Positions 1-64,000 of a stretch of 64,000 bases of DNA are shown in pieces. The stretch covers positions 988,501-1,052,500 of the forward strand of contig NZ_CP050313.1 in NCBI RefSeq assembly GCF_011765625.1, in the 5' to 3' direction. Position numbers and translations under genes: made by a program. Under the pieces are notes generated by a model, which was given only the letters and a program-made list of their open reading frames with translations, was not told the DNA's origin and did not search any database. The DNA comes from Shewanella aestuarii. Lineage in GTDB: Bacteria; Pseudomonadota; Gammaproteobacteria; Enterobacterales; Shewanellaceae. Every line of letters starts with the position of its first letter. Within the stretch, counting starts at the first letter, position 1.

Positions 1-1
1 T

Positions 2-271
2 TCGAATAACATTAACGCTCAGGTTGTTGAATCGCGCGCCTTGACATCAGCCGCCAAGTTAACGCCCAATGAATTAGACGAGCAACCACCGGTGATTGCG
101 GCTGCAGACAGTGCCTTATTGCAGCTAAAAGCGCTGATCAATCGAGGTAAGTGGCAAGAGTCGATGGCCTTATTAGCGGATATTGAACAGCGTTTTCCTG
201 AGGTGACGCAACCAAACAATAAGCTTTATTCACAATATACTGAGCTCAAGCAGCGCCTTAATACTCAGTAG
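2..271 (+). CDS. C-terminal end of an unidentified protein (5'-truncated)
   Basis: The frame is open from base 2 and ends with TAG at 269-271, so this is the last 89 or so codons of a gene that begins before the window. The visible part has a polar linker followed by a helical stretch (roughly the last 50 residues, with LLQLKALINRGKWQES and LLADIEQRFPE) that resembles a single TPR-like helical hairpin. No catalytic motif is visible. A strong terminator follows at 331-356. I do not recognise the family. The TTG at 41 is internal to the open frame and is unlikely to be the true start. Confidence 0.6.
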   Translation, partial: SNNINAQVVESRALTSAAKLTPNELDEQPPVIAAADSALLQLKALINRGKWQESMALLADIEQRFPEVTQPNNKLYSQYTELKQRLNTQ

Positions 272-330
272 CACTTTGTCTTTGATAAGGGCTGTACTCA
301 ACAAATACAGCGCTTTGACACAAACGTAAC

Positions 331-356
331 GGCCAAGCAATTGCTTGGCCTTTTTG
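331..356 (+). terminator. Intrinsic terminator of the truncated first gene
   Basis: A perfect self-complementary stretch (GGCCAAGCAA/TTGCTTGGCC) is followed by TTTTTG. It lies 60 bases after the stop codon of the first gene. Confidence 0.85.
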
Positions 357-585
357 TTGGGTGTTCACCTTAACCTTTACTGTTGCGAATGGTTACATTT
401 TGCCACTGTTAATATCTGTGGACTCTGGTAACGTGAGGCAACAAAAAATAACAAAGCAAAAAATGCCGTCTGCCAACAAATACATTCAAAATGACAGCAA
501 ACTCATAAAGCAACAAATTCATAAAAACGACTAACTCATAAAAACGACTAACTCATAAAAACAACTATAGGGAAATCACACGCCA
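357..585. other. Gene-free leader of the tricorn-like protease gene
   Basis: No open frame of credible coding quality is present. The stretch is A-rich and carries a short tandem repeat at 519-569, listed separately. A GGGAAA stretch about 15 bases before the ATG at 586 is the only ribosome-binding candidate and is weakly placed. Confidence 0.6.
519..569 (+). repeat. Three tandem 17-bp direct repeats
   Basis: The unit TCATAAAAACGACTAAC occurs exactly at 519-535 and 536-552, and a diverged third copy fills 553-569. The array ends 16 bases before the start codon of the protease gene, so it lies in the untranslated leader or promoter. Confidence 0.85.
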
Positions 586-3500
586 ATGAAACTTCGACCA
601 ACTAGTCTGGGTTGTTTACTTGCCATGGGCTGCCTCAGTTCATTTTTAGCTACCGCCTCACAGAGTAGCAATCAAGGCTATTACCGTGCTCCAGCCTTGC
701 ATGACAACACCATAGTCTTTACCGCAGAAGGCGATTTATGGAAAAGCCAAATTGGCGATAAAGTCGCGAGTCGGTTAACCACTCAAGCGGCTGAAGAAAT
801 AGATGCCAGTATTTCCCATGATGGTCAATGGTTGGCTTACAGCGCCAATTATGAGGGCGCGACTGAAGTTTATGTTATGCCCATGGCGGGTGGTGTTGCA
901 AAACGACTGAGCTTTGAAAACTCAAGGGTACGTTTGCAAGGTTGGACCGCTGGCGGAGAGGTGCTTTATTCCACCGACAATGCCTTTGGGCCTGCCAATT
1001 ACTGGGTTCTAAAAACCGTTAATCCTAACACCTTGCAAGTGACCAATTTACCTTTAGCAGATGCCATTGAAGGGGTGATTGATAACCAAGGGCAGTACGT
1101 CTATTTCACTCAGTTTGGCTTACAAGCCAGCGGTGACAATGCCAAGGTTTATCGCGGCGGGGCTAAAGGTAAAATTTGGCGTTATCAGCTAGGCAGCAAC
1201 AAAGAAGCAGAGCAACTGACTAGCCAGCATCAAGGTTCTGTCCGCCAACCTATGGTTTGGCAAGACCGCGTGTATTTTATCAGCGATGCCTCTGGGAACG
1301 ATAATATTTGGTCAATGCAGCAAGATGGCAGCGATATCAAGCAGCATAGTCAGTATAGCGATTGGCAAGTGCGTGATGCCAAGCTGGATAACGGACGTAT
1401 TATCTTTCAGCAAGGCGCTGATATTAAGTTATTTGATATCGCAACCAATCGAGATCAAACTCTTAATGTCGCATTAAGTAGTGACTTTCCCCATCGACGT
1501 GAACATTGGGTGAACGACCCGATGGAGTTTGCAACCTCAACTAAATTGGGCAGCAATGGTGAACAAGTGGTGATTACCGCTCGCGGCCATGTGGCAATAG
1601 CGCAAACTGATGAGCGCCGCTTAGTTCAAATTGCCTCGCCTGCTGACAGCCGCATTCGTCATGCTTTATTGAGCAAAGATGGTAAATGGGTGTATGGCAT
1701 TAGTGATGCATCGGGTGAGCAAGAAATTTGGCAATATCCCGCCGATGGCAGTGAAGGCGCAAAACAGCTAACCAAAGATGGTACCACCTTGCGTACCAGT
1801 TTAACCTTATCACCCAATGGCCGCTATTTAGCTCATGATGACTATATGGGCAATGTATGGTTACTGGATTTGAAAGCTAACACCAATCAAAAAATCATGG
1901 TGAATGGCGAAGGCTTAGGGCCTTATCAAGATATTGTTTGGTCGCCAGATAGTCAATTTGTCGCGATGACCAAAGCTGAAATCGGTCAGCAGCGCCCGCA
2001 AATTGTGTTGTATTCAGTCAACCAACAAAAGGCGCAAACGCTCACCAGCGATAAATACGAGTCATATTCACCAAGCTTTAGCAAAGATGGTAATTGGCTG
2101 TACTTCTTATCTAATCGTGACTTTAACGCCACACCAAGTTCACCTTGGGGTGACCGAAATATGGGGCCGGTATTTGATAAGCGCAGCCAAATATTTGCCA
2201 TTGCATTAAATGAAAAGGCGCAATTTGCCTTTGCTAAGCAAACCGAGCTAAGCGTTAAGCAAGGCGACAGTAACAGCACTAGCGACAGCATAGTAAAAGT
2301 GAAAGTTGACTGGCAAGGACTGCCTCAGCGTTTATGGCAAGTGCCGGTGGCATCGGGCAACTATAATCGCTTGCAACAAACCGATAAGGGACTATATGTG
2401 CTTGATACAAATAACCAAGTATCAAGTCTTAAGTGGATAGCTTTTAATCAAAACGCGCCTAAAGTCGAGGTATTTGCCGACGACATTGCCGATTTCAATG
2501 TATCAAACGACGGTAAGCAAATTCTGTTAAATAAGCAATCCAATCCTAAAGAGTTATTGATTGTGGCTGCGGGTGACAAACTGCCTGCCGATGTTAGCCA
2601 AGCAAAGGTAAATACTCAGCAATGGCAATTAAATATCTCTCCCATGCAAGAGTGGCAACAGATTTTTGAAGATGCCTGGTTAATGCACAAAGGGCAATTT
2701 TTTGATACCCAAATGCGCGGGCTTGATTGGCAGGCCACTAAAGCCAAATATCAACCTTTGTTGCAGCGCTTAACTGATCGATATGAGCTAAATGATATTT
2801 TTGAGCAAATGATGGGGGAGTTAGACTCTCTGCACTCGCAAGTGCGTGGTGGCGATGTTGCTAAAGACAGTGATGCCGCTAAATCAGCCGCGTTAGGTGC
2901 GAGATTAACACTCACGGCAAAAGGCGTTGAAATTAGCCATATTTATCAGAACGATCCTGAGTTACCTAGCCAAGCGTCGCCATTAGCCCGCATTGAGGTT
3001 GACGCAAAAGAAGGCGATATTATTAAGGCAATCAATGGCAAGCCGGTGAGTAATATTGCCCAAGTGACCCAATTATTGCGAAACCAAGTCAACAAGCAGG
3101 TATTACTAACCCTAATTAGAGGCCGAGAGCAGCATCAAACCATTGTCTCGCCAACCGATATAGCAACCGCTGCCAAGCTGCGATATTTAGATTGGGTTCA
3201 TCATAATGCAGATAAAGTCAGCCAAGCGTCAAAAGGTGAATTTGGCTATTTACACTTATACGCCATGGGCGCGGGTGATATTGCAAGCTTTGCCCGCGAG
3301 TTTTACACCAACTACGACAAAGCTGGATTAATTATTGATGTGCGCCGCAATCGTGGCGGTAACATTGATAGTTGGATTATTGAAAAGCTATTGCGTAAAG
3401 CATGGGCATTTTGGCAGCCAACCCACGGCACAGCTAATACCAATATGCAGCAAACCTTTAGAGGCCAGCTGGTGGTATTAGCAGATCAAATGACTTATTC

Positions 3501-3861
3501 CGATGGCGAAACCTTCTCAGCGGGTATTAAGGCCCTTGGCCTTGCACCGCTTATTGGTAAGCAAACCGCCGGAGCAGGAGTGTGGTTGTCGGGACGTAAT
3601 AGTTTGGCCGATAAGGGTATGGCTAGGGTGGCAGAATATCCACAATATGCAATGGATGGACGTTGGATTGTGGAAGGCCACGGTGTTGAGCCTGATATTG
3701 AGGTTAGCAATTTACCGTTTGCGACATATCAAGGTGAAGATGCTCAATTAGAAAAAGCCATTAGCTATTTAAAAGAGCAGTTAGCCCAAAGCCCTTATCA
3801 GCCTCTTAAGGCTCTGCCATTACCTAAAACAGGTAAAGCTGATGATATTCACGCTAATTAA
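586..3861 (+). CDS. Tricorn-type S41 protease with beta-propellers and PDZ domain, exported
   Basis: This 1091-residue protein is a large bacterial tricorn protease homologue, which trims peptides. An N-terminal signal peptide (about residues 1-25) suggests export to the periplasm. Residues about 30-670 hold repeated WD40/TolB-like blades (for example SPDSQFVAMTKAE and SKDGNWLYFLSNRD), the propeller gates of tricorn. A helical core follows, then a PDZ domain (about 795-860, with GDIIKAINGKPV) and a C-terminal S41 catalytic domain. Candidate catalytic residues are His750 (LHSQ), the nucleophile Ser972 in TYSDGE, and Glu1030 in VEGHGVEPDIEV. The residue just before the His is Leu, where archaeal tricorn has a Ser of the tetrad. 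The gene stands alone between terminators. Confidence 0.93.
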   Translation: MKLRPTSLGCLLAMGCLSSFLATASQSSNQGYYRAPALHDNTIVFTAEGDLWKSQIGDKVASRLTTQAAEEIDASISHDGQWLAYSANYEGATEVYVMPMAGGVAKRLSFENSRVRLQGWTAGGEVLYSTDNAFGPANYWVLKTVNPNTLQVTNLPLADAIEGVIDNQGQYVYFTQFGLQASGDNAKVYRGGAKGKIWRYQLGSNKEAEQLTSQHQGSVRQPMVWQDRVYFISDASGNDNIWSMQQDGSDIKQHSQYSDWQVRDAKLDNGRIIFQQGADIKLFDIATNRDQTLNVALSSDFPHRREHWVNDPMEFATSTKLGSNGEQVVITARGHVAIAQTDERRLVQIASPADSRIRHALLSKDGKWVYGISDASGEQEIWQYPADGSEGAKQLTKDGTTLRTSLTLSPNGRYLAHDDYMGNVWLLDLKANTNQKIMVNGEGLGPYQDIVWSPDSQFVAMTKAEIGQQRPQIVLYSVNQQKAQTLTSDKYESYSPSFSKDGNWLYFLSNRDFNATPSSPWGDRNMGPVFDKRSQIFAIALNEKAQFAFAKQTELSVKQGDSNSTSDSIVKVKVDWQGLPQRLWQVPVASGNYNRLQQTDKGLYVLDTNNQVSSLKWIAFNQNAPKVEVFADDIADFNVSNDGKQILLNKQSNPKELLIVAAGDKLPADVSQAKVNTQQWQLNISPMQEWQQIFEDAWLMHKGQFFDTQMRGLDWQATKAKYQPLLQRLTDRYELNDIFEQMMGELDSLHSQVRGGDVAKDSDAAKSAALGARLTLTAKGVEISHIYQNDPELPSQASPLARIEVDAKEGDIIKAINGKPVSNIAQVTQLLRNQVNKQVLLTLIRGREQHQTIVSPTDIATAAKLRYLDWVHHNADKVSQASKGEFGYLHLYAMGAGDIASFAREFYTNYDKAGLIIDVRRNRGGNIDSWIIEKLLRKAWAFWQPTHGTANTNMQQTFRGQLVVLADQMTYSDGETFSAGIKALGLAPLIGKQTAGAGVWLSGRNSLADKGMARVAEYPQYAMDGRWIVEGHGVEPDIEVSNLPFATYQGEDAQLEKAISYLKEQLAQSPYQPLKALPLPKTGKADDIHAN

Positions 3862-4241
3862 TCTGTCTATTTTATATCGTCAGTTAATGTAGATTTTATC
3901 GATTACAGCCCTATCAGTGATGGGGCTTTTGCCGTGCACGCAAGCGAACTCACCTGACTGAGCGGTTGTTGGATTGTGGGAGTACATTGAGTTAGTAAGA
4001 ACTGATGGTATTTCGGTGTATTCAGCTCATATTTGCCGTTATTAAGCAATTACAAATTAGCCCATGCTTGAATGCTGGAGGAATTATTAGATTATTCGAT
4101 TTGCTTTGTTGATATCGCTGTTGATACCCTTTTTATCTGATCTGGTGAAGTGCCACGACATTAATTTTTCATAAATAGAAAACAATCTGTGCGGCAGAAA
4201 TGTATTAGTCCTTAATACGCATTTATGCTCACGAAATGCGT
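3862..4241. other. Convergent intergenic region
   Basis: Apart from the terminator at 3907-3930, I see no gene, repeat or recognisable site here. It separates the protease gene from the convergent M14-type peptidase gene. Confidence 0.6.
3907..3930 (+). terminator. Intrinsic terminator after the tricorn-like gene
   Basis: AGCCCTATC and GATGGGGCT form a stem (one G-T wobble) with a short loop, followed by TTTT. Confidence 0.7.
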
Positions 4242-5099
4242 CTATTGACGATGATCATCAACAAAGTGGTTGATAAACAAAGTAATCGCGTCTCGATTAG
4301 CAAGCACACGCTGATCAAATGGCTGTTGCCCCGGTGTTTCAGTGCAAATGGCGATTTGACTACCACTTTGAAATAATCCACTTTCAAACGAGCTATCAAA
4401 ATGATTGAAAATAATCCCATCTTTCACAGGGCAATCGTCAATCTCACCATTTAGCGCAATAGGAAAATACTTACCTAAAGCATCACGTAATTGGTAGCTC
4501 AACTCACTGGGGCTGGTTGCCGATTCTAATGAATACAAATAACAATTGCTGAGTAATACATCTTCATGGCAAGTTAATAAACCATGCTGGCTAGCTTGCA
4601 ATAATGTGGTTTGCGCTAGCTGTAAAATATGCCCTTCCGCAGAGGTATGTTGATTAGGTTGAATGTGACCTGATTGGTATACAAAACCACGATTGGGATT
4701 TTGTAAAAACATATTCAAGCGATTACCAATACTAAAACCACTAGGATTAACTAGCGGCAAAATGCTCAGATTCACCTTGTCAGTAATGTTGCTGTCCAGC
4801 TGGGTTAATGCGTTCAATAATCCCCATGGGCCAGCGGCTTCTTCACCATGAAAACCCGCACAAAGTAAAATAGATGCTTTGCTGGTGGAGATAGAAGGTG
4901 ACTGATAAAACGCCAATGGATACTGGCGATTGATTTCATCAACATATCCAAGCACATGCTGGTGTAACTTAAGGCGCTTAACCTGATGAGCTAACAACAA
5001 CTCAAATTGTTCAATATTATTGGAGTGACAATCAAAAATGGTTGAGTGCCATTGGTAATTGGGGAATAACTGCGACATAAATTCATTCTTAGTAAACAA
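4242..5099 (-). CDS. M14-family zinc carboxypeptidase (AstE/MpaA-like)
   Basis: The 285-residue protein has the M14 signature: zinc ligands in GFHGEEAAGP (HxxE), a conserved LPLVNPSGFSIGNRLN segment, a third zinc-ligand region in LLTCHEDVL, and a probable catalytic Glu in AICTETPGQQP. Family members remove amino acids or acyl groups from small substrates, for example murein peptides in MpaA. There is no signal peptide, so it is probably cytosolic. The first ATG is taken, but a second Met at residue 8 (MSQLFPNYQW) is an equally plausible start. The exact substrate cannot be read from the sequence. Confidence 0.8.
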   Translation of the reverse strand: MFTKNEFMSQLFPNYQWHSTIFDCHSNNIEQFELLLAHQVKRLKLHQHVLGYVDEINRQYPLAFYQSPSISTSKASILLCAGFHGEEAAGPWGLLNALTQLDSNITDKVNLSILPLVNPSGFSIGNRLNMFLQNPNRGFVYQSGHIQPNQHTSAEGHILQLAQTTLLQASQHGLLTCHEDVLLSNCYLYSLESATSPSELSYQLRDALGKYFPIALNGEIDDCPVKDGIIFNHFDSSFESGLFQSGSQIAICTETPGQQPFDQRVLANRDAITLFINHFVDDHRQ

Positions 5100-5326
5100 A
5101 CCTTGCTCATCTTAATTAGTCGTTACCCAAAAGCCAATTCAAATTGTGTTGCTTTACACAATTGGGTTACTTAAAAATGACAAAAACAGCAATATAAAGT
5201 TAATAATGTTGTATTCTTGTTTTTTTGAAGTTGAATGCTTATGGCGATGACTGTTTTATTGGCTATATTTACTTTGAAATTCAACATTATTTGCTTATAT
5301 TTGCCGCACATTATTTAGGAGTATCT

Positions 5327-5908
5327 ATGACAAAGCCTTTATCAGTTATTGTTTTACTATCAGCCATTTTAGGTCTATCTGCATGTGCAACGGGTAATAG
5401 CCCTGAAGCTAAAAAAGCCAATGCACAAAAAGAAACTCAAGCAGCACTACAAGAGATTTATGCTCAGCACCCTGAAGCAAAAACTGCTGTAAATCAATCT
5501 GTTGGTTATGTTGTTTGTACTGGTAATAATACCTATTTATTTGCCTTATCAACCGGTGGCGGCGTTTGTGTATTAACTGAAGGCGGTAAAAAATCTTACT
5601 ACCGTTTTGCAACAGGTGGCGTGGGTGCGGGTATTGGTTGGAAACAAATGGCTTTCGTGCAAGCGTTTGTTAAGGCTGATGCGTTAAAGCGCTTTAAAGA
5701 GTCTGGTTATGAAGGTCAAGCTCAAGCTGAAGCCAGCGCTAAATATGAAGACAAGGGCGATCAAGCTTCTGCTAACCAATCAATTGATATTGACGGTGTT
5801 AAAACTTACCAAGTCAACTTAATGGGCGCTGCGGCACAAGCAACCGTTCAAGGTTACAAATATTGGAAAACTGATTTCACTGAAGACTTTATGCAAAAAA
5901 GTGAATAG
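5327..5908 (+). CDS. SYLF/YSC84-like lipoprotein
   Basis: I place the start at the ATG at 5327, preceded by TAGGAG at 5316-5321. The upstream extension of this frame to 5225 lacks a ribosome-binding site and would bury the signal peptide. The resulting 193-residue protein starts with a lipoprotein signal ending in the lipobox LSACA. The rest is glycine-rich beta structure (ALSTGGGVCVL, FATGGVGAGIGWKQMAF) that resembles the SYLF lipid-binding fold seen in bacterial YSC84-type proteins. The assignment to that family is by pattern only. It is monocistronic, with a terminator right after the stop. Confidence 0.72.
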   Translation: MTKPLSVIVLLSAILGLSACATGNSPEAKKANAQKETQAALQEIYAQHPEAKTAVNQSVGYVVCTGNNTYLFALSTGGGVCVLTEGGKKSYYRFATGGVGAGIGWKQMAFVQAFVKADALKRFKESGYEGQAQAEASAKYEDKGDQASANQSIDIDGVKTYQVNLMGAAAQATVQGYKYWKTDFTEDFMQKSE

Positions 5909-5928
5909 TTGATATTGATTTAACTGCA

Positions 5929-5955
5929 AAAAAGCCGCTGATGCGGCTTTTTTTG
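5929..5955. terminator. Bidirectional intrinsic terminator
   Basis: AAAGCCGC-TGAT-GCGGCTTT is flanked by As on the left and Ts on the right. It can stop transcription from the lipoprotein gene on + and the OsmC gene on -. Confidence 0.9.
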
Positions 5956-6000
5956 TGGGTATTCAACCACGTGCTTTGAGGCACTGGTTTCAGTCATTGA

Positions 6001-6438
6001 TTAATGTTTAATTTCAATCTCGCAAGCTAATGAATTAGCGATAAAGCAGTTAGCATGTGCTTTTTCGTGAATTTTGCTAATAATTTCATCAGAAACCGTT
6101 ACACCCTCTTCAAATACCACTTGTGGCGATAATGTCATTTTTACTACCGAAATTTTACCGGCTTCATTTTTACCTAAATCAGCGGTGGCATTGTCGGTAT
6201 AAGAGGCCACTGGTAAGCGTTTCAAATGTGCAATTGCTAAAAAAGTGAGCATATGACATGAAGACAGTGCAGCTAATAGGTTCTCTTCCGGGTTTATTTT
6301 TTCGGCATTGCCCTTGTACTCAGGTGCAGAAGATGCAGTAACAGTTTGCCCGCTACCATAGATAATTTGATGGTCTCGGTTAAACTCGCCTTCTTCAGCT
6401 GGTGAACCTTGCCAATCTACAGTTATTTTAAAACCCAT
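6001..6438 (-). CDS. OsmC-family peroxide-reducing protein
   Basis: The 145-residue protein has the OsmC fold signature. Two redox-type cysteines sit in the expected contexts: Cys61 in LSSCHMLTFL and Cys131 in HANCFIANSL. There is an additional Cys138. The motif PEENLLAALSSCH is typical of the family. OsmC/Ohr proteins reduce organic hydroperoxides in the cytoplasm using thiol chemistry. This one looks like the general OsmC-like branch rather than Ohr. It is a single-gene unit convergent with the lipoprotein gene. Confidence 0.9.
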   Translation of the reverse strand: MGFKITVDWQGSPAEEGEFNRDHQIIYGSGQTVTASSAPEYKGNAEKINPEENLLAALSSCHMLTFLAIAHLKRLPVASYTDNATADLGKNEAGKISVVKMTLSPQVVFEEGVTVSDEIISKIHEKAHANCFIANSLACEIEIKH

Positions 6439-6852
6439 GTTAATTCCTTATTACACCATTCGATTTTGTATTCGCGCTTGATATGAAATTGCTACTACAA
6501 GAATGTTTTATAGCTGCAGATTCAACACCAACTCCAGGGTAATGTCTATGGTTATCGCTTTGTTTTTGTTATTTGGTTAAAACTTTTTGTTTATGAGTAC
6601 TAACTCAAAAACATATAGAAATAACCAGTGATATGACAACACATTAATTTTTATCAGTAAAAATCGCCTTTCAGTTATTTTAGCTCACTTTTAGCCAAGT
6701 TAAATGTTGCAAGTTTGTAATGAATACGTATGCACTGAGTTGTTATCAAAAGGTTGCGATGACTAGTATATCGGGATAAATAATGTCCGATATTCTGCAT
6801 AATGTGGGTGGTATATCTGAGTATTGGACAACAATAATGTAAGGGGAAACCA
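6439..6852. other. Divergent intergenic region, osmC-like / TonB receptor
   Basis: This AT-rich stretch must hold both promoters. I see a short inverted repeat GAGT-ACTA-ACTC near 6595-6606 but no recognised operator. AAGGGGAAA at about 6841-6849 serves as ribosome-binding site of the receptor gene. Confidence 0.5.
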
Positions 6853-9813
6853 ATGCTCAAATGTAAACCGAGTATCTTAGCTTTAGCCTTGGCAAGCGCA
6901 GGAGTGAGTGTAATGTTCATGCCTGTAAAAGCCTATGCCGCTGATGAGGTTGAACAGACTTCGCAAGCTGATAATGCCAATGCGCAAGCAACCAATACCA
7001 GTCAGAATGCAGATGATAGTATCGTTACTGACGATATAGAGCGTATTCAAATTAAAGGTTACAGCCGCAGTTTGATCGACTCCATTAATTCTAAACGATA
7101 CGGCGATACGGTATCGGAGCAACTTTCTGCCGATGATTTAGGGGCATTGCCTGATGTCTCTATGGCGGATGCACTGACCCGATTACCGGGTATTTCTGCG
7201 GTGCGAACCGGTGGGCAAGCGGCCCAAATCAATATTCGTGGTATGTCTGGTGGCTTTGTGTCTTCAACCTTAAATGGTCGTGAACAGGTATCAACCAGTG
7301 GTTCGCGTAGCATTGAGTTTGACCAATATCCATCAGAGCTAATTAGCTCTGCCGCAGTATACAAGTCTTCAAAAGCATCACTGCTTGAAGGTGGTGTTGC
7401 CGGTACGGTTGAGCTAGCAACCGTAAGTCCTTTAAGTAAAACCGAAAAACATAATTTTGTGGTTAATGCCCGCGCCATGTATAACGACCGCGCCAGTGAG
7501 GTTTATGGTGCTGAAGAATATGGCGATCGCGTTAGTTTTTCTTATCAAGGTAAATTTCTTGAAGACACATTAGGCATTGCCGTGGGCTATGCAAGATTGA
7601 ACCAGCCCAGTGTCGCAACCCAATTTATTGGTTTTGCATACAATGGTACGGCTGATGTCGACTTTTTGGAAAACGACACCAACGGCCCCATTGGTGACGA
7701 CGGTGACATGACTAATGCCCATAAGGAATATTTGGGTGAAGGTTTTGAAATTCAGCACTTAGGCGGTGTTGAAACCCGTAATGGCTATATGGGGGCAATT
7801 GAATGGGCGCCGGTGGATAATTTTGTCCTAAAAGCGGATGCGTTTATTTCTCGGTTTGATACTGAAGCATTTGCTCGTGGTTTTAGGGTTAAGTTAGAAC
7901 CAGAAAGCGCCTCGATTGCGAATCCAATTTTGGATGGTAACTCGGTGATTGGTGGTACTTATAATCGCAAATCTACCGGTAACACGCGAGTTGAATTAGT
8001 TAATGATGACAATCAAGATTTTGATGAAGTAAACAGCTACGGCATCAATGCCGATTGGCAAGTTACCGACAACCTTAATGTGAATCTTGATGTGTCATTT
8101 TCATCGGCAAAAAGTAATTTCCGTAATGGCTTGTTATGGGCAAACGTGGCGGTTGATGCTAATGCCGATACGCCAATTTTTGATGAAAATGTATCCATTA
8201 GTTATTTACTAAATGGTTTAGATTTACCGGATGTAGGCTTTAATCAAGCCGAAGCTTTTTCTGATATTGACCGTATGATGGTCAGTAAATATGGCATTTA
8301 CCCTTATGTTAATGAAGATAAGCTCAGCGCTTATCGGATTGATTTTGAATACACCTTAGATAATGATTATATCTCAAGTATTGAGTTTGGTAGTCGCTAT
8401 TCAGATCGTACTTACTCAAATGATCGATCAGTATTTGAATACGGTGTCGATAATGGCTTTTCAAGTTCACAGCCACCATTAAGGCTAACCGAAGATATGA
8501 CCACTGTGGTTGATTGGCAGGGCGATTTTAGCTACTTCCCGTCATATTTAGCCATTGATGTAGATGCTGCGCTGAATGCTTGGTTCCCTAATGGTACTCC
8601 GCAGCCGGTGCAAACTTGGGGTAATGCTGATGGGGTTGCGCCGGGGCAAGCCCAAGGCTATACCAATAATTATTCATGGTCTGTACTGCAAAGTGGTGAA
8701 GTGTATGAAAAAGTTTGGTCTGGATACGCATTAGCAAATATTGATACTGAGCTGGCTGGTTTACCGATAACCGGTAACTTTGGTGTCAGAGTGGTTAATA
8801 CCGACCAATCAGCAACCGTACTTAAAAATGTTGGTGGCGATCCGGCTTTTGGCGCACAAAACATTGTTGACGAAATTGGCATTAATAACTCACTGTATGC
8901 GCCCATTATTGAAGGGGTGAGCTATACCGATTATTTGCCCTCAATAAACCTTAATTTTCATGTAACCGAAAGTGCTCAAGTGCGTTTTGCTGCCGCCAAG
9001 GTGATGTCGCGTCCTCCGATTAACCGCTTAGCGGGTGATGCCAGTGCATCGGTTAGCGACACAGGTGAAATTAATGGTTCGAGCACCAATAACCCATTTT
9101 TAAAACCTTTCTATGCCGATCAATATGATGTGTCTTATGAGTATTACTTTGATGAAGGTGCATTTGTAGCGGCACTATTCTACAAAGACATTAAGTCATT
9201 TATTGATACCGATAGCATCGACAATTACGACTTTAAAGGCAATGGCTACAACGTACCTGATTCGATTGAATTAGACAGCGGCCAAGTGGTGCCAACGGTC
9301 AATGGCACGTTTACCACCGCAATGAACAATGAAAAGGGCGGCTATATTCGTGGTTTAGAGTTAGCTTACACACAAGTGTTTGCCTCACTGCCAGATGCTT
9401 GGTCGGGGTTAGGCTTTAATGCCAGCTACTCATATACCGAATCTGAAATTGAAACCATTTCTACCTTTGCTGGTGAATCGTCAAAGCAAGGTCTACCCGG
9501 CTTATCAAATAATGTTGCCAGTGCAACGCTTTTTTACAGCTATGAAGGCTTTGAAACCCGTGTTAGCGCCCGCTACCGTGACGATTTTATCTCTGAGCAA
9601 GTGGCAATCAATGAGCAGGTGGTCAATTTTGACGGTGAAACCGTGATTGATTATCAAGCCTCTTATCAAGTGACCGATGGGCTAGGGCTGTTATTCCAAG
9701 TGAATAACTTAACTGATGAGCCGACCAAGAGCTATTTTGGCAACGAAAACAAAACCGGCACCATCCAATACTTCGGTCGTGAATTTTATCTGGGGTTAAA
9801 TTATGTCATGTAA
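6853..9813 (+). CDS. TonB-dependent receptor, probable maltodextrin/starch uptake
   Basis: The 986-residue outer-membrane receptor begins with a signal peptide (cleavage probably after AYA, near residue 29). A plug domain follows at about 70-200 (IERIQIKGYSRSLIDSI, LPDVSMADALTRLPGI, INIRGMSGG), then a long beta-barrel rich in aromatic-alternating strands. The N-terminal VERIQ-type segment is a plausible TonB box. Such receptors drive substrates across the outer membrane using TonB/ExbBD energy. The pullulanase gene starts 78 bases downstream on the same strand, so malto-oligosaccharides are the inferred substrate. The protein ends in YVM rather than the usual terminal Phe. Confidence 0.92.
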   Translation: MLKCKPSILALALASAGVSVMFMPVKAYAADEVEQTSQADNANAQATNTSQNADDSIVTDDIERIQIKGYSRSLIDSINSKRYGDTVSEQLSADDLGALPDVSMADALTRLPGISAVRTGGQAAQINIRGMSGGFVSSTLNGREQVSTSGSRSIEFDQYPSELISSAAVYKSSKASLLEGGVAGTVELATVSPLSKTEKHNFVVNARAMYNDRASEVYGAEEYGDRVSFSYQGKFLEDTLGIAVGYARLNQPSVATQFIGFAYNGTADVDFLENDTNGPIGDDGDMTNAHKEYLGEGFEIQHLGGVETRNGYMGAIEWAPVDNFVLKADAFISRFDTEAFARGFRVKLEPESASIANPILDGNSVIGGTYNRKSTGNTRVELVNDDNQDFDEVNSYGINADWQVTDNLNVNLDVSFSSAKSNFRNGLLWANVAVDANADTPIFDENVSISYLLNGLDLPDVGFNQAEAFSDIDRMMVSKYGIYPYVNEDKLSAYRIDFEYTLDNDYISSIEFGSRYSDRTYSNDRSVFEYGVDNGFSSSQPPLRLTEDMTTVVDWQGDFSYFPSYLAIDVDAALNAWFPNGTPQPVQTWGNADGVAPGQAQGYTNNYSWSVLQSGEVYEKVWSGYALANIDTELAGLPITGNFGVRVVNTDQSATVLKNVGGDPAFGAQNIVDEIGINNSLYAPIIEGVSYTDYLPSINLNFHVTESAQVRFAAAKVMSRPPINRLAGDASASVSDTGEINGSSTNNPFLKPFYADQYDVSYEYYFDEGAFVAALFYKDIKSFIDTDSIDNYDFKGNGYNVPDSIELDSGQVVPTVNGTFTTAMNNEKGGYIRGLELAYTQVFASLPDAWSGLGFNASYSYTESEIETISTFAGESSKQGLPGLSNNVASATLFYSYEGFETRVSARYRDDFISEQVAINEQVVNFDGETVIDYQASYQVTDGLGLLFQVNNLTDEPTKSYFGNENKTGTIQYFGREFYLGLNYVM

Positions 9814-9891
9814 ATCTTACGTTTATGACGCAGTTAATCAGCTCAGTTCAACCAAATGCCCAGTACCGAATTTAACAGGGAGAAGTGACTC

Positions 9892-12800
9892 ATGATGAGC
9901 CTTTATAGAATAATAAAATTATCGGCAGTAACCTTATCATTAACTGCACTTTATGGTTGTGGTGGCGACTCAGCAGAACCAGGGGAAGTGCTACTAACTT
10001 GTAATATCCCTAACGTACCTAATGCTGCGGGGACAGAATGTGTGCCACCGCCGCCATTAAGTTGTCCTGCGCCGACTTTTCCAGATGCAAACAATGAAAA
10101 GTGTGAAGTAGGCTTTAACCCTAATTTGCCACTGCCAAGTGTGTTAGCTGGTCCTAATCAAGCGGTGCTTTATTACCATCGCAAGCAGGATAAAAATAAC
10201 ACCGAGTCAAATCCTAAGTATTCAGCCTATAAATTACATACTTGGAATAACGACAAATGTGATGCCTATGCACCGCCATTTGATAGCACTGACTGGGCCA
10301 ATGGCCATCGTTTTACTGGGGTGGATGAAGTCTATGGTGCTTATTGGGTTTTAGATCTAAAAGAAGGCTATGGAGAATGTGCTAATTTCATCATTCATGA
10401 TGGTGATGATAAGGCAATTTCATCGGGTGACTTAAGCATGAGCTTAGTAGCCTTTGCTGATGCAAATGCACCAGAAGCCATGTTTGATCGCGCAAACTTT
10501 ACCATTGATGGCGTAGGCGATATTTATGCTTACCCTATATTAGATACCGGTTTTTCAATTGATGGTGCCAGCGCGCACTGGCTAGATCAAAATACCTTTG
10601 TGTGGGACAAACCTGCAGAGGGTGTCAGTAAGTTTGTTATTCATCATTCAGAGATGGGTGAAATCGCCAGTGATGATGCGGGCAATATCAATGGTACTCA
10701 ACTTGAAGTTGTGCCAAGCACCTTAACCGACGCACAAAAAGCATTAGTGCCACATTTAGCTAATTGGCCTGCTTATGAAGCCGAGTTAACCGCTGATGAA
10801 GCGAAAGCCATAGCCAAAGGTCAGCTAGTGTTAGTGGCTTATGATGAAGACAACAAGCCATTAGTGGCAAGTAATGTACAGGTTGCCAAGGTGCTTGATG
10901 CACTTTATACCCAAGGGGACAATGATGCCGACGAGGTTTCATTGGGTATTATTTATGACGGCAATAGTATCACTAGCAAGGTTTGGGCGCCTACAGCCCA
11001 AATGGTTAATCTAAAAGTGTTTGATGCCAGCAAAAAACAAACCGCATCACACCCCATGACACTGGATAATCAAACCGGTATTTGGTCATATTCAGGTGGT
11101 ATGGAATTAGACCGCATGTACTACCGCTTTGAACTTAAGGTCTATCACCCCTTAACAGGAAAAGTAGAGTTACTTGAAGCAACTGACCCATACTCATTAA
11201 ATGTGTCAACTAATGGCCGTTATAGTCAGTTTGTTAATTTAAGTGATGATGATTTAAAACCTGAAGGTTGGGATGCTCATAGCATACCGACCATTGCTAA
11301 CGCAGAAGATGCGGTGATTTACGAAGGTCATGTACGTGACTTTAGTGCCCGTGATGAAAGTACCACAGCCGCCAACCGAGGTAAGTATTTAGCCTTTACT
11401 GAACAGGGCAGTGCCCCCGTTGAACATTTACGTACTTTAGCTGAAAACGGAGTAACTCACTTTCACTTACTACCGGTAAATGATATTGCCACAGTGAATG
11501 AAGATCCATCTGAGCGTATTGATATCACTGATACCTTAGGCGCGTTGTGCGACAAGATTGATGATAATGCTGCGGCATGTAAAACCGGCGATAAGTCAGC
11601 CACGATTGAATCGATTTTGGCTGATAACGCAGTAGGCTCGTTTGATACACAAGAGTTAGTGAATGCCATGCGAGGCTATGACAGCTTTAACTGGGGTTAC
11701 GATCCACAGCACTTTATTGCTCCTGAAGGCAGTTATGCCAGTGACGCAGATGGCGTGGCTCGAATTGTTGAATTACGAGCCATGAACCAAGCCTTACATG
11801 AGCTTGGTCTTAGGGTTGTGCTTGATGTGGTCTATAACCACACCAGTGCTTCAGGTTTATGGGATAACTCAGTGCTTGATAAAGTGGTGCCAGGGTATTA
11901 CCACCGTTATAACGAAGTAAGCGGTAAAATTGAAACATCAACTTGTTGTGATAACACAGCTACTGAACATCGAATGATGGACAAGTTTGTTACCGATTCA
12001 ATGGTTATTTGGGCTAAAGAATATGGTGTTGACAGCTTCCGCTTTGATGTTATGGGGCATATGCCCAAGTCGAGCATTTTAGCTGCGCGTGAAGCTGTAC
12101 AAGCGGTTGATCCGGATAACTACTTTTATGGCGAAGGTTGGAACTTTGGTGAAGTAGCCGACAACCGTTTATTCGAGCAAGCCGTACAAGCGAACATGGC
12201 GGGTAGCGAAGTTGGTACCTTTAACGACCGTATTCGTGAAGCCGTTCGTGGGGCGCTTTATTTGCTTCAGAGCAAAAAGATGACTACCTGCGTGACCAAG
12301 ATACATTGCGCTTGTCTATGGCTGGCAACTTACAAAACTATGTGCTTAAAGACTTTAACGGTAATTCAGCCAAAGGCAGTAGCTTTAGTTGGAACAGCCA
12401 GCCAACAGCATATGCGTTAGATCCTGCTGATAGCATTAACTATGTGTCAAAGCATGATAATGAAACCTTGTGGGATATTTTGCAGTATTCAAATGATGAA
12501 ACCTTATCATTAGCATCGCGAGTTCGGGTGCAGAATATTGCTGCAACCATTCCTTTACTCAGTCAAGGCATTCCATTTTTACAAATGGGAGGCGACATGC
12601 TGCGCTCAAAATCAATGGACCGCAATTCTTATGATTCTGGCGATTGGTTTAACTGGGTCGACTTTACTAAAGGAAGCAGTAATTGGAACGTTGGTTTGCC
12701 TCTAAAGCAAGATAATAACGCCAAAATGGCACAAATTATCAAAGCATCTGGCAACCCTAATTCCGCGACGTCTATGTCTGAAATTGAGTTTGCCTCTAGC

Positions 12801-14219
12801 GTGTTTAATGAGTTTTTATCTATCCGTAAATCCAGCCCATTACTGCGCTTAACAACTGAGCAAGATATTATTGATCGCGTTGGGTTTCATAATATCGGCA
12901 AGCGTCAAACTCAGGGCATAATCGTGATGAGTGTTGATGATGGCAGTGGATTAACTGACATCGATCCTATGGTTGATGCCATGGTGGTGATGATTAATGG
13001 CAGTAGTGTTGCTCAATCACATACAGTGGCAACGGCCTCGGGTTTTAGCTTGCATCCAACATTAATCAACTCCATTGACACCCAAGTGCAGTCAGCAAGC
13101 TTTAGTCAAGGCGACGGTGAAGGCACCTTTAACGTGCCAGCCTATACCACGGCGGTGTTTGTTAAAGCGCAAGGCGATACCCAAGGTGAAGGATTAAGTG
13201 CCACTGCTACTGCTGGTGCACCTGATGTTGTGCCCTTTGGTAGCACGCAGGTGTTTGTGCGTGGCGGTATGAACGGTTGGGGTGAGGTTGACGCATTTAG
13301 CTATATTGGTGCCGGTGAATATCGCGTTGCGATTACCCTAGCCGCAGGCGACTATGAGTTTAAAATAGCATCAGCAGACTGGAGTACAGTCGATTTTGGG
13401 GCGCTATCAGGTGATGTAGCAGGCGTTGATGAAGACCTTGCTGAGCCACTGGCCGCTAAAGGGGCTAATATGATCTTTAGCGCAACCACTGATGCAACCT
13501 ATGTGTTCTCGCTTGATGCATCAGATAAAACTAACCCTGTTCTAACCGTTTATAACCAAGAGCCCTTTGTTGGAACACCGATTTATATTCGTGGTGGCAT
13601 GAATGGTTGGGGTGAAGTCAATGAGCTAACTTATATGGGCGGCAGTATCTATCAAAGTCAAATTAGGGTTAATGCCGGAACTCATGAATTTAAAGTGGCC
13701 TCAGCGGACTGGTCAACTGTGGATTATGGCAGTGGTGAAGCCGACACTTCTGTTATTCTGGCTGAACCCAAATTACTGGCAGTAAAGGGTAGTAATTTGA
13801 ATGTCACTTTTGATAGCGATGCTGAATATACATTCACTTTTGACATGAGCAATCGTAACGAACCCACATTAACCGTGAATAAAACCGAGATGTTTGCAGG
13901 CAATACGGTTTATATCCGCGGTGGCATGAATGGCTGGGGAGAAGTGGATGTATTAACCTATCAAGGCGCATCGGTTTACAGTGTCGATATCGCTTTAGTT
14001 GCGGGTAATAATGAGTTTAAAGTGGCTACAGCTGATTGGTCTACTGTCGACTTTGGCGCTATTGCCGGTGATGAAGTGGTTGTTGAAGGAGCCACCAAAA
14101 CCTTAGCTAAAAAAGGCGCTAACTTGCATTTCGATGCACCCAACGATGGCGTTTATCGCTTTACTATTTCCGGCCCCAGTAGTGATTCACTAAGTTTGGT
14201 GGTGAGCTCGGTAAATTAA
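9892..14219 (+). pseudogene. Surface pullulanase (GH13), frameshifted at a G run
   Basis: Two overlapping frames (9892-12420 and 12306-14219) together encode one pullulanase of about 1442 residues; the frame is lost at the four-G run 12250-12253, where a fifth G would restore GGC GCT TTA TTT. The N-terminus is a lipoprotein signal (LYGCGG). Domains in order: a CBM41-like starch-binding module (about 85-190), an N2-like domain, CBM48 (about 350-460), and GH13 with FNWGYDP (about 600), LDVVYNH (644-650), nucleophile Asp719 in FRFDV, acid/base Glu748 in YGEGW, and Asp856 in SKHDNE after the shift. Three repeat modules end the protein. Read as is, the product stops after an out-of-frame tail and lacks Asp856. 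It would cleave alpha-1,6 bonds in pullulan or limit dextrins for uptake by the adjacent receptor. Confidence 0.9.
13246..14216 (+). repeat. Three tandem starch-binding-like modules in the pullulanase C-terminus
   Basis: Three copies of about 105 residues begin near 13246, 13576 and 13906. Each opens with Y/F-I/V-RGGMNGWGEV and contains EFKxA(S/T)ADWSTVD. The spacing is about 330 bases. The fold looks like a small beta-sandwich starch-binding module; its CAZy family cannot be fixed by eye. Confidence 0.85.
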
Positions 14220-14237
14220 TTGAAAGAAAACTTGAAC

Positions 14238-14262
14238 AAACTCAGCTGCGGCTGAGTTTGTG
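14238..14262 (+). terminator. Hairpin after the pullulanase gene
   Basis: AAACTCAGC-TGCG-GCTGAGTTT follows the stop codon by about 20 bases, but the downstream run is only GTGGTTTTT, so it is a moderate terminator. Confidence 0.65.
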
Positions 14263-14658
14263 GTTTTTGGCACCGTAAAAATGGTATTTTATTGAATTTA
14301 TAATATTAATTTATTTTCATGTATTTTTACTGTTGAGTGAAAAATAGCTTGTTATTCACTGATTCTGACTTATTTTTAAACGAAATAAGAAAGCCCACTA
14401 AAGTTGCAACCAAAGATGCTTGTATGTGTCTATACTTAGTGTGTATGGTGGTTATACACCTATTGGCTTACAAGTTTGTTATTAGAACCAAATTAGTACC
14501 AAGCGAAATACAGAATTAAATTACAGTTGTGACGATATCTTCATTTTTGACACTTTGGTGATTTAATCCTTGTGATCTACTGCAAATGCCCCAAGTTCTT
14601 ATTATGTCACTATTTAATTACAGCATAATAAGACAGTTATATAAGTTAAGGATTCTTT
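14263..14658. other. Gene-poor leader of hpf
   Basis: A 60-codon frame at 14337-14519 has no ribosome-binding site and no recognisable protein features, so I do not call it. AAGGA at about 14648 is the hpf ribosome-binding site. Nothing else is evident. Confidence 0.55.
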
Positions 14659-15018
14659 ATGAAAATAAATCTTTCTGGTCACCACGTAGATGTTACTGAT
14701 GTTGTAAAACAACATGTCGAAGAAAAATTCACTAAACTTGCAAGTCACTTTCCAACCCTTATTTCATTAGACATCATCATTGCTAAAGAACATGGTGAAT
14801 TTGATGTAGAGATCAGCACTAATTATGAAGGTAGTCGCATCGCTGCTAAGGGCGTTGATGCGGTTATGTATCCAGCAATTGCGAGTGCAGCCAAAAAGCT
14901 AGATGCTGCACTTAAACACCGTAAAGGCCAGTTAAAAGCTGATTTGCATGCCAAGCCTGAGGTTACCGCGCCTGAAATTGCTTATGAAAAAATTCAAGAA
15001 ATGGATTTAACTAAATAA
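14659..15018 (+). CDS. hpf: Ribosome hibernation-promoting factor (short HPF/RaiA type)
   Basis: The 119-residue protein matches the short HPF/YfiA family: MKINLSGHHVDVTDVVKQHV at the start, then the alternating beta-alpha pattern, DVEISTNYEG, and an AAxKLDAALKHRKGQLK helix. It binds the decoding centre of the 30S subunit and holds ribosomes inactive in stationary phase. The length is near that of E. coli YfiA/HPF, without the long C-terminal dimerisation domain. It is a single-gene unit, ending at a bidirectional terminator shared with yebC. Confidence 0.93.
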   Translation: MKINLSGHHVDVTDVVKQHVEEKFTKLASHFPTLISLDIIIAKEHGEFDVEISTNYEGSRIAAKGVDAVMYPAIASAAKKLDAALKHRKGQLKADLHAKPEVTAPEIAYEKIQEMDLTK

Positions 15019-15036
15019 ATTAATAGCTTAATAAAT

Positions 15037-15066
15037 AAAAAACGCAGCCTAAGCTGCGTTTTTTAT
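15037..15066. terminator. Bidirectional terminator between hpf and yebC
   Basis: AAAACGCAGC-CTAA-GCTGCGTTTT is flanked by further As and Ts and lies between two convergent genes. Confidence 0.92.
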
Positions 15067-15095
15067 TGGATTAACGAGGACTTGAGCCCTCATGA

Positions 15096-15818
15096 TTAAT
15101 CGTTAATTTCAGCGTTATGATAAATGTTTTGTACATCATCACAATCTTCAAGTGCTGCAATAAATTTGTCGAAACTTTCAATGTCTTCACCCGTGATTTC
15201 AGTCATGGTTTGTGGCACAAAAGATAAGTTTTCAACTTTAAAGTCAATGTCTGGCATGGCTTCAGTGAGTGCGATTTTGACATTGTTAAACTCAGATACC
15301 GGTGCAAATACACTGATTAAGCCATCTTCGGCTTCCACATCGGTAACATCCACATCGGCCATCATTAGCAAATCAAGAATGGCTTCATCATCGTCACCAT
15401 CAAAGACGAATACAGCTTGATGCTCGAACATGTGGCCAACAGTACCTGGACTGCCTAATTTTGCATCGTTTTTAACGAATGCTTGGCGCACTTGCGTAAA
15501 GGTACGATTACCATTGTCGGTTAAACAGTCAACAATCACCATACACCCACCAGGGCCAAAACCTTCGTAACGTGCAGTATCATAATCTTCACCGCCGCCG
15601 CCGCGTGCTTTTTCAATAGCGCGGTCGATAACGTGCGCAGGAACTTGGTCCTTTTTAGCACGTGAAATTAAGCTGCGAAGTGATAAGTTGCCATCTGGGT
15701 CAACGCCACCTTGTTTCGCGCATACGTAAATTTCTTTTCCGTAGCGTGAATAAAGGCGAGTTTTTTGACCGGCAGTTTTGGCCATAGATTCTTTACGGTT
15801 TTGGTATGCTCTGCCCAT
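15096..15818 (-). CDS. yebC: YebC/PmpR/TACO1-family regulator
   Basis: The 240-residue product begins [19 protein letters not shown] and contains [29 protein letters not shown] and [13 protein letters not shown] blocks that are diagnostic of YebC. Family members act as DNA-binding regulators or as translation factors that relieve ribosome stalling; the sequence does not decide which. Gammaproteobacterial yebC often sits next to ruvC; here it is alone, convergent with hpf, which fits the second YebC paralogue (YeeN-like) found in many species. Confidence 0.93.
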
Positions 15819-16139
15819 CTTGATCTCGTTTAAGTATATTTAACGTCAAATTGCCGTCGATTCTAACAGGAATCTATCAGGCTGTTTAGTGTCGTTCTAA
15901 AATTAAAAAGTATCAAACTTGAATTAAATATCAGAAAACGGATCTTTTACGCAAAATAAAGCACTATCTATTGAATAACTTCCCAGTGTGCGTATTATCA
16001 ACAACAGTGTTTGCTCGTCACATTTGTTAAACAAGCTCTTGACAACTGTTGGGTTCATTAGGGTTGGTCGTACCTGCACTTGTAAATTGCTTATTGAAAC
16101 CTAAACTTAACCAGTAACTACTGGTATTGAGAACATAAT
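15819..16139. other. Divergent intergenic region
   Basis: No gene is visible. A TTGACA occurs at 16039-16044 without a convincing -10 at proper spacing. Confidence 0.5.
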
Positions 16140-16400
16140 ATGAAACCTGAATCTGAGCGTGAGCAAAATACTACTCAGTCACCGTCACTTGCTACTGTGA
16201 CAGTATTATATTACGAGGCACCTGTTGGCCTTGAAATGCATAATGCGGTTTTAACTGATTTACCATTTAGCCAATCTGGCCGAGTGATGATCCCTAATTC
16301 GTTTAGAGAAGGAAAATCTATTATTGCTGTGCTTGAAGGTGAGTGCACCATCTTAAATGCGTTAGGGGAAAGGGTCTATTCTCAGCGCGTTCTTAGCTAA
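16140..16400 (+). CDS. Small conserved protein, TIGR02922-like
   Basis: The 86-residue protein has a polar N-terminus then ATVTVLYYEAPVGLEMHNAV, GRVMIPNSFREGKSIIAVLE and GECTILNALGERVYS. This resembles the small TIGR02922 family that I recall from Shewanella and Colwellia, whose function is unknown. No membrane segment or signal peptide is present. It ends at a bidirectional terminator shared with the convergent TetR gene. Confidence 0.75.
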   Translation: MKPESEREQNTTQSPSLATVTVLYYEAPVGLEMHNAVLTDLPFSQSGRVMIPNSFREGKSIIAVLEGECTILNALGERVYSQRVLS

Positions 16401-16426
16401 ATGAAATGATGATTTGTACGCAAACC

Positions 16427-16455
16427 AAATGACGCGAATATGCGTCATTTTCAGT
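16427..16455. terminator. Bidirectional terminator
   Basis: AAATGACGC-GAATAT-GCGTCATTT lies between two convergent stop codons. Confidence 0.8.
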
Positions 16456-16465
16456 TTTACTCGCT

Positions 16466-17053
16466 TTATCGAAACGGCGTGATGCTTGCAAATAACTTAT
16501 CAGCTAAAGGCTGTAACACGTCTGCCGTAGGATGAGTGTGTGCAAAGGTGCGTAAGCCGTAAATCCCCATCATTAGATACTGAGCCTGTAATTGGCTGTC
16601 TGATTGATTATCAATTAACCCTTGTGATTTTGCCTGCTCTAGTATGCTTTCAATCCCCTGTTGCCAAATGAGTAAATTTCCTTGTATTAATTGACTAATT
16701 TCTTCATCTTGTTCGCCAATTTCATTTAATGCTTTAGTGAGTAAACACGCTTGAGTTGCATCGCAACTGAGGCACTCTTGTACAATCTGGTCTAAGTAAC
16801 ATTTTAAGTTATGTAATGGACTGTCTTGGTTATCAAAAAACTGCGCAAACTGAGCGATTCTATCTTGGTTGTATTGTTCAATGGCCGCCAGTAGTAAGCC
16901 CTTTTTGTTGTCAAATGCGCAATAAATTGACCCCGGGTGTAAACCCGTTGCTTTGGTGAGATCTTGCATACTGGTTTTAGCATAGCCTTTGACCATAAAG
17001 GCACGCATGGCAGCACGCAGTACGTTTTGGCGATCAAATTCAGCGTTTCTCAT
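16466..17053 (-). CDS. TetR-family repressor, NemR-like
   Basis: The 195-residue protein has an N-terminal TetR helix-turn-helix (residues about 8-55, with AFMVKGYAKTSMQDLTKATG and HPGSIYCAFDNKKGLL), then a helical ligand-binding domain. Several cysteines occur in the middle (ECLSCDATQACL), which could sense electrophiles as NemR does, though this is inference. It is divergently transcribed from an old yellow enzyme gene, and the shared 160-base gap carries three matching palindromes, so autoregulation and control of that gene are likely. Confidence 0.88.
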   Translation of the reverse strand: MRNAEFDRQNVLRAAMRAFMVKGYAKTSMQDLTKATGLHPGSIYCAFDNKKGLLLAAIEQYNQDRIAQFAQFFDNQDSPLHNLKCYLDQIVQECLSCDATQACLLTKALNEIGEQDEEISQLIQGNLLIWQQGIESILEQAKSQGLIDNQSDSQLQAQYLMMGIYGLRTFAHTHPTADVLQPLADKLFASITPFR

Positions 17054-17134
17054 GGTTATTAGCCTTTCACTTTTGTGGCATGTTCGCAGTATACAAACGA
17101 AGCATTTTAAACGGATGTTGAATTCTATCTAATT

Positions 17135-17201
17135 TTGAATGTTTATTCAAAATCAACTTGAATGAGCGTTCAAATAAGATTATCTTGAACGCATATTCAA
17201 G
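17135..17201. promoter_or_regulatory. Three-palindrome operator array of the TetR regulator
   Basis: Three 16-bp sites match TTGAA-N6-TTCAA: TTGAATGTTTATTCAA at 17135-17150, TTGAATGAGCGTTCAA at 17158-17173 and TTGAACGCATATTCAA at 17185-17200. Centre spacings are 23 and 27 bases. The third site ends just before the AAGGAGG ribosome-binding site of the reductase gene, so bound repressor would block its promoter. Confidence 0.82.
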
Positions 17202-17214
17202 AAAGGAGGCTGAC

Positions 17215-18258
17215 ATGACAGCGAATTTATTCCAACCCTATACCCTTAATCACACCCTAACTTTAACTAATAAAATTTTAATGGCGCCATTGACTCGCTG
17301 CATGGCAGACGAAAATCTTGTGCCAACTCAAGCCATGGCTGATTACTATGCTCGTCGTGCCGAAGCGGGTTTAATTATCAGTGAAGCGACCATTATTCGC
17401 CCAGACGGTCAAGGTTATCCAAATACCCCAGGTTTGTTCAGTACTGAGCAAATTCAAGGATGGCAAAATGTCACTCAAGCGGTACATGCCAATGGCGGCA
17501 AAATTTTTGCGCAGCTATGGCATACCGGTCGGGTAGCTCATCCTCATTTTTTTGGTGGCGGTGACGTGTTGTCGGCATCAGCACAAGCGGTTGAAGGCAG
17601 TGTGCCGCGTATGCGTGAGTTAACTTACCAAACACCAAAGGCTGCGACGTTAGAAGATATTGAAGGTCTTGTTAGTGATTATGCACAAGCTGCCGCTAAT
17701 GCGATGGAAGCAGGATTTGACGGCGTTGAAATTCACGGTGCTAATGGGTATTTAATTGACCAATTTTTACATTACGACAGTAACCGTCGTGATGATGAGT
17801 ACGGACAAACCCCTGAAAACATGTCTCGTTTTGCTCTTGAAGTGGTTGATGCCATCATCGCGCGTATTGGCGCAGACCGCACCGCGTTACGTGTATCACC
17901 TGGTGCGTATTTCAATATGGGTACCGATGCGCGAGATCGAGCGGTATTTGATTATTTATTACCAGAATTGGCTAAGCGTAATTTAGCTTATGTTCATGCC
18001 GGTATCTTTGATGATGCAATGGAATTTGATTATTTAGATGGCCGCGTATCCAGCTATTTACGTAAAGTCTATCCAAAAACGTTAGTTGGCGTAGGTAGCT
18101 ATAGTGCCGAAACAGGCGCTGCAGCCATTGCTGAAAGTAAGTTTGACTTATTGGCTATTGGTCGTCCCTTTATTGCGAATCCGGATTACGTTGCTAAAGT
18201 ACGTAATGGCGAGGCCGTGGTTGAATACAATGATGCGATGTTAGCTGAGTTGGTTTAG
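17215..18258 (+). CDS. nemA: Old yellow enzyme, N-ethylmaleimide reductase-like
   Basis: The start is the ATG at 17215, preceded by AAGGAGG at 17203-17209; the longer TTG-initiated frame would run through the operator. The 347-residue protein is an FMN-dependent ene-reductase of the OYE family: MAPLTRCMA near the N-terminus, AQLWHTGRVAHP, the active-site VEIHGANGYLIDQFLHY (His/Asn pair), SNRRDDEYG, and the FMN phosphate region VGSYSAETG/LLAIGRPFIANPD. It reduces activated alkenes, maleimides and nitro compounds with NAD(P)H. Divergent placement from the TetR gene matches the E. coli nemR-nemA logic. Confidence 0.92.
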   Translation: MTANLFQPYTLNHTLTLTNKILMAPLTRCMADENLVPTQAMADYYARRAEAGLIISEATIIRPDGQGYPNTPGLFSTEQIQGWQNVTQAVHANGGKIFAQLWHTGRVAHPHFFGGGDVLSASAQAVEGSVPRMRELTYQTPKAATLEDIEGLVSDYAQAAANAMEAGFDGVEIHGANGYLIDQFLHYDSNRRDDEYGQTPENMSRFALEVVDAIIARIGADRTALRVSPGAYFNMGTDARDRAVFDYLLPELAKRNLAYVHAGIFDDAMEFDYLDGRVSSYLRKVYPKTLVGVGSYSAETGAAAIAESKFDLLAIGRPFIANPDYVAKVRNGEAVVEYNDAMLAELV

Positions 18259-18321
18259 GGACTTTTAGTTGAGTAAATAAAATGCACACCACGCCGTTTG
18301 CTTGGTGAGTATTCTATCTTA

Positions 18322-18350
18322 GCCACTCCATTTGAGTGGCTTCATTTTAT
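18322..18350 (+). terminator. Terminator of the nemA-like gene
   Basis: GCCACTC-CATTT-GAGTGGC is followed by TTCATTTTATT. Confidence 0.75.
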
Positions 18351-18459
18351 TGGTTGATTAGCCGGTCATCTGACAGCCCATCATTTGCCATAGGCTAGCC
18401 GCTTCTTTACAATCGCGCCTTCATATTGTTTCAGCGGTTAGTTTTAAATGAGGTTATTG

Positions 18460-19797
18460 ATGAATTCAGCATCGTTGCACACACTCGCACAGCTTGAGTC
18501 GGGTGAACTTAAAGGCGTAAACCATCTACAAATAGCTGAAAACTTAACAGTGTTTCCTCGGAGTATATTTACCTTAGCTGACACGCTGGAAGTGCTCGAT
18601 TTATCAAATAACCAGCTTTCAAGTTTGCCAGATGATTTTGATCAGCTAACGCAACTGAAAATTCTGTTCTTATCGCAAAACCAATTTCGCTCATTACCTA
18701 CCGTGCTAGGTCGTTGCCCTAAGTTGGAAATGATTGGTTTTAAGGCCAATCAACTCTCTGAGTTAGCGCCAAATGCATTGCCTAAACAAACCCGCTGGTT
18801 AATTTTAACTGACAATCAACTCACCCAGTTACCTGACTCAATGGGAGATTTAACCCAGCTTAAAAAACTGGCATTAGCGGGAAACAAACTGACTTGCTTA
18901 CCCAGTAGCATGGCGAATTGCCGCGAGTTAGAACTACTACGCTTGTCAGCTAATCAGTTAACCGCACTGCCAGACTGGTTAGTGACCTTGCCCAAGCTAG
19001 CTTGGTTAGCCTTTGCGGGGAATCATTTTAGTCATGTGGATGTATGCCAAAATAACACTGTACCTATGCTTGACCTTGAGCATATAGACTTGATTGAGCC
19101 GATAGGTCAGGGGGCTTCAGGAGTGATTTACCGTGCCGCCTGGCATAAACAGCCAAGCGGTTTTCCTGCTATGACAGCCGTTAAAATCTTTAAGGGCGCG
19201 ATTACCAGTGATGGTTACCCAGCGGATGAACTAGATTGCTGCTTAACCACAGGGTTACATAGCAACTTGATTAAAGTGATTGGACAAATTAACCAAGCAG
19301 GGCAGTTAGGCTTAGTGATGGAACTTATCCCAGCAGGCTTTAGTAACCTTGGTTTACCGCCATCTCTTGCCACTTGTACCCGAGACATCTTTGCTGATGG
19401 AACTCGTTTTGGTATTAATGCAATTTTAACCATTGCATTGCAAATGAGCGAAACCTTACATCATATGCACCAGCAACATATTAGCCATGGTGATATTTAT
19501 GCCCATAACATTATGGTTAATCAACAAAATGATGTGTTATTTGGTGACTTTGGTGCAGCATCTAACTTAGCAAGATTAAATGCTTTTCAGCAGCAGATGA
19601 TCGCCCAAATCGAAGTGCGCGCGTTTGGTTGTTTGCTTGATGATTTATTGCAGCAGCTTGAGCCGGTTGAAAATGCGCAAGATAAAGCGTTAATGGCAAA
19701 CTTAACTCAGCTATCAAGCCAGTGCATGTCGTTAGACATCACTCATCGACCTAGTTTTGCTGAAATTACTCAAGCGCTTACAAAACGTTTAAGTTAA
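18460..19797 (+). CDS. Leucine-rich repeat protein fused to a Ser/Thr-type protein kinase
   Basis: I prefer the ATG at 18460 (445 residues), because GAGG lies 5-6 bases before it; an in-frame ATG at 18448 has no such site. Residues about 20-190 form six or so leucine-rich repeats of the LxxLxLSxNQLxxLP type. Residues about 205-440 are a eukaryotic-like kinase: glycine loop IGQGASGVIY, lysine in TAVKIFKG, catalytic loop HGDIYAHNIM (HGD in place of HRD) and DFG in FGDFGAA. No membrane segment is seen, so it is a cytosolic kinase with an N-terminal recognition domain. The partner is unknown. Neighbours give no pathway. Confidence 0.9.
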   Translation: MNSASLHTLAQLESGELKGVNHLQIAENLTVFPRSIFTLADTLEVLDLSNNQLSSLPDDFDQLTQLKILFLSQNQFRSLPTVLGRCPKLEMIGFKANQLSELAPNALPKQTRWLILTDNQLTQLPDSMGDLTQLKKLALAGNKLTCLPSSMANCRELELLRLSANQLTALPDWLVTLPKLAWLAFAGNHFSHVDVCQNNTVPMLDLEHIDLIEPIGQGASGVIYRAAWHKQPSGFPAMTAVKIFKGAITSDGYPADELDCCLTTGLHSNLIKVIGQINQAGQLGLVMELIPAGFSNLGLPPSLATCTRDIFADGTRFGINAILTIALQMSETLHHMHQQHISHGDIYAHNIMVNQQNDVLFGDFGAASNLARLNAFQQQMIAQIEVRAFGCLLDDLLQQLEPVENAQDKALMANLTQLSSQCMSLDITHRPSFAEITQALTKRLS

Positions 19798-19873
19798 GGC
19801 ATTATTGGCGCTGAGATTAACTGGGCAGTGATTACAATCGTATTGACTTCGGTACTGCGTTGGAGCAATTGGG

Positions 19874-22672
19874 CTATTTAGTACAAAGCGCTAGCGCAAT
19901 TGATGGTGCAGGTTTACCTAATAAGTAACCTTGCGCATAATCAATATTATATTGGTTTAATAGTCCTAATACGGTTTCATTTTCAACAAATTCAGCAACA
20001 GTTTTGATATGCATTTGTTGGGCAAACTTTGCCACCGTGGCCACCAATAGTTGTGCTTTAGGGTCGCTGTCTAGGTGGCGAATCAGTGAACCGTCAATCT
20101 TGATAGCATCAATGTCTAAACTCAGTAAGTGTACAAAATTGGAATACCCCGAGCCAAAGTCGTCAATTGCAATTTTACACCCCAATGGTTTAACAGTTTT
20201 AATAAACTGCTCAACAGCGCGATAATCAGTTATTTCTTCGCTTTCTAATAACTCAAATGTCAACCTTGGGCAAACATCAATGTTGGCTGTTAATAAACTT
20301 ATAATGGCCTGCAAATTCTGGGGAATAGCTATATCATCTAAGGTGATATTTAACGAAAACTCATAGGGCTGATCTTTAAACATCGCAATTGATTTTTGCA
20401 TCATGCAGTACATCAATTGTGGATAAAGCCTTGACTGCCTAGCTGCTTGCATAAATTGCCCTGGGGCCAAGACTTGTCCGTTAGGAAGTGAAATCCGCAT
20501 TAAGCATTCAAATTTTATTGGGGTATCTTTCAATGGTTGAATGAGTTGGAGGTATGGTGTTACCCATTGATTTTGAGCCGCTTTAGCTAACATTTGGCTT
20601 TGACGCATATTTTCTTCAAATGCATCGGGATTGGCCATTTCTGCAGAGAAACAGCTAAAAATTAACCGTTGTTTTTTAGCAAGTCGACGGGCTAAGTCTG
20701 CATGGCGATGTAAGCTGATTGCCGATTGGCTTATAGCTTGTTGCTGTAAAGGTAGATCGGAGGCGGTATTAATGGTTAGATCCGCACTGATGTCAGGGGT
20801 AGTTTCTGTATCTGAGTCAATAATGGCACCGCCAATACTGACAGAGATATAAAATTTATTGTTATCGAGCACAAGGGCTTTATGACAAATATTATTTGAG
20901 AGTTGAGTAGCAAAATCAGCTAAAGCATCACAGGTCAGGCTTTTGGCCGATGCAGGTTTATAGGCGATACTAAATTCGTCAGGGCCGGTTTTATAAACGC
21001 TCCAATCAGTCAATGTTTGGCAATATTGGGTGATTCGTTCAGCAACCTCAATAATTATCGCATCACCCGAATTAATACCATAAAAATCATTAAACTCGCT
21101 AAAATCATTAATGTTGACTACCAATAATGCTGTCATACCTTGATCAGATAAATCACTGTATAACTTTTTACGGTTAGGCAATTTGGTTAGGGTATTAAAG
21201 TAGGCTTCTTTAAAAAGTTTGCAATTTTGCTCCTCAATTTGTTCAAAGCTGTCTCGTAATGAGTGACGCATTTGATCAAAATTTTCAGCAAGTTGCTGAA
21301 TTTCATCTTGACTATTAATCGACAGTTCTTGTGAAAGGTTACCTTTTACAATATTTTGGGTCCAAAAAGTTAATTGTAAAATATCCTTGGTGACAATTTT
21401 ACCTACCCGGGCAAATAACCAACTCGTTAATACCACAACGCCAGATAATAATAGTAATTGAAACATCAGCATGCGAAGCAATTCTGCGCCATAAAGCTTG
21501 ACCTGAATCGACCCCGCGTAATAGCCCAAAACCTGACCCCGTGACAATATTGGTTGCGTAAATTGGCTGAAGCCTAATAACCATTCAGCAGTTAATGTTC
21601 GAGGGTTTTCAACACTTTGTACCTTAGATGGTCTGACCGCAACGAGTAACTGACCGTTTTGTGCGTTTGCTATGGTTTGCGGTAATAATGCTGACCACAT
21701 TCCTTGCATAAAATACTCACTAGATGACTGAAAACCCAATTGTTCGGCACGTTGTTGTTGGAGCTGTTGATTTTGGAGGCGATGGCTAAGAGTGATCAAT
21801 TTACCTTGCTTATCTAACACAGCAAAGTCAGATAAGGTGATTTGAAATAAGCTACTTTGGGTTTTATCGACTCGGGTAGTTGCTGGACCAAAGAAGCGGC
21901 TCAAAATGTCATTTAGTTCATCTTGCTGATTTTCAAGTGCTGTAAAATCAATGTTTTCACCATTAAAAATTAGATGCATACCATGTATTGAGTCAATTAA
22001 ACCTTGTTTAATGAGCTGCCGATTCAAATGCAACTGATAACTAAAAAATAATAACTGAGCACAGATTAAAATTAAAATATTGCTCAGCACTAACTTGCGG
22101 TAGAACGGCATTTTTTGATGTAACAACCAAAAAAGCAGTGGTTCTAAAATGCAATAAAGTAGGAACGTTCCTAACAAGGCAAAAGTCAGAATTTGACTTA
22201 TTAAGGCTATTTTTGGCCAGTCAGACACATGTAACACAGAGTTTTGATCACCCCAAGGGCTAACAACTGTATCTGGATTGTTGGGGTCTAGCATCCAAGT
22301 GGGTTCAGGTTGGTTTTTAATAAACACGACTAGTTTATATTCAATTTCTCCTGGAAATGTCGGTAATGAATATTGCCATTCAATCCCGTGTTCCTTAGCT
22401 ATAGGCTTCAGTGCATAGTATGGGTCATCGCTATGCCAGTCACTAAAGCTGCCGCTCACATAAACCTTTTCAATTTCAGCATCTGCGGGTAAACCATGTC
22501 TTTGAAGTATATCAGCAGGCAAAGGGGTCTTAAGTTCAATTTGATAAGGTATTACAGCATCGTTCTGTAAATGTTCTACTAATTTATTTTGCAGTGGCCA
22601 CAACAGAATTAACCCACACAAAATTGCTAGTCGAATTTTCCACTTATGTAAGTAATGAGTAATTAGACTCAT
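19874..22672 (-). CDS. Membrane GGDEF-EAL c-di-GMP enzyme with glycogen-binding-like sensor
   Basis: The 932-residue protein starts with a membrane segment (about 11-28). Next comes a domain at about 40-150 (KVYVSGSFSDWHSDDPYYAL, WQYSLPTFPGEIEYKLVVF, WMLDPNNPDTV) that resembles the CBM48/AMPK glycogen-binding fold, likely periplasmic. Two more membrane segments (about 158-216), a second extracytoplasmic region, a further membrane segment (about 395-421) and HAMP precede GGDEF (about 490-640) and EAL (about 690-925). GGDEF is degenerate (TGPDEF, near 561-566), so cyclase activity is doubtful. EAL looks intact: ECLMR, ELLESEE, IDDFGSGYSN, IKIDGSL, VAEFVE, QGYLLGKP. Its likely role is c-di-GMP hydrolysis under periplasmic control. 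Confidence 0.9.
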   Translation of the reverse strand: MSLITHYLHKWKIRLAILCGLILLWPLQNKLVEHLQNDAVIPYQIELKTPLPADILQRHGLPADAEIEKVYVSGSFSDWHSDDPYYALKPIAKEHGIEWQYSLPTFPGEIEYKLVVFIKNQPEPTWMLDPNNPDTVVSPWGDQNSVLHVSDWPKIALISQILTFALLGTFLLYCILEPLLFWLLHQKMPFYRKLVLSNILILICAQLLFFSYQLHLNRQLIKQGLIDSIHGMHLIFNGENIDFTALENQQDELNDILSRFFGPATTRVDKTQSSLFQITLSDFAVLDKQGKLITLSHRLQNQQLQQQRAEQLGFQSSSEYFMQGMWSALLPQTIANAQNGQLLVAVRPSKVQSVENPRTLTAEWLLGFSQFTQPILSRGQVLGYYAGSIQVKLYGAELLRMLMFQLLLLSGVVVLTSWLFARVGKIVTKDILQLTFWTQNIVKGNLSQELSINSQDEIQQLAENFDQMRHSLRDSFEQIEEQNCKLFKEAYFNTLTKLPNRKKLYSDLSDQGMTALLVVNINDFSEFNDFYGINSGDAIIIEVAERITQYCQTLTDWSVYKTGPDEFSIAYKPASAKSLTCDALADFATQLSNNICHKALVLDNNKFYISVSIGGAIIDSDTETTPDISADLTINTASDLPLQQQAISQSAISLHRHADLARRLAKKQRLIFSCFSAEMANPDAFEENMRQSQMLAKAAQNQWVTPYLQLIQPLKDTPIKFECLMRISLPNGQVLAPGQFMQAARQSRLYPQLMYCMMQKSIAMFKDQPYEFSLNITLDDIAIPQNLQAIISLLTANIDVCPRLTFELLESEEITDYRAVEQFIKTVKPLGCKIAIDDFGSGYSNFVHLLSLDIDAIKIDGSLIRHLDSDPKAQLLVATVAKFAQQMHIKTVAEFVENETVLGLLNQYNIDYAQGYLLGKPAPSIALALCTK

Positions 22673-23007
22673 TGCGTAGACTCAAATTCAAAAGAAGACG
22701 GCATAATTACCTTTAGACACGATTTGTTTTTATTAATCAGCTTGTAATCAAAAAGTTGCATAGTTAAAAGATAATATGAGGGGCAAAATGGGTTAGGTCA
22801 ATAGTATGTTTGACAGTTCTTTAGCTCAATGGACAGTGAAGTACTTTAAGTTAAGGCTAGATAGTGAGTGTGAGCTAACTTACTTGAACATGAGTAAAAT
22901 TTGATTGGTTAATTTTTATTCACAACAATCGCTAAAGCAATTGCTGCTGTTTAAGGTCATTTGTTTTATTATAACCAAATGATAATGACTAACAGCAAGG
23001 TTTGAAA
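22673..23007. other. Divergent intergenic region
   Basis: AT-rich sequence with no gene. AAGG at 22997-23000 is the ribosome-binding site of the next gene. No operator could be recognised. Confidence 0.5.
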
Positions 23008-23199
23008 ATGGAAAGCAAAACAGCACGTTTTACCGTGTTACTTGACCCGCAAAAAAAGCAAGCATTTGAGCAGTTATGTGCTTCGCAAGATTTAACCCCG
23101 TCACAAGTGGTTAGGCAATTAATTCGTGGGTATTTAGAGCAACATAATGTGAGCGATGGCCAACAAAAGCCGACACATAACCCAAAAGTTAAAAGTTAA
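23008..23199 (+). CDS. Small ribbon-helix-helix DNA-binding protein
   Basis: The start is the ATG at 23008, with AAGG 7 bases upstream; the TTG at 23002 is less likely. The 63-residue protein shows the RHH pattern: a strand TARFTVLLDP, a helix KKQAFEQLCASQ, and LTPSQVVRQLIRGYLEQH. These proteins bind DNA as dimers through the paired strand. The C-terminal tail is polar and unstructured. No toxin gene is adjacent, so it looks like a stand-alone regulator; its target is unknown. Confidence 0.8.
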   Translation: MESKTARFTVLLDPQKKQAFEQLCASQDLTPSQVVRQLIRGYLEQHNVSDGQQKPTHNPKVKS

Positions 23200-23329
23200 C
23201 CGGGTTGTACTTTAAACTCACCTAGCTCAAATATGAACATTCTATTATAATGCGATTATCATTGTTGCCTTATTAACCCTAGAAATAGCTTAATAAAGCC
23301 GTTTTACAGTTACTTACAGAGAAATACTT

Positions 23330-23674
23330 ATGAGCGATACCATTCCACCATGCCCTAAGTGCGAATCACCTTATGCATATTCAGATGGCAGTTTATTCAT
23401 TTGCCCTGAGTGTGCCCACGAATGGAATCCAAATGAAGTTGTGGTTGATCCTGATGCCATCATTTTAAAAGATGCCGTTGGCAACTTATTGGCTGAAGAA
23501 GATAAAGTCACTTTGATCAAAGATCTTAAAGTAAAAGGGTCTTCACTTGTGCTTAAAGTGGGTACCAAAGCGGTAATTAAGCGCTTTGTGGACGCTGACC
23601 ACGATATTGATTGCAAAGTTGATGGCCATGGCCAAATGATGCTCAAATCAAAGTTTGTTAGAAAACAAAACTAA
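23330..23674 (+). CDS. yjdM: YjdM (PhnA-type) zinc-ribbon protein
   Basis: The 114-residue protein has an N-terminal zinc ribbon (CPKCESPYAYSDGSLFICPEC, two CxxC knuckles), then the PhnA/YjdM core: IILKDAVGNLLAEEDKV, LIKDLKVKGSS and KVGTKAVIKRF. It was once named an alkylphosphonate uptake protein, but no phn genes are near and its molecular role is not settled. A TATAAT at 23246-23251 is a possible -10 box. Confidence 0.92.
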   Translation: MSDTIPPCPKCESPYAYSDGSLFICPECAHEWNPNEVVVDPDAIILKDAVGNLLAEEDKVTLIKDLKVKGSSLVLKVGTKAVIKRFVDADHDIDCKVDGHGQMMLKSKFVRKQN

Positions 23675-23831
23675 TCCTTTTGTTATCAATAACTGCGCAT
23701 TGTAACTTGTGAAAACACCTGATAATGGCGTTATCTTTTTTGATGGTAGAATCACTACTAATTGAAAACAACGGCTCTGTTATTAGATATTTTTCGAGGT
23801 TATTTTGTTTAGTTATTTAATTGAGTTTGAT

Positions 23832-23857
23832 AAAACCTGCCAAGTGCAGGTTTTTTT
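23832..23857 (+). terminator. Intrinsic terminator downstream of yjdM
   Basis: AAACCTGC-CAAGT-GCAGGTTT is followed by TTTTG; it lies about 160 bases after the yjdM stop. Confidence 0.8.
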
Positions 23858-23939
23858 GTGGGATCATTTTATGGACATGGGTTCAGTTCCCGCCGCCGCA
23901 CTTGAATAAAAATTAAGCTTGTATCAAATTAAAAACAAA

Positions 23940-23972
23940 GAAAAAGGGTTAGCCTTTCGGCTAACCCTTTGT
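23940..23972 (-). terminator. tmRNA terminator
   Basis: On the minus strand AAAGGGTTAGCC-GAAA-GGCTAACCCTTT is followed by TT and lies 7 bases after the tmRNA CCA end. Confidence 0.92.
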
Positions 23973-23978
23973 TTTAAT

Positions 23979-24333
23979 TGGTGGAGGCGGCGGGACTTGA
24001 ACCCGCGTCCAGAAAGCCTACATCCAAGGCGCTACATGTTTAGTCTCTCTTTTGGTTAACCAAGTACACTCCGAAAGACAGGATTGCAATTGGCGAGTCC
24101 GGTACTGTTTCGCGGTTCACCCCCGGACGGAGTTCCCTCGCTATCAAATGTAATATGACCATCTTAAATCCCTGCCCATTTGAGAAACGTGGGTAAGATG
24201 GCTAGCTAGCCTAAGCTGCTAGAGCGTAGTTATCGTCGTTTGCAACTATAACTGTGCGGCTTTTTACGAGGCCAACCGCCCCTCGACATGCTCCCAGGGT
24301 TTCGTGAATCCTGTCGAATCCAAAATCGCCCCC
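23979..24333 (-). ncRNA. ssrA: Transfer-messenger RNA
   Basis: The minus strand begins GGGGGCGATTTTGGATTCGA and ends with a T-arm (GGTTCAAGTCC) and CCACCA; the two ends pair as a tRNA-Ala-like acceptor stem (GGGGGCG with CGCCTCC). The coding segment at 24211-24243 reads A-NDDNYALAA followed by TAG, the degradation tag. tmRNA rescues stalled ribosomes together with SmpB, whose gene lies immediately upstream on the same strand. A TACAAT on the minus strand at 24344-24349 is a suitable -10 box. Confidence 0.97.
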
Positions 24334-24343
24334 AAGTTGGTTG

Positions 24344-24349
24344 ATTGTA
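24344..24349 (-). promoter_or_regulatory. Probable -10 box of ssrA
   Basis: TACAAT ends about 10 bases before the mature 5' end of tmRNA. No clear -35 could be seen. Confidence 0.45.
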
Positions 24350-24404
24350 TCGGCTTATGACTAAAATACCTAGTCTATTCCACCAAAATACAATCGTTTG
24401 TACA

Positions 24405-24902
24405 TTATCCGTTCATTTTGTCTTTTTTCATTACCCGAGCTTGCTCAACTTTCCACTCTCGTTCTTTCGTGTCTTGGCGCTTATCGTGGTCTTTTTTACC
24501 TTTACCTAAGCCAATTTCTACTTTTACCCAAGCCCCTTTACGCCAGTACATTGATAACGGCACGAGTGTGTAACCTTGCCGCTCAATTAAACCTGCTAGC
24601 TTGTCTATTTCGGTGCGTTTTAATAACAGCTTTTTGGTTCGTATCGGGTCACATACAACATGTGTTGATGCGGTGTTTAATGGCTGCACGGTACAACCAT
24701 GCATAAATGCTTCGCCATTTTTAATATATACGTAACAGTCTTGTAAGGTCACTTTTCCCATACGGATGGATTTGACTTCCCATCCCATGAGTTCTAAGCC
24801 TGCTTCAATTTTATCTTCAATGCGAAATTCAAAGGTGGCACGTTTATTACGTGCGATTGTTGCTGGGGCGTTTTTTCCCTTTTTAGTATTCTTTTTTACC
24901 AT
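24405..24902 (-). CDS. smpB: SsrA-binding protein SmpB
   Basis: The 165-residue protein has the SmpB hallmarks: [56 protein letters not shown], the central [20 protein letters not shown], and a basic C-terminal tail [16 protein letters not shown] that folds in the mRNA channel. It delivers tmRNA to stalled ribosomes. Its gene precedes ssrA on the same strand, the standard gammaproteobacterial order. Confidence 0.97.
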
Positions 24903-25105
24903 TCTAATTTACCGTTTGGCGTTTATTGCCCGCATTGCCCATTTGAAAAAAGCGCTGTTTATAAAACAGATATGGGGGAGAAATTTTATAATTCAATGAT
25001 TATACCTAAATTATTGGTTAGTGTACGCCTATGTTGTGATGAAGCAGATGCCTTTTTCATTTAACGTGATAAAATCGCCTTAATATTTAGTCAAAGTGAG
25101 TACGA

Positions 25106-25543
25106 ATGCCTAAGATTTCCAAGAGTGTGTTGGTGCGTTTTAGTGCCTTACAAATGTATGAGTTAGTCAATGATGTTGAGTCTTATCATGCGTTTTTACC
25201 CGGCTGCGTTGGCGGCAAAGTGTTAGAGTTTGATGGCCAGACTATGTTGGCATCAGTTGATGTGAGTAAAGCCGGCATTCGTAAAACCTTTACTACCCGG
25301 AATCAAGTGGTAAAAGGTAAACGAATTGAATTAGCTTTAGAAAACGGACCGTTCAAACACTTGCAAGGTTTATGGGTGTTTACTGAATTAACCGATGATG
25401 CATGTAAAGTTGAATTTGATTTAGATTTCGAATTTTCAAATCCATTGGCCGATATGGCATTTGGGCGTGTGTTTAAGGAGTTAATGTCATCTATGGTGAC
25501 GGCATTTACTGATAGGGCAAAGGTGATTTATCGTGATAAATGA
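25106..25543 (+). CDS. ratA: RatA family START/Coq10-like protein
   Basis: The 145-residue protein is a START-fold member: MPKISKSVLVRFSALQMYEL, VNDVESYHAFLPGCVG, and the C-terminal helix AFGRVFKELMSSMVTAFTDRA. In E. coli RatA was reported to inhibit 70S assembly, while the related Coq10 proteins bind ubiquinone; which applies here is open. The stop overlaps the start of rnfH by 11 bases, so the two are co-translated. The pair is divergent from smpB, as in E. coli. Confidence 0.94.
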   Translation: MPKISKSVLVRFSALQMYELVNDVESYHAFLPGCVGGKVLEFDGQTMLASVDVSKAGIRKTFTTRNQVVKGKRIELALENGPFKHLQGLWVFTELTDDACKVEFDLDFEFSNPLADMAFGRVFKELMSSMVTAFTDRAKVIYRDK

Positions 25544-25868
25544 ACAAGAATCGTTTGCTGTTGATGTTGTTTATGCACTCCCTAAACAACAAAAAATTAT
25601 TACTGTGATGGTGAAGCCAGGCTGCACTTTTATTGAGGCGGTTAAGCAAAGCAATATTTGCGACTTTTTCCCTGAAATTGATTTAAACTCGGTTAAGCTA
25701 GGTGTTTTTAGCCGAATAGTTAAAGCTGATGAGGTATTGGTGCCGGGGCAAAGAGTTGAAATTTATCGTCCATTAATTGCCGACCCTAAAGATGTGCGCC
25801 GTAAACGTGCGGAAAAAGCCAAAGATGAAGGTCGAATTAACAAAGTGACTGGAGCGAAAGTCAGTTAA
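25533..25868 (+). CDS. rnfH: RnfH/RatB family ubiquitin-fold protein
   Basis: The 111-residue protein carries the RnfH beta-grasp fold: VDVVYALPKQQKIITVMV, FFPEIDLNSVKLGVFSR, and GQRVEIYRPLIADPKDVRRK with a basic tail. Its gene overlaps ratA, matching the E. coli ratA-ratB pair. Despite the name, a link to the Rnf complex is not shown here. A bidirectional terminator follows. Confidence 0.93.
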   Translation: MINEQESFAVDVVYALPKQQKIITVMVKPGCTFIEAVKQSNICDFFPEIDLNSVKLGVFSRIVKADEVLVPGQRVEIYRPLIADPKDVRRKRAEKAKDEGRINKVTGAKVS

Positions 25869-25918
25869 CAAATCTGTTTGTGACTTATAGATTGCAAATA
25901 TCTTAAGGCTTAAAATTA

Positions 25919-25947
25919 AAAAAGCAGAATCGGTTGATTCTGCTTTT
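25919..25947. terminator. Bidirectional terminator between rnfH and bamE
   Basis: AAAGCAGAATC-GGTT-GATTCTGCTTT is flanked by As and TT, between convergent genes. Confidence 0.92.
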
Positions 25948-25984
25948 TAGTATGATTGGTTTGCAACAATCACTTACCTAAACG

Positions 25985-26479
25985 TTACTCTTGGTCGTTT
26001 ATCTTAGATTCATTTAACCCGCGTTGCTCTTCAACCAATGGTTTACTATCTGGACGTTGTTCTGGCAGTAAGGGATCATCTTCAGGCTCGTTTAATGAAG
26101 GCAATGAGCTTTGATCGAGTGGCACGTTAAAATCAGCACTTAATTCGTAATCACCTTCAACTCGACTAATCTTGTCTTCGTTGAAATGGATAATAAGTTC
26201 TTTATGAATGATGCTAGCATCACGACCACTTTTAAAGTGATACACATAATACCAAGTGTCATCGGAAAAACTGTCGCGTAATACGGGGCGACCAAGAATG
26301 TATTCTGCTTGTTCTTTGGTCATATCGATACGTAATTTATCGACCTGCTGCTTCTCCATGTAGTTACCTTGCGGCACATCAGGTTTATAAACTAAGTAAT
26401 CAAATACTCCACAGCCACTTAATGAAAGTGATAACGCAACCGCGCTAATAAGGGTAAGGCTCTGTTTTTTGTTAATCAT
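25985..26479 (-). CDS. bamE: Outer-membrane assembly lipoprotein BamE (SmpA)
   Basis: The 164-residue protein has a lipoprotein signal (LSLSGCG) followed by the BamE domain: YKPDVPQGNYMEKQQVDKLR, GMTKEQ-like IDMTKEQAEYILGRP, and DTWYYVYHF. It is the small lipoprotein of the BAM complex that inserts beta-barrel proteins. The acidic, proline-rich C-terminal extension after about residue 115 is longer than in E. coli BamE. The second BAM lipoprotein BamB is also in this window. Confidence 0.95.
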   Translation of the reverse strand: MINKKQSLTLISAVALSLSLSGCGVFDYLVYKPDVPQGNYMEKQQVDKLRIDMTKEQAEYILGRPVLRDSFSDDTWYYVYHFKSGRDASIIHKELIIHFNEDKISRVEGDYELSADFNVPLDQSSLPSLNEPEDDPLLPEQRPDSKPLVEEQRGLNESKINDQE

Positions 26480-26729
26480 TGTCTGCGCTACTTCCTAAAT
26501 TCTGTCGGCCATCATACCCAAGCAAACCCTATGCTGACAAGGGGAGGATGCTACTTGCTGTTAATTTGATACATTGATGATGATTTAGTTCACATGTAAA
26601 CATTTATATTTTTAGTAAAATTGTTGGCATGTTATTAGTTAATTGTTTAATTTATGGTGTGCGTATTAAGTCTTTACACTCTGTTTTTATTATCGCTTTT
26701 TTTACAATGGTATAACGATAAAAATAACC

Positions 26730-27587
26730 ATGACTCATTTATTAGCAAGCCAAGCCCATGTTGATACTAAAATGTCTGATTGTCAGGCTGACAAGCTTGG
26801 TCGATTAGTTTGTGTTGGCACAGGAATGCAACTGGCTGGGCAGGTTGGTGCGTTAAGTCAAAGTTATATTGAATTGGCCGATATTGTATTTACATTGTTG
26901 CCTGACGGTTTTGCAGAGCGCTGGGTTGAATCATTAAATTCAAATGTATGTTCATTGCAGGGTTATTATGCACAAAAAGGGGAAATTAAAAATCGTCGTG
27001 AAACCTATGCGCAAATGGTTGAGGCGATATTAACCCAAGTACGTCAGGGTAAATTAGTTGTCTGTGCACTTTATGGACATCCTGGTGTATTTGCTTGCGT
27101 ATCGCACATGGCGATTAGACAAGCTAAAACAGAAGGGTATGAGGCCAGTATGCTACCCGGGATTTCAGCAGAGTCTTGTTTGTGGGCGGATTTAGGGATA
27201 GATCCCGGCACGAGTGGTCATCAAAGTTATGAGGCAACCCAGTTTTTACTTTACGATCATACGCCAGATCCCTGTTCACATTTACTGTTGTGGCAAATTG
27301 CGTTAGCTGGTGAACATACTTTAACTCAGTTTTCGACAACGTCCGCTAAGTTACAAGTATTGGTTGACCATTTAAGTCAATGGTACCCTTTGTCTCACGA
27401 AGTGATCATTTATGAAGCGGCAAATTTACCCTTTCAAATGCCTCGTATGGATAAAATTAAGCTGTCAGAATTAGTAACTGCAGAGCTAAAAGCGATTAGT
27501 ACCTTACTGATCCCGCCAGCTAAAAAATTAATATTTAATCAAAATGTACTTAAGCGCTTAGGGATCAGCGAAGTTGAGATTGGTTAA
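26730..27587 (+). CDS. sonM: Borosin alpha-N-methyltransferase, SonM type
   Basis: The 285-residue protein has the tetrapyrrole-methylase fold: SAM-site VGTGMQLAGQ (Gly30-Gly32), VVCALYGHPGVFACVSHMAI and LPGISAESCLWADLGIDPG. Residues Tyr80, Arg89 and Tyr93 (in YYAQKGEIKNRRETY) and Tyr115 line up with catalytic Tyr58, Arg67, Tyr71 and Tyr93 of S. oneidensis SonM as I recall that sequence. Borosin enzymes methylate backbone amide nitrogens of a precursor peptide; in the split type the precursor is a separate protein, here encoded 35 bases downstream. The first ATG gives about 22 residues before the conserved start; Met15 is an alternative, and neither has a strong ribosome-binding site. Confidence 0.93.
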   Translation: MTHLLASQAHVDTKMSDCQADKLGRLVCVGTGMQLAGQVGALSQSYIELADIVFTLLPDGFAERWVESLNSNVCSLQGYYAQKGEIKNRRETYAQMVEAILTQVRQGKLVVCALYGHPGVFACVSHMAIRQAKTEGYEASMLPGISAESCLWADLGIDPGTSGHQSYEATQFLLYDHTPDPCSHLLLWQIALAGEHTLTQFSTTSAKLQVLVDHLSQWYPLSHEVIIYEAANLPFQMPRMDKIKLSELVTAELKAISTLLIPPAKKLIFNQNVLKRLGISEVEIG

Positions 27588-27622
27588 CGCAAGATTACAT
27601 CTTAGTACAACAAGGAAAATAC

Positions 27623-27835
27623 ATGTCAAATTTAAACCAGTTTGCTCAAAAATTATCAGCAGATGCAGCCTTATTGGAAGCTTATAAGAAAGATCCTCAA
27701 GGTGTCATGCAAGCTAATGGCTTAACAGCCGAAGAAATTAAATTAGTCATGGCTGGCGATATGGCAGCACTAAAAGCCCATTTCGGTGATGACGCTTATC
27801 AAAGCTTTGTTGTTGTGCATCATCATTCGGATTAA
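27623..27835 (+). CDS. sonA: Split-borosin precursor peptide, SonA type
   Basis: The 70-residue protein has a helical borosin-binding domain (LNQFAQKLSADAALLEAYKK, DPQGVMQANGLTAEEIKLVM, GDMAALKAHFG) and a C-terminal core tail DDAYQSFVVVHHHSD. By alignment with remembered S. oneidensis SonA, whose Leu63 and Ile65 backbone amides are methylated, Val63 and Val65 here are the predicted sites. The His66-His68 triplet differs from the Ser-His-Gly-Asn-Gly tail of that homologue. AAGGA at 27612-27616 is a good ribosome-binding site. No leader peptidase gene is adjacent, so the fate of the modified tail is unknown. Confidence 0.92.
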   Translation: MSNLNQFAQKLSADAALLEAYKKDPQGVMQANGLTAEEIKLVMAGDMAALKAHFGDDAYQSFVVVHHHSD

Positions 27836-27837
27836 CT

Positions 27838-29586
27838 TTGTTGAAAAGTATCTTGTTAGGTTGGTTTTTTTCAGCGCTACTGGTTATGACCTGTGGCGTT
27901 GTAGCATCTGAACAATATTCAAACCAACTGGTTGAAGTTGATCAGTTAATCGGTTCTGATTTCCAACTAGCAAAGCAAAAGTTGTTAGCATTAGATGACA
28001 AACTTGAACAGTTTACTGAGCAAGAAAAAGCTCACTACTATATGTTGATGAGTTTGCTTCATATCTACTTGTCTGAATATCAACAAGCTAAAATTGCCTT
28101 GGATAATGCGCTTAAGGCATCCCCATCAGAAGAATTGCTCACTCGAATTTATCTTTATAAAGTGACGGTAAGCAATGGTTTGAAAGACTATGAGAGTGCT
28201 TTTTTAGAATTAGCCACTAACTTGTCTCGTATTGACACTTACCAAGATACAAAAATCAAAATAGCTTCATATATTCGTTTACTTAACGTGTTGATGGATT
28301 TATACGCGTACGAAGAGATGCTTAAAACCGCTAAATTAGTGTTGAATTTAAATCAAGGCCAAGACGTTAAAAGCGAATGCTACGCCATGCTTTACTATGC
28401 TGTCGCTATGCTTAAACTTGAAAACCCGCAAGAGTCGATAAGCTTATTTGATGAAACTGGGAGTTATTGTGCAGCAAATGGCTTGCCATTGATTGATATC
28501 ATGTCACAAAAAGGTAAAGCGATAGCGTATTTTGAGTTAAGTGATTTTAATACTGCCTCACGTTTGTTTGAGCAGGCGTACAAGCGATATTTACCTTTTG
28601 AATTTCAAGTTGAATTGAACGATATAAAATCTTATTTGGCTAATATTTATTTTAATCAGCAGGAGTACGAAAAATCATATAGTTACGCTTCTGAATTAGC
28701 CAACTTAAACGAAGATAAAGTGAATAATGAGGTTAAGACTCGCGCACATGAGGTGTTGGCAATGCTCGCCAGTCATCAAGGTGATTTTGCCAAAGCTTAC
28801 CAACATCAAGTTATCGCTCATGCGCTTAGTCTACAAGAACTGAATGAAAAAAAACTGAAGCAAAATGCTTATCAAATGGCGCGATTCGATAGCGCTGAAA
28901 AAAGCCGTGAAAATAACAACTTGATCCAAGAACATGAATTAATGATGAAGCAAAAAGATCTGTTTTTAAAAGAAAAAAGCTCATCAATCATGTTTTCAAC
29001 TTTACTTTTTGGTGTGTGTATTGGTTTGGGCTTACTGTTGATTACCGCTTGGATGCAGCGCAACCAATACATGCGTCAAGCACAGCGTGATGGCTTAACC
29101 GGTATTTACAATCGTCAGACGGGTCAAGATTTAGCTGAAAATGAGCTGGTACAAGTTTTGGCAAATAATGGCCATTATTCGATTATGATTTTAGATTTAG
29201 ATTTTTTTAAAACTATTAATGACCGATTTGGCCACGCTACGGGTGATTGGGCTTTAAAAAAAATCACTCATGTGGTTGAAGATATTATTAGGCCTTCTGA
29301 TATTTTCTGTCGCCTTGGCGGTGAAGAGTTTGTTATTTATATGCCGTATACTGATGAGTTAACCGCCTTTAATCTGGCTGAAACGGTCCGTCAAGAAGTT
29401 GAACGGATCAATACTAAGTATTCAGGTCATGATTTTTCAATTACCGTCAGTATTGGCGTGAGTGCCTTGAATAAAGAGGATCTCAGTTTAGATCCCTTAT
29501 TGAACAAGGCTGATATTGCCTTATATGAGTGTAAATCACAGGGACGTAATAAAGTGTTAGTGTATAAACCCAGCTTTGATGCTTAA
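27838..29586 (+). CDS. Membrane diguanylate cyclase with periplasmic TPR region
   Basis: The gene begins with TTG (27838 or 27841) just 2-5 bases after the sonA stop and lacks its own strong ribosome-binding site, which suggests translational coupling. The 582-residue product has a signal peptide or anchor (about 1-22), some 350 residues of helical repeats like TPRs (for example EYQQAKIALDNALKASP, KAYQHQVIAHALSLQ), a membrane segment (about 380-402, SSIMFSTLLFGVCIGLGLLL) and a C-terminal GGDEF domain. The active motif GGEEF is intact and the product-binding I-site RPSD lies five residues before it. It should make c-di-GMP in response to an envelope signal. Confidence 0.9.
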   Translation: MLKSILLGWFFSALLVMTCGVVASEQYSNQLVEVDQLIGSDFQLAKQKLLALDDKLEQFTEQEKAHYYMLMSLLHIYLSEYQQAKIALDNALKASPSEELLTRIYLYKVTVSNGLKDYESAFLELATNLSRIDTYQDTKIKIASYIRLLNVLMDLYAYEEMLKTAKLVLNLNQGQDVKSECYAMLYYAVAMLKLENPQESISLFDETGSYCAANGLPLIDIMSQKGKAIAYFELSDFNTASRLFEQAYKRYLPFEFQVELNDIKSYLANIYFNQQEYEKSYSYASELANLNEDKVNNEVKTRAHEVLAMLASHQGDFAKAYQHQVIAHALSLQELNEKKLKQNAYQMARFDSAEKSRENNNLIQEHELMMKQKDLFLKEKSSSIMFSTLLFGVCIGLGLLLITAWMQRNQYMRQAQRDGLTGIYNRQTGQDLAENELVQVLANNGHYSIMILDLDFFKTINDRFGHATGDWALKKITHVVEDIIRPSDIFCRLGGEEFVIYMPYTDELTAFNLAETVRQEVERINTKYSGHDFSITVSIGVSALNKEDLSLDPLLNKADIALYECKSQGRNKVLVYKPSFDA

Positions 29587-30611
29587 TGGCTTTTAAGCGT
29601 CAACAAGACGCTTTCGCTATGATTGCAAGCAATGAGCTAAGTTCAAGCATCTGACAAGTGTGACATGGTTTATGTATGTTGACGCTTCTTGTTGCGAAGA
29701 TGTAAATGGTATTTTTGTACCCTATAAATTCAGATTTATCTCACCTATCTCACCTTTAAATTTGTTTAAACTGAACTGTGCGTAAGAGATAGCCCATTTC
29801 AATCTCAGTTTTCACATGCACAATTCAAGTCTAGGTCTGTTTCAGGTTACCTATTAACAAGAACAATCATGTAAATGATCAACATCAATATACTCTAAGT
29901 CGTGACTAGTGAGTGTGAATGGGCACACTGAATAAGTTCGTATCAAGGGTGATATTTTAGTCAAATCTACCATTTACGAAAAAAATTTAAAAAAATTTGA
30001 TTTTTTTTTCGTTAAAACCTTAGGCTGAGTGATTGATGATCGGATAACACATCCTTGTATGTCTCCATTAAAAACACTCTTTAAGTTCCATCTTACGTAA
30101 AGGTAATTTTAAAATGCTTGTTTGAATTGTGTTGTTAGTATTTTTATTTCAACATAATGATTTAATTGTTTTTTTTAAGTTTACCCTAAAGTGAGTTCAA
30201 AACATCGCTTTGATCCTTTAAGACATCTTATCGACTAAAGTTTAGTACCGAATTGTTTACGGTCTGTAATTAAATTACGTTGTTAAAATCTTGTTGTTAA
30301 AATTGGTAATTTGGTAAGTCCATTTAATTTGACACAGTAAATTTTACAAAGTGTAAAAAGAATAATTCATTATTAATTAGTATTTTAATGTTTATTTTTG
30401 AGCTTGGTATTACCAATGTGTATTGACGTAATTTAGTGGTTTTCACTCAAATTGGTAAGGTGTGAACTGTTGCAATTACAACTGTTTTTACGTAGTTTTT
30501 ACTGCGAAACGAACATTTGACGGTTTGAGAGATATGAAGCTGAGTTAACAACAACAGTTTTATGTGTTGATTTAATCGTTAGGAAAACAGCGTAATTTTA
30601 GGAGCCCGGTT
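29587..30611. other. One-kilobase AT-rich leader region of aceB
   Basis: No plausible reading frame occurs on either strand. Visible elements are a weak hairpin (AAGCGTC/GACGCTT) at 29595-29613, an inverted repeat AGTGTG-N6-CACACT at 29912-29929, an A/T homopolymer-rich stretch near 29980-30010, and a HexR-like palindrome at 30265-30279. A small RNA or long regulatory leader is possible but not shown. Confidence 0.6.
30265..30279. promoter_or_regulatory. HexR-like palindrome upstream of aceB
   Basis: TGTAATTAAATTACG holds a perfect 13-base palindrome (GTAATT-A-AATTAC, 30266-30278). It differs by one terminal base from the TGTAATTAAATTACA consensus I recall for HexR, a Shewanella regulator of central carbon metabolism. 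It lies 333 bases before aceB. Confidence 0.55.
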
Positions 30612-32267
30612 ATGACGGCAGAGCAATTAGTAGCACAGTACAGTAAAAATGAAACTGAGCAGCCACAATCAGCCAAACAATCAGATTTAGTCATTAATGG
30701 CCCTGACATTGCTGGGCAGGAGCAGATTTTAAATTCAGGGGCTTTAGCACTTCTTGAATCATTATGCAGTCAGTTTGCTGGAGATGTGCCGCAATTACTT
30801 GCTAAACGTAAAGAAAAGCAGGCACGTATTGATGCAGGCGAGTTACCTGACTTTTTACCTGAAACCCGTGCTATTCGTGATGGCGACTGGGCAATTCGCG
30901 GCATTCCTGAAGATTTAACTGACCGTCGTGTAGAAATTACTGGGCCTGTTGATCGTAAAATGATTATTAACGCCTTGAATGCCAATGTAAAAGTATTTAT
31001 GGCTGACTTTGAGGATTCTCTTGCACCGAGTTGGCAAAAAGTTATTGAGGGTCAGATTAATTTACGTGATGCTGTTAGAGGTGATATTGAATTTACTGCG
31101 CCTGCAACAGGTAAACAGTATAAGTTGAACCCCGATCCTGCCGTCTTAATTGCTCGTGTTCGAGGTCTACATTTAATTGAAAAACATATCGAATTTAAAG
31201 GCACGGCAATTCCGGGCGGGTTATTCGACTTCGCAATGTATTTTTACCATAACTATCATCAGTTATTAGCAAAAAATTCAGGACCTTATTTCTATATTCC
31301 TAAACTTGAAAGTCATATTGAAGCACGCTGGTGGGCAAAGGTATTCGCATTTGTAGAAGAACGCTTTTGCTTAAAGCCTGGCACCATTAAGTGCACCTGT
31401 TTAATTGAAACCTTACCAGCCGTATTTGAAATGGATGAAATTCTGTATGAATTACGTTCAAACATTGTGGCACTCAACTGCGGGCGCTGGGATTACATTT
31501 TTAGTTATATCAAGACCCTAAAGCGTCATGCGGATCGTGTCTTACCAGATCGTCAAGCAGTCACTATGGACACTAATTTTTTAAGTGCTTATTCACGATT
31601 GTTAATCAAAACCTGTCACAAACGCGGTGCCTTAGCAATGGGCGGAATGGCAGCATTTATTCCAGCAAAAGATGAAGCAACCAACCAGCAAGTATTGCAA
31701 AAGGTTCGTGGTGATAAAGAGTTAGAAGCGCGCAATGGCCATGATGGTACTTGGGTGGCTCATCCTGGTCTTGCTGATACTGCCATGGCTATTTTTAACG
31801 ACTACATTGGTGGCGATAAAACGAACCAATTACATATTACACGTGATGTTGACGCGCCAATTCGCGCTGCTGATTTACTGGAACCCTGTGATGGGGAACG
31901 CACCGAGGCTGGTATGCGTTTAAATATTCGTATTGCAGTTCAATACATTGAAGCTTGGATCCAAGGAAATGGTTGCGTGCCCATATATGGCTTGATGGAA
32001 GATGCCGCTACAGCAGAAATCTCGCGCACTTCGATTTGGCAATGGATCCAACATGGAAAATCATTATCTAACGGCAAACTTGTTACTAAAGAATTATTTA
32101 GGAACATGTTGGAAGAAGAGTTAGTCAATGTACAAAACGAACTTGGGGAAGAGCGTTATCAGTCGGGACAATTTGCTAAAGCAGCAGAGCTATTTGAACA
32201 AATTACCACGTCAGATGAGTTGGTGGATTTCTTAACCTTACCGGGTTATGAGCTACTTACCGCTTAA
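30612..32267 (+). CDS. aceB: Malate synthase A
   Basis: The 551-residue enzyme condenses glyoxylate and acetyl-CoA to malate, the second step of the glyoxylate shunt. Blocks seen include LPDFLPETRAIRDGDW, the DRKMIINALNANVKVFMADFEDS segment, FDFAMYFYHNY, and the signature GLMEDAATAEISRTSIWQWI. The length matches malate synthase A. TAGGAG lies 8-9 bases before the ATG. It is followed 84 bases later by aceA in the same direction, so the two form an operon. Confidence 0.97.
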   Translation: MTAEQLVAQYSKNETEQPQSAKQSDLVINGPDIAGQEQILNSGALALLESLCSQFAGDVPQLLAKRKEKQARIDAGELPDFLPETRAIRDGDWAIRGIPEDLTDRRVEITGPVDRKMIINALNANVKVFMADFEDSLAPSWQKVIEGQINLRDAVRGDIEFTAPATGKQYKLNPDPAVLIARVRGLHLIEKHIEFKGTAIPGGLFDFAMYFYHNYHQLLAKNSGPYFYIPKLESHIEARWWAKVFAFVEERFCLKPGTIKCTCLIETLPAVFEMDEILYELRSNIVALNCGRWDYIFSYIKTLKRHADRVLPDRQAVTMDTNFLSAYSRLLIKTCHKRGALAMGGMAAFIPAKDEATNQQVLQKVRGDKELEARNGHDGTWVAHPGLADTAMAIFNDYIGGDKTNQLHITRDVDAPIRAADLLEPCDGERTEAGMRLNIRIAVQYIEAWIQGNGCVPIYGLMEDAATAEISRTSIWQWIQHGKSLSNGKLVTKELFRNMLEEELVNVQNELGEERYQSGQFAKAAELFEQITTSDELVDFLTLPGYELLTA

Positions 32268-32351
32268 TTAATTTTTAAAAATAACAATATCGTGTGCTGT
32301 ATTTTGCAGCAACGACAACTGACTAGCAGTCACACAGGAAGGAGTCACATT

Positions 32352-33674
32352 ATGACTAAGGCAACACAACTAACACGTCAACAACAAATCGATGCAATCA
32401 AAAAAGATTGGGCTGAAAATCCACGCTGGAAAGGGGTTAAGCGTCCATTTACTGCAGAAGAAGTGGTCGCCTTACGTGGTTCAATTGTGCCTGAAAATAC
32501 CATTGCCAAGCGCGGCGCTGCTAAGCTTTGGGAATTAGTAAATGGTGGTGCTAAAAAAGGCTATGTTAATTCTTTAGGTGCGTTAACAGGCGGTCAAGCC
32601 GTTCAACAGGCTAAAGCGGGTATTGAAGCTATTTATCTTTCAGGTTGGCAGGTTGCTGCTGATGCTAACTTAGCGGGTACCATGTATCCAGACCAATCTT
32701 TATACCCAGCTAACTCTGTACCTGCAGTCGTAAGCCGTATTAACAACTCGTTCCGCCGCGCTGATCAAATTCAGTGGAGCAAAGAAATTAATCCAGGTGA
32801 TGAAAACTACACCGATTACTTTTTACCAATTGTTGCAGATGCTGAAGCTGGCTTTGGTGGCGTACTAAACGCATTTGAATTAATGAAGTCAATGATTGAT
32901 GCTGGTGCAGCAGGTGTTCACTTTGAAGACCAATTAGCTTCTGTTAAGAAGTGTGGTCACATGGGTGGTAAAGTATTGGTGCCAACTCAAGAAGCGGTTC
33001 AAAAGTTAGTTGCGGCTCGTTTAGCGGCTGATGTGAGTGGTGTTGATACTTTAGTCATTGCACGTACCGATGCTAACGCAGCTGATTTAATGACCTCAGA
33101 TTGTGACCCATATGACCGTGACTTTGTAACTGGTGATCGTACCGATGAAGGCTTCTATCGTGTGAAAGCGGGGATCGATCAAGCCATTTCACGCGGCCTT
33201 GCTTATGCGCCTTATGCTGATTTAATTTGGTGTGAAACCGCTAAGCCTTGTTTAGAGGAAGCGAAGAAGTTTGCTGATGCGATTCATGCCCAATACCCAG
33301 ATCAACTGCTTGCATATAACTGTTCACCTTCGTTTAACTGGAAGAAGAACTTAGACGATGCAACGATTGCTCGCTTCCAACAAGCCTTATCAGACATGGG
33401 TTACAAGTATCAGTTCATCACCTTAGCAGGCATTCATAACATGTGGTACAACATGTTTGACTTGGCTTATGACTATGCTCGTGGTGAAGGGATGAAGCAC
33501 TATGTTGAAAAAGTGCAAGAAGTTGAATTTGCTGCAGCACAGAAAGGTTATACCTTCGTGTCACATCAGCAAGAAGTGGGTACGGGTTACTTTGACCAAG
33601 TGACAACTTGTATTCAAGGCGGCAAGTCTTCAGTCACAGCATTAACTGGCTCGACTGAAGAAGAGCAGTTCTAA
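32352..33674 (+). CDS. aceA: Isocitrate lyase
   Basis: The ATG at 32352 follows AAGGAG at 32338-32343; the in-frame codon at 32292 would add a spurious N-terminus. The 440-residue enzyme splits isocitrate to succinate and glyoxylate. Its catalytic loop [10 protein letters not shown] is intact, along with [39 protein letters not shown] and the C-terminal [14 protein letters not shown]. With AceB it forms the glyoxylate shunt for growth on acetate or fatty acids. Expression is probably controlled through the long region before aceB. Confidence 0.97.
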
Positions 33675-33851
33675 TCTTGCTATACCGTTTTACAGTTTAG
33701 TCGCTTTGCGACTGTTGTAACCCCGTGCGGTTCACCTACAGGCCGCGCGGGACTTTTATCCAACCTTTGGATCATTAAGCATAAGCTTAGCTGTCGATTC
33801 TTATTGTTGGTCTTACTTCCCACCCGTAAGATTTAATCACATAGCTTGTGT

Positions 33852-33880
33852 AGTGACTCAATTGAGTCACTTTTTTTTAC
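33852..33880 (+). terminator. Terminator of the aceBA operon
   Basis: AGTGACTCAA/TTGAGTCACT is a perfect inverted repeat followed by seven or more Ts. It lies about 180 bases after aceA. Confidence 0.9.
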
Positions 33881-33948
33881 CTCGTAACAATTATTATATT
33901 ATTGTTATACTGCATATCAGCGACAAAGCATGGTAGATAAGGCAGAAA

Positions 33949-35427
33949 ATGACATTGAATCAGACCCATAAAGGCGTTGAGTATTGGACTAAGCGCATTA
34001 GCGAGCAAGAAATGCCCGCGTTGTGTTCTACCGTTCGTGATTTAGAAAAACTCGCTAAAGATGATGTTTCCTCGTTAACTCAATTAGGCCGCAGCGTGAT
34101 GCATGATAATGCGCTGACATCAAAGATTTTACGGGTTGCCAATAGTGCCATTTATAATAAAGGCATCAATCATGTGTCAACCGTTAGCCGAGCCGCTGTG
34201 GTGCTCGGGTTTGATACCATTCGCAATATTTGTATCACTGCGCGACTATTGTCGAGCATGTTAGAGAACCATAACCTTTCCAATAGTGTGTTTCAGCGGT
34301 TACTTAAATTAATGGCGCAATCTTTTCATTCGGCAATGATTGCAAGAATGATGATGGGCGATCGTGATGATGTACTGCGTGAAGAAGTGTTTATTGCCTC
34401 TTTATTATACCGAATTGGTGAGAGTGCTTTTTGGAGCTCAGGTGGTGTTTTTATCGATGAAGTGGATGCCAAATTATCAGCCACTGACGATCCCAATGAG
34501 TTACAAAGTATTATTCGTAATGAATTAGGCGCCTCTTTTAATCAATTATCACAGGGTATAGCCAGAAGCTGGGGCTTAGGCGATATGTTATTAAAATCGC
34601 TCACTAATCCTGATGTCAGTATGCCAGAAATTCGCTGTATATATTTAGCTGACAAACTTGCAGAGTTGGTTGCCCAGCCGAAAGTCAATCAGGCCTTATT
34701 GGATAAGCATTTAAAACAAGCGGCTGAAATGGTTGATGTCAGTGTGGAAGAGTTTACATTGCGGTTTACGCGTTGTGGCCAGGCAACTCAGAAGTTAGCA
34801 CTTGATTATGGCGCAAACCCCTTAGTTGCTTTTATACCCAATGTCGAAGATGTTTTGCAAAAGTTGGCCGAGCCGCCTGAAATTGAATCGATACGAGAAA
34901 CTGATTTAAATTATCAGTTAGCTAAACTACGTCAATTAACTCAATTTGCTATTCAAAAAACCGATTTTAATCAGATTATGCAAACCGCGCTAGAAGGGAT
35001 TTTACTGGGTGTTGGAGTTGACCGATGCGGGGTGTTGTTATTGTCTCCAAACCGAAAACTGCTGCAACCTCGGGTGATGATGGGGGATGATTCTGATGCA
35101 ATGAAAGCCACCTTTTTAATTGAGTTAGATGATACCCAATCGGTATTTTCTTTATGCGTTACCCAAAAAAAACCGCAGTGGATTGTTTCACCTTCGACAG
35201 AATCTAATAATAAGCTTGCTGGGGGAAACGTGTGTAATGATAAGCTATTGCAGAGATTATCAAGGGAAGGTTTTATCATCGCGCCGCTGATGGTGGGCAA
35301 CAAAGTGTTGGGTGTGTTTTATGCAGATAGAAATTTTTCATTTAGACGATTTGAGCAGACAGATTTTGATGCCTTTACCCATTTTAGCCAATTAGCCAAT
35401 GTCTGTTTTACTCAATCATTGAGCTAA
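33949..35427 (+). CDS. HDOD-domain signalling protein with C-terminal GAF domain
   Basis: The 492-residue protein has an HDOD domain at about 15-220 (LCSTVRDLEKLAKDD, GRSVMHDNALTSKILRVANS, AVVLGFDTIRNICI), a linking helix region, and a GAF-like domain at about 325-485 (MQTALEGILLGVGVDRCGVLLLSP, FIIAPLMVGNKVLGVFYADR). HDOD proteins lack the catalytic HD pair and act in bacterial signalling, often near c-di-GMP or stress circuits. No output domain such as EAL is attached. It is a single-gene unit bounded by terminators. Confidence 0.88.
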   Translation: MTLNQTHKGVEYWTKRISEQEMPALCSTVRDLEKLAKDDVSSLTQLGRSVMHDNALTSKILRVANSAIYNKGINHVSTVSRAAVVLGFDTIRNICITARLLSSMLENHNLSNSVFQRLLKLMAQSFHSAMIARMMMGDRDDVLREEVFIASLLYRIGESAFWSSGGVFIDEVDAKLSATDDPNELQSIIRNELGASFNQLSQGIARSWGLGDMLLKSLTNPDVSMPEIRCIYLADKLAELVAQPKVNQALLDKHLKQAAEMVDVSVEEFTLRFTRCGQATQKLALDYGANPLVAFIPNVEDVLQKLAEPPEIESIRETDLNYQLAKLRQLTQFAIQKTDFNQIMQTALEGILLGVGVDRCGVLLLSPNRKLLQPRVMMGDDSDAMKATFLIELDDTQSVFSLCVTQKKPQWIVSPSTESNNKLAGGNVCNDKLLQRLSREGFIIAPLMVGNKVLGVFYADRNFSFRRFEQTDFDAFTHFSQLANVCFTQSLS

Positions 35428-35448
35428 CTGGCGAAGGTAAGCTTAATC

Positions 35449-35485
35449 ATAAAAGCCCTTTAGCTATGATTTAAAGGGCTTTTTT
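35449..35485. terminator. Bidirectional terminator
   Basis: AAAAGCCCTTTA-GCTATGAT-TTAAAGGGCTTTT is flanked by Ts and lies between convergent genes. Confidence 0.88.
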
Positions 35486-35506
35486 ATTGAGAGTTTCTGC
35501 TTAAGC

Positions 35507-36163
35507 CTATTGCATGATGATACTGGTAATACGCTTAGCTTTAGCATTCGGGATTGGAAAACTTAAATGATACTGAGCGATCTTCCAGCCATTTTCTGTA
35601 CTGATTAATGCGCCAGTGCCACGACTGATGCCATAGGCTGGGCTAAATAATTGCTCGTCAAATACAATCACATCGCCAATTTGCACCAAATGACGCGCTT
35701 GTAAGTCATATCGCCAGCCTTTAGTTGGTGTCGCGTATTGTTTAAATTGCACCATGTTCCAGCGCTCGCTGGCGTCGGTACCTATAAAGATCGCATTTGG
35801 GTGGTACAGACTAAAGTAGGTATCCCAATCGGCAGACATTGCCGTTTCATGTAATTGGTTCAATAAACTATTTACTTGTTGGTCATCTTCATCTGTTAAA
35901 CCTTGGCTATCAATGCTTTGAACAGGTTGATTCAAATTGCTGATAATGGCTATGGTTTCTTCACTGACTTGTTCGCTAGTGACCTTGACTGGGTGCTCAT
36001 TAATTTGAGTTAGCGCATTGTTGTCATTATCTTGAGGCGTAACAGGTGTCGGATTACTGATAGTATTGTCTAGTTGCTTCACCGCGTTTGCATTGACTTC
36101 AAATGCTAATACTGTCGTCACTAGTACTGCGATAAATCCCAATTTATGAATAATGGATTGCAT
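35507..36163 (-). CDS. Exported SnoaL/NTF2-like protein
   Basis: The 218-residue protein starts with a signal peptide (cleavage likely after NANA, near residue 27), then a polar linker of about 60 residues. The C-terminal 120 residues have an NTF2-like pattern: LLNQLHETAMSADWDTYFSLYH-type opening helix, NAIFIGTDASERWNM, LQARHLVQIGDVIVFDEQL and NGWKIAQYHLSFPIPN. NTF2-like folds serve as ligand-binding or enzymatic scaffolds; nothing indicates a substrate. It is followed on the same strand by no gene before the terminator at 35449. Confidence 0.78.
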   Translation of the reverse strand: MQSIIHKLGFIAVLVTTVLAFEVNANAVKQLDNTISNPTPVTPQDNDNNALTQINEHPVKVTSEQVSEETIAIISNLNQPVQSIDSQGLTDEDDQQVNSLLNQLHETAMSADWDTYFSLYHPNAIFIGTDASERWNMVQFKQYATPTKGWRYDLQARHLVQIGDVIVFDEQLFSPAYGISRGTGALISTENGWKIAQYHLSFPIPNAKAKRITSIIMQ

Positions 36164-36217
36164 AATTGTTCCTTATTAATTTTTACGTATTTTATCGTTA
36201 TTTTATTGGCAAATAAT

Positions 36218-37042
36218 TTAATGCCAGTGGATGGGATTTAATTGATAATACTGACTTAATTCATTATACAGACTTGGATGAAGCTTGCTGAACTCATGTG
36301 GTTTTTCAAAAAATGTTTCGCTGATCACGGCAAAAAACTCTGCTGGGTTAGTCGCACCATAATAGCTAAATAATGACGGTATTTGTTGGGCAGCGCAATA
36401 CTGTAATTGTTTAAATTCGTTGCCCAAAGTTTCAGACCAACTGGCGTAATCTTTAATTTGCCTTAGTGTCGGTGCGCCATTGGCTGGGCCATTTTCTTGG
36501 TCAAGCTGATGGGCAAATTCATGGATCACCACATTTTGACCATTATAAGGTTCAGCAGCGTTTTTTAGTGTGTTTTGCCATGACAAAATCACTTTACCAT
36601 CTCCCCAAGACTCGCCCAGTAACACGCTTCGATGTTGAGACGTCACCCCGGCAAAGTCTACTTTTTGCTGCTCAACAATAAAGGCATGCGGGTACACTAA
36701 TATTTGTTTTAGCTGAGGATAATAATTGGTTTTACGATTCAGTAATAATAAGCAAGCTTGTGCCGCAATGGTGACTTTGATTTCATCAGTAATGACTAAA
36801 TTATCACAACCAATAAAGGTTTTTTCATCAATAAAAACTTGAATGTGTTTTTTCAGTTGTAATTGCAGATCTGTAGGCATGGCTTGAAAGTAAGGAAAGC
36901 GTTGGCGCAAAATATTACGCCATGCTTTTGGAAAGGGCGTAGCGCAAATCTGCTGACGATGTCTATCTTGCCGGTATTGGCTTGTGGCAATCCAACTCAT
37001 CCAGCCTACTGCAATTAAAATCAATATAATGAGTGTTAGCAT
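36218..37042 (-). CDS. mtfA: MtfA-family zinc peptidase
   Basis: The 274-residue protein has the zinc motif HEFAH at residues 174-178 in VIHEFAHQLDQENG, and a downstream FFAVISETFFEKP with the probable third ligand Glu. The middle segment QACLLLLNRKTNYYPQLKQI matches MtfA. An N-terminal hydrophobic stretch (LTLIILILIAVGWMSW) looks like a membrane anchor, which E. coli MtfA lacks. MtfA binds the glucose repressor Mlc in E. coli; that role here is only by homology. Confidence 0.9.
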   Translation of the reverse strand: MLTLIILILIAVGWMSWIATSQYRQDRHRQQICATPFPKAWRNILRQRFPYFQAMPTDLQLQLKKHIQVFIDEKTFIGCDNLVITDEIKVTIAAQACLLLLNRKTNYYPQLKQILVYPHAFIVEQQKVDFAGVTSQHRSVLLGESWGDGKVILSWQNTLKNAAEPYNGQNVVIHEFAHQLDQENGPANGAPTLRQIKDYASWSETLGNEFKQLQYCAAQQIPSLFSYYGATNPAEFFAVISETFFEKPHEFSKLHPSLYNELSQYYQLNPIHWH

Positions 37043-37239
37043 ATACCTACTAAACCTGAGCTGCGCCCAAAAGATGAGCTAGTGTGCTAATTGAGTCTAT
37101 ACTGTCGTTTATTTCATATTTTAGAAAGCAAGTTATGATACGCAGTCCAGCCTACCTATTGTTTACGTTTGTTAATAAAGAGATTGGGATAGGTTGTTGG
37201 TTTTTCAATCGCTATCGGCGTTGTTAAGTAACCAAGCAT

Positions 37240-37267
37240 AAAAAAACTGGCAACAAATTGTTGCCAG
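37240..37267 (-). terminator. Terminator of the ParA/RHH operon
   Basis: On the minus strand CTGGCAACAA-T-TTGTTGCCAG is followed by TTTTTTTATG. It lies 35 bases after the last gene of the pair. Confidence 0.85.
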
Positions 37268-37301
37268 CAAGGGAACTAGGGAGGGGGTTTGTTACTTATT
37301 A

Positions 37302-37748
37302 TTATTGGAACTTTAAAGCCTGCTGACGCAATTTATGGTCGGCAATTTGTTGTGTTTCTTGTTCGAACTTTTTATAAAGTTGCTGCTTTTGCTCTATTGA
37401 AAGCAAGTTATGTTCAGCGATTAAATGCCTAATTAACTTGGATTTTGCTAATTGGCTTGCTTGGCTATTTTCTGCTAATTGGTTAATAGCCTGCTCGCTT
37501 AAAGTAAAAGTAGCGCGTTTAAATGGCTTTGTATTGACGTCTTTTTTACCTTTTGTTGGTTTACTTGTTCTTGTTTGCTGCTCATCTCGTCGGCTTAAAA
37601 AATCGACCACGTTAGTTGAATTAGCAAATTCGTGTGTTTGCCCTAGTGCATATAAACTGGCGGCATCAATAAAGTCTTCAACCGACATTTGACCAGAAAA
37701 ACTGGCTTTACATGACGAGGCGTTTTTCTTCAGATCGGCCAGACCCAT
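37302..37748 (-). CDS. Ribbon-helix-helix partner of an orphan ParA
   Basis: The 148-residue protein has a basic, polar middle (about 52-77) and an RHH-like segment at about 78-113: KRATFTLSEQAINQLAENS, then SQLAKSKLIRHLIAEHN. A glutamine-rich helix ends the protein. It overlaps the 3' end of the upstream ParA gene by 41 bases, so the two are co-translated. Small RHH proteins following a ParA ATPase are the centromere-binding partners (ParG/Omega-like) in type Ib segregation systems; that role is inferred from layout and pattern. Confidence 0.75.
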   Translation of the reverse strand: MGLADLKKNASSCKASFSGQMSVEDFIDAASLYALGQTHEFANSTNVVDFLSRRDEQQTRTSKPTKGKKDVNTKPFKRATFTLSEQAINQLAENSQASQLAKSKLIRHLIAEHNLLSIEQKQQLYKKFEQETQQIADHKLRQQALKFQ

Positions 37749-38454
37749 AATTCCCCCTCAGTGTGGTAACATTTGTTGGTGAAAGACGTTGCTCCATGAT
37801 TTGCTTCGCATTTTTTGCTTGTAACATTTCACAGGCAATGGCGCGCATTTCATCAGCTGCTTTGCCGTTAGGTTCAATTTCAATCACGGATAAACCTGAT
37901 TCTTCGCTATCGTCATAAATATTACGGCTGTAATTGACCGCATCTAATACATTGATGTCATAGGTGCGACACACATCTTTTGCTTCTAAAATACGACTTG
38001 CTTGATTGGGTAGATTAGGGCATTGAGTGATGACAAATGAGGCATGTAATTTAGGATTGATCATTTTACAGGTCGCAACGATGTCATCCATGTGGCTAAC
38101 GGTTTTTAAGTCACGACGTTTAGGTCTTAATGGCATTAATACATGAGACGCAACCGACATACTGGCGCGTAAGGCTAAATTATCTTGGCCGCCGCAGTCT
38201 ACAATGACATAGTCATAATGTTGTTCAAGGCTGAGTAGGTCATTACGAATTTTACCGTATAGCTGGACACAATTGATTGCTGGCAATTCTGGGTTATTAT
38301 TGCGCGCTTGTATCCAGTCTGATGTCGTTCTTTGTGGATCGCAGTCAACCATAATTACACTGGCTTTGGTTTCTTTAGTAAGAAAGACAGCGATGTTTTG
38401 TGCAAGGCAGCTTTTGCCACTTCCACCCTTTTCGCCACCGACTAAAATTATCAT
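37708..38454 (-). CDS. ParA-family ATPase (orphan, type Ib-like)
   Basis: The ATG at 38454 follows GAGGA, and the product starts directly with the first strand; a longer frame to 38514 adds an unlikely extension. The 248-residue ATPase has the deviant Walker A GGEKGGSGKS (Lys9, Lys14), VDCDPQRTT, and a Walker B-like VIVDCGGQDN. It lacks the N-terminal helix-turn-helix of type Ia ParA. It is far from rpoH/oriC-type parAB genes and from any replication gene in this window, so it may position a cargo other than the chromosome. Confidence 0.88.
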   Translation of the reverse strand: MIILVGGEKGGSGKSCLAQNIAVFLTKETKASVIMVDCDPQRTTSDWIQARNNNPELPAINCVQLYGKIRNDLLSLEQHYDYVIVDCGGQDNLALRASMSVASHVLMPLRPKRRDLKTVSHMDDIVATCKMINPKLHASFVITQCPNLPNQASRILEAKDVCRTYDINVLDAVNYSRNIYDDSEESGLSVIEIEPNGKAADEMRAIACEMLQAKNAKQIMEQRLSPTNVTTLRGNYGSGRSEEKRLVM

Positions 38455-38787
38455 GTAAAAGTCCTCATACTTGAGTAATAAGTTAACTTTAATTGCTGGT
38501 ATATGTATCGTCAATGACCTGATTTTTGACGTTTTTTTGATAAATCAGCAAGTGTTGAAATGTTGGCGTTTTATGTTTTAGTGGCAAAAAATTGACTCAC
38601 TGTATCGAACAGTGTCAATGTTGCATAAAGGTTATTTTAAATAAGGGTTAGGTTGAGATTTTGTGTTTTTTAACGTCTGTTAAGCAAATAACAAACAGCA
38701 TAGTTTTTTTACATATACCTTTTAGATTATTTTTTTATTTTTATATAATAAATAAATATATTATTTTGTAGCGATAGAGAAGTAAAA
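38455..38787. other. Divergent intergenic region, parA-like / DUF3820 gene
   Basis: No gene is visible. A very AT-rich run at about 38738-38768 lies immediately before the DUF3820 gene and could hold its promoter. Confidence 0.5.
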
Positions 38788-39000
38788 ATGGACGAACAAC
38801 AACTGATTGATGCTGTAAATCAAGTTATGCCTTTTGGTAAATATGCTGGACGTAAGTTGATTCAGTTACCCGAACCCTATTTAGTTTGGTTTCATGGTAA
38901 AGGATTTCCTGAAGGTAAGTTGGGTCAACAGTTGGCATTAATGTATGAAGTGAAACTCAACGGTTTAGAAGATATGCTGCAACCGCTAATCAAGGGTTAA
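38788..39000 (+). CDS. DUF3820 family small protein
   Basis: The 70-residue protein has the compact DUF3820 signature: VMPFGKYAGRKLIQLPEPYLVWF, HGKGFPEGKLGQQLALMYE. The family is widespread in gammaproteobacteria and was linked to quorum-regulated virulence in Pseudomonas, but its molecular role is unknown. The stop overlaps the stop region of the convergent acetyltransferase gene by four bases. Confidence 0.88.
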   Translation: MDEQQLIDAVNQVMPFGKYAGRKLIQLPEPYLVWFHGKGFPEGKLGQQLALMYEVKLNGLEDMLQPLIKG

Positions 39001-39473
39001 ATCGGTTTTGTTAACAAAAAACCATTTAATGTTTGCCCCAATTTTCGCTGATAACTTGGATGACATAAGGTAAAGCCTGCTTTTTCAAAAATAGGTCTTG
39101 AAAGGTAAGAGGCATCAACACTCAACTGGGTAAATGATTGCTGCTGACACCAAGTTTGCAATGTGCGTAGTAAAGCACTGGCAATGCCTTGTTGTTGATA
39201 TTGTGGCGAGACGTAAAGATATTCAATATAACCTTGATGTGTAAAGTCGGTTGCTACCGAAATAAACCCAATCAGCTGTTGATGCTCATTAATCATCACC
39301 CAAGTTTTATTGCGCCTAAGGCGGATTTGCCAGTATTTTTTTGAACGTGGTGCTTTTGACCAAGCAGTTTTTTTACTCTGGTTATATCTGGGATGGCTAA
39401 TTTGCTGAATAGCTTGATGGTATAGCTGGCTGATTTGATCTGCCATTGCTGGGGTAAATTCAGTAATAAACAT
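38997..39473 (-). CDS. GNAT-family N-acetyltransferase
   Basis: The 158-residue protein shows the GNAT acetyl-CoA site: LIGFISVATDFTHQGYIEYLYVSPQYQQQGIASALLRTL, with the Q-x-x-G-I-A loop. The tail SVDASYLSRPIFEKAGFTL is typical of the YafP/ElaA-like branch. The acceptor substrate cannot be inferred. It overlaps the DUF3820 gene tail-to-tail. Confidence 0.9.
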   Translation of the reverse strand: MFITEFTPAMADQISQLYHQAIQQISHPRYNQSKKTAWSKAPRSKKYWQIRLRRNKTWVMINEHQQLIGFISVATDFTHQGYIEYLYVSPQYQQQGIASALLRTLQTWCQQQSFTQLSVDASYLSRPIFEKAGFTLCHPSYQRKLGQTLNGFLLTKPI

Positions 39474-39519
39474 TGCTATCCATAAAAGAGACGTAACTGT
39501 CTGACGTTAGCGATAATGA

Positions 39520-39552
39520 TAAATAAAAGGCTAATTCATTGCTGAATTAGCC
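39520..39552 (-). terminator. Terminator of the NrfJ-like gene
   Basis: On the minus strand GGCTAATTC-AGCAAT-GAATTAGCC is followed by TTTTATTTA. Confidence 0.82.
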
Positions 39553-39588
39553 TACCATGCTTTTGGTGATTATCAGGTTAGTAAATAT

Positions 39589-39891
39589 TTATTTTTTAAC
39601 GATTTGACCAACAAACATGATTTCATCAAAGGTTCTGTTCAAGCTTGAGCTTTTGAAGTCGTTCATCCACATTTGCTCAGACATTTCTACCTTATCACCT
39701 TTGGCCACAACCACTTGTGGACCCGCAGCCCAATATGTTTTATCTGCTTCTTTTACTTGTACATATGTGTAACCACCACCATTCATGGTGTCGATCACTT
39801 CACCTTGATGGATAACACCTTGAGCCCAAGCTGAAGATACGCCAAGGGCTAAAGTGGTTACCGCAAGTAGTTTAATCAGTTTTGTTTTCAT
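39589..39891 (-). CDS. NrfJ-like small periplasmic protein
   Basis: The 100-residue protein has a signal peptide (cleavage after AWA, near residue 23) and a single small beta-barrel-like domain: GEVIDTMNGGGYTYVQVKEADKTYWAAGPQVVV, KGDKVEMSEQMWMNDF, and TFDEIMFVGQI. This resembles the NrfJ-related proteins that I recall from Shewanella and Wolinella, found near nitrite reductase genes. No nrf gene is near here, so function is open. Confidence 0.75.
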   Translation of the reverse strand: MKTKLIKLLAVTTLALGVSSAWAQGVIHQGEVIDTMNGGGYTYVQVKEADKTYWAAGPQVVVAKGDKVEMSEQMWMNDFKSSSLNRTFDEIMFVGQIVKK

Positions 39892-39994
39892 TAATGTTTC
39901 CTCAATTTCAATCTGTTAGTTCATTCGGTTGTTGATGGCATTTAAGCATGTCGTCGTACTTTCGTCTGTGATCTACGCTTGATTATTTTTTAAT

Positions 39995-41726
39995 TTACCT
40001 ATGACTAATGTAATTAATGTTAATAATTTGCTGTTGGCCAATTTTATAACCGTAAGTATTTACGAAATCGATAAAGGCCTCGGGTAAAGTTTTATGTTCA
40101 ATGGGTTGCTGCCATATAGCATTCAATAGTGCATCGTAACCTTCACGCCCAGTCGCTGTATATGAACTTGATACGCCAATATATAATTCATTGCTGTTTA
40201 AAGGTTGCCAAAGATCATTTCGATATATTTCAATATCAGTAATTCGTTTTCCTAAAGCTAACTTGCCATCGTAACGGTAACGCAACCCATAAGGGTAGGG
40301 GAATGAGCCAGCGCCTGTGCCAATCGTGCCATTATTGGTTGCCGCGTTAATGGCAGACTCTAAGACTTCAATTATGTATTTGCCTTGTATTTGGTACATT
40401 ACTAAAGGTAATTCAAACGGTAAAATGCGACCAAATACATCGGCTACAGATAATTGTCCTTTGGTTAATGATTGCCTTACTCCGCCAGCATTATGTAATG
40501 CAAAATCCAGTTTAGGTTCAATACTCTGACAGGTTTTATACATGCTGCGGCTAACCCAAGGGGCAATTTCACTGCCATGAGGGAAGTTTTTGCTGGGCAA
40601 GCGTGTATGGATAAAATCTTTAGGTATATGCGCCAGAATTTGATTTTCCAATGCCAATAATGCGGGCCGATACTGTGTGTGGATCACTTGATGTATTTCA
40701 TCATTTTGATCTGCCCCAAGATACAAGGGTGATCGAAAAGTTGTTGTCTTAACGCGGTTTTTACATCATCGTCAATCGGTGTGTCATCAGCTTGGCTTAT
40801 TTCAATGTTATCCCCAAGCATAAAAAAGTTATTGCCATTGAATTGAATGACTTTGCCTTCTTTATTCATTTCTAGTTCAACTAAACCAATAGTTTCAGCA
40901 TATTTACCCGCATGAAAAATAGGTGTGTGGTTGACGCATTCCCCATAGGGCATGTTGGATAACCCCAGAGCTGACATATCACCTTGCAGAGTGTGTGAGT
41001 GGCCCCAATAATGGCACTAATACCAGTCACTTTTTCGGCCAGCTCACGGTCTTGATCTAGCCCTAAATGACTTAATACAACAATGTGCTTGATTCCTTGC
41101 TGGTGAAGATGTTGCACAGTGCGTCTAGTGGTTTCAATGGCATTGACAAATAGGGTATCGGGATCGGGTCTGGCGATTAATGGCATTTGATCTAAAGTAA
41201 TGCCAATAATCGCTAATTGGGTGTCGTAAAATGGTTTGAGTAACACCTTTGCAATTTGCTGATTCGAATCGTAATCAAGCAATTGTGCATGCCCAGCTAG
41301 GCAACCTGGTTTATCTTGCTGTTCTTGACTTAAATCCATATTCCCAGCCATTAAAGGGAATTCAATTCGATTTAAAAAGGCCTTTACAGGCTCGTTGCCA
41401 GCGTCGATTTCATGATTACCTAACACCATGGCATCAGGTTGTAATAGATTGAGTAAATGGGCATTTGCTGAACCTTGGAACTCACGAAAATATAATGTGC
41501 CCTGAAAACTGTCGCCACCATGTAAAAACACAAAAGGCTGATGACTTTTATTTGCTTGCTGTTTACGTTGTTCAACTTGAAAGCCTATTCGTGCATAGCC
41601 ACCAGTATCAACCTTCATTTGATAAAATTTTGATTGATGTTGCAGGGTAAACTTCACTTGGCTTGGTTCAAAGTTTGAGTGGGTATCATTAATATGAGCA
41701 AGTGATAAATAATAAGCGTGTGGCAT
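39995..41726 (-). pseudogene. 5'-nucleotidase/UDP-sugar hydrolase family gene with two frameshifts
   Basis: Three minus-strand frames (41726-40881, 40977-40684, 40726-39995) join into one protein of about 577 residues. The N-terminal metallophosphatase has LAHINDTHSNF, GGDSFQGT, VLGNHEID, SHLG and, after the first shift, GGHSHT. The C-terminal 5'-nucleotidase domain has LHNAGGVRQSL, GRILPFEL and ATGREGYDAL. The shifts lie at C runs 41003-41006 and 40714-40717 (GGGG on the coding strand); one more G at each restores the frame (IIGGHSHTL and ILGADQND). No signal peptide is seen, unlike UshA. As written, no fragment has both domains. Confidence 0.88.
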
Positions 41727-41947
41727 GAATTCCTCTTAAACCTGAAGCACTAAAAAAGATCAACGGGTTTATGTTGTACGGGGATAAGGTTGTTGTGCTA
41801 ACAATATCTGAACAAAAATTAATATTAGAAAGGACTTTAATTTAGTTTTAGCTAAATAAAAAGGGAAGCTGCGATTGTTCTGTTCAGATTATTCGATCTG
41901 TTATACACGCAATTTCCCCTTGGTGGATTAGTTGACTTCAAGCTTAT

Positions 41948-43063
41948 TTAATCAGGTTCATTGTCATCTTTAAGCACTAACCCTTTACTTTTGACCCTAC
42001 GTTGCCAAAGTTTGCGCGCGAGCGCTTGCATGTCTGGTGCTAAATCTTTCGAGTCGACAATTTCGAGCCCAATCAGCGTTTCGATAATATCTTCAATGGT
42101 GACAATACCTTCGCCTGAGCCGTATTCATCAACTACTAACGCCATCTTGGCATTGCGCTTTATCATCATTTGAAATAGGGGCAATACTTTTACCGATGCC
42201 GGAACCACAAGCAAGTTTTTAAGTTGTTCGCCAATGGGGGCGTCTGGAGCGTCTTTGACCGCTAAGATAAGATCATGGCGATTAACATAACCAATTACAT
42301 CATCTCGGTCGTTTTGATAAACAGGAATACGAGTAAACGGGCTTGATAAATGTTGCTCAATAAATTCGCGATGTGTTAGTGCATTGGGCAGTTTAAAAAT
42401 CACGGTTCTAGGGGTCATGATATCGGTGACGAACATGTCTTTTACCGATAAGATTTGAGTTAAAATTTGTGACTCTTGGGCATCAAGTTCACCACTATCT
42501 TTGCCTAATTTTGCCATTGCGCTTAACTCTTGGCGGATATATTGCCCGCTTTCACCTTTACCTAATTTTTGAGTCACTTTTTGTGACATCCAAATAAGCG
42601 GTTTGGTGGCTTTTTCCATCCAATATAAACAGACTGATACTGCTGGGGCTAATTTACGCCAATAATTAGCGCCTAATGTTTTAGGGATAATTTCTGAGAA
42701 AAATAAAATTAAAAAGGTCAATACAGCAGAAAATACCCCAAGCATTTCACTACCAAATACCACAGCTGCTTGCGCACCAGCCACCGCAGCTCCCACAGTA
42801 TGAGAGATGGTATTCAGTGTTAGAATGGAAACCAGCGGCGATTCGACATTTTGCTTTTGCTTTTCAAGCAATTTTGCAATACGTGGGTTGGTATCCATTA
42901 GCGAGGCTATATAGCTGGGAGTAACGGATAGTAGAACGGCTTCAAAAACACTGCATAAAAATGAAATCGCAATCGCGAAAAACACAATAACAAACAAAGT
43001 TATCATAAAGGTGGGTGGAAACTTCCTCGTAACAGGCGACATTGCCAGTCGGCATTCTAGCAT
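41948..43063 (-). CDS. CNNM/CorC-type membrane protein (DUF21-CBS)
   Basis: The protein has an N-terminal DUF21 membrane domain with three to four helices (ITLFVIVFFAIAISFLCSVFEAV, VLTFLILFFSEIIPKTLGA), then a CBS pair (VTDIMTPRTVIFKLP, ARIPVY-like FTRIPVYQNDRDDVIGYV, and MALVVDEYGSGEGIVTIEDIIETLIG). The C-terminal CorC/HlyC domain is short or absent. CNNM relatives act in magnesium or other divalent cation export. The listed frame starts at 43063, but Met20 (43006), directly before the first membrane helix, is the more likely start, giving 352 residues. Confidence 0.88.
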   Translation of the reverse strand: MLECRLAMSPVTRKFPPTFMITLFVIVFFAIAISFLCSVFEAVLLSVTPSYIASLMDTNPRIAKLLEKQKQNVESPLVSILTLNTISHTVGAAVAGAQAAVVFGSEMLGVFSAVLTFLILFFSEIIPKTLGANYWRKLAPAVSVCLYWMEKATKPLIWMSQKVTQKLGKGESGQYIRQELSAMAKLGKDSGELDAQESQILTQILSVKDMFVTDIMTPRTVIFKLPNALTHREFIEQHLSSPFTRIPVYQNDRDDVIGYVNRHDLILAVKDAPDAPIGEQLKNLLVVPASVKVLPLFQMMIKRNAKMALVVDEYGSGEGIVTIEDIIETLIGLEIVDSKDLAPDMQALARKLWQRRVKSKGLVLKDDNEPD

Positions 43064-43143
43064 GTTTATTTTTACTCGAAAGCCTTAAAAACCGTATTTT
43101 AGGATGACTAGGTTATATACTAGCTAAAAGATGTCTCGGACTG

Positions 43144-43149
43144 TATAAT
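43144..43149 (+). promoter_or_regulatory. Probable -10 box of rlmN
   Basis: TGTATAAT (an extended -10) occurs 42 bases before the rlmN start. The -35 region is weak. Confidence 0.5.
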
Positions 43150-43191
43150 TCGCCGCCCTGTTACAGGTTTTAGGTGTTTGAGGTTAGGCAA

Positions 43192-44313
43192 ATGAGTGAA
43201 AAGAAGATCAATTTATTAAATCTTGATCGTAAAGGACTGCGTGCGTTGTTCAGCGAAATGGGCGAAAAACCGTTTCGTGCCGATCAATTAATGAAGTGGA
43301 TCTATCACTTTGGTGTCAGTGACTTCGAAGAAATGACTAACATAAACAAAGCATTGCGGGCAAAGCTTGCTGCTAAATGTGAAATCGTTGCACCTGAAAT
43401 TGCCAGTTATCAAAAGTCTAATGATGGCACCATTAAGTTTGCCATTAATGTAGGACAGGGCCAAGAAGTTGAAACCGTATACATTCCAGAAGAAGACCGT
43501 GCCACCTTGTGTGTGTCATCTCAAGTGGGATGTGCGCTTGAATGTACCTTCTGTTCTACTGGCCAGCAAGGGTTTAACCGCAATTTGACAGTGTCAGAAA
43601 TTGTTGGTCAAGTTTGGCGCGTTTCGCAATTTTTAGGGTTCCATAAAGATACCGGTGATCGTCCTATTTCTAACGTGGTGATGATGGGGATGGGCGAGCC
43701 ATTACTCAACTTAACCAATGTGGTACCGGCTATGGATATTATGCTAGATGATTTTGGCTTTAGTTTGTCGAAACGTCGCGTGACACTATCTACATCAGGT
43801 ATTGTTCCTGCATTAGATAAATTAGGCGATGTGATTGATGTAGCCCTAGCCGTCAGTATTCATGCGCCAAATGATGAGCTGCGTGATGTGCTAGTACCAG
43901 TCAACAAAAAATATCCATTAGCAGAGTTTTTAGCAGGTATTCGTCGTTATTTAGCTAAATCGAACGCTAATCGTGGTCGAGTCACGGTTGAGTACGTTAT
44001 GCTGGATCACATCAATGACAGTACCGATCAAGCGCATGAATTAGCAAAAGTGATGAAAGATACCCCGTGTAAGATTAATTTAATTCCATTTAATCCTTAT
44101 CCAGGCTCGCCATATGGGCGTTCATCTAATTCTCGTATTGATCGTTTCTCTAAAGTATTAATGGAATACGGTTTGACCGTTATTGTTCGTAAAACTCGTG
44201 GTGACGATATTGACGCTGCTTGTGGTCAACTTGCAGGAGATATCCGTGACCGTACTAAACGTTTAGCAAAAAAACAAATGCAACAAAGTCAGATTTCAGT
44301 CACAATGGATTAA
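43192..44313 (+). CDS. rlmN: 23S rRNA/tRNA C2-adenosine methyltransferase RlmN
   Basis: I use the ATG at 43192, with GAGGT upstream, rather than the TTG at 43174. The 373-residue radical-SAM enzyme methylates A2503 of 23S rRNA and A37 of some tRNAs. It shows the radical-SAM cluster [11 protein letters not shown], the methyl-carrying cysteine context near the C-terminus ([11 protein letters not shown]), GMGEPLLN, and SLHAP-like [11 protein letters not shown]. It begins the conserved block rlmN-pilW-rodZ-ispG-hisS-yfgM-bamB-der. Confidence 0.97.
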
Positions 44314-44344
44314 CTCTTTGTTTGCACAATAAATAGGCTAATAA

Positions 44345-45130
44345 ATGAAGCAAGGAAAACCTTATCTAATCATGATAGGTTTGTTGGGTATCTCGTTAAG
44401 TGGTTGTGTTACTGAACGAACCTACAGTGGAACTGATATACCGGTTGCTCAACGTCAAGTTGATAAAGTGTCTGCCGCTCGTGAGCGTATGCAGCTTGGG
44501 TTAACCTATATGCGTCGTGGTAACAGTGAGCAGGCCAAATACAATTTAGATAAAGCGGTCGAATATGCACCTCAACTCAGCGAAGTGCATGTCGCAATGG
44601 CGTATTACTATCAAGCAGTGGGCGACTTGGCGCGCACTGAAGCATCATACTACAATGCCATCAATTCAAAGGATGCATCTGGTGATGCAAAAAACAATTT
44701 TGGGGTTTTTTTATGTCAGCAGAAAAAATTCGCTCAAGCTGAGAAAATGTTTTTAGAAGCGATAGAGACTGATAAATACACCCGAACAGCGTCAAGTTAT
44801 GAAAACTTAGGCGTTTGTAGCCGTACCAGTGGTGATATCAAAAAGGCACGTAAGTACTTTGAAATGGCGTTAAAATACGACCCACGCAGAAGTAATACCT
44901 TGATGGAGCTAGTCGAACTTGCAGTTGAAGATAGTGATTATGTTGCTGCTCGTTCAGTGTTAGCTCGCTACCATCAAGTGACCAATGAAACGGCAGAAAG
45001 TTTAGCGTTAGGGATAGAAATTGAGCAGGCACTTGGCGATGTAAATGCCATGAAGCGATTTGGCATAAGTTTAATTGCAAAATTCCCTGCATCTCCTCAA
45101 GCAAAAGAATACAGAGCTAACTTGCACTAA
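44345..45130 (+). CDS. pilW: Type IV pilus assembly lipoprotein PilW/PilF
   Basis: The 261-residue protein begins with a lipoprotein signal (SLSGC), then six or so TPR units (for example RRGNSEQAKYNLDKAVEYAP, KKARKYFEMALKYDP). It is the pilotin that places the PilQ secretin in the outer membrane. The position between rlmN and rodZ is diagnostic. Its stop abuts the rodZ start with no gap, so the two are co-translated. Confidence 0.94.
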   Translation: MKQGKPYLIMIGLLGISLSGCVTERTYSGTDIPVAQRQVDKVSAARERMQLGLTYMRRGNSEQAKYNLDKAVEYAPQLSEVHVAMAYYYQAVGDLARTEASYYNAINSKDASGDAKNNFGVFLCQQKKFAQAEKMFLEAIETDKYTRTASSYENLGVCSRTSGDIKKARKYFEMALKYDPRRSNTLMELVELAVEDSDYVAARSVLARYHQVTNETAESLALGIEIEQALGDVNAMKRFGISLIAKFPASPQAKEYRANLH

Positions 45131-46141
45131 ATGACAAATGAACCAGTAGAGTCACCAACACAAGATGTTGAAGCGTTAGAGAAGGTCGCCACTTTAGGGG
45201 CGATACTTAAAACTACGCGTGAAAGTAAAGGGCTATCGTTAGAATCGGTAGCCTTGCAGTTGCATTTACGTCCTAAAATTTTAGCGGATATTGAAGCTGA
45301 TAATTTTGATAATATTGCCTCGAATACCTATGCACGTGGTTATATCAAAAATTATGCACGTTTTATTGATGCCGATATGGAGGCCATCAAGCAATGCCTA
45401 GATCAACAGATCACCGAATATGTGCCACCCACAATGCAAAGCTTTTCGCGCAAAACAACGCGAGAAGCCAGAGATAGCCGTTTAAACTTGATGACTTATG
45501 TCATCGTCATCATTTTATTGGGCATGTTGGTGTTATGGTGGGTGCAGCAATCCGATTCACTGACAGAATCCGGTATTGCATTGCCAACGGTTGAAGAGAT
45601 CCAAGCGAATACCGTTACCAATCTTGATAACGCAAATGAGTTTACTGAATCGAATGCTGTAGATAATCAAGCGTTTACTGATAATGAACCAGTACAAACT
45701 GACTCTGAATTGGTAAGCCCGTTAACCCCCACACAAAATCAAGCGGCTAATCCGGCTCAAAGCGTTGAGCCAAATGACCAAGTTGATCAAACCCGTGAAG
45801 CGAATGAAGTGGAGTCTTTAGCACCTTCAGTTGAGGCTGTAGCCGCAGAGACATCATCAAGCTCTGCCTCTGAAACAACGAGCACTACCAGCGCGAACAG
45901 CACGGTGAAGATAGATGTAACTTCAGATTGCTGGATTAATTTGGTGGATGTGACCGGCAAAGTATTGGTTGATGGGGTGAAAACCGCAGGCCATAAAGTG
46001 AATGTGTCTGGTCAGGCACCGTTTAAATTAATACTAGGAGCTCCGCAAGGTGTCACCTTAAGTATTGACGGTGAAAATGTCAGTTTAAGTCAGTATGAAA
46101 ACGGCAAAGTCGCACGGTTAACATTAACCAAGCCCGAGTAG
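45131..46141 (+). CDS. rodZ: Cytoskeleton-linking protein RodZ
   Basis: The 336-residue protein has an N-terminal helix-turn-helix (about 22-90, LKTTRESKGLSLESVALQLH, ARGYIKNYARFI), one membrane helix (about 120-141), a Ser/Thr/Asn/Gln-rich periplasmic linker, and a C-terminal DUF4115 domain (about 255-336, SDCWINLVDVTGKVLVDG). It connects MreB to the cell-wall machinery. The start is the first codon after the pilW stop. Confidence 0.94.
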   Translation: MTNEPVESPTQDVEALEKVATLGAILKTTRESKGLSLESVALQLHLRPKILADIEADNFDNIASNTYARGYIKNYARFIDADMEAIKQCLDQQITEYVPPTMQSFSRKTTREARDSRLNLMTYVIVIILLGMLVLWWVQQSDSLTESGIALPTVEEIQANTVTNLDNANEFTESNAVDNQAFTDNEPVQTDSELVSPLTPTQNQAANPAQSVEPNDQVDQTREANEVESLAPSVEAVAAETSSSSASETTSTTSANSTVKIDVTSDCWINLVDVTGKVLVDGVKTAGHKVNVSGQAPFKLILGAPQGVTLSIDGENVSLSQYENGKVARLTLTKPE

Positions 46142-46229
46142 TGTTAGATTATTGCGTGCAGTCAGTTTAGACTTGCGCGCATTTGCCCGTTAAAATGTCA
46201 TCAATCGTAATTTAGTAGAGCAACATTGC

Positions 46230-47345
46230 ATGTATAACGAATCTCCAATAATCCGTCGACCTTCTACACGTATATACGTAGGTAATGTCCCGATTGGTGA
46301 CGGTGCGCCAATTGCAGTGCAATCAATGACCAATACTAAAACCACAGATGTCGCAGCAACCGTTGCTCAAATTCATGCGCTTGAAAAAGTGGGAGCCGAC
46401 ATTGTCAGGGTATCTGTACCCACAATGGACGCTGCCGAAGCGTTTAGATTAATCAAACAGCAAGTAACAGTGCCATTAGTTGCAGATATTCACTTTGATT
46501 ATCGCATTGCCCTTAAAGTGGCTGAATACGGTGCAGATTGCCTGCGTATTAATCCGGGTAATATTGGTAATGAAGAGCGTATTCGCAGTGTGGTTGAATG
46601 TGCTCGTGATAAAAACATTCCTATTCGTATTGGTGTGAATGGTGGATCCCTTGAAAAAGATTTAATGGACAAGTACCGCGAGCCGACACCTGAAGCATTA
46701 CTTGAGTCTGCCATGCGCCATGTGGACATTTTAGACCGACTTAACTTTGATCAATTTAAAGTCAGTGTTAAAGCTTCTGATGTGTTTCTTGCGGTTGAGT
46801 CTTATCGCTTATTGGCTAAACAAATTAAACAACCTTTACACCTTGGTATTACTGAAGCTGGCGGTATGCGATCAGGTTCAGTCAAATCTGCCGTTGGTTT
46901 AGGTATGTTGCTTGCTGAAGGTATTGGTGACACATTACGAATTTCTTTAGCTGCGGATCCTGTTGAAGAAATCAAAGTCGGTTTTGATATTTTAAAATCG
47001 TTACGCATTCGTAGTCGTGGTATTAACTTTATTGCTTGCCCATCATGCTCTCGTCAGGAGTTTGATGTGATTTCGACGGTAAATGAGTTAGAGCGTCGTT
47101 TAGAAGATGTCACTACCGCAATGGATGTATCCATCATTGGTTGTGTGGTTAACGGCCCTGGTGAAGCGTTAGTTTCGCATATTGGGTTAACGGGTAGTCA
47201 TGGTAAAAGTGGTTACTACGACGATGGTATTCGTCAAAAAGAGCGCTTTGACAACAATAATATTGTTGACTCATTGGAAGCTAAAATTCGTGCTAAAGCT
47301 AGCATGATGGCGAACCGCATCGATATCAGCGATACAACTGAATAA
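46230..47345 (+). CDS. ispG: 4-hydroxy-3-methylbut-2-enyl diphosphate synthase IspG
   Basis: The 371-residue iron-sulfur enzyme performs the seventh step of the non-mevalonate isoprenoid pathway. Blocks are [43 protein letters not shown], and the cluster ligands in [13 protein letters not shown] plus CVVNGPGEA. The length equals E. coli IspG. It sits between rodZ and hisS as usual. Confidence 0.97.
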
Positions 47346-47456
47346 TTTTTGTGTCTGCACTAGGCTTTAAGTCTTAATGTGTGGGCGATATTTTTTATTG
47401 GCTAAATATCCTTAATCACTGGGTATTAGCCTAGCAATATAACGGACGAGTTATCT

Positions 47457-48731
47457 GTGGCAAAACAAATCCAAGCAATTCGCGGCATGAACGATCTGCT
47501 GCCAAACCAAAGCCCAATTTGGCAAAAAGTAGAAGCGGTTATCCGTACTTCTGTTAGTGCCTTTGGTTACAGCGAAATACGGACTCCAGTGGTAGAGAGT
47601 ACAGATCTTTTTAAGCGCTCTATTGGTGAAGTGACCGATATTGTTGAAAAAGAAATGTACACCTTTGAAGACCGTAACGGTGACAGTTTAACCTTACGTC
47701 CTGAAGGAACCGCTTCAACAGTGCGCGCGGGTAATGAACATGGGTTACTGTATAACCAAGAACAGCGCTTATGGTATATGGGGCCTATGTTCCGCCATGA
47801 ACGCCCACAAAAAGGTCGTTATCGCCAATTTCACCAATTTGGTGTAGAAGTTTACGGTATCGGTAGTGCTGATATTGATGCTGAAGTATTAATGTTATCA
47901 GCACGATTGTGGCAAAAGCTCGGTATTGAAGACCATGTAACTCTTGAGCTAAATACCTTAGGTGATCCTGCTGAACGTGCAACATACCGTGATGCATTAA
48001 TTGCGTTTCTTGAGCAGCATAAAGAGCAGTTAGATGAAGACAGTAAGCGTCGTATGTATACCAATCCGCTTCGAGTTTTAGATTCTAAAGATCAGCATGT
48101 TCAAGCCTTGCTAGCCAATGCGCCAGCGCTAAGTGACTATTTGGGTGAAGAATCGAAAACACATTTTTCAACCTTATGTGAACTCTTAGACGCTGTGGGT
48201 ATCCAATACACCATTAATCCTCGTCTTGTGCGTGGATTAGATTACTATAATCGCACTGTGTTTGAATGGGTGACTAGTAGTTTAGGCTCACAAGGTACAG
48301 TGTTAGCTGGTGGTCGCTATGATGGTCTTGTAGGTCAACTTGGTGGCAAAGACACCCCTGCAGTGGGTTTTGCTATGGGGCTTGAGCGGATTGTTTTACT
48401 GCTTGAAACCTTAGAATTAAATGCTGATATAGCACCTGAAGTAGATGTCTATGTGACTGCAATGGGTGATAACTGTGTGGTTGAAGCAATTAAAGTTGCT
48501 CAAGAGTTGCGTCAACATCTACCAACGCTTAAAGTCATGAGTCATTGTGGCGGTGGAAATTTTAAGAAGCAGATGAAGCGCGCTGATAAAAGTGGTGCTG
48601 AGTTTGCGATAATTATTGGTGAGAATGAAATTGCCAATAACCAAGTGGCCATAAAGCCATTAAGAAATAACAAAGAACAACAATTAGTTACCCGCAGTGA
48701 ACTGGTAGCAAAAATTGCAGAATTGATTTAG
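47457..48731 (+). CDS. hisS: Histidyl-tRNA synthetase
   Basis: The 424-residue class II synthetase starts at a GTG with GGACGAG upstream. Motif 1 ([15 protein letters not shown]), motif 2 ([21 protein letters not shown]), the histidine loop [15 protein letters not shown] and motif 3 ([11 protein letters not shown]) are all present, followed by the anticodon-binding domain. It charges tRNA-His. Ten or so bases separate it from yfgM. Confidence 0.97.
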
Positions 48732-48746
48732 AAAGGGGAAGTGCGC

Positions 48747-49367
48747 GTGGAAATTTATAGCACAGAAGAACAACAAGTAGATGCTATCAAGCAGTTTGCA
48801 AAAGAATATGGTCCATCCATTTTGATTGGTGCTGTTGTTGGTTTAGGTGGTTTATATGGTTGGAATACTTATTCTGACATGAAGATAAGTGCTGCCGAAA
48901 GTGCATCAGATGCTTTTGACCAATTAAGTGTAAGCGCAACGAATCCGAATGCGTTTATTGAAGGCGCAGAAAACTTCGCTAAAGATCATGACCAACAAGG
49001 TTATCAAGCACTGCTTGAGTTAATGACAGCTAAAGCGGCTGTTGAAGCGGGTGATTTGACTAAAGCCGAAGATGCGTTCAAACGCATTATTGCTGCTAAA
49101 ACTGGTTCAAGCATTGATATGATTGCAATGATCCGTTTAGCTCGTTTACAAGCTGAACAAGGCAATGTTGGTACTGCATTACAAACTCTAGAATCAGTGA
49201 CTGATAGCGCTTTTGTAGCGCAACGTGAAGAATTAAAAGGTGACTTTTTAGTTCGTCAAGATGATCTTGAAGGTGCAAGACAAGCTTATCAAGCCGCAAT
49301 TGATAATGGTGGTGCATTAACTAATCCAGCATTAACAATGAAGTTAGATAACCTAAATAAGGCATAA
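48747..49367 (+). CDS. yfgM: YfgM, ancillary SecYEG translocon subunit
   Basis: The protein begins MEIYSTEEQQVDAIKQF at a GTG at 48747, with AAAGGGGAA 8 bases before; an in-frame GTG at 48741 is less well spaced. A single membrane segment (about 23-42) precedes TPR-like helices. YfgM works with PpiD at the SecYEG exit and in periplasmic quality control. It lies between hisS and bamB in many gammaproteobacteria. Confidence 0.93.
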   Translation: MEIYSTEEQQVDAIKQFAKEYGPSILIGAVVGLGGLYGWNTYSDMKISAAESASDAFDQLSVSATNPNAFIEGAENFAKDHDQQGYQALLELMTAKAAVEAGDLTKAEDAFKRIIAAKTGSSIDMIAMIRLARLQAEQGNVGTALQTLESVTDSAFVAQREELKGDFLVRQDDLEGARQAYQAAIDNGGALTNPALTMKLDNLNKA

Positions 49368-49378
49368 GGAATTAGCCA

Positions 49379-50611
49379 ATGAAGTTGTGGTGTAAAAATC
49401 TACTTGCCGCAGGGCTTGGTATCGCACTTATGTCGGGTTGTTCTTCAAGTGATGTTGAAGATGAGCCTGTCAGTGAGTTAGTTGATATTCAAGCAAGCGT
49501 ATTTCCAGAAGTAAACTGGAGCAAAAATATTGGAAAAGGCGTAGGTGATTTTTATTCACAACTTCGTCCAGCAGTGAATTACGGCAAAATTTTTGTGGCT
49601 GATCGTCATGGTGAAGTCAGCGCGTTTGATCAACAAACGTTAAATAAAATCTGGAGCGTTAATTTTAGCCATGAGTTTAAAGATGAACTTGCTATTAACA
49701 CTTCAGGTATCCGCTTAGCGTCAGGGGTCACTGCGGCACGCAAAAAAGTGTTTGTGGGTGGCGAAACCGGTTTGTTAGTGGCACTTGATGAAGCTACAGG
49801 CGAGATCTTGTGGTCGGCTAAAGCGGGAGGAGAGTTATTATCTGCGCCTACTGTAGCTGAAGATGCGGTAGCTGTCAGTTCAAGTAAAGGCACGTTTGAT
49901 GCCTTTAATATTGATAGCGGTGAAAAGCTATGGACTCATGAAATGCAACTGCCAAACTTAACCTTGCGCGGCACAGGTTCTGCAGCTTATGAAGCGGGTG
50001 GATTTTTTCTCGGTACAGCGGATGGTAAAGTCAGCGTAATTGTTAAAAACAATGGTCAAGTGGCTTGGGAACAAGCTGTCTTCAATCCAACGGGGGGGAA
50101 TGAATTTACCCGTATGGCTGATGTAGACATGAAACCTTTGATTTTAGGTGACAATCTTTATGCAATTAGCTACAACGGCAATTTAGTGTCGATGGAGCTT
50201 CGCAGTGGGCGCGTTATTTGGTCTCGTAAGTATTCTAGCTTTAATGAGTTAGCTCATGCAGGTTTAAGTTTATATGTGGTTGATGATCATAGCCGAATTT
50301 ATGCCGTAGACCGTCGTAATGGTTTAGAGCTTTGGAGTAACGCCACTCTTAAAAACCGTGAGTTAACATCTCCAGCGATTATTGATAAATATTTGGTTGT
50401 AGGTGATTTTGAAGGTTATTTACATGTTATTAATCGTGAAGATGGTCAAGTTGTTGGCCGTGTTGAGGTTGATAGCTCAGGCTTATATAGCCAACCACTT
50501 GTGGTCGATGGTAAAATTTACCTACAAACACGCGGTGGCCGTTTAGCGATTGTCACGTTGAATGATGATGGCAGTGTAGCAAATAACGAGGAAGCAGTTG
50601 CCAGCGAATAA
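49379..50611 (+). CDS. bamB: Outer-membrane assembly lipoprotein BamB
   Basis: The 410-residue protein has a lipobox (LMSGCSS) and eight PQQ-like beta-propeller blades (for example GEVSAFDQQTLNKIW, GLLVALDEATGEILW, SRIYAVDRRNGLELW, GYLHVINREDGQVVG). It scaffolds BamA in the BAM complex. It starts 11 bases after yfgM, so it is in the same operon. A homopolymer of seven Gs at 50092-50098 is read in frame without a break. Confidence 0.96.
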   Translation: MKLWCKNLLAAGLGIALMSGCSSSDVEDEPVSELVDIQASVFPEVNWSKNIGKGVGDFYSQLRPAVNYGKIFVADRHGEVSAFDQQTLNKIWSVNFSHEFKDELAINTSGIRLASGVTAARKKVFVGGETGLLVALDEATGEILWSAKAGGELLSAPTVAEDAVAVSSSKGTFDAFNIDSGEKLWTHEMQLPNLTLRGTGSAAYEAGGFFLGTADGKVSVIVKNNGQVAWEQAVFNPTGGNEFTRMADVDMKPLILGDNLYAISYNGNLVSMELRSGRVIWSRKYSSFNELAHAGLSLYVVDDHSRIYAVDRRNGLELWSNATLKNRELTSPAIIDKYLVVGDFEGYLHVINREDGQVVGRVEVDSSGLYSQPLVVDGKIYLQTRGGRLAIVTLNDDGSVANNEEAVASE

Positions 50612-50654
50612 CGCTGCAGCTATTTTCACCAAATAAGGTATAATAACCTTATTA

Positions 50655-50686
50655 GAGCCCCTGGAAGCTTTCCGGGGGCTTTTTAT
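50655..50686 (+). terminator. Hairpin between bamB and der
   Basis: AGCCCC-TGGAA-GCT-TTCC-GGGGGCT forms a strong stem followed by TTTT. It lies just upstream of der and may attenuate read-through from bamB. A smaller inverted repeat AATAAGG/CCTTATT precedes it at 50632-50652. Confidence 0.8.
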
Positions 50687-50711
50687 TGAGAAGTATTTTA
50701 GAGGCAAAATC

Positions 50712-52178
50712 ATGATCCCTGTAGTGGCCCTTGTCGGGCGACCTAACGTCGGTAAATCGACTTTATTTAATCGTCTTACCCGAACCCGTGATGCATTAGT
50801 AGCAGACTTTCCGGGCTTAACCCGCGACCGTAAATATGGCCGTGCGTTTTTAGCTGGCTATGAGTTCATTGTGGTTGATACTGGTGGTATCGATGGCACT
50901 GAAGAAGGGATCGAAACCAAAATGGCTGAGCAGTCATTAGCGGCGATTGAAGAAGCGGATGTGGTGTTATTTTTAACGGATGCTCGTGCTGGCTTGACCG
51001 CTGCTGATTTGGCTATCGCTCAGCATTTACGTAGTCGCGATAAAGTCACTTTTGTTGTTGCTAACAAAGTTGACGGTATTGATGCTGATTCTGCTTGTGC
51101 TGAGTTTTGGTCATTAGGTTTAGGTGAAGTTTATCAAATGGCTGCGGCACAAGGTCGTGGTGTTACCAATATGATTGATTACGCCTTAACACCTTATGCT
51201 GAAGCGATGGGGATAACCCGTGACGAAGGCGAAGAAGGTGAAGAGGTTGAGCGAGAGTACAGCGAAGAAGAAGCTGAAGCTGAGCAAGCTCGTTTACAGG
51301 CTTTACCGATCAAACTAGCCATTATTGGTAAGCCTAACGTGGGTAAATCAACACTGACTAACCGTATTTTGGGTGAAGAGCGTGTGGTGGTTTATGACGA
51401 ACCGGGTACCACTCGTGACAGTATTTATATTCCGATGGAACGTGAAGGTCGTGAGTATATTATTATTGATACCGCTGGGGTTCGTCGTCGCAGCAAAGTG
51501 CATCAAGTGATTGAGAAATTCTCGGTTATTAAAACCTTAAAAGCGGTTGAAGACTCAAATGTTGTATTACTGATTATTGATGCTCGTGAAGGTATTGCGG
51601 AGCAAGACCTAGGCTTATTAGGTTTTGCGTTAAATGCGGGTCGTGCATTAGTGATTGCCGTTAACAAATGGGATGGTATTGATCAAACCGTCAAAGATAG
51701 AGTAAAGGCTGAACTTGATCGCCGTTTAGGTTTTATCGATTTTGCTCGTATTCACTTTATTTCTGCTTTGCATGGCACGGGCGTGGGCCATTTATATGAG
51801 TCCATTGAAGAGGCTTACGACAGTGCGACTCGTCGTGTTAGTACTTCAATGTTGACCCGCATTATGCAAATGTCACAAGATGATCACCAGCCACCATTGG
51901 TTAATGGTCGTCGAGTGAAATTGAAATATGCCCATGCTGGTGGTTATAACCCACCCATCGTTGTTGTGCATGGTAATCAGGTCAGTAAGCTGCCTGATTC
52001 ATACAAGCGTTATATGATGAACTACTTCCGTCGTTCGCTAAACGTTGTCGGGACGCCAATTCAATTACGTTTCCATGAAAGTGTTAACCCATTTGAAGGT
52101 AAAACAGAAAAGCTAACCTTAGGCCAAGCCCGTAGAAGAAAACGTGCCATGAGCCATATTAAAGATCGTAAAAAGTAA
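50712..52178 (+). CDS. der: Ribosome-biogenesis GTPase Der (EngA)
   Basis: The 488-residue protein has two tandem GTPase domains, each with a P-loop (GRPNVGKST near residue 9 and GKPNVGKST near 208), DxxG switches (DTGG and DTAG) and NKxD (NKVD and NKWD). A C-terminal KH-like domain ends with [18 protein letters not shown]. An acidic linker ([18 protein letters not shown]) joins the G domains. It acts in 50S subunit maturation. Confidence 0.97.
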
Positions 52179-52188
52179 TTGATACTTA

Positions 52189-52219
52189 TCAAAAAAGCCT
52201 GACTCGTTCAGGCTTTTTT
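52189..52219 (+). terminator. Terminator of der
   Basis: AAAAAGCCTGA-CTCGT-TCAGGCTTTTT follows the der stop by about 12 bases. Confidence 0.93.
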
Positions 52220-52365
52220 GTGTCTAATTTTTGCTGACAAACTAAATCATCCTGACTTGACGATTGGTATTAAAGCTAAAAATGAGATTAAATTTTTACC
52301 ATAAGTGATTGTTAAGTTTCATCACAGATAATCAGCCTTGCAGTTTTATTAATACTGGGGCTTAT

Positions 52366-52932
52366 ATGAAAATCAATTCTCACTTTGGGGTTATTCATCG
52401 ATTATTACATTGGGGATTAGCACTCACTATGATGATAATGCTAGTGACCATTTTGTTGCGTTTAGGCTGGATGGAAAAAAATCACATGGCGGCCATCATA
52501 CTTCAAGGTTTGGCTAAACTCGATATTGTTATTACTGATACCCAAGCTATTAGCATTGCCAAAAGTATCCGTAATGTGATGTTTCAATGGCATATTTATT
52601 TTGGTTATGCCGTGGGTGGTATCTTATCTGCTCGATTTGTGTACATGGCCAAACAAGGGCTGCATTACCCTTCAGCTTTTAGTGCTCAAGCTAGCATAAA
52701 ACAAAAGTTTCAAGCGTGGGTTTATTGGTTATTTTACGCTGGCGTTACATTATCTGTGTTGTCGGGGTTGGTACTAAAATTTGGACCTGAGTCAATTGAG
52801 CATCAAGTTGAAACAATACATGTACTCGCACTTTGGTATTTTATTCCATTCATTAGCTTACATTTAGCCGGCATTGTATTGGCAGAACATGGCCATGAAA
52901 AAGGCATAGTGTCGAAAATGATCGGTGGCTAA
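52366..52932 (+). CDS. Di-haem cytochrome b561-family membrane protein
   Basis: I use the ATG at 52366, which has GGGG 6 bases upstream; the frame's earlier start at 52309 has none. The 188-residue protein has four membrane helices with paired histidines: RLLHWGLAL, FQWHIYFGY, ETIHVLALWYF and ISLHLAGIVLAEH. These ligate two b haems for electron transfer across the inner membrane. The branch with IHRLLHW is the bacterial cytochrome b561 type. It precedes a redox gene cluster on the same strand but is separated from it by a terminator. Confidence 0.88.
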   Translation: MKINSHFGVIHRLLHWGLALTMMIMLVTILLRLGWMEKNHMAAIILQGLAKLDIVITDTQAISIAKSIRNVMFQWHIYFGYAVGGILSARFVYMAKQGLHYPSAFSAQASIKQKFQAWVYWLFYAGVTLSVLSGLVLKFGPESIEHQVETIHVLALWYFIPFISLHLAGIVLAEHGHEKGIVSKMIGG

Positions 52933-52943
52933 TCATATTCATG

Positions 52944-52977
52944 CAAGCACTTGCTATAAGTGCTTGTAACCTTTTTG
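52944..52977 (+). terminator. Hairpin after the cytochrome b561 gene
   Basis: CAAGCACTT-GCTAT-AAGTGCTTG is followed by TAACCTTTTT. Confidence 0.7.
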
Positions 52978-53085
52978 GTTTGGTTTGTTTTCAAAATTCT
53001 TTCATTGCTTAACTATCCTTAATAATACCTTAAGATTGGTAACCTAATTTGTAAGTTACCTAGTTATTATGGATGTATTGCATAT

Positions 53086-53586
53086 ATGTCGTTATCTCTT
53101 AATCTCCGCAACTCGATTTTAACTCTAAGTCTCGTGCTTAGTGCTGGCGTTTGCAGCTCTATTTGGGCTGCCCCTTCTTTAGAACATCAAGTGCAAAACG
53201 CACAAAATGAAAAGGTAAGTTTGCAAGAATTTGCTGGCAAGGTCGTTTATGTCGATTTCTGGGCCTCTTGGTGTGGTCCGTGTAGAAAGTCATTCCCTTG
53301 GATGAATGAGATGCAGGCTAAGTATCAACAACAAGGATTTGAAGTTGTTGCAATTAACCTAGATGTAGACACCGAACTGGCCCATGAGTTTTTAGCCAAA
53401 TTACCTGCCAACTTTAATGTGCGTTTTAATCCCGAGGGGGATGTTGCGCGATCATTCGATTTACCTGGTATGCCAAGTAGTTATTTGTTTAACCGTAAAG
53501 GCGAGTTAGTTCAACGCCATGTAGGCTTCTATGAACAAAATAAACCAGCCTATGAACAAGAAATCCAAATGCTGTTGAAGGAATAA
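53086..53586 (+). CDS. Periplasmic TlpA-type thioredoxin
   Basis: The 166-residue protein has a signal peptide (cleavage near AALA-like WAAP, residue 28) and a TlpA/ResA thioredoxin domain with VYVDFWASWCGPCRKSFPW (Cys63, Cys66), VVAINLDVDTE and the cis-proline loop GMPSSYLFN. It is a thiol reductant of the periplasm. It begins a compact run tlpA-DUF4266-DUF3570-apbE with 4 bases or overlaps between the first three genes, so it likely maintains thiols of one of them, perhaps the Cys pair at the DUF4266 C-terminus. Confidence 0.92.
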   Translation: MSLSLNLRNSILTLSLVLSAGVCSSIWAAPSLEHQVQNAQNEKVSLQEFAGKVVYVDFWASWCGPCRKSFPWMNEMQAKYQQQGFEVVAINLDVDTELAHEFLAKLPANFNVRFNPEGDVARSFDLPGMPSSYLFNRKGELVQRHVGFYEQNKPAYEQEIQMLLKE

Positions 53587-53590
53587 TCAG

Positions 53591-53830
53591 ATGAAAATCA
53601 GTATAAATAAACGCTTAGTGACCTGTGTGCTACTTTTTTCTGCAGCAAGTACGTTAACCGGTTGTTCAAGCCTTGGGGTTGAGCCGTGGGAGAAAGACCA
53701 GTTTGCTCGCGCAGATATGGCGCTTGATCATGAGAAGCTAGACTTGTCTTTAGACGATCATATTTACTTTAGTAAAGAAGGTACTAGTGGTGGTCGTTCT
53801 CTTGCTGGCGGAGGTTGCGGATGCAATTAA
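53591..53830 (+). CDS. DUF4266 small lipoprotein
   Basis: The 79-residue protein has a lipobox (LTGCSS) and a mature part of about 53 residues: LGVEPWEKDQFARADMALD, then SLDDHIYFSKEGTSGG and the C-terminal GGGCGCN. The family DUF4266 is defined by this tail; function unknown. The Cys-x-Cys end suggests metal binding or thiol chemistry. It overlaps the DUF3570 start by 10 bases, so translation is coupled. Confidence 0.88.
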   Translation: MKISINKRLVTCVLLFSAASTLTGCSSLGVEPWEKDQFARADMALDHEKLDLSLDDHIYFSKEGTSGGRSLAGGGCGCN

Positions 53831-55119
53831 CTAACAAACATTCAATCGCCTCCGCATTGGCGATGGCCAGTTGTAGCTTGCTAAGCCAGACCGTGAGTGC
53901 CACAGAGCCAGTACCAGCTAATGATGATTGGAATGTCGATGCCGCTATTATGTATTATGGTGAGCAAGAACGTGTGCAAGCTGTTGAAGCGATTGGTAAT
54001 GTGCAAAAGGCTTTTGGTGATAGCTCGTTATTGGATATGAAGCTGGTGGTGGATACGTTAACCGGTGCATCAGCATCGGGGGCGGTCGCACAATCACAAG
54101 AACAAACCTTTACTCGTCCATCGGGTAAGGGCCAATATAATGTTGCTGCGGGTGAGACTCCGTTAGATGACACTTTTCACGATACGCGAGTGCAATTAAG
54201 TGCCAACTGGCAAGAAATACTAAATCCAGATTGGACTGTCAATGCGGGTGTTTATGGTTCTAAAGAGTATGATTATTTCTCTTTAGGCTTAAATGCTGGC
54301 GTTGAGCGCAGTTTCAATAAAAATAACACCACGTTAGCGTTATCCGGAGCTTATGCAAATGACACTGTAGACCCTGTCGGTGGCCGCCCGGTTGCGTTAT
54401 CTAACATGGTTTTCCGCCAAGACTATGATAATGATGAAGCGTATCAAGCTGCATTTGATGCGACGCGTTTAGAGGGTGATGACACCAAGCAAACAGCTGA
54501 TGTGATGCTGAGTTTAACCCAAATTCTGAACCGTAATTGGTTAATGCAAGCTAACTACGGGTTTTCCAGTGTGTCGGGTTATATGACCGACCCCTACAAA
54601 ATATTAACTGAGGTTGATACTAATGGCATCGCCCAAGGCTATCGTTATGAAAATCGCCCTGATTCACGCCTAAAACACAGTGTATTTTTAATGGCGAAGG
54701 GGGCATTGGATTCAGGTGTGGTTGATTTCTCCTATCGATACAATACCGATGACTGGGATATTCAGTCGCATACACTTGAAACTCATTATCGATACTATTT
54801 TGCACCCAATTTTTATGGTCAAATTCATTTGCGCTACTACCAGCAGCAAGCGGCAGAGTTCTATCAACCTTTCTTAAAGGCTGATCAAGCTTTACCTGAG
54901 TTTGCCAGCGCCGATTATCGCATTGGTGATATGGATGCTTACACAGTTGGGCTTAAATTTGGTCATCGACTATCTGGTGGTCATGAAATGAGTTATCGTA
55001 TTGAGTACTATCAACAAAATCCGAAAAATAACGGCTTTGACATTCCGGGTGAGCTGAATAACTATGATTTGTTTCCTGCAGTAAAAGCCATTGTTGCGCA
55101 GGTTAGCTACTCATTTTAG
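53821..55119 (+). CDS. DUF3570 outer-membrane-like protein with a flavinylation-like motif
   Basis: The ATG at 53821 follows GGAGG and lies within the end of the DUF4266 gene. The 432-residue product has a signal peptide (cleavage near VSA, residue 27). Many alternating-pattern strands fill its length (for example VQLSANWQEILNPDWTVNAG, FYGQIHLRYYQQQA) and it ends in VSYSF, a beta-barrel C-terminus. Residues 78-84 read DTLTGAS, similar to the DxxSGAT site where ApbE attaches FMN in NqrC/RnfG. An apbE gene follows 48 bases downstream. Family function is unknown. Confidence 0.88.
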   Translation: MQLTNKHSIASALAMASCSLLSQTVSATEPVPANDDWNVDAAIMYYGEQERVQAVEAIGNVQKAFGDSSLLDMKLVVDTLTGASASGAVAQSQEQTFTRPSGKGQYNVAAGETPLDDTFHDTRVQLSANWQEILNPDWTVNAGVYGSKEYDYFSLGLNAGVERSFNKNNTTLALSGAYANDTVDPVGGRPVALSNMVFRQDYDNDEAYQAAFDATRLEGDDTKQTADVMLSLTQILNRNWLMQANYGFSSVSGYMTDPYKILTEVDTNGIAQGYRYENRPDSRLKHSVFLMAKGALDSGVVDFSYRYNTDDWDIQSHTLETHYRYYFAPNFYGQIHLRYYQQQAAEFYQPFLKADQALPEFASADYRIGDMDAYTVGLKFGHRLSGGHEMSYRIEYYQQNPKNNGFDIPGELNNYDLFPAVKAIVAQVSYSF

Positions 55120-55167
55120 TTGTTCATTTTGCTTATAGAGTGTTTGTCTGTTATCGAGTAAAAGGCA

Positions 55168-56100
55168 TTGAACCCAAATACATTAACAGCCAGTCACACA
55201 AGCTTGAAAATCGCCCCAACCATGATGCAATTAACGCAGCGTAGTTGGGGCTTTTTAGGTTGTTTCGATGCCATGGCAAGTCCGTGTGAGTTATTGATTC
55301 AAGGTCATGATGAGCAAATTGCACGGCAAATGCTCACAATGGCTTTTGATGAAGCGAAAAGAATTGAGCAAAAATACAGTCGGTTTATCGCCAGCAATTT
55401 GGTAGGCAAAATTAATCATGCTCAAGGTGAACCCGTAAGCATTGATAGTGAAACGCTACAACTGCTGGAGTTTGCCAAACAATGTTATCAATTAAGTGAT
55501 GGCGCTTTTGATATTACAGCGGGGCCATTAATGCAGCTGTGGCGATTTGATGGAAAGCATGCGATACCCAATAGCGCAGATATTCACCTTGCCTTAGGCT
55601 TGGTGGGATTTAATAAAATTGAGTTTTCAGCAAGCCAGATCAAGATGCCCGTTGGCATGAGCTTAGATTTTGGCGGGGTGTGTAAAGAATATGCCGTCGA
55701 CAGAACCGCACAATTACTGGCGCAGCGTTGGCCAACTTACTCAGTGTTGGTTAATTTTGGTGGCGATATTGCTTGTCCTATCAGCAATAATGATGGCTGG
55801 CAGGTTGGCATTGAAAACCCACAACAGCTTGATAATGCCGCAGGATTACTGACTATTAAGCAAGGTGCATTGGCAACGAGTGGAACTACGCGCCGATATA
55901 TTGAAGTGAAGGGGAAGCGTTATGGGCATATCATTAATCCACAAAGTGGTTATCCTGTTGAACACGCACCATTGTCGGTAACGGTTTTGGGCCCCAATTG
56001 TATTGCCGCAGGCATGTTATCGACAATGGCAATGTTAAAAGGCGCAGAGGCTGAAGCGTTTTTACAGCAGCAAGGTGTCGAGCACAAGGTGTTTCGCTAG
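55168..56100 (+). CDS. apbE: FAD:protein FMN transferase ApbE
   Basis: The 310-residue protein has ApbE blocks: FDAMASPCELLIQG, RIEQKYSRF, LSDGAFDITAGPLMQLWRF, DFGGVCKEYAVDR, VNFGGDI, TSGTTRRY and GHIINPQSGYP. It transfers FMN from FAD to Thr/Ser of envelope proteins. The frame begins at TTG 55168, but no signal peptide or lipobox is obvious; an ATG at 55222 (MMQLTQ) is an alternative start. The position after DUF3570 and before a two-component system suggests that its target is encoded in the same cluster. Confidence 0.92.
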   Translation: MNPNTLTASHTSLKIAPTMMQLTQRSWGFLGCFDAMASPCELLIQGHDEQIARQMLTMAFDEAKRIEQKYSRFIASNLVGKINHAQGEPVSIDSETLQLLEFAKQCYQLSDGAFDITAGPLMQLWRFDGKHAIPNSADIHLALGLVGFNKIEFSASQIKMPVGMSLDFGGVCKEYAVDRTAQLLAQRWPTYSVLVNFGGDIACPISNNDGWQVGIENPQQLDNAAGLLTIKQGALATSGTTRRYIEVKGKRYGHIINPQSGYPVEHAPLSVTVLGPNCIAAGMLSTMAMLKGAEAEAFLQQQGVEHKVFR

Positions 56101-56159
56101 TCGTGCATTTAGCGTTAGATAAAGCAACAAGTTAACCGTTGAGTAAATAAAGGATCATT

Positions 56160-56819
56160 ATGCGTGTGCTATTAGTCGAAGATAACCTGCTGTTAGTTGA
56201 GGGGTTGCAGCTGAGCTTAACAAAAGAAGGCATTCAAGTGGATCATTTGTCTTCCTATAAGCAAGCCATGGTCGCGTTGGATAATGAAGATTTCAGCGCG
56301 ATTATTCTCGATTTAGGTTTGCCAGATGGGCAAGGGGCTGACTTGATTAAATATTGGCGTAAAAATGGCGTATCTTTGCCTATCATCGTCCTCACCGCCA
56401 ATACTGATTTTGATACCCGCTTAACATGTTTAGATATTGGTGCAGATGATTATTTGAGTAAACCTTTTGATGTTAGAGAGCTAATCGCCCGTTTACGCGC
56501 CATTATTCGACGCCAGCATGGTCTTGATAATAATCAATTTAGTTATGGTGCGCTTCGTATCGATTTTGCTCGCTGTGAGGTTCATTTTAAAGATCAACTG
56601 ATAAATTTATCTCGTCGCGAATACCAATTACTGCTGGAGTTTGCCCAATCTGCAGGACGAGTATTAACCCGTAATCAGTTAGAACAACTAACTTACGGCT
56701 GGGATGAAGTGGGCAGTAATTCAATAGAAGTGCATATTCATCATTTACGTAAAAAAATGGCCACTGAATTAATTAAAACGGTGCGCGGCATTGGCTACAT
56801 ATTAGCTGAAGTAAATTAA
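56160..56819 (+). CDS. OmpR-family response regulator
   Basis: The 219-residue regulator has a receiver domain (MRVLLVEDN, phospho-acceptor Asp51 in IILDLGLPDG, Lys in DDYLSKPFD) and a winged-helix output domain (about 125-217, LSRREYQLLLEFAQ, GSNSIEVHIHHLRKKM, VRGIGYIL). It resembles the QseB/PmrA branch. Its cognate kinase gene follows 28 bases downstream, and apbE precedes it by 60 bases, so it may control the redox cluster. Confidence 0.94.
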   Translation: MRVLLVEDNLLLVEGLQLSLTKEGIQVDHLSSYKQAMVALDNEDFSAIILDLGLPDGQGADLIKYWRKNGVSLPIIVLTANTDFDTRLTCLDIGADDYLSKPFDVRELIARLRAIIRRQHGLDNNQFSYGALRIDFARCEVHFKDQLINLSRREYQLLLEFAQSAGRVLTRNQLEQLTYGWDEVGSNSIEVHIHHLRKKMATELIKTVRGIGYILAEVN

Positions 56820-56853
56820 TTCACTCTATTTTCTGTTTAAAGCCAAGGTGCTT

Positions 56854-58254
56854 ATGCTGTCGTTACGATTATCTCTTAGCTTATTGATGCTAGCCGGCGT
56901 GATTTTAACCGTCTCGTTTGCCAGCATCTTAAGTGGCCGTGATGCCGAACATGAAATTAACGAATTGTTTGATGCTGATATGGTGCAAACCGCCAAACTG
57001 CTCGAGTTGTTTTACGTTAATGAACTCACCTTGGATAAAATTAAACTGCTAAGTGAAACACCTATCCGATTCCATATTCCAGAGTCCAATATTGATACTT
57101 TATCTGAGCAAATGACTGCGCAGACGTTATCTTATGAACGTAAACTCTCGTTTCAATTGTTTTCAGCGACCGGAAAATTATTGGCTTATTCTGATAATAC
57201 TGATGCCAATGAGTTAGCACAGTTTACCGAAGGATATGTCAAACAGTTTATTAATGGACACCAATGGCATGTGTTTCGTTTGTATTCAGAAGCAAAAAAA
57301 GTATGGATAGTAACGGCCCAACGTAATGATGTTCGCCAAGAATTAGTCGACGAAATTAATGCTAATAGCTGGCGTTCAGCGTTAATTATTACGCCAATCA
57401 TGCTGTTGTTATTATTGATGGTGACTTATTATTTGTTTCAACCTCTATCCCAATTAGAGCGCCACTTAACATCACGTACCGCACAAGATTTATCACCTAT
57501 TGATATAAAACTGCCTAAAGAGTTGATATCAATTCAACAGGCGTTGAATAGCTATTTAGGGCGAATTGCCAGCATGATGCAACGTGAGAGGCGTTTTAGT
57601 GCTGATGCGGCCCATGAACTTAAAACCCCGCTTGCCATAATTAAATTACACAGTGACGGCTTAACAGATTTGCTGACTGGCGCTGATGAATCAATTCAGC
57701 AACAAGCTTTGTCTTATACTCAAGCTGTGCAAAAAGGAATTCATCGCATGGGGCATACGGTTGAGCAACTGTTGTTATTATCTCGGGTCGATGCCATTGA
57801 TGCATTGAATAAAACAGAGTGCTCATTACAGCAGTTGGTTGACAATGTGATCAATCAACTGGTGCATATCGTGGCCGATTATGAATGGCAGATAGACATT
57901 CCCAAGGGATTAACCATTCATGCTGACCGTTTTTATATTGAAGTTGTGTTAAAGAATATTATTGAAAATGCCTGTAAATATAGTCCACGGGATTCGTTAA
58001 TTACCATCCGTGCTGAAGCGGATGAGCTGCAATGTGTAATTTGTGTCATTGATCAGGGCAATGGTATGACAAGCGAGCAAATCAAACTGGCTAAAAACCG
58101 TTTTTATCGTGTTGATGAAAACGTTTCTCAGGGGGCGGGGCTTGGTTTATCAATATGTCAAAATATTATGACATTGCATCAAGGTGATATTAGCTTTAGC
58201 CAAATCAAACCAACAGGGTTAAGCGTTTGTTTGGTTTTACCCTACAGTGCATAG
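56854..58254 (+). CDS. Sensor histidine kinase, QseC-like
   Basis: I prefer the ATG at 56854 over the GTG at 56848. The 466-residue kinase has two membrane helices (about 1-22 and 172-196) around a periplasmic sensor region, HAMP-like linker, the H box FSADAAHELKTPLAIIKLHS, N box IIENACKYS, G1 DQGNGMTSEQ and G2 GAGLGLSICQNIM. It pairs with the regulator encoded just upstream. Confidence 0.93.
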   Translation: MLSLRLSLSLLMLAGVILTVSFASILSGRDAEHEINELFDADMVQTAKLLELFYVNELTLDKIKLLSETPIRFHIPESNIDTLSEQMTAQTLSYERKLSFQLFSATGKLLAYSDNTDANELAQFTEGYVKQFINGHQWHVFRLYSEAKKVWIVTAQRNDVRQELVDEINANSWRSALIITPIMLLLLLMVTYYLFQPLSQLERHLTSRTAQDLSPIDIKLPKELISIQQALNSYLGRIASMMQRERRFSADAAHELKTPLAIIKLHSDGLTDLLTGADESIQQQALSYTQAVQKGIHRMGHTVEQLLLLSRVDAIDALNKTECSLQQLVDNVINQLVHIVADYEWQIDIPKGLTIHADRFYIEVVLKNIIENACKYSPRDSLITIRAEADELQCVICVIDQGNGMTSEQIKLAKNRFYRVDENVSQGAGLGLSICQNIMTLHQGDISFSQIKPTGLSVCLVLPYSA

Positions 58255-59220
58255 GTGAATATGCATAAGGTGAACTGATATTCGGACAAACTAGATTTTG
58301 GACAGAAACGTTTTAAGGCCACGAATTTTAAACTTCATTTATATTGGTTTTTCTGTAGTTCATAGCTGCAACCTAACCAATTGCCTGCCGCAGGCTATCG
58401 TGCAGATAATCCAGCGAGACGCCGCAAGCACGTCCGTGTGGGCTTAACCAAAACCAATAACATCCTTGTTAAAAAGCCAGTTCGGCATCCATGCCTCTCG
58501 CTCAGAAATGTTTCACGCAGTGAAACTTCGCCTTGTTTTGGATACTCGCTGGCTGATCTGCATCTGAATTTTCGCCTCTTCGATTTAACCTTGTTTGGAT
58601 CTAATTAGACGTAAAACTTTCATACCTAATTTGAATTGAGGTCATCGAGACTCTTTATTTCGAGACCCCTTGAGCTTGGCATGGATGCCAAGCTAGCTTT
58701 CGTTAGGCCATGGTCACTCTTTGGCATCCCTGAAATCGTGACATTTGTAAATCCATTTACTTCAGACGCCTATCGGAAGCGTTAGGGAGATTTTGTATTA
58801 GTCGACAATGACCGAATCAGGTTACATATGAAGTTTAAAGCTGGATCGAACCCCATCGAAAATATGCGCTTTTCAGCATTTTTTGTCTGGGGCGCTGAAG
58901 GTTTCCAAAGGGCTTCTTTTGTAAAAAAAGCATGCGTTTGCCCTTTTGGTCTGGTGTGGGCGAAGCGCCACGACGTTTGTGGCCGCAGGCCATATTACAA
59001 AGATACTTTTGGGCAAAAACGAGTTTGTCAGACAGTCAGTTCCTCGCTCATAACTATCTTTCCGATGAAGCCCAATCCTATTCATCGAAACTGTAAGATC
59101 AGATATGTGTAACCACACATAAGGCTGTTAACACCAAGCGATTTTGTCGCTTTGAATCGCATTCAGCCGAGTTAGCGCTATTTTATGAGCTTAATTTACC
59201 CTTTGCGATGGTTTGCTGCA
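58255..59220. other. Hairpin-rich, non-coding composite region
   Basis: No gene can be supported. Two short frames (58381-58608 and 58828-59112) lack ribosome-binding sites and their translations look like read-through of hairpins. Inverted repeats include GTTTCAC-GCA-GTGAAAC at 58510-58526, CTTGGCAT-GG-ATGCCAAG at 58675-58692, GGCG-AAG-CGCC near 58969 and TGGCC-GCA-GGCCA near 58980. Composition is more GC-rich than neighbouring spacers. It looks like repetitive intergenic DNA, possibly several units joined. Confidence 0.6.
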
Positions 59221-59249
59221 GGGCATCGCTTTTATAAACAGCGATGCCC
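59221..59249 (-). terminator. Hairpin downstream of the DUF3300 gene
   Basis: GGGCATCGCT and AGCGATGCCC pair around a 9-base loop, 8 bases after the DUF3300 stop. No long T run follows on the minus strand, so it may be only a partial terminator. Confidence 0.55.
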
Positions 59250-59257
59250 GCTGCATC

Positions 59258-60772
59258 TTATTGATGGCCTCTGCTTGAAGCTGAACGACTGGTGTGGCTA
59301 GTGTTCGAGCTTTGTCTTACTTGATGTGAAGCTGTGCTCATTCTACTAGGTTTAGCACTTCTATTAATTTGAACATTTTTATTAACTGGCTCAGCTCTAT
59401 TAACATGCGTATTTGTTGGTCGCTGTACTTGGCTACGATTTGTGTAGCTTTGATTTAGGTTATTTTTTACTTGATTAACATTACTCGGGCGCTGTGGTGC
59501 TGAGCGATCATTAACCGTTGGCGTTTTTGCTGCCCGATCATAGTTTTTAATTTGTTTATTTCGCTTTACTGTTTCACGGGTTAATTGCTTGTCCCTTTGC
59601 ACAACCGGCTTTGTTGTGCTGGTTGGGCGATCACGGCTAGTTTGCTGCAATGCTTTGTTTACTCGTTGTTGCTCTGTTTTATGAACATTCATACGATTGT
59701 TATTGATCGCCTTGTCTTTAGCGATCACATGATTTTTATCTAGATCTCGACGGTTTAAATCGCGAGTGTTGTGCTGTAATTTATCTTTAATGCCTTTGTC
59801 TTTGCTGTAATTCGGTTTTTGGTTTGGCGCTTTATTAACGATATCACGGGTTTTTTGGTGATGTTGATAACGTTGTGGCGTGTCGTAGCGTTTGCTCACT
59901 TTTGAATAGCGATAAGCAACCCCATGACGATGAGTTGGTTTATGCTTCCAACGCTGTGCGCCATTACTATAAGCAATTTTACGTGCTGGTTTGTAGTAAT
60001 GACTGTGCCTGTGATTAATCACCACAATGCGATGACTAGACCAATTGACCGCACCAAAAAAGAAGTTAAAGCCAATGTGTACCCGCGGCCCCCAATAAAT
60101 TGGACGGTGATAACCGTAAAGCACAGGGCGTGTGTACCAGTACACCGGCGGGTATGCATGCCAGCGCCACGTTCCATAAACCACTCTTGGATCATAATAA
60201 GGAACGTAAATCACTTCTGGCTGTGCGGGTTCAATGATAATCTTTTTCTCAACACGGGTGACTGTCATGTTATCCATGCCGTCAAAGCTTTTGGCTTTGT
60301 CGGCCTCTTGACGTAAGGTTTGAACCGCGTTTAATACAACTTCTTCATCTTGTAAAAATGCATCACCTAAGTTTTGAGTCCACTCCAAGTCATCATTTAA
60401 CTTTTCTAGTACGCTAGGAAACGCCACCAGTGCGATCACACTAGGGTCCCAAGTTTGCTCTTCAGCTAACTTCATTTTGTTTTCGGTATCTAACTCACCA
60501 TATTGTTTCGACCAGCGTTGTGCTTGTACTAATTCAAGTGGGTAAGTTGAAGCAATTAAGATGTGGGTCAATAAGCTGTCTGGGTATAAGGCAATGGGTG
60601 CCAGCATCTGTGCTAGTTCCGCTTCAGATGGCATAGCCTCAACGGACTGACTAACTTGATTATTTTGATAAGTCGTGTCTGTTGATGCAGCCAAAACAGT
60701 ACTAGACGAGCATAAGCACAAGGCCAATAAAAGCGTCTTTATTGAGAGTTGGTTAATGTGAGGTCGTTTCAT
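59258..60772 (-). CDS. DUF3300 exported protein with basic, low-complexity tail
   Basis: I use the ATG at 60772 (504 residues), which has GGAGA 4 bases upstream. A signal peptide (about 1-28) is followed by the DUF3300 domain (about 45-260): AELAQMLAPIALYPDSLLTHILIAS-type opening, WDPSVIALVAFPSVLEKL, PAQPEVIYVPYYDPRVVYG. After about 265 the protein is rich in His, Arg, Lys, Asn, Gln and Thr with no clear fold. The family is of unknown function and is exported. The basic tail may bind nucleic acid or polysaccharide, which is conjecture. Confidence 0.88.
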   Translation of the reverse strand: MKRPHINQLSIKTLLLALCLCSSSTVLAASTDTTYQNNQVSQSVEAMPSEAELAQMLAPIALYPDSLLTHILIASTYPLELVQAQRWSKQYGELDTENKMKLAEEQTWDPSVIALVAFPSVLEKLNDDLEWTQNLGDAFLQDEEVVLNAVQTLRQEADKAKSFDGMDNMTVTRVEKKIIIEPAQPEVIYVPYYDPRVVYGTWRWHAYPPVYWYTRPVLYGYHRPIYWGPRVHIGFNFFFGAVNWSSHRIVVINHRHSHYYKPARKIAYSNGAQRWKHKPTHRHGVAYRYSKVSKRYDTPQRYQHHQKTRDIVNKAPNQKPNYSKDKGIKDKLQHNTRDLNRRDLDKNHVIAKDKAINNNRMNVHKTEQQRVNKALQQTSRDRPTSTTKPVVQRDKQLTRETVKRNKQIKNYDRAAKTPTVNDRSAPQRPSNVNQVKNNLNQSYTNRSQVQRPTNTHVNRAEPVNKNVQINRSAKPSRMSTASHQVRQSSNTSHTSRSASSRGHQ

Positions 60773-60878
60773 ACTGTCTCCAGGCACCTAAAATAGGTAC
60801 TTTGCGAATGTTAACGACAGCATAACCAAGTGAAAATGAACGTAAGCTGAAAGCTATTAATGAGTGGTGATTTAATTT

Positions 60879-62219
60879 TTATGATGAGTGAAATGTAAGG
60901 CTGAATTTCGCGCCGCCAAATTGTTCAGATTGACTAACGTTAAGAGTACCTTGATAGCTATTAACCAGATCGCTAACAATGGCTAAACCGATACCATGGC
61001 CTTGTTGATAAGTGTCTGCTCGCACGCCCCGCTCAAATATGCGCTGTTGTTGTTCAGGCGTTAACCCCACGCCATCATCTTCAATAATAATGTGTAATTG
61101 CTCTGCCTGAATCACCGTTAATAACACTTGATGTTTGGCAGCCTTGCAAGCGTTATCAAGAATATTCCCAATCATTTCACTTAAATCTGCACTATCGCCT
61201 CTAAAAATGGCGGGCTGCTTGTCTTCAATCAGTTGGTAATCAATATCAATATGACTATCGCGATAAATTTGGCTTAGGGTTCTAACTAATTTACTGGCGG
61301 TTTCATCAACACTAATCCCAAGGTGCCATGCATTGGCTGCAACGCTTTGGGCTTTTTTCAATTGATAACCAATAATATGGTTAATATTATCCAGTTGTTC
61401 ATGGCTATCTTGATTAAGTTGCGGTTGCGATTTAAGCACCGCTAGTGGGGTTTTTAGGCTGTGTGCGAGATCAGCAAGAGCATTACGGTATCGTTGTCGT
61501 TGCTGTTGCTCTGTATGTAATAAGGTATTGATTTGTTTTGCTAATTGGTTTAGCTCGCTTGGGTAGGCCTGTTGCAGCGCGGCGATTTTACCTTGTTCGA
61601 TAAGTTGGATTTCTTGGCCAAATTGATTGATGGGTTTTAATGTCCAAATTAACCAAACCGTTTGAATAACGGTAAGGACTAACATGAGTATCCCAATCCA
61701 ACTCCACAGGGTTTGATTAAACTCATCTATCTGAAGTTGATAATCGGTTTCATTTTTAATGATATGAATGGTTACGGGGACAGACTTTGTTTCAGTGGCA
61801 AAGCTGACGGTAAAGCTGAAAATAATATGCTTTAAGTTATCGATTTTAATGCGTTCTAATCTATGCTGACCTATGGCTGGCTCAATCAGCTTTGGTGGGT
61901 GTAAGCCAAAAAAAGATCCTGATGACCACAGCACTTTATCTTGAGTGCTAATTAACGCATAAAGGCCAGAACCAATCACATTAAATTGATTTTCGACAAG
62001 GTTTGCTGGCATCACAAGTTGTGCATTTTCCACTTCAGCCACCGCTAATACACTATACATATAAGCATTTAGCTGATTTTTAATCGATTGACCAATTTGC
62101 CTTTCAAAGGCTTTATTTAACGTAAAACCGATACTTGGCAGTAATACCACAATAAGCATTAAGCCACTCAATATAAAGCGAGTTTTTAATGACAGGCGCC
62201 AATGCGGTGTTAGTGACAA
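60879..62219 (-). CDS. Sensor histidine kinase, PhoQ-like
   Basis: The 446-residue kinase has membrane helices at about 14-32 and 172-193, a periplasmic domain between, and a cytoplasmic core: H box DLAHSLKTPLAVLKS, which closely resembles PhoQ, N box MIGNILDNACKAA, G1 IEDDGVGLTPEQQ and G2 GHGIGLAIVSDLV. PhoQ senses low divalent cations and cationic peptides; the acidic patch that binds cations is not obvious here, so the signal is uncertain. It starts 5 bases after its regulator. Confidence 0.9.
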   Translation of the reverse strand: MSLTPHWRLSLKTRFILSGLMLIVVLLPSIGFTLNKAFERQIGQSIKNQLNAYMYSVLAVAEVENAQLVMPANLVENQFNVIGSGLYALISTQDKVLWSSGSFFGLHPPKLIEPAIGQHRLERIKIDNLKHIIFSFTVSFATETKSVPVTIHIIKNETDYQLQIDEFNQTLWSWIGILMLVLTVIQTVWLIWTLKPINQFGQEIQLIEQGKIAALQQAYPSELNQLAKQINTLLHTEQQQRQRYRNALADLAHSLKTPLAVLKSQPQLNQDSHEQLDNINHIIGYQLKKAQSVAANAWHLGISVDETASKLVRTLSQIYRDSHIDIDYQLIEDKQPAIFRGDSADLSEMIGNILDNACKAAKHQVLLTVIQAEQLHIIIEDDGVGLTPEQQQRIFERGVRADTYQQGHGIGLAIVSDLVNSYQGTLNVSQSEQFGGAKFSLTFHSS

Positions 62220-62224
62220 AAGGA

Positions 62225-62908
62225 TTAATCCTCGGCCTGAATTTGACGAAGGCGGTAACCTTGGCCTCGTAAGGTTTCAATGAGCTGATATTGATTATCG
62301 GCATCTAGCTTTTTGCGTAGGCGACGAATAAACACCTCAATCACATTTGAGTCTAGATCAAAATCTTGATCATAAATATGTTCGATTAATTGCGACTTTG
62401 AAATCACTTCATCTTGGTGAAGCATTAAATACTCGAATAATTTAAATTCAGAACTGCTTAAGGTGACGGGTTGTTTGTCGAGCGTGACCACCATGGTGCG
62501 GGTGTTAAGTTGAATGTGGCCGTTAGTAATAAGTGGGCTGGCTTGCCCTGCTGAGCGGCGAATTAAGGCATTTAACCGAGCAACTAACTCCTCAACTTGA
62601 AATGGTTTAGTCAGGTAATCATCTGCGCCTGCATCTAAGCCTTTCACTTTTTCTTGCCAGCCATCTCGGGCGGTTAAGATTAAAATAGGGTAACTAATTT
62701 GTTCGGCTCTAAGGGTTTCAATCAAACTGATGCCATCCATTTTAGGCAAACCGACATCAATAATTGCCGCATCATAGGGGGTTTCTTGTGCTTGAAATAA
62801 ACCATCTTCGCCATCGGATGCGACATCAACACTGTAGTTTGCCTGTTGTAAATGCGCAGCTAGATTAGTTTGCAAGTTCAAATCGTCTTCAACTAACAGT
62901 ATTCGCAT
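62225..62908 (-). CDS. Response regulator, PhoP-like
   Basis: The 227-residue OmpR-family regulator has a receiver (MRILLVEDD, acceptor Asp in AAIIDVGLPKMDG, Lys in DDYLTKPFQ) and a winged helix (LSSSEFKLFEYLM, DSNVIEVFIRRLRKKL, LRGQGYRLRQ). With the downstream kinase it forms a PhoPQ-like system. Its start is 2 bases after the PepSY gene, so the three are one operon. Confidence 0.92.
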   Translation of the reverse strand: MRILLVEDDLNLQTNLAAHLQQANYSVDVASDGEDGLFQAQETPYDAAIIDVGLPKMDGISLIETLRAEQISYPILILTARDGWQEKVKGLDAGADDYLTKPFQVEELVARLNALIRRSAGQASPLITNGHIQLNTRTMVVTLDKQPVTLSSSEFKLFEYLMLHQDEVISKSQLIEHIYDQDFDLDSNVIEVFIRRLRKKLDADNQYQLIETLRGQGYRLRQIQAED

Positions 62909-62910
62909 GA

Positions 62911-63252
62911 TTAATTCCTTGATACCGAACCGCTTTGGGCATTTACATTGGCATAAAATACTACGCCATCTGAACTGAGTAATTTCACTCTATAACCCGA
63001 TGAAGTTGATTGTACCCGCAATACTTTGCCGCCAAATCGGCTTTGGGCAAGGCTTGCGGCTTGTTGTGAGCTGGTTATAACAAGGTTTTGTTGTTTTTTA
63101 GACTGTGGGCCGGGGCGAAGTGCTGAACCCTGAGCGCTTAACTGTAGTGCACTTTGAGCAAAGCTGACTGAGCTGATAGATAACAAACTTATCATCAGAA
63201 GGCATAGTAGAGTGCTGTTTTTTGAAACCGTTCGGGTCATGGGGGTATCCAT
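62911..63252 (-). CDS. PepSY-domain periplasmic protein
   Basis: The 113-residue protein has a signal peptide (cleavage after SFA, near residue 32) and a single PepSY-like domain (about 55-113, ITSSQQAASLAQSRFGGKVL, YRVKLLSSDGVVFYANVNAQSG). PepSY domains inhibit peptidases or bind metals or haem in the envelope. It is the first gene of the operon with the PhoPQ-like genes, and could modulate that sensor; this is inference. ATG at 63240 is an alternative start. Confidence 0.88.
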   Translation of the reverse strand: MDTPMTRTVSKNSTLLCLLMISLLSISSVSFAQSALQLSAQGSALRPGPQSKKQQNLVITSSQQAASLAQSRFGGKVLRVQSTSSGYRVKLLSSDGVVFYANVNAQSGSVSRN

Positions 63253-63435
63253 TCAACAAGTACCTTGTCAGTGTAAAAGATCCGCCAGATTTTAGAAACT
63301 ACTGCGATATCTTATTGTTGATTATCTAGTGAGTTAGATGAACACAAACTGAATGCGAAGGCATTATGTGTGTTCAGCTTGGATTCATTTTCATTGGTTT
63401 TAAATGTGTTAAGCGTTAAATGAAAAGGAATGATT

Positions 63436-64000
63436 ATGAAGACTTCTAATAGCACACTAGCAACAAGCAACAATATCGCTAAAGGTTTATTACTATTAGT
63501 CAGTTTGTTGGCTGGGTCGACATTACAAGCGGCGCAAGTTGATCAGCACTTTGCTGGGCGAGTTGTGGTTAGTGCGGGTAAGTCGCTATCGCTTGGTGAT
63601 AGCAATAATGAAGACGTTAGCTTAGACGTCAGAGCGGCACAAATCGCTGAGCTTAAAGCTCAGGCACAACAGCAGTTGAATGGCACAGATAAAAAAGTTA
63701 ACCAACATCTTGTTTCTAAAGAGCAGAACACGGCATACCAAACCAGAGAACAACGGCTTGAAGCTTATAAGAATGGTTCGTTAACTCAAGTGCGTCATGG
63801 CATTAGTGGCAGTGCTAAAAATACTGTTAATCATGTCAATTCAGCACAAGCAAACGTGGTCACACAGTCTTATAACGGTTATCGTGACTTTACCATTTAT
63901 GAAGCCTATAGCCGGTTGTTTGATGATTTTGATCGTGATGGTTTTTATCAAACGTTCAGCGTAACGTTTGACGCTGATGTCTATGGCTACAGTGTGAATG
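63436..64000 (+). CDS. Choice-of-anchor H-like exported protein (3'-truncated)
   Basis: The gene starts at ATG 63436, with AAGGA about 7 bases before, and runs off the window end after 188 codons. A signal peptide (about 1-33) ends near LQAA. A polar helical region follows (about 68-150), and then YRDFTIYEAYSRLFDDFD and DGFYQTFSVTFDADVYGY, which resemble the choice-of-anchor H family described in Shewanella. Such proteins usually end in a sorting signal that lies beyond the window. It is divergent from the PepSY-phoPQ-like operon. Confidence 0.8.
   Translation, partial: MKTSNSTLATSNNIAKGLLLLVSLLAGSTLQAAQVDQHFAGRVVVSAGKSLSLGDSNNEDVSLDVRAAQIAELKAQAQQQLNGTDKKVNQHLVSKEQNTAYQTREQRLEAYKNGSLTQVRHGISGSAKNTVNHVNSAQANVVTQSYNGYRDFTIYEAYSRLFDDFDRDGFYQTFSVTFDADVYGYSVN

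What the first reader, a model, noticed from the sequence alone, without database searches (positions are those of the whole stretch)
26730..27835. Split borosin RiPP locus with a Val-Val-Val-His-His-His core
A stand-alone methyltransferase of the SonM type is followed 35 bases later by a 70-residue precursor with a helical borosin-binding domain. The enzyme keeps the residues that match SonM Tyr58, Arg67, Tyr71 and Tyr93. The precursor tail FVVVHHHSD differs from the SonA tail I recall (LVISHGNGD), so methylated positions and number may differ; Val63 and Val65 are predicted. The natural product and its role are not known to me. The HHH motif suggests metal binding after backbone methylation.
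Basis: partly seen in the sequence, partly recalled or inferred. Interest (0 to 1): 0.85.

Follow-up and report, generated by a model that had tools for sequence, protein, structure and literature searches.

The report
Borosin peptide with matching membrane sensor
A Shewanella gene set that makes a methylated peptide is followed by a membrane sensor enzyme, and in relatives the peptide and the sensor change together like a key and its lock, which suggests that this peptide family of unknown function acts as a chemical signal.

Summary
In detail: methyltransferase (MT) 26730-27587, a 35-base gap, a 70-residue precursor 27623-27835 ending FVVVHHHSD; both are SonM/SonA orthologues, a published kind. 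Two bases after the precursor stop starts a TPR-GGDEF membrane protein (27838-29586). A homologue follows at 108 of 108 Shewanella SonM-type loci, at 34 of 36 loci read of a second borosin family, and beside 33 of 40 loci read outside the genus, 7 of them with a histidine kinase output. The core peptide co-varies with the TPR domain (partial r 0.50), not with GGDEF (0.03) or MT (-0.18). In the clade of SonA itself, MT, leader and GGDEF are 92-99% identical between loci whose TPR domains are 48-50% and cores 23-46% identical; the swapped block starts near the leader/core junction and ends before the membrane helix. Best reading: the borosin is a peptide signal sensed by the adjacent TPR receptor, with pherotype-like switching. 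Binding, export and the methylated product are not shown. Metal binding by HHH is unsupported.

The parts
26730..27587 (+). SonM-type peptide backbone N-methyltransferase; the first 22 residues have no counterpart in SonM
27623..27835 (+). SonA-type precursor, 70 aa
27623..27781 (+). leader: borosin binding domain, residues 1-53 by alignment to SonA
   Evidence: SonA limits from PMC8429565
27806..27832 (+). core, residues 62-70 FVVVHHHSD; V63 and V65 predicted N-methylated
   Evidence: SonA limits and sites from PMC8429565; methylation itself untested
27838..29586 (+). TPR-GGDEF membrane sensor (putative diguanylate cyclase), TTG start at 27838 or 27841
27850..27906 (+). N-terminal hydrophobic segment, signal peptide or anchor (residues 5-23)
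   Evidence: hydropathy
27904..28977 (+). TPR domain (residues 23-380), periplasmic by layout (inferred); co-varies with the core in relatives
28987..29043 (+). transmembrane helix (residues 384-402)
   Evidence: hydropathy; helix in the model
29080..29553 (+). GGDEF domain (residues 415-572), motif GGEEF at 494-498 with RxxD at 485-488

Best explanation
The three genes form one signalling cassette. The SonM-type enzyme N-methylates the core of the SonA-type precursor (inferred from orthology). A peptide from the precursor's C-terminus reaches the periplasm, from the same or from neighbouring cells (inferred; no exporter or protease lies in the cassette), and binds the TPR domain of the adjacent membrane protein (inferred from co-variation and co-switching). 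Binding changes the cytoplasmic output: c-di-GMP synthesis here, a histidine kinase in some other genera. Core and TPR domain evolve as a matched pair, like pheromone and receptor pherotypes, while enzyme, leader and output stay the same.
For: Sensor homologue downstream at 108 of 108 Shewanella SonM-type loci, median gap to the precursor 6 nt and 60 nt or less at 119 of 125 loci measured; at 34 of 36 loci read of a second family at other genome sites; beside 33 of 40 loci outside the genus with GGDEF (25), histidine kinase (7) or TPR only (1). TPR part found in 99 of 129 Shewanella genomes and 0 of the 17 without MT. Partial Mantel, 79 loci: core with TPR r 0.50 (p 5e-4), core with GGDEF 0.03 (p 0.28), core with MT -0.18. 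Raw correlation with the core: MT windows -0.02 to 0.25, sensor residues 1-380 0.62 to 0.79, residues 361-580 0.32 to 0.43. Allele switches: MT, leader and GGDEF 92-99% but TPR 48-50% and core 23-46%, with DNA breakpoints near the leader/core junction and before the membrane helix. Extra upstream precursors at L063, L078 and L082 carry the other core type while the sensor matches the downstream core. The TPR model resembles peptide-binding TPR proteins.
Against: No binding, export, processing or phenotype data. Core and TPR DNA are contiguous, and the leader also co-varies with TPR (0.44), so linked exchange could add to the signal. Mantel tests overstate significance on related sequences; the partial r of MT and GGDEF windows is pushed towards zero because whole MT and GGDEF were the covariates (raw values given above). 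Breakpoint fit succeeded in 6 of 8 pairs and three of the six are one clade. 13 of 108 sensors are interrupted, cut by a contig end or have a changed GGDEF motif. A cyclase without MT or precursor exists at L196. 5 of 40 outside loci have no sensor and 2 have one about 0.65 kb away. 5 of 19 sensors or candidates scanned show no Pfam TPR match. TPR folds match each other widely. In the second family the effect is weaker (partial 0.40, no permutation test).
Confidence: 0.7

Rival explanations
1. The sensor regulates the borosin pathway in response to some other cue; the peptide is a metabolite with another task and is not the sensor's ligand.
For: Conserved linkage to a sensor is expected for pathway regulation too; no exporter in the cassette.
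Against: Core and TPR domain switch together while the other parts stay constant, which regulation by an unrelated cue does not predict.
Confidence: 0.15
2. The core and TPR stretch is a recombining or hypervariable DNA block; the core changes with the sensor by linkage, without a functional tie.
For: The two stretches are contiguous; the leader also co-varies with TPR.
Against: Raw correlation does not fall with distance inside the TPR domain (highest at residues 161-220) but falls at the membrane helix, and the MT end next to the precursor is low; the same linkage recurs in a second family and other genera.
Confidence: 0.09
3. The HHH core is a metal-binding product.
For: HHH in the window; VHHHSE in two environmental relatives.
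Against: HHH in 1 and HH in 7 of 114 Shewanella precursors; no metal or transport gene among the ORFs of the cassette.
Confidence: 0.03

Closest known systems
SonM/SonA, type IV split borosin of Shewanella oneidensis MR-1 (PMC8429565; PDB 7LTC)
   Same: Separate methyltransferase and BBD-bearing precursor, active-site residues, spacing of the methylated positions
   Different: Core sequence; the paper sections I read do not mention the adjacent cyclase, and a word search of its main text finds neither GGDEF, cyclase nor tetratricopeptide
comQXPA and agr pheromone/receptor pherotype loci of Gram-positive bacteria (recalled, not searched)
   Same: Signal and sensor domain vary together while the output domain is conserved
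   Different: Unrelated parts: borosin enzyme, TPR sensor, c-di-GMP output; Gram-negative hosts; ligand not shown
TPR-GGDEF proteins ScrJ and ScrL of Vibrio parahaemolyticus (seen only as passages in PMC12282931, PMC12016518, PMC9303241)
   Same: TPR domain joined to GGDEF; two cyclases of V. parahaemolyticus are described as having predicted periplasmic TPR domains
   Different: Passages name no ligand; whether a borosin locus lies beside them was not tested here
Rap receptor with pheromone (PDB 8rsv)
   Different: A cytosolic Gram-positive type (recalled); fold match shared by many TPR proteins

Membership tests
type IV split borosin | separately encoded SonM-type MT and precursor | tested here: met
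type IV split borosin | active-site Y58, R67, Y71, Y93 of SonM | tested here: met
type IV split borosin | helical borosin binding domain as leader | tested here: met
   by sequence alignment to SonA only; not folded here
type IV split borosin | backbone N-methylation of the core | not testable with these tools
   needs mass spectrometry
diguanylate cyclase | GGDEF domain with active-site motif | tested here: met
   Pfam E 1.6e-40, GGEEF and RxxD; activity not tested
pheromone/receptor pherotype locus | signal and sensor domain co-vary and switch together | tested here: met
   in relatives; no close pair to the window itself was available
pheromone/receptor pherotype locus | peptide is released and binds the sensor | not testable with these tools
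   needs binding and supernatant tests
RRNPP peptide receptors | relationship to Rap, NprR, PlcR or PrgX | tested here: inconclusive
   one search lists Rap (8rsv) among general TPR matches; the TPR profile search lists only other TPR proteins at E 0.01

The most novel reading that the evidence does not exclude
SonM-type borosins are backbone-N-methylated pheromones of Gram-negative bacteria: a RiPP signal read by a periplasmic TPR receptor that drives c-di-GMP or a kinase, with pherotypes that switch by swapping core plus receptor domain. This would be the first function for the Shewanella borosins and would hold across several gammaproteobacterial genera.
Probability: 0.5. Interest if true: 0.95.

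Novelty: new variant of a known kind. Interest (0 to 1): 0.86.

Why it matters
PMC8429565 (Discussion, 2021) says that no type IV split borosin pathway was yet tied to a final natural product. A conserved sensor that switches together with the core names a receptor and so makes the function directly testable. If right, it joins a RiPP peptide to c-di-GMP signalling in Gram-negative bacteria, where peptide pheromones are rare (recalled).

Tried and rejected
Metal-binding core: HHH is not conserved. Sensor kept only by position: disfavoured, because the second family at other sites and other genera have it too. Promoter and terminator scan: 10 promoter-like sites against 14.4 in shuffles and 4 terminator-like against 2.8, no information. 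Foldseek's list was filled by GGDEF domains. Wider MT searches found few relatives: 10 of 369 genomes of the class sample, 15 of 398 of the phylum sample, the genus included; one search printed contexts of 6 loci on one strand only, and only L262 and L266 were readable (sensor start in both, precursor in L262). Breakpoint fit did not give a core-to-TPR block in 2 of 8 pairs (L068/L056, L124/L095), where it picked the conserved GGDEF end.

Rows dropped or chosen; 108 loci cut to 95 with an intact sensor, then to 79 at below 96% MT identity; with two precursors the one nearest the sensor was used; L145, whose MT is interrupted, entered with its longer piece; 30 of 33 loci used, cut to 27. L193 dropped; L196 was scored as having the cassette although it has the cyclase alone; the 22 pairs shown are the top of 195 ranked by GGDEF minus TPR identity; 23 pairs with intermediate cores are in neither group. 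Second family: 36 of 41 listed hits were read, and the list was capped. Outside the genus: 40 loci in 31 of 76 genomes with hits, picked for spread of family and genus before any context was seen. Of 17 MT-lacking genomes bamE was found in 15; 2 were not examined.

Literature searched. No held paper has 'borosin' together with 'diguanylate cyclase'. Not held, not read: Imani 2022, Lee 2024, Cho 2022; Lee 2024 has 'function' in its title and may report part of this linkage, so novelty is stated for the held library only.

Full report
What is there. The window encodes a SonM-type methyltransferase (MT, 26730-27587), a 35-base gap and a 70-residue SonA-type precursor (27623-27835). The MT matches SonM in the PDB at 416 bits and keeps four active-site residues; the precursor aligns without gaps to SonA. 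Two bases after the precursor stop a third gene starts, 27838-29586, with an N-terminal hydrophobic segment, TPR repeats, one membrane helix and a GGDEF domain with GGEEF and RxxD motifs. bamE lies upstream on the other strand; the next large ORF on the same strand starts at 30612, used as aceB from its place and conservation (not scanned against Pfam).

How common. 112 of 129 Shewanella genomes held have a SonM-like MT; [quoted passage not shown] I read 107 SonM-type loci plus the window. A SonA-type precursor was found by profile at 108 of 108, two precursors at 6. A TPR-GGDEF homologue lies downstream at 108 of 108 by tblastn; 95 have an intact ORF with motif, 5 an intact ORF with a changed motif, 8 are interrupted or at a contig end. 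A second borosin family (MT about 50% identical, other sites and precursors) was read at 36 of 41 listed hits: 34 have the sensor, one ends at a contig edge, one has a remnant. Of 40 loci read outside the genus, 33 have a sensor-like membrane protein next to the MT on the same strand, after the precursor (gap up to 1.15 kb) or just before the MT; one of them, L249, beside the second MT of the locus. Outputs: GGDEF 25, histidine kinase 7 (L229, L242, L247, L248, L250, L252, L253), TPR alone 1 (L246). Two more have a GGDEF protein about 0.65 kb off; five have none. Pfam was run on 20 proteins, of which 19 are sensors or candidates; 5 of the 19 have no Pfam TPR match. The other sensors were classed by motif and hydropathy.

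Gain and loss. The TPR part of the window's sensor matches 99 of 129 Shewanella genomes and 0 of the 17 without MT. In 15 MT-lacking genomes with bamE found, no MT, precursor or TPR homologue lies in the fetched stretch; one keeps a short GGDEF remnant (L189) and one has an unrelated-looking GGDEF beyond aceA (L188). aceB follows bamE within about 0.8-1.45 kb in 10 of the 15, at 5.4 kb in one, and is not in the stretch in four. They form six groups, five changes by parsimony, on a small three-protein tree. Against a strict unit: a genome with only the second family keeps a cyclase without MT or precursor at this site (L196).

Matched evolution. In 79 non-redundant loci median distances are MT 0.32, leader 0.46, GGDEF 0.46, TPR 0.73, core 0.93. 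The core correlates with TPR after removing MT, GGDEF and leader (r 0.50, 2000 permutations, p 5e-4), not with GGDEF (0.03, p 0.28) or MT (-0.18); leader and TPR also correlate (0.44). Along the cassette the raw correlation with the core is -0.02 to 0.25 in MT windows, 0.62 to 0.79 for sensor residues 1-380 with the peak at 161-220, and 0.32 to 0.43 from 361 on; partial values are -0.03 to 0.08, 0.53 to 0.75, and 0.17 to -0.19, but MT and GGDEF were themselves the covariates. In the second family the partial value is 0.40 for TPR and -0.26 for GGDEF, with 0.35 for MT, in 27 loci, without permutation. Mantel tests overstate significance on related sequences; the contrast between domains is the stronger argument.

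Switching. Among 195 pairs with MT identity of 88% or more, 63 with cores at least 75% identical have median TPR identity 0.91 and GGDEF 0.93; 109 with cores below 50% have 0.50 and 0.84; pairs are not independent. In the clade with the SonA-type locus L071, MT is 98-99%, leader 92-96% and GGDEF 92-98% identical in pairs whose TPR is 48-50% and core 23-46%. DNA identity falls from about 95% to about 50% near the leader/core junction and returns to 90% or more near sensor residue 313. Six of eight pairs fit such a block, with starts at precursor residue 40 to 63 (52-55 in four of the six) and ends at sensor residue 277 to 428, before the membrane helix; three of the six are one clade, so at most four are independent. 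L063, L078 and L082 have an extra upstream precursor with the other core type running into a longer tail, while the sensor is 96-97% identical to sensors that belong with the downstream core. I read these as traces of past switches.

Mechanism. Shown: gene order, architecture, co-occurrence, co-variation and co-switching in relatives. Inferred: methylation at V63 and V65, the periplasmic place of the TPR domain, release and export of the peptide, binding, change of c-di-GMP. For the window's own VVVHHHSD type there is no close pair to show a switch: the nearest MT held is 73% identical. SonM contacts mostly the backbone of its substrate (PMC8429565, Results, parts 1-2 of 4 read), and SahM of another Shewanella is reported to accept foreign cores (PMC11285071, passages), which would let the core vary.

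Known or new. Enzyme and precursor are a new member of a published kind. The link to a receptor-like sensor with pherotype-like switching was not found in the held library, but three key borosin papers could not be read.

Noticed in passing
window 23979-24333 (-): tmRNA gene, tag ANDDNYALAA, next to the ORF used as smpB.
   Followed up: no
window 19874-22672 (-): A 932-aa ORF upstream holds a second, weaker GGDEF match.
   Followed up: no
L249, small ORF at the end of one MT: Precursor-like ORF whose tail repeats ASHKALIITPK-like units about six times, possibly a multi-core borosin precursor.
   Followed up: no
L113, L116, L126, L129, L131, L134, L218, L219, L225: Two membrane GGDEF proteins in tandem after the MT.
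   Followed up: no
L147-L179: Second Shewanella borosin family: precursors share a PDVVC-like core and an acidic tail; several loci carry two precursors.
   Followed up: partly
L196 3639-5426 (-): TPR-GGDEF gene at the bamE site without MT or precursor; the genome has a second-family cassette elsewhere.
   Followed up: partly
window 26730-26795: 22-residue extension of the MT ahead of the SonM start; real start not settled.
   Followed up: no
L063, L066, L069-L071 and others, about 2.2 kb after the MT: A 589-aa protein with about 12 hydrophobic helices follows the sensor; not identified, the Pfam call failed.
   Followed up: no
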